A DNA stretch of 10,843 nt. It comes from Nanobdellota archaeon. Its GTDB lineage: Archaea > Nanobdellota > Nanobdellia > Pacearchaeales > GW2011-AR1. Positions 1-10,843 of this stretch are shown one piece after another; within the stretch, counting starts at the first letter, position 1; every line of letters begins with the position of its first letter. The DNA lies in the NCBI GenBank assembly GCA_018816205.1, contig JAHIWJ010000063.1:1-10843 (forward strand), read 5' to 3'. The position numbers were made by a program, and so were the translations under genes. The notes below the pieces were generated by a model, which saw only the letters and a list, made by a program, of their open reading frames with translations, was not told the DNA's origin and did not search any database.

Positions 1-249
1 AACATTAACCTCTATCCTCCTGGCCCCGGCTTCAGAAGGGTCAACCACAGTACCAATCAAAGTCTCATTAAGAATTAAAACAACAACAGCATTTGACCCA
101 GACAAAGTTACTGTAGCATTCGCTTCTCCAGTTGTAGAAGCCCTGCCTGTAATTCCCCTAAACCAATCGCCAATTCCCGCAGAAACTAAATAGCTTGACA
201 TAAGAATCAATACCCCAACGACCAAAACAGCATATGCCCCCTTACTCAT
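1..249 (-). CDS. Exported protein with N-terminal hydrophobic anchor and ITG motif (5' part only)
   Basis: The first 83 codons are visible; the gene runs off the left edge. The ATG is at 249-247. The N-terminus is M-S-K-G followed by a hydrophobic segment (about residues 5-24) suited to a signal peptide or membrane anchor. Next comes G-D-W-F-R-G-I-T-G-R-A (about 27-37) and then a beta-rich, Thr/Val-rich stretch with sequons NAT and NET, as expected for an exported beta-sandwich. The W-F-x-x-ITG signature is shared with the large upstream gene and, from my knowledge, is common just after the anchor in exported DPANN proteins; its function is not known to me. The gene starts 52 bases after the stop of the large gene, with its own TATA-like box, so it may be co-transcribed or separately expressed. 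I cannot name the protein from this fragment. Confidence 0.75.
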   Translation of the reverse strand, partial: MSKGAYAVLVVGVLILMSSYLVSAGIGDWFRGITGRASTTGEANATVTLSGSNAVVVLILNETLIGTVVDPSEAGARRIEVNV

Positions 250-284
250 TTTCACTCTCTTTATTCTTTTTCTAAGAAGTTTGT

Positions 285-293
285 CTTTTTAAA
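285..293 (-). promoter_or_regulatory. TATA-like box for the gene at 1-249
   Basis: On the minus strand the gap between the two genes reads CATTTAAAAAGAC. The centre of the A/T box is about 40 bases before the ATG at 249, which predicts a transcript start near 263 and a leader of roughly 14 bases. A weak purine stretch (GAGAGTGA) precedes the start codon. No T-tract follows the upstream stop, so read-through from the large gene is also possible. Confidence 0.4.
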
Positions 294-301
294 TGTTGTT
301 T

Positions 302-3300
302 TTACGAAATCTTTAGTTTAATTACTGCTCTGGAGTACAGTGTCCATATGTTTCTAGGGTCCCTATCCAGAATCCTTGCTATTTCAACATTCTTCACCCC
401 CCTTTCCCTAAAGTAAATGACCACTGCTTCTAAAACACTCAACCGCCTGTCTCTGAACACACTAACAGGCACATAAATTGTATCAGCTCTCACACGCGTT
501 CTCTTTGCTTTCTTCTTTGCCGCATTATGATAATTAATCCAAACCGTCCTATCATCCCTGTTCAATACGCCAGCTATCTCACTATAACTGAATCCTTCAT
601 TCTCTCGAAGATACTTGCAAAGCGCCTCAGAAGGACTTACCTCTTGTCTGAACACATCAATCGGAATCTGCAACCCTTCTCTTGCCCTGCGCACCTCCTC
701 CAACAATTCTGATAAGTTAACCCCTTGTTCTCTCTGAAGTTTTTCATCCAGCAATGCAAGCCCATGAACATCCAGGCCTGGCTTCTGCAGCTTGCGTTTC
801 AGCTTTCCAATCAGGTCAGAACGCTTCTTTCTCTTCTTCCTCCTTCTTCCTCTGCCAACAACAAATGCCGCCAAGGCCATCTGAATAACCCATTCCGAAG
901 GCGTAGAATAAACAGCAGTTGGCAGTTCAGGCACATCCGGAATGCAATAATACAAAATTTCCTGACCAGTAGAGCCGTCATTCACCGAGTGATTGCCTGC
1001 AGGCAAAGATGCACCAGTGACGTTAATCAAAGCCTCATCAATCATCCAGTCCGCAACACTTGGAGCATTGCAAGCATCCGGCGGATCTCCACCCAAAGGG
1101 CTAGCAATACTCACCGTGAAATTCCCAACACCCAATGTATAAGCTCCTGACACAAGATTATATCCTTCAATACTCACGTTTGGAGCATCATAATTGCCTG
1201 TGTTATTAATTAAAGTAAAGGGGCCATAAACATTTGTGTCTGCACTATTTGCACTCCCAAAATCAAGATTGTTCGGTGATATAGCCATTGCCTGCAACAA
1301 ATTATAAGTAAATGTGTTTGTGTCGTTGGATGCACTGGCCCCAGAAAGGTCGTAAGCCTGAATCGAAACATTCCAGTCTCCTGCTTCATCAAAGTACCAC
1401 ATATTTATTGTGCATGAGAAGTTTTTTGAGGTGGCCGTGTCCTGCCCTAAATCTACGCAGGTCAAATTTTGTCGCACCGCCTCTCCGCTTCGCGTGAAGT
1501 TTGCTTTCACGCTTGAAACATTAATATCACCTGCTCCGTTTGCATCACTAACAGTTGCAGTGAATGTTATAGGTGAGATAGTATTCTCTATAGGATTTGT
1601 GTTTGCTATCGGCGAGACGAAGGGGAGGGCGGGGACAATATTGTCTTTTGTAACTGTCCTCTCCTCTGTCTGATTTTTATTTCCTGCCCGGTCAACAGTA
1701 TAACCTCTAAACACATGCGCACCGTCCCCAAGGTTTGTAAAGTTAGCAGAATACTGGTTTGTGGAGGCGTTGTACAAAGCAAGCACCTCTTGACTCGAGA
1801 GGGAGCGGTTAAACAACAACACATCGTCAATTTTTCCAACCATGTCACACCCAAAAAAGTTCATTTCAAAATCAAGATCTGTCTGAACATCTGAAGTGCC
1901 GTCAGAACCGATTTCAGCCCCGTCCACGTAAAACACCACGTCTGTCAGATTATAGACCGAGACTAGATGATGCCACCCGCTTGTAAGTTCTGAAAGAGTC
2001 ATTCCTGATTTTGTGACAGTAAAACCATCATCGTTCATCTCCCCGTAAGCTGAAAGCTCGTATGTCCCCGAACTTTCCGCAGTTCTAAAGAAGAAACTAT
2101 CAGAAGTTCCTGCATAGAAATAGCTGAGATAATCTGTTTGTCCGGTTTCCGGTGGACTATCCAGCTTTACCCACATTGATTGCGTAAACCCGCTAGTCGT
2201 AAGATTCAGGTTGTTGATTGTCGGCGCTTTTATGTAAGCAGAGATTCCATCAACGCTGAACCCCTTGCCAAAATAACCCGCATCAGTCTGCAATGCATCT
2301 CCAACATTGCTTCCATTCCTTGAGTAGAAAGATAAATCCGTCGGCTCTCCGGATGAATTTACATCGCCCATTGTGTAATACAAAAATAAGTCATAGTCAA
2401 AATCAACAAAGGTGTAGTGGTAATTTGTATCGCTGGAAGAAACATTAACATAAATTGAATTTTCTGTTTGGTTCGAGCTATTTGCAGGAGTAGGGCTAGT
2501 GAAGTTGATTGCTGGAATAATTGTGTCTACAGTTACCGTCCTCGTTTCCGTCTGGTTTTTGTTTCCGAAGTCATTAACTGCATAGCCAGTAAACGTATAA
2601 GTCCCTTCTGCCAAATCAGTAAAATTATGCAGATATTGAGCTGATGCATAGTATAAAGAATTGAGTTCTCCAAATGCTAATGTGCGATTGAAAACCAGGA
2701 CCTCATCAATTGTTCCATTGAAACCTGGACCGATTAGAAAATTTGTCCCTTCTGGCGCAGCAGGTATTACGCTTATATTAGAAGGAGATTCCTGCCCTCC
2801 GTCTAAATAAAAGATAGCTTGGGTTCCGTTGAATGAAACAGCAACATAAGTCCAGAGTGTAGTTGAAGAAACCACTAAACTTGAAGTTGTCCAGGAGTTA
2901 TCTCCCGATATAAACTTTAAGTGTCCTGATGCGTCAGCGATTCTAAACTCAAAGTTTCCCAGACCCGCGTTGTCTTGTTTTATTATTATCTGTGATGCAA
3001 TGGCCGTTGGTTTGACCCATGCAGACAGAGTTATGTCCTGTCCCTGAGCAAGTACTTCCCCAGTATCAATGTAATCACCAACACCATCAAAACTAAATGA
3101 CCTTCCAGACGCTCCAAGGATAGTCTGGGCAGCATTTCCTTGTTTACTTCCATTATTTGAATAGGGAGATAAATCAGTTGGGTCTCCTGAACTATTTGTG
3201 TCGTCCATGCGCATCCACAACAAAACATCTCTGTTAAAGTCTGTAAAAACATAATGTTCTCCATTATCTGAGGAAGAAATGTTTACAAAGATTGAATTTG

Positions 3301-6300
3301 CGTTTTGTGAGGAGGCATCTGGAGGAGTTGGGCCCGCGAAGTCTACTGCAGGGGCGGCCACGTTAACCTCGAAGTAATTTATTGATGAAGTGCCGTAATT
3401 GTTTGCAGTGTCGTTGCAGATAAAGGTTATATTGTGCAATGCTTCAGTTAGTCCTGTTTTTGTATAATTTGCTCCCGTGTTGGATGCGTTTAAAGTCATT
3501 GTTACATTGGCTGCGTCATCAAGAGAGAAACCGCACCAAGAAGCAGCTTTATTTATAGATATTTCAAAATCTACAGTTGTTGCACTATATTTTTCACCAT
3601 CCTGAGGAGAAATAACTGTTATTACCGGAATGGTTGCATCAATGGTCACGGTTCTTTGTTCTGTCTGATTCTTATATCCCTGTTTGTCTACTGCATAGCC
3701 TGTGAATGTATGGCTCCCTTCGGCTAATGAAGTAAAATTATTGAAATATTGATTCACGGCTGTGTTATATAAGGCAAGGACTTCCTGGTCTGACAGGGCA
3801 CGATTAAAAACCAAGACCTCATCAATTGTTCCGTTGAAATACTGATGGTTTATTGGGGGGTCTTTTCCGATTGTTTGGATATATCGTGAGTTAGTTATTT
3901 CTACTAAAGGCCGAGAGTCAACTTTTGTTCCGTTTAGATAGAGGGTTATGTCTGTTGTGTTCATTACTCCGACTGCGTGCACCCATGTATTGAATGGTGT
4001 GGCATAATATGCAACGGAATTCACAGTAGTCCCGTATTGTTTAAACTGAAGCAGATTTGTCGTTGGAGCAATCCAAAGACCATATCCAAAATAAGTTCCT
4101 GGTGAACTAAAAGTCATATATGAAGAACAAAATATGCAGGTGCCATAAGAAGCAGTGACTTCATTTAGATTATACCAAGCCGAGATTGTAATATTGCCTG
4201 TGTTGTTTATTTGTCGTTTCAAAGAAATGTAATCTTCGCTGCCATCCATGTATGTTCCATTGCCAAAATATCCGCTTGATGAATTTATTATTGCGTTTAC
4301 TCTTGTTCCGTTATTTGAATAACTTGACAAGTCTGTCGGGTCTCCGGTTGCATTAACATCATCCATACGCATCCAAAGAACTAAGTCATGGTCGAAATCT
4401 GCAAAAGTGTAATGCTGGCTTGCATCTGAGGAAGAAATGTTTACTGGGATTGAATTTGCGCTTTGTGAGGAGGCGTTGCCGGGAGTTGGGGAGGTGAAGT
4501 TTATGGCAGGGGGGGTTGTATCTGGTGGTGCACCGATTGTAATTGTCCTCTCCTCAGTCTGATTTTTGTATCCTAATTTATCTACTGCATAGCCGGTGAA
4601 AGTGTGGCTTCCATCTGCAAGAGCTGTGAAATTATTGAAATATTGGTTTGCTGTTGTATTGTATAAAGCAAGAATCTCTTGGTCTGATAAAGGACGATTG
4701 AAAATCATAACTTCGTCAACTGTGCCGTTGAAACTCTGTGCAATTGTTCTTGACGCACCAATTAACTGTACCACTTCGCCCCCGGGCCATGTTAATGTAT
4801 TTGTTCCGCCAGTAAATGTTATATCAGTTCCGTTTTTGTAAACGAGCATTTCATCTGTCTCGTTTACTTTAGCACAAACAAACTGCCATGTGTCAGCCAC
4901 TATAACCCCAGTTGCAGAAGTTGAAGAAACATCAACTGCTGTGTTTCCCATCCAGAGTGCTAATGCCCCTGTTGTTTCTATTCTTAAATTATACTGCTGA
5001 TTTCTCGTAGTAATAACATCCTTGCCCCTTTTTACAATGCCCATAACAGCGCCTATTTTTTTTGGATAAATCCAAGAGCAAATAGTAAAATTATGCGCGA
5101 GATTAAGCGATGAAGGCAGTGATAAGTCTATATAATCTCCACTGCCGTCCATATAAGTTCCATTCCCCCAATACCCGCTTGTTGAGTCTATTATAGTAGT
5201 CCCCATTTTTGTTCCATTATTTGAATAACTTGATATGTCTGTTGGGTCTCCGCTTGAATTTGTGTCGTCCATTCTGAGCCATAAAACCAAGTCGTGGTCG
5301 AAATCTGTGAAAGCGTAATGGCCCCCGTTGCTGTCGCTTGAAGAAATATTTACAAAGATTGAATTTGCGCTTTGTGAAGAGCCATTTTCCGGAGTTGGAG
5401 GCGTAACAAAGCTAATGTCTGGCGGCGTTGTCGGGTCAATGATGTGGTCGAACTGCACGTCTCCATTTAGGATGAATAAATCAAATGTATCCTGACTTCC
5501 TTGCAGATTTGTTAAATAAATTTTGTTGTACTGGTTGTCATCTAAAGAAGTAAACTCTGCAATTAGTTCAGTTTCCCCTTCTTCGTAAACCTCAATCTTT
5601 GGCGTGCCTGAAATTGTTCTAGGATAAAGAGTTATATCTCTGTCAGAAGTTAGATTTCGTCTAAATGTAACACGCACGTAATGAGTGTCTGGAATTGTTT
5701 CTGACCAGTTTCCATCTAATGCTTTAACTTCTTCGTAAATGTCGCTGACGAACTCTTTGTTTTCATCAAGATGTTCCGCCTTGCTGATTTCAATAATTAA
5801 ATCAAAAGTCTGATTGCTTAAATGCGGAACGACCCATTCAACATAATCAACAAAGCCATCGTTGTCTAAATCAAATTCTTCAAAATCAAAAGCAATTTTT
5901 ACTTTCTCTTCGATAGTAATTTGCTTTTTTGTTTCCTCTCTTTTGTTTAATTCTGATACTGCAAAGCCTGTTAAAAAGGAACCTGTTATTTCTGCTGAGG
6001 AATTTGTTTCTTCTGCCGGAATTGTTTCTTCTTGTGTTTGTTCTTCTTCGGGCAATTCTTTTTCCTTTGTTTTTTCAATTTTCTCTTCTTTTATTTTTTC
6101 TGTTGCGTTGACATATCCGAAAGAAACAGCATCTTCGTAATCAGCATACCAATAGAACTTTATTTCGTTAGAACCCATTGGCACTTTATTTTCAATTGTG
6201 GTGTAAGCCAAAACATCGGTGTAATTTAATCCATCAGGACCAGAGACGATTATCCTCTTGCCGTTGTTTATATTTTGTTCGGCCGAGGTAGGTGCCTGCG

Positions 6301-8512
6301 TGTAGTATTCAACTGCAATCTCTTTTTCATTAGTCTGCTCAAAGATTTTTTCAACATTAATAATCTTCTTGTCGCCTTTTTCTATTATCCCATCCCCTAA
6401 ATCCTCCTCACTGATTACACTTCCAGTTATGCCGAATCTTCCAAACCACTCCCAAATCCTGGTGATGATTCCCTTTTTTCCGTTCAAGTCATTTACAACA
6501 TTTCCTGTAATTCCACCAGAAACAATTTTTTCTCTGTTCGCTTCGTTCACGGCACTCTCATATTCCTCAGCTTCTGTAAACGCCACACTGGCCTCTTCTC
6601 CTGTCTTAATTGAAATGTCCTCTGATTCCCCAGGAATTTCCAAAGTCAAATTCTCAATATTTGTCACATTCTCTAAATCAATTTTCTTTATCCACTTCAC
6701 AGGCCGATTAATTATTGCCTTGTACTGCTTCGTCGTAACGTTCAAACTTTCATTCCGAGTTGCGTTAAACAACTGCTCTAATTCTGTGATGTTCTCAGAA
6801 TCCAAAACAGTTATGTTAAACAAGTTGCTTCCGTAGCTCCCCAGTTCATTAACGGCAACAATCCTGCTCTCTCTAACGCCTGTAAAGTTTTCATTCGGTT
6901 GCATCCGTATCTTGCTCTCAAAAACAGTGGTTGAAATATCGTCCGTCTGCTTAAGATAATACTCGCTAGCACCAGTAAAATACTCTTTAACATCCAGGTC
7001 ATAATACCAATTCTTCTCAATGATAATTGTCGGAATCTCCTTTATCAACGCTGGCGGCCCAGCCAGAGTAACATTCTCTTCTTCAGTGACTTCCTTTTCA
7101 ACCGCAAGTTCATAAGTCACCTCATCCAGCTCAAACTCTGCGCCGTCAGCTTCAATTCTTAAAGTATAAGAAGTTTTGTTTAACCCTCTGCCTTTTAAAT
7201 CACATGACTCCTTGCAGTAATCCTCAAACATTATTTTCTTAACCGCCCCCTCACCAGCAACCTCAACATCTTCTTGACCTGTTGCATTATCAGTGCTTTG
7301 CTCAGTTTCATTTTTATCTTCTTGCTCAGTTTCGTTTATCTGGGTTTCTTCATTACCCCCTCCGGTGCCAGATTCGTTTCCTGCTTCATTATCTCTGCTC
7401 TCGCCCTCAGCGCTCTCATTCGGATGCTCTTCACTTGCTCCTTGTTCAGGCTGTTCTTGGTTGCTCGCGGCGCTCTGCTCTTCACCACTACTATCGCCGC
7501 CCTCGCCGCCGCTCACTGCTTCACTTCCCTCATCAGAAGAACTATCTGCCGAATCCTCGCTCGCATCAGAACTCTCAGCAGAATCTTCAGAAATGGAATC
7601 GTCCCCTTCAGTTGCAAATCCAGTGATTACACTCCCAGTAATAGTGGGCTTGCCATCCCCTTCCAAATCGTCAGAATCTAAAATCAAAATATCATCCAAA
7701 TAAACTTTTACCGTTCCTTCTCCCCGCACCGCCCCGCTAAGTTTAACCCAATTCAAATCGCCAGAGTAGGGCAGGTCTAAATCCTGTATAGCACTTTCAT
7801 TGACAACTAAATCAAAAGTTTTCGTATGCACTTCATTAACAGTTTGAACAGTCAAACCAGTAAACTCTGATCTAAGAACAACCCCAAATAACCCATAAAG
7901 CGCCAATCCCAAAATCAAAACCAGAGGAATCAACTTAACAAGATTGCTCTTTGGTTTCGGTTTACCAGAATAACTCGAAAGAGATTGCTTGGCTTTACCG
8001 ATGTAGTCCTCATAATAATCGACAATTTTCTGCGGCTCGTTTTTCCCATAAAGCTTCTTAATCTCCGCCTGGTATTGCTCATAGCTAATCTCTCGCGCAT
8101 TATACTTCCCAACTAAATCCTGAACGCTCCCAATAACTCTTTGCTTGTAATCCTCTGCCTTCGAAATCTTCTTAGACAGATCTTTCCTAAGTTCTTCCTT
8201 TCCTAGCGTACTAACCTTCTTCTTGCCAAGAGATTTCTGCGCTTTCATAATCTCCGAGCCGTACCAATCCAACTGCGCCCTATGCGACCTAATCTGGATA
8301 TTAAAGTAGTTTATCCACTGTTCAGGACTTTTCTCCTTGAAAATCCGTTTGTATTCATTCTTGTATTCCTCAAATCCAATCTCGCCAATGTTGTATCTTG
8401 CAGTTAGTTTCTGAATCGCAACCCTGACTGCTTCCTTCTGAGATTCACACAGTTCAATCTTCTCTTGTAGCTCTCGCTTCTTTTTTTCTAGCTCTCTCAA
8501 ATCAAATGGCAT
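302..8512 (-). CDS. Giant LamG/Ig-repeat surface protein with predicted cytoplasmic tandem HTH tail
   Basis: A 2736-residue protein, preceded by Shine-Dalgarno GGAGGTGA three bases before the ATG. Order: 1-190 charged helical region with a 59-residue duplication (26-84, 123-181); 191-213 membrane segment; 215-300 beta-rich with FTG and ITG motifs; 301-420 acidic Ser/Glu/Asn linker; 424-470 module with C433 and C437; about 484-570 cadherin-like; about 595-1027 a region familiar from DPANN surface proteins, with EF-hand-like loop D881-x-D-x-D-G-x-x-D-x-x-E892, ending FDHIIDP; 1030-2290 four LamG modules with an Ig-like spacer at 1626-1718; 2291-2403 and about 2405-2530 beta-sandwiches; 2541-2553 short hydrophobic segment, then GRGRRRKKRKKR; 2616-2733 two HTH domains. 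About 80 N-x-S/T sequons lie in 238-2509, none in 1-190 and one after 2540. This supports an inside-outside-inside topology. Likely role: adhesion or ligand sensing coupled to transcription, which is inference. Ligand and targets are unknown. Confidence 0.85.
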   Translation of the reverse strand: MPFDLRELEKKKRELQEKIELCESQKEAVRVAIQKLTARYNIGEIGFEEYKNEYKRIFKEKSPEQWINYFNIQIRSHRAQLDWYGSEIMKAQKSLGKKKVSTLGKEELRKDLSKKISKAEDYKQRVIGSVQDLVGKYNAREISYEQYQAEIKKLYGKNEPQKIVDYYEDYIGKAKQSLSSYSGKPKPKSNLVKLIPLVLILGLALYGLFGVVLRSEFTGLTVQTVNEVHTKTFDLVVNESAIQDLDLPYSGDLNWVKLSGAVRGEGTVKVYLDDILILDSDDLEGDGKPTITGSVITGFATEGDDSISEDSAESSDASEDSADSSSDEGSEAVSGGEGGDSSGEEQSAASNQEQPEQGASEEHPNESAEGESRDNEAGNESGTGGGNEETQINETEQEDKNETEQSTDNATGQEDVEVAGEGAVKKIMFEDYCKESCDLKGRGLNKTSYTLRIEADGAEFELDEVTYELAVEKEVTEEENVTLAGPPALIKEIPTIIIEKNWYYDLDVKEYFTGASEYYLKQTDDISTTVFESKIRMQPNENFTGVRESRIVAVNELGSYGSNLFNITVLDSENITELEQLFNATRNESLNVTTKQYKAIINRPVKWIKKIDLENVTNIENLTLEIPGESEDISIKTGEEASVAFTEAEEYESAVNEANREKIVSGGITGNVVNDLNGKKGIITRIWEWFGRFGITGSVISEEDLGDGIIEKGDKKIINVEKIFEQTNEKEIAVEYYTQAPTSAEQNINNGKRIIVSGPDGLNYTDVLAYTTIENKVPMGSNEIKFYWYADYEDAVSFGYVNATEKIKEEKIEKTKEKELPEEEQTQEETIPAEETNSSAEITGSFLTGFAVSELNKREETKKQITIEEKVKIAFDFEEFDLDNDGFVDYVEWVVPHLSNQTFDLIIEISKAEHLDENKEFVSDIYEEVKALDGNWSETIPDTHYVRVTFRRNLTSDRDITLYPRTISGTPKIEVYEEGETELIAEFTSLDDNQYNKIYLTNLQGSQDTFDLFILNGDVQFDHIIDPTTPPDISFVTPPTPENGSSQSANSIFVNISSSDSNGGHYAFTDFDHDLVLWLRMDDTNSSGDPTDISSYSNNGTKMGTTIIDSTSGYWGNGTYMDGSGDYIDLSLPSSLNLAHNFTICSWIYPKKIGAVMGIVKRGKDVITTRNQQYNLRIETTGALALWMGNTAVDVSSTSATGVIVADTWQFVCAKVNETDEMLVYKNGTDITFTGGTNTLTWPGGEVVQLIGASRTIAQSFNGTVDEVMIFNRPLSDQEILALYNTTANQYFNNFTALADGSHTFTGYAVDKLGYKNQTEERTITIGAPPDTTPPAINFTSPTPGNASSQSANSIPVNISSSDASQHYTFADFDHDLVLWMRMDDVNATGDPTDLSSYSNNGTRVNAIINSSSGYFGNGTYMDGSEDYISLKRQINNTGNITISAWYNLNEVTASYGTCIFCSSYMTFSSPGTYFGYGLWIAPTTNLLQFKQYGTTVNSVAYYATPFNTWVHAVGVMNTTDITLYLNGTKVDSRPLVEITNSRYIQTIGKDPPINHQYFNGTIDEVLVFNRALSDQEVLALYNTAVNQYFNNFTSLAEGSHTFTGYAVDKQGYKNQTEQRTVTIDATIPVITVISPQDGEKYSATTVDFEISINKAASWCGFSLDDAANVTMTLNASNTGANYTKTGLTEALHNITFICNDTANNYGTSSINYFEVNVAAPAVDFAGPTPPDASSQNANSIFVNISSSDNGEHYVFTDFNRDVLLWMRMDDTNSSGDPTDLSPYSNNGSKQGNAAQTILGASGRSFSFDGVGDYIDTGEVLAQGQDITLSAWVKPTAIASQIIIKQDNAGLGNFEFRIADASGHLKFISGDNSWTTSSLVVSSTTLWTYVAVSFNGTQAIFYLDGGQESPSNISVIPAAPEGTNFLIGPGFNGTIDEVLVFNRTLAFGELNSLYYASAQYLHNFTDLAEGTYTFTGYAVNDFGNKNQTETRTVTVDTIIPAINFTSPTPANSSNQTENSIYVNVSSSDTNYHYTFVDFDYDLFLYYTMGDVNSSGEPTDLSFYSRNGSNVGDALQTDAGYFGKGFSVDGISAYIKAPTINNLNLTTSGFTQSMWVKLDSPPETGQTDYLSYFYAGTSDSFFFRTAESSGTYELSAYGEMNDDGFTVTKSGMTLSELTSGWHHLVSVYNLTDVVFYVDGAEIGSDGTSDVQTDLDFEMNFFGCDMVGKIDDVLLFNRSLSSQEVLALYNASTNQYSANFTNLGDGAHVFRGYTVDRAGNKNQTEERTVTKDNIVPALPFVSPIANTNPIENTISPITFTATVSDANGAGDINVSSVKANFTRSGEAVRQNLTCVDLGQDTATSKNFSCTINMWYFDEAGDWNVSIQAYDLSGASASNDTNTFTYNLLQAMAISPNNLDFGSANSADTNVYGPFTLINNTGNYDAPNVSIEGYNLVSGAYTLGVGNFTVSIASPLGGDPPDACNAPSVADWMIDEALINVTGASLPAGNHSVNDGSTGQEILYYCIPDVPELPTAVYSTPSEWVIQMALAAFVVGRGRRRKKRKKRSDLIGKLKRKLQKPGLDVHGLALLDEKLQREQGVNLSELLEEVRRAREGLQIPIDVFRQEVSPSEALCKYLRENEGFSYSEIAGVLNRDDRTVWINYHNAAKKKAKRTRVRADTIYVPVSVFRDRRLSVLEAVVIYFRERGVKNVEIARILDRDPRNIWTLYSRAVIKLKIS
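314..667 (-). other. Tandem helix-turn-helix domains at the C-terminus of the giant protein
   Basis: Residues 2616-2668 and 2681-2733 align with one another. Each begins (I/V)-P-(I/V)-x-V-F-R, then S-x-x-E-A, then a recognition-type core: YSEIAGVLNRDDRTVWINY in the first copy and NVEIARILDRDPRNIWTLY in the second. The pattern E-I-A-x-x-L-x-R-(x)n-W-x-x-Y-x-x-A resembles sigma-70 region 4 and related HTH folds. The preceding segment is a strongly basic cluster (2554-2564) and a charged helical linker (2565-2613), consistent with a membrane-proximal cytoplasmic location. I judge DNA binding likely from the pattern. RNA or protein binding cannot be excluded. Confidence 0.7.
1643..2521 (-). repeat. 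LamG-in-Ig module 4 (residues 1998-2290)
   Basis: This is the most divergent of the four modules. The opening PAINFTSPTPANSSNQTENS and the close (NQTEERTVTKD) match the others, but the entry motif LW-x-RMDD has become LYYTMGD and the SYSNNGT element is FYSRNGS. The LamG core keeps F-S-V-D-G (2085-2089), W-V-K (2114-2116), G-W-H-H-L (2179-2183) and K-I-D-D-V-L-L-F-N-R-S-L (2227-2238). LamG domains are concanavalin-like beta-sandwiches that bind glycans or proteins; a calcium site cannot be judged by eye. Confidence 0.75.
2525..3358 (-). repeat. LamG-in-Ig module 3 (residues 1719-1996)
   Basis: The module follows the uninterrupted Ig-like spacer (1626-1718, bases 3359-3637). It has the shared opening (SSQNANSIFVNISSSD), the entry motif LLWMRMDDTNSSGDPTDLS, LamG core landmarks S-F-D-G-x-G-D-Y-I (1807-1815), L-S-A-W-V-K-P (1829-1835) and F-N-G-T-I-D-E-V-L-V-F-N-R (1931-1943), then the shared close ending NQTETRTVTVD. 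The exit helix differs from modules 1, 2 and 4: LAFGELNSLYYASAQY replaces LSDQEVLALYN. Confidence 0.8.
3638..4516 (-). repeat. LamG-in-Ig module 2 (residues 1333-1625)
   Basis: The frame of this module is nearly identical to module 1 (ASSQSANSIPVNISSSD; DFDHDLVLWMRMDD; SYSNNGT; FNGTIDEVLVFNRALSDQE; the NQTE-containing close). The LamG core is clearly different and contains a local Cys pair (C1459, C1462). The nucleotide sequence of the frame is also close to module 1, for example the stretch ATTTGAATAACTTGA of the plus strand, which is present in both. This suggests a fairly recent duplication followed by divergence of the core. Confidence 0.8.
4535..5425 (-). repeat. LamG-in-Ig module 1 (residues 1030-1326)
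   Basis: This is the first module after the FDHIIDP end of the N-terminal surface region. The order is Ig first half (1031-1074), LamG insert (about 1075-1285) and Ig second half (about 1289-1326). LamG landmarks are Y-M-D-G-S-G-D-Y-I-D-L (1120-1130), F-T-I-C-S-W-I-Y-P (1142-1150), W-Q-F-V-C-A-K-V (1209-1216) and N-G-T-V-D-E-V-M-I-F-N-R (1262-1273). C1145 and C1213 could form a disulfide across the sandwich; this is inference. Confidence 0.8.
7253..7612 (-). other. Acidic Ser/Glu/Asn low-complexity linker of the giant protein (residues 301-420)
   Basis: About 120 residues composed largely of Ser, Glu, Asp, Gly, Asn and Gln, with six sequons (N365, N379, N393, N401, N409 and nearby). It follows the ITGSVITGFA motif directly. 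It is probably an extended, glycosylated stalk that holds the folded domains away from the membrane; the role is inferred from composition. Confidence 0.65.
7874..7942 (-). other. N-terminal transmembrane segment of the giant protein (residues 191-213)
   Basis: A continuous hydrophobic run (LVKLIPLVLILGLALYGLFG and three more residues) follows a basic stretch (GKPKPKSN) and is followed by sequon-bearing beta-rich sequence. By the positive-inside rule the preceding ~190 residues lie in the cytoplasm and the remainder outside. This is a signal anchor, not a cleaved signal peptide, because of the long N-terminal domain. Confidence 0.8.
7970..8437 (-). repeat. Duplicated 59-residue helical unit in the cytoplasmic N-terminus
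   Basis: Residues 26-84 (bases 8261-8437) and 123-181 (bases 7970-8146) align without gaps at an offset of 97. Matching positions include K26/K123, V29/V126, Q34/Q131, L36/L133, Y40-N41/Y137-N138, E44-I45/E141-I142, Y50/Y147, E53/E150, K55/K152, P63/P160, Y69/Y166, I74/I171, L81/L178 and Y84/Y181. The pattern is helix, short G-x-I turn, helix, helix. The core Y-N-x-x-E-I-x-x-E-x-Y has some likeness to SHOCT-type oligomerisation motifs, but that is only a suggestion. Confidence 0.7.
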
Positions 8513-8515
8513 CGC

Positions 8516-8523
8516 TCACCTCC
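8516..8523 (-). promoter_or_regulatory. Shine-Dalgarno of the giant gene
   Basis: GGAGGTGA, complementary to the usual archaeal 16S 3' end, sits three bases before the ATG (six bases from the GGAGG core). It fixes the start at 8512. It directly abuts the T-tract of the hairpin upstream, so folding of that hairpin could affect both termination and ribosome access. Confidence 0.85.
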
Positions 8524-8548
8524 AAAAAGAAAAACGGCTGGCCCACAA

Positions 8549-8562
8549 CTAGGGTGTGTGTT
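8549..8562. repeat. Partial third copy of the CTAGGGTGTGTG repeat
   Basis: The plus strand reads CTAGGGTGTGTGTT, identical to 14 consecutive bases of the repeat at 8568-8586 and in the same orientation. It lies in the loop of the terminator-like hairpin. Confidence 0.8.
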
Positions 8563-8567
8563 TTTAC

Positions 8568-8586
8568 CCTAGGGTGTGTGTTGTGT
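8568..8586. repeat. 19-bp perfect inverted repeat, left arm
   Basis: CCTAGGGTGTGTGTTGTGT on the plus strand is the exact reverse complement of 8810-8828. It overlaps a 10-base palindrome, ACCCTAGGGT (8566-8575). Confidence 0.9.
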
Positions 8587-8603
8587 GGTGGGCACAGCCG
8601 CTT

Positions 8604-8723
8604 AAAAAAATATGAAAAAGAAAAAGAGGACTGCCACCGAGGGCGTGCCCAAATACTCGCTACAGCTTTATGAGATATGCAGCTCGCATAAGGGGGCGTG
8701 TTGTTTTGGGCAGACAGGTCCTC
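8604..8723 (-). ncRNA. Candidate structured RNA or leader domain followed by T-tracts
   Basis: On the minus strand GAGGAC (8723-8718) pairs with GTCCTC (8631-8626), closing a ~98-base domain. Inside, TGCCCAAA (8712-8705) pairs perfectly with TTTGGGCA (8653-8646). Further in, CTTATGCGAG (8692-8683) can pair with CTCATAAAG (8674-8666) apart from small bulges. The closing stem is followed by TTTTTCTTTTT (8625-8615) and a run of seven T (8610-8604). Structure plus T-tract suggests either a free small RNA or the first domain of a long mRNA leader. I looked for SRP RNA, RNase P, tRNA and box C/D or H/ACA signatures and found none convincing. Confidence 0.5.
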
Positions 8724-8809
8724 ACAAAAGAGTTTAACAGAACTTTTTTCACTGATAACAATGCCAGAACTAACTAATTCTTCTACTATTGTGACTACTA
8801 ATTCAGTTA

Positions 8810-8828
8810 ACACAACACACACCCTAGG
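8810..8828. repeat. 19-bp perfect inverted repeat, right arm
   Basis: ACACAACACACACCCTAGG on the plus strand. The minus-strand copy would lie within the first few bases of the transcript predicted from the TATA box at 8852-8860, so in RNA it could pair with 8568-8586. No target-site duplication is obvious outside the two arms. Confidence 0.9.
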
Positions 8829-8851
8829 ATACTTATTTTGTATGTCTTTTT

Positions 8852-8860
8852 CCTTTTAAA
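8852..8860 (-). promoter_or_regulatory. TATA-like box driving the leader and giant gene
   Basis: The minus strand reads GATTTAAAAGGA. A start about 25 bases downstream falls near 8831, three bases before the right repeat arm, giving a leader of roughly 320 bases before the ATG at 8512. The flanks are A/T-rich, so other boxes (for example AAATATTTAGG a little upstream) cannot be excluded. Confidence 0.45.
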
Positions 8861-8900
8861 TCTATCTATAACCTAAATATTTTTACTTAATTTGTATGAT

Positions 8901-8924
8901 AAAAATTAAACAAAAAAATAAAAA
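8901..8924 (-). terminator. T-tract terminator of the aRF1 gene
   Basis: Starting seven bases after the aRF1 stop, the minus strand has TTTTT, then TTTTTTT, then TTTAATTTTT, without a strong stem. This is the usual form of archaeal intrinsic terminators. It separates aRF1 from the promoter at 8852-8860. Confidence 0.55.
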
Positions 8925-8930
8925 TCCAAC

Positions 8931-10037
8931 TTAATCCAGACTAAATCTCAAAATTGCCCCAACACCTTCAGTCAAATTCCAAAACTGCTCCCCATCTGTA
9001 TGGTCTGCTCCAATCAAAACGACACTCGCTCCGATATTCTCTGCCATCTGCTCAAATTCCTTTTGCTTGTCCCTGTTAAATTTCTTAGAAATCAACAAAA
9101 TTTCAACTGCCCCTCGCTCAAGCGCAAGTCTGACTTCCGGCTCTCTATAGGCCGCCTTCTTTCTCTCCTTCCCCAAAGTGTTGAAAAACTTTTCAAGCAC
9201 TTTCTTCTCCTTAATCAGTTCCTGTTCCTGCATTTCTTCATCCGAAGACTCAACCAACAACTCAAGCCCATGTTCATCAACATAACCCAAATCCTTTATC
9301 GCAATAATTTTTTCCTTCAACTTCGTCACAAGTTGCCCCTCATCAAGAAAATCTTCTTTTGTCGGAATCGGCCCGCCAATCAAAATGCCCTTCAGCTTAG
9401 GCATATCAAAAAACAAGTTTTTCAACTCTTCAGCAACTCGCCTGAAAAATTCTTTAGCCAGTCCTTCAGTAATTCTGTGAAATCTCTGCGAAGACTGTCC
9501 TCCCGCCCTAACTTTCCCCGGAACTCCTGAAGTCAATTTCTGCAAAACTTTAATCTGGCTTCCCTCAAGCAGCCCAATCGTCGCCTGCTGCCTGTCAATA
9601 ACCATTAGCCCATAAACCTCTTCGATGGCAATCATCTCCTTCAACGGCTCAATGATAAACTCCTGATCGCACCTGTAAATCTTAACGTTCAACGGTCTCG
9701 GCGGTTCATAAATCCAAATTTGAATATCAGAAACTCCTTCTTTATCAGAAATATTCCCACAATAAAAAGCTAGACCATTTTCCGGCGTCTGCTTAATATT
9801 TTTCATCTCTCGAATTATCATATCAAGCGCAGAAATAACATTTTTCCTCGTAGCTGCAGACTTGATATTCGAAGCCGTCGACTTCTCACCCTCAATCTGC
9901 CTCTGAATCAGGTTAATATTCGCCCCTGCCGGAATCAAAACCGTCACCAACTCCGTATGTCTCCCGCGGATACTTCCAAGTAATTCAATCAAATCTTCAA
10001 GCTTCTGTTTCTCCTTAGGATCAATGATGTGTGTCAT
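8931..10037 (-). CDS. prf1: Peptide chain release factor aRF1
   Basis: A class I release factor that recognises stop codons in the ribosomal A site and triggers hydrolysis of peptidyl-tRNA. With the ATG at 10037 it has 368 residues, close to the archaeal aRF1 norm. Visible motifs: domain 1 TASNIKS (NIKS at 57-60) and Y-R-C-D-Q-E-F (121-127), which read the stop codon; domain 2 R-A-G-G-Q-S-S-Q-R-F (GGQ at 179-181), the catalytic loop; domain 3 (about 280-368), which in the family contacts the GTPase partner aEF1A. The reading frame stays open upstream to a GTG at 10091, but those 18 codons look non-native, match no family sequence I know, and overlap a leader hairpin; MTHIIDPKEK is a typical aRF1 start. 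There is no clear Shine-Dalgarno before this ATG. The gene appears monocistronic. Confidence 0.95.
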   Translation of the reverse strand: MTHIIDPKEKQKLEDLIELLGSIRGRHTELVTVLIPAGANINLIQRQIEGEKSTASNIKSAATRKNVISALDMIIREMKNIKQTPENGLAFYCGNISDKEGVSDIQIWIYEPPRPLNVKIYRCDQEFIIEPLKEMIAIEEVYGLMVIDRQQATIGLLEGSQIKVLQKLTSGVPGKVRAGGQSSQRFHRITEGLAKEFFRRVAEELKNLFFDMPKLKGILIGGPIPTKEDFLDEGQLVTKLKEKIIAIKDLGYVDEHGLELLVESSDEEMQEQELIKEKKVLEKFFNTLGKERKKAAYREPEVRLALERGAVEILLISKKFNRDKQKEFEQMAENIGASVVLIGADHTDGEQFWNLTEGVGAILRFSLD

Positions 10038-10086
10038 TTTTATTGTTAAAGCACTGCACGGCGAGCAAAGCGAGCCCAGCAAAATC

Positions 10087-10112
10087 GACACCAGCCGCGA
10101 GAACAGGTGTCC
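10087..10112 (-). promoter_or_regulatory. Hairpin at the predicted 5' end of the aRF1 mRNA
   Basis: On the minus strand GACACC (10111-10106) pairs with GGTGTC (10092-10087) across a 13-base loop. The predicted transcript start is near 10113, so the stem would cap the mRNA. The following bases contain GCTCGC and GCTCGCC as near-repeats. The leader is markedly richer in G and C than its surroundings. Confidence 0.4.
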
Positions 10113-10134
10113 AATTGTGGCGCACAGCGTTATG

Positions 10135-10142
10135 ATTTATAT
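10135..10142 (-). promoter_or_regulatory. TATA-like box of the aRF1 gene
   Basis: The minus strand reads CTTAATATAAATC. It predicts a start about 26 bases downstream near 10113 and a leader of about 76 bases to the ATG at 10037. Confidence 0.5.
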
Positions 10143-10170
10143 TAAGAATAAGCATTAATAAAGCTAAGCG

Positions 10171-10410
10171 TCAAGCTTCATACGGTCTACCATCAACGAC
10201 TTCAGGTATAAGATGCTGCCCAGTCAGATCAGTCCCCCCTGGAACAAACAAATATCCTTGCCCGTATAATGCTTCATCTCTTTCCACAGCTGGTTCAACA
10301 ACCTCAACTCTTCTAGAAGGAGTTATAGGCTGATCAAAAAGACCCCTCTCAACAACGCGTTGACCAAGAAGATCAAAGTCTGTAGGATCACTAGTTGGCG
10401 AATCACCCAT
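10171..10410 (-). CDS. Small acidic hypothetical protein
   Basis: A 79-residue protein read from the ATG at 10410 (the frame is open to a TTG five codons earlier). I do not recognise it. It is acidic, has no Cys and no membrane segment. It opens MGDSPTSDPTDFDLLGQR, has a Val/Glu-rich middle (RRVEVVEPAVERDE) and a Gly-rich GQGYLFVPGGTDLTGQ stretch, and ends EVVDGRPYEA. A TATA box centred 25 bases before the ATG implies a leaderless mRNA and supports the ATG over the TTG. It lies between the methyltransferase end and aRF1, with its own promoter on one side and the aRF1 promoter on the other. The clean frame and promoter make a real gene likely, but there is no homology support. Confidence 0.55.
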   Translation of the reverse strand: MGDSPTSDPTDFDLLGQRVVERGLFDQPITPSRRVEVVEPAVERDEALYGQGYLFVPGGTDLTGQHLIPEVVDGRPYEA

Positions 10411-10430
10411 GACAACAAAAAACAAAAAGA

Positions 10431-10439
10431 CTTTATAAA
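10431..10439 (-). promoter_or_regulatory. TATA box of the 79-residue gene
   Basis: The minus strand reads TTTATAAAG, centred 25 bases upstream of the ATG at 10410. That is the spacing expected if transcription begins at the start codon (leaderless mRNA). A T-rich stretch lies between box and ATG, and there is no Shine-Dalgarno. Confidence 0.6.
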
Positions 10440-10522
10440 ATTATCTGCAGTCTGGATTGTCTAGAGTGGGATGCCAAACTTGATGAATTTCTTAACGACT
10501 CTCCAGAAGAAGTTAAGATAAA

Positions 10523-10843
10523 TTAATAATCTTCTATAATTGATTTCTCTTTGTCTGTAATTCCGTAGAGTTTGTAAACCATCTCGTTTATTTCTTCGTC
10601 GGTTTTTTCTATTTTTTCCGCTAGCTCCTTAACTTCTTTTTTGTTCTTCTCAAAGTATTCCATTAGTTCTTCTTTTTTGGTAAAGTTTAGTTTAATCTTT
10701 AATTGTTTAACGAACTCGTCAAAATCTAATTCATGGAACTTATCCAATTTTGTGGATAATTTGTTAAGTTTATATTCGTGCTTTATTAGTTTTAGGAACT
10801 TATCCTTTTTCTCGTAGAATTCTTTGTTTAGTTTTAGCATTAA
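10523..10843 (-). CDS. C-terminal end of a type IIG/Eco57I-like restriction-methyltransferase (partial)
   Basis: The last 106 codons of a gene that enters from the right edge; the Met at 10840 is internal, because the frame is still open at the edge. The end is Lys/Glu-rich and helical, with L-D-F-D-E-F-V-K-Q-L-K (about 38-48 from that Met), E-E-L-M-E-Y-F-E, and close to the end EKIEKTDEEINEMVYKLYGI. The pattern I-x-x-T-D-x-E-I-x-x-M-V-Y-x-L-Y-G-(I/L)-T is, from my knowledge, characteristic of the C-termini of type IIG and related N6-adenine methyltransferases, where it ends the target-recognition region. The methylase motifs (NPPY and the SAM-binding motif) would be outside this window, so activity cannot be judged. 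It could also be a detached specificity subunit. Confidence 0.65.
   Translation of the reverse strand, partial: LMLKLNKEFYEKKDKFLKLIKHEYKLNKLSTKLDKFHELDFDEFVKQLKIKLNFTKKEELMEYFEKNKKEVKELAEKIEKTDEEINEMVYKLYGITDKEKSIIEDY

Follow-up and report, generated by a model that had tools for sequence, protein, structure and literature searches.

The window, by which we mean the whole stretch of 10,843 nucleotides that was analysed, contains an ORF on the minus strand (302..8512) that encodes a giant surface protein of 2736 amino acids with a fused twin-HTH tail. Pfam matches over the cut-off in this ORF comprised four Laminin_G_3 stretches (270.9 bits against a cut-off of 27.6), three Big_13 stretches and two Sigma70_r4_2 stretches. 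The parts of the chain given here all lie on the minus strand. The N-terminal part, residues 1-193 (7934..8512), has a charge of +13 and no sequons, and precedes a membrane anchor at residues 194-212 (7877..7933; hydropathy 2.56). This anchor was called by hydropathy only and gives the giant at least one predicted membrane segment. The best-scoring of the four LamG stretches by Pfam spans residues 1423-1578 (3779..4246). The last ectodomain module, at about residues 2300-2546 (875..1615), has a beta-sandwich-like model and is common to a neighbouring short protein. In its AlphaFold2 model, which has a mean pLDDT of 70, the W stretch forms a strand with low confidence. Searched by fold, the module matched generic Ig-like beta-sandwiches only. 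A short hydrophobic stretch and a basic run follow at residues 2541-2563 (824..892), before HTH unit 1 at about residues 2615-2666 (515..670) and HTH unit 2 at about residues 2680-2734 (311..475).

These parts had been proposed in the first-pass annotation and held up here. The anchor is clear, the ectodomain contains four LamG stretches over the cut-off and is sequon-rich by count, the hydrophobic stretch and then the basic run are present before the tail, and the two sigma-region-4-like units at the chain end form a conserved pair. Together, anchor and sequons suggest that the chain is exported. The tail was found once in the genome to which the window belongs (1.08 Mb in 229 contigs, 72% complete).

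Upstream of the giant lies a gene with eRF1 domains (8931-10091), whose product would, by the names of its domains, be an archaeal release factor. Downstream, a secreted protein starts on the minus strand after 46 bases and is cut by the window end (1-255). Several short motifs (ITGSVITGFA, FTGLTV, ITGNVV and ITGRAS) recur in the giant and in this neighbour. Motifs of the ITGSVITGFA type directly follow membrane segments and border on acidic linkers, occur in relatives as well, and are possibly processing or sorting motifs.

Fold, conservation and topology of the tail

Single HTH units overlay known HTH structures within about 1 Å over 46-49 residues. They match in structure searches, unlike the whole tail, for which Foldseek gave no match at an E-value of 0.001 or better. 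Pfam and NCBIfam scans of the giant listed region-4-type matches and no sigma region 2 family, and all NCBIfam models scored far below their own cut-offs for the tail. The giant thus contains a predicted DNA-binding domain, based on Sigma70_r4_2 matches over the cut-off and on the fold. Homologues retain the tail, which is kept in 11 other giant proteins besides that of the window. An alignment of ten tails, with 40-69% identity to the window, has 21 invariant columns; it represents 10 of the 12 giant rows, as P0005 and P0009 were left out, and the window tail takes the place of the duplicate P0003. The arrangement of a giant with a twin-HTH tail is real and conserved, and the tail is probably a DNA-binding regulator. 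The tails of L035 (G241), P0005, P0015 and P0016 have four HTH units in place of two.

The first-pass annotation had also placed the tail inside the cell. The charge pattern fits a C-terminus on the inside, as the N-terminal part and the tail are positive and the ectodomain is negative in all 12 giants. The membrane-spanning step is the part of that claim that fared less well. Hydropathy scores of the C-terminal hydrophobic stretch are low, and the W of the last strand is separated from the basic run by 8-17 residues in 24 of the 28 fused proteins that could be measured (of 32 tried) and by 21-27 residues in the other four. The stretch would therefore be a weak membrane-spanning step, and the tail may or may not work while tethered. 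Sequons in the ectodomain exceed shuffles in 10 of the 12 giants (the exceptions being P0010 and P0012). With 0-4 sequons the tail has no fewer than its own shuffles, and sequons therefore reveal little about the side on which it lies.

Two routes for freeing the tail were rejected. An internal translation start is not supported by any start codon conserved after the basic run, and L010 and L011 have no start codon at all in the 45 codons examined. Archaeosortase-type processing was rejected as the exosortase family was over the cut-off in only one of 15 tail genomes.

Separate and fused members of the family

Searching with the tail alignment identified 426 proteins at an E-value of 0.001 or better, the best 120 of which were 119-349 amino acids long. 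Among 38 proteins read, many were about 150-210 amino acids long with two units, and others represented ends of fused chains. Genome contigs scanned for the tail yielded 29 loci, with named relatives from Candidatus Pacearchaeota and other Nanobdellota. Ten of the 11 Pacearchaeota loci were fused and one was a 45-residue fragment; one further fused locus came from Nanoarchaeota, while all 11 Woesearchaeota loci were separate. Across the phylum, 157 of 371 genomes had an HTH match, and the loci read were the best-scoring among the matches listed, ranked by E-value. The family thus appears to be a regulator that is a separate small protein in related Nanobdellota and is fused to the C-terminus of the giant in Pacearchaeota.

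We then compared the separate HTH genes with 279 control genes, which were other genes in the same loci. After use of 102 of 119 loci and removal of seven duplicates there were 73 distinct separate HTH genes, and the next same-strand gene was measurable for 70. The gap to this next gene was negative for 60 of the 70 (controls: 44/279) and between -20 and -1 for 49 (controls: 37/279), a class meant to limit the effect of gene calls at the first ATG of the frame, which may lengthen genes. A hydrophobic stretch within the first 200 residues was present in 64/70 of the next proteins versus 124/279 among controls, and a length of 800 amino acids or more was reached in 23/70 versus 13/279. Spacing is not always close; in L096, L101 and L108, for example, the gap amounts to 709-2065. 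A further 17 loci, in which no HTH ORF was called from an ATG, were kept outside these statistics and checked with the longest ORF starting at -20 to +60, a choice that favours overlap: 11 overlapped the next gene, two showed none, three were N-masked and one was a fragment.

Of the 63 proteins encoded beside separate HTH genes, 16 carry a recognisable version of the N-terminal part of the fused giants. The scan also detected this part in 16 of 432 other ORFs, and for several of these (L058, L090, L095, L102, L104, L116 and L118) it had missed the HTH gene of the locus. The separate HTH homologues themselves have no anchor. Apparent giants with an N-terminal HTH in L018, L087 and L088 were excluded because the long frames after the HTH are runs of N. 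In the surface-gene clusters of L013, L022, L023, L028 and L030 we also observed a conserved small protein starting like MEQETLFTASKWDILK, which is perhaps another regulator.

Some loci are arranged in a way that resembles an intermediate between the two forms. In L021 and L073 (G281), an ORF ending in the last module, with its 5' end outside the sequence, is followed by a separate HTH gene and then by a short protein with the same module. A last-module protein is encoded beside the giant in 21 of 24 fused loci, the remaining three being truncated at this place. In L002, this short protein (10827-11780) is 38% identical to the end of the giant over 285 residues. In relatives the short neighbour is about 310 amino acids long, and these short proteins terminate at the WTI strand or close to it. 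The separate overlapping gene of related lineages shows a plausible path to one chain, along which the operator would have been kept. In a tree of 109 rows and 124 columns, fused tails form one large group of 19 rows (support 97) and another of 17 rows (support 95), with a few scattered rows besides. Six changes between fused and separate are needed on this tree and well-supported branches force only one, so fusion may have taken place once or more than once. A separate observation concerns L065 (G074), where a 183-residue HTH frame (345696-346196, minus) directly precedes a giant with a fused tail, so that both forms occur in one operon.

An operator-like motif in the promoters

The promoters of fused and separate forms have an operator-like motif in common, which at its best reads TACTTACATAnTAAGTA. 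In this form (TACTTACATAATAAGTA) the motif is an inverted repeat, TACTTA-N5-TAAGTA, that would suit two HTH units. Repeats in the fused promoters pointed to ACATAnTAAGTA, which with one mismatch is found in 12 of the 15 promoters of this discovery set (15 of 17 loci, leaving out L142 for a wrong ORF and L008 for an uncertain start). With the same tolerance it occurs in 25 of 69 separate-HTH promoters, of 300 bases each, and in 11 of 240 controls (p = 1e-10). Allowing up to two mismatches, TACWTACWTANTAAGTA occurs in 29/69 versus 7/240 (p = 1.5e-15) and is absent from the remaining 40. Control promoters are richer in GC (0.344 against 0.299), a difference for which shuffles allow, and ten Markov shuffles gave at most two matches to TACWTACWTANTAAGTA. 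With a weight matrix derived from the fused promoters alone, 42 of 65 separate promoters scored at least 12 bits, compared with 9 of 150 control promoters sampled from a set of 425.

Exact copies of TACWTACATANTAAGTA are rare and concentrated at HTH genes. In the 371 genomes searched there are 21 copies in 16 genomes, against none for the backward control, and all 16 belong to the 157 genomes with an HTH match; the chance of such an overlap at random is about one in a million, by arithmetic that ignores kinship. Seventeen copies are on the strand of a listed HTH match or, in G307, of the fused giant; by coordinates they coincide with the match or the start of the giant, or precede it by up to about 310 bases. 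Two more precede short HTH frames, of 122 residues in G046 and 73 residues in G004, so that 19 of the 21 are at or just upstream of HTH genes. Of the other two, the copy in G025 is inside an HTH coding sequence and the copy in G034 had no HTH within the 4 kb read. The looser pattern ACAYANWAAGTA exceeded its backward control in only one of 15 genomes; only the position of the motif and its longer form are informative.

In the window itself, two degenerate copies flank the box TTTAAAA (8854..8860, minus), which we take to be a TATA-like box. Copy 1, ACAAATTAAGTA (8884..8895, minus), has one mismatch to ACATANTAAGTA and is upstream of the box, and copy 2, ACAAAATAAGTA (8830..8841, minus), also has one mismatch and is between the box and the leader. 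The promoter of the giant thus contains two one-mismatch copies of a motif that is enriched across the family. Exact copies of TACWTACATANTAAGTA or ACAYANWAAGTA were not found at this promoter, and the two exact ACAYANWAAGTA copies in the genome are both away from it. Among promoters that contain a copy, a strict layout with one copy on each side of the TATA box was found in 7 of 12 fused and 7 of 27 separate ones. Five fused promoters (L007, L010, L137, L140 and L141) have TTTATAA beginning at -31 together with a copy that runs up to the start codon. In archaeal promoters, the polymerase sits at the start, downstream of the TATA box. As these copies occupy that position, repression would be the favoured sign of regulation. 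We also note that in L156 (1500-1720; G004) near-perfect copies of TACTTACATAGTAAGTA surround a TATA box in a dense cluster, immediately ahead of an HTH frame.

The long leader before the ATG of the giant (8513..8829, minus) contains two copies of CACACACCCTAG and one inverse copy. Such a leader precedes the giant genes of three genomes of the genus (that of the window, G100 and G213); each has two or three copies of CACACACCCTAG and, near the start, a single inverse copy. Totals of CACACACCCTAG in these genomes are 3, 3 and 4, respectively, all at the leader, compared to none in ten other genomes. The leader RNA has a better predicted fold than 100 shuffled versions (z of -3.31 for the window and -6.32 for L129), and an Rfam search of 8400-9000 gave no match up to an E-value of 0.1. 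Because the array is present in only 3 of the 13 genomes searched, we take the leader to be an addition within one genus. It could provide RNA-level control added within the genus; RNA attenuation as the main control was set aside. Hairpin-like surroundings followed by T-runs were seen at the array in the window, L003 and L129, and a leader ORF of 106 amino acids (8502-8822) overlaps the ATG of the giant.

Probable autoregulation, its rivals and known systems

Computation supports the fold, the conservation and the gene order, as well as the enrichment and co-occurrence of the motif. Taken together, we consider it probable that the giant combines an autoregulator, probably a repressor, with the surface protein under its control, and the presumed contact sensor is better explained in this way. 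The tail would bind TACTTA-N5-TAAGTA and its degenerate forms with one HTH unit per half-site. Operator copies flank its own TATA box, and because one of them sits where transcription should start, binding would shut the promoter and result in autorepression of the giant. Both fusion and the overlapping gene pair would supply regulator and surface protein in a ratio of about one to one. From patterns in the genomes we infer DNA binding, the assignment of units to half-sites, repression over activation, the cytoplasmic location, and action in a tethered or cleaved state. The tail's likely target is its own promoter, and therefore the giant may control its own amount. The first-pass annotation had linked surface contact, perhaps with a host cell, to gene expression; a regulatory target is indeed suggested, but it would be the giant's own promoter, and sensing of a host is unsupported. 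Quite possibly, though we propose it tentatively, the giant is a self-counting surface protein whose built-in repressor tail shuts the promoter in proportion to the giants made or inserted.

Several other explanations account for part of these data. The first-pass annotation had favoured a membrane receptor-regulator, in which LamG binds a host or neighbour and a signal crosses the membrane to the tethered HTH units and changes expression. The clear N-terminal anchor, the weak second hydrophobic stretch, the basic run and the DNA-binding fold all fit such a receptor, as does the charge pattern of the 12 giants. However, LamG (PF13385) is listed for only 9 of these 12 and is thus not the constant part, which speaks against host-contact sensing through LamG, and the weak stretch is short in most fused proteins (24/28). 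In other lineages the HTH is a separate gene product beside surface genes, so there is no one-chain transmembrane signal there, and we regard a receptor as unlikely. A processed polyprotein, with the tail cut near the hydrophobic and basic run on export to give one free soluble autoregulator per giant, is possible if somewhat doubtful. The hydrophobic stretch is weak and variable, the short relative ends at that strand, and elsewhere the related regulator occurs as a free protein. All 15 tail genomes contain Site-2-protease-like M50 and rhomboid families, but so do all 14 control genomes, so these intramembrane proteases are uninformative; exosortase exceeds its cut-off in a single tail genome and a cleavage site was not found in the giants.

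Two explanations without transcription control seem far less plausible. An anchor and a DNA-binding fold on one chain could tether the chromosome or a gene to the membrane, but the motif lies around the TATA boxes of its own operon instead of being scattered, and the separate homologues have no anchor, making a tether quite improbable. Alternatively, stop-codon loss may have joined an HTH gene to a surface gene and left a functionless passenger. The gene order of L021 and L073 resembles the ancestor expected for such a loss, yet the invariant columns of the tail, the two supported groups of fused tails and the retention of the motif in most fused promoters leave a passenger hardly credible.

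If autoregulation is correct, a surface protein regulates itself via its own tail, and a large group of small archaea, in which gene regulation is little known, has a regulator family with its operator and target operons. Among open-licence full texts, titles and the starts of abstracts, we found no paper on giants with HTH tails, the separate twin-HTH family or its motif. Known one-component transmembrane transcription regulators include ToxR, CadC and ArnR, and in those of the ToxR/CadC type the DNA-binding domain is N-terminal, before the membrane segment. The giant is similar in having a predicted membrane segment and a DNA-binding domain in one chain. It differs in its length of 2736 amino acids, in that the rest of the chain is a surface protein, in the C-terminal position of its HTH units after the ectodomain (residues 2615-2734), and in that its likely target is its own gene, with no sign of a sensed signal. 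An account of transmembrane transcription regulators describes them as common in bacteria and archaea, and mentions neither DPANN nor Nanoarchaeota (PMC10269533). The tail shares the HTH fold with sigma-70 region 4, LuxR-type HTH proteins and the archaeal Tfx-type regulator 8hno, whereas it has two units per chain and, by Pfam, no other sigma region. A survey of LuxR-like proteins in archaea names one from Woesearchaeota (PMC5413776). With the LamG (Laminin_G_3) surface proteins of DPANN archaea, the giant has in common its anchor, LamG and Ig-like modules and many sequons, to which it adds a putative DNA-binding tail. A known kind of autogenous regulator is encoded first in the operon under its control. 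The separate twin-HTH members are alike in preceding and overlapping a surface gene, with the motif in their own promoter, whereas in Pacearchaeota the regulator would be part of the very structural protein that it regulates.
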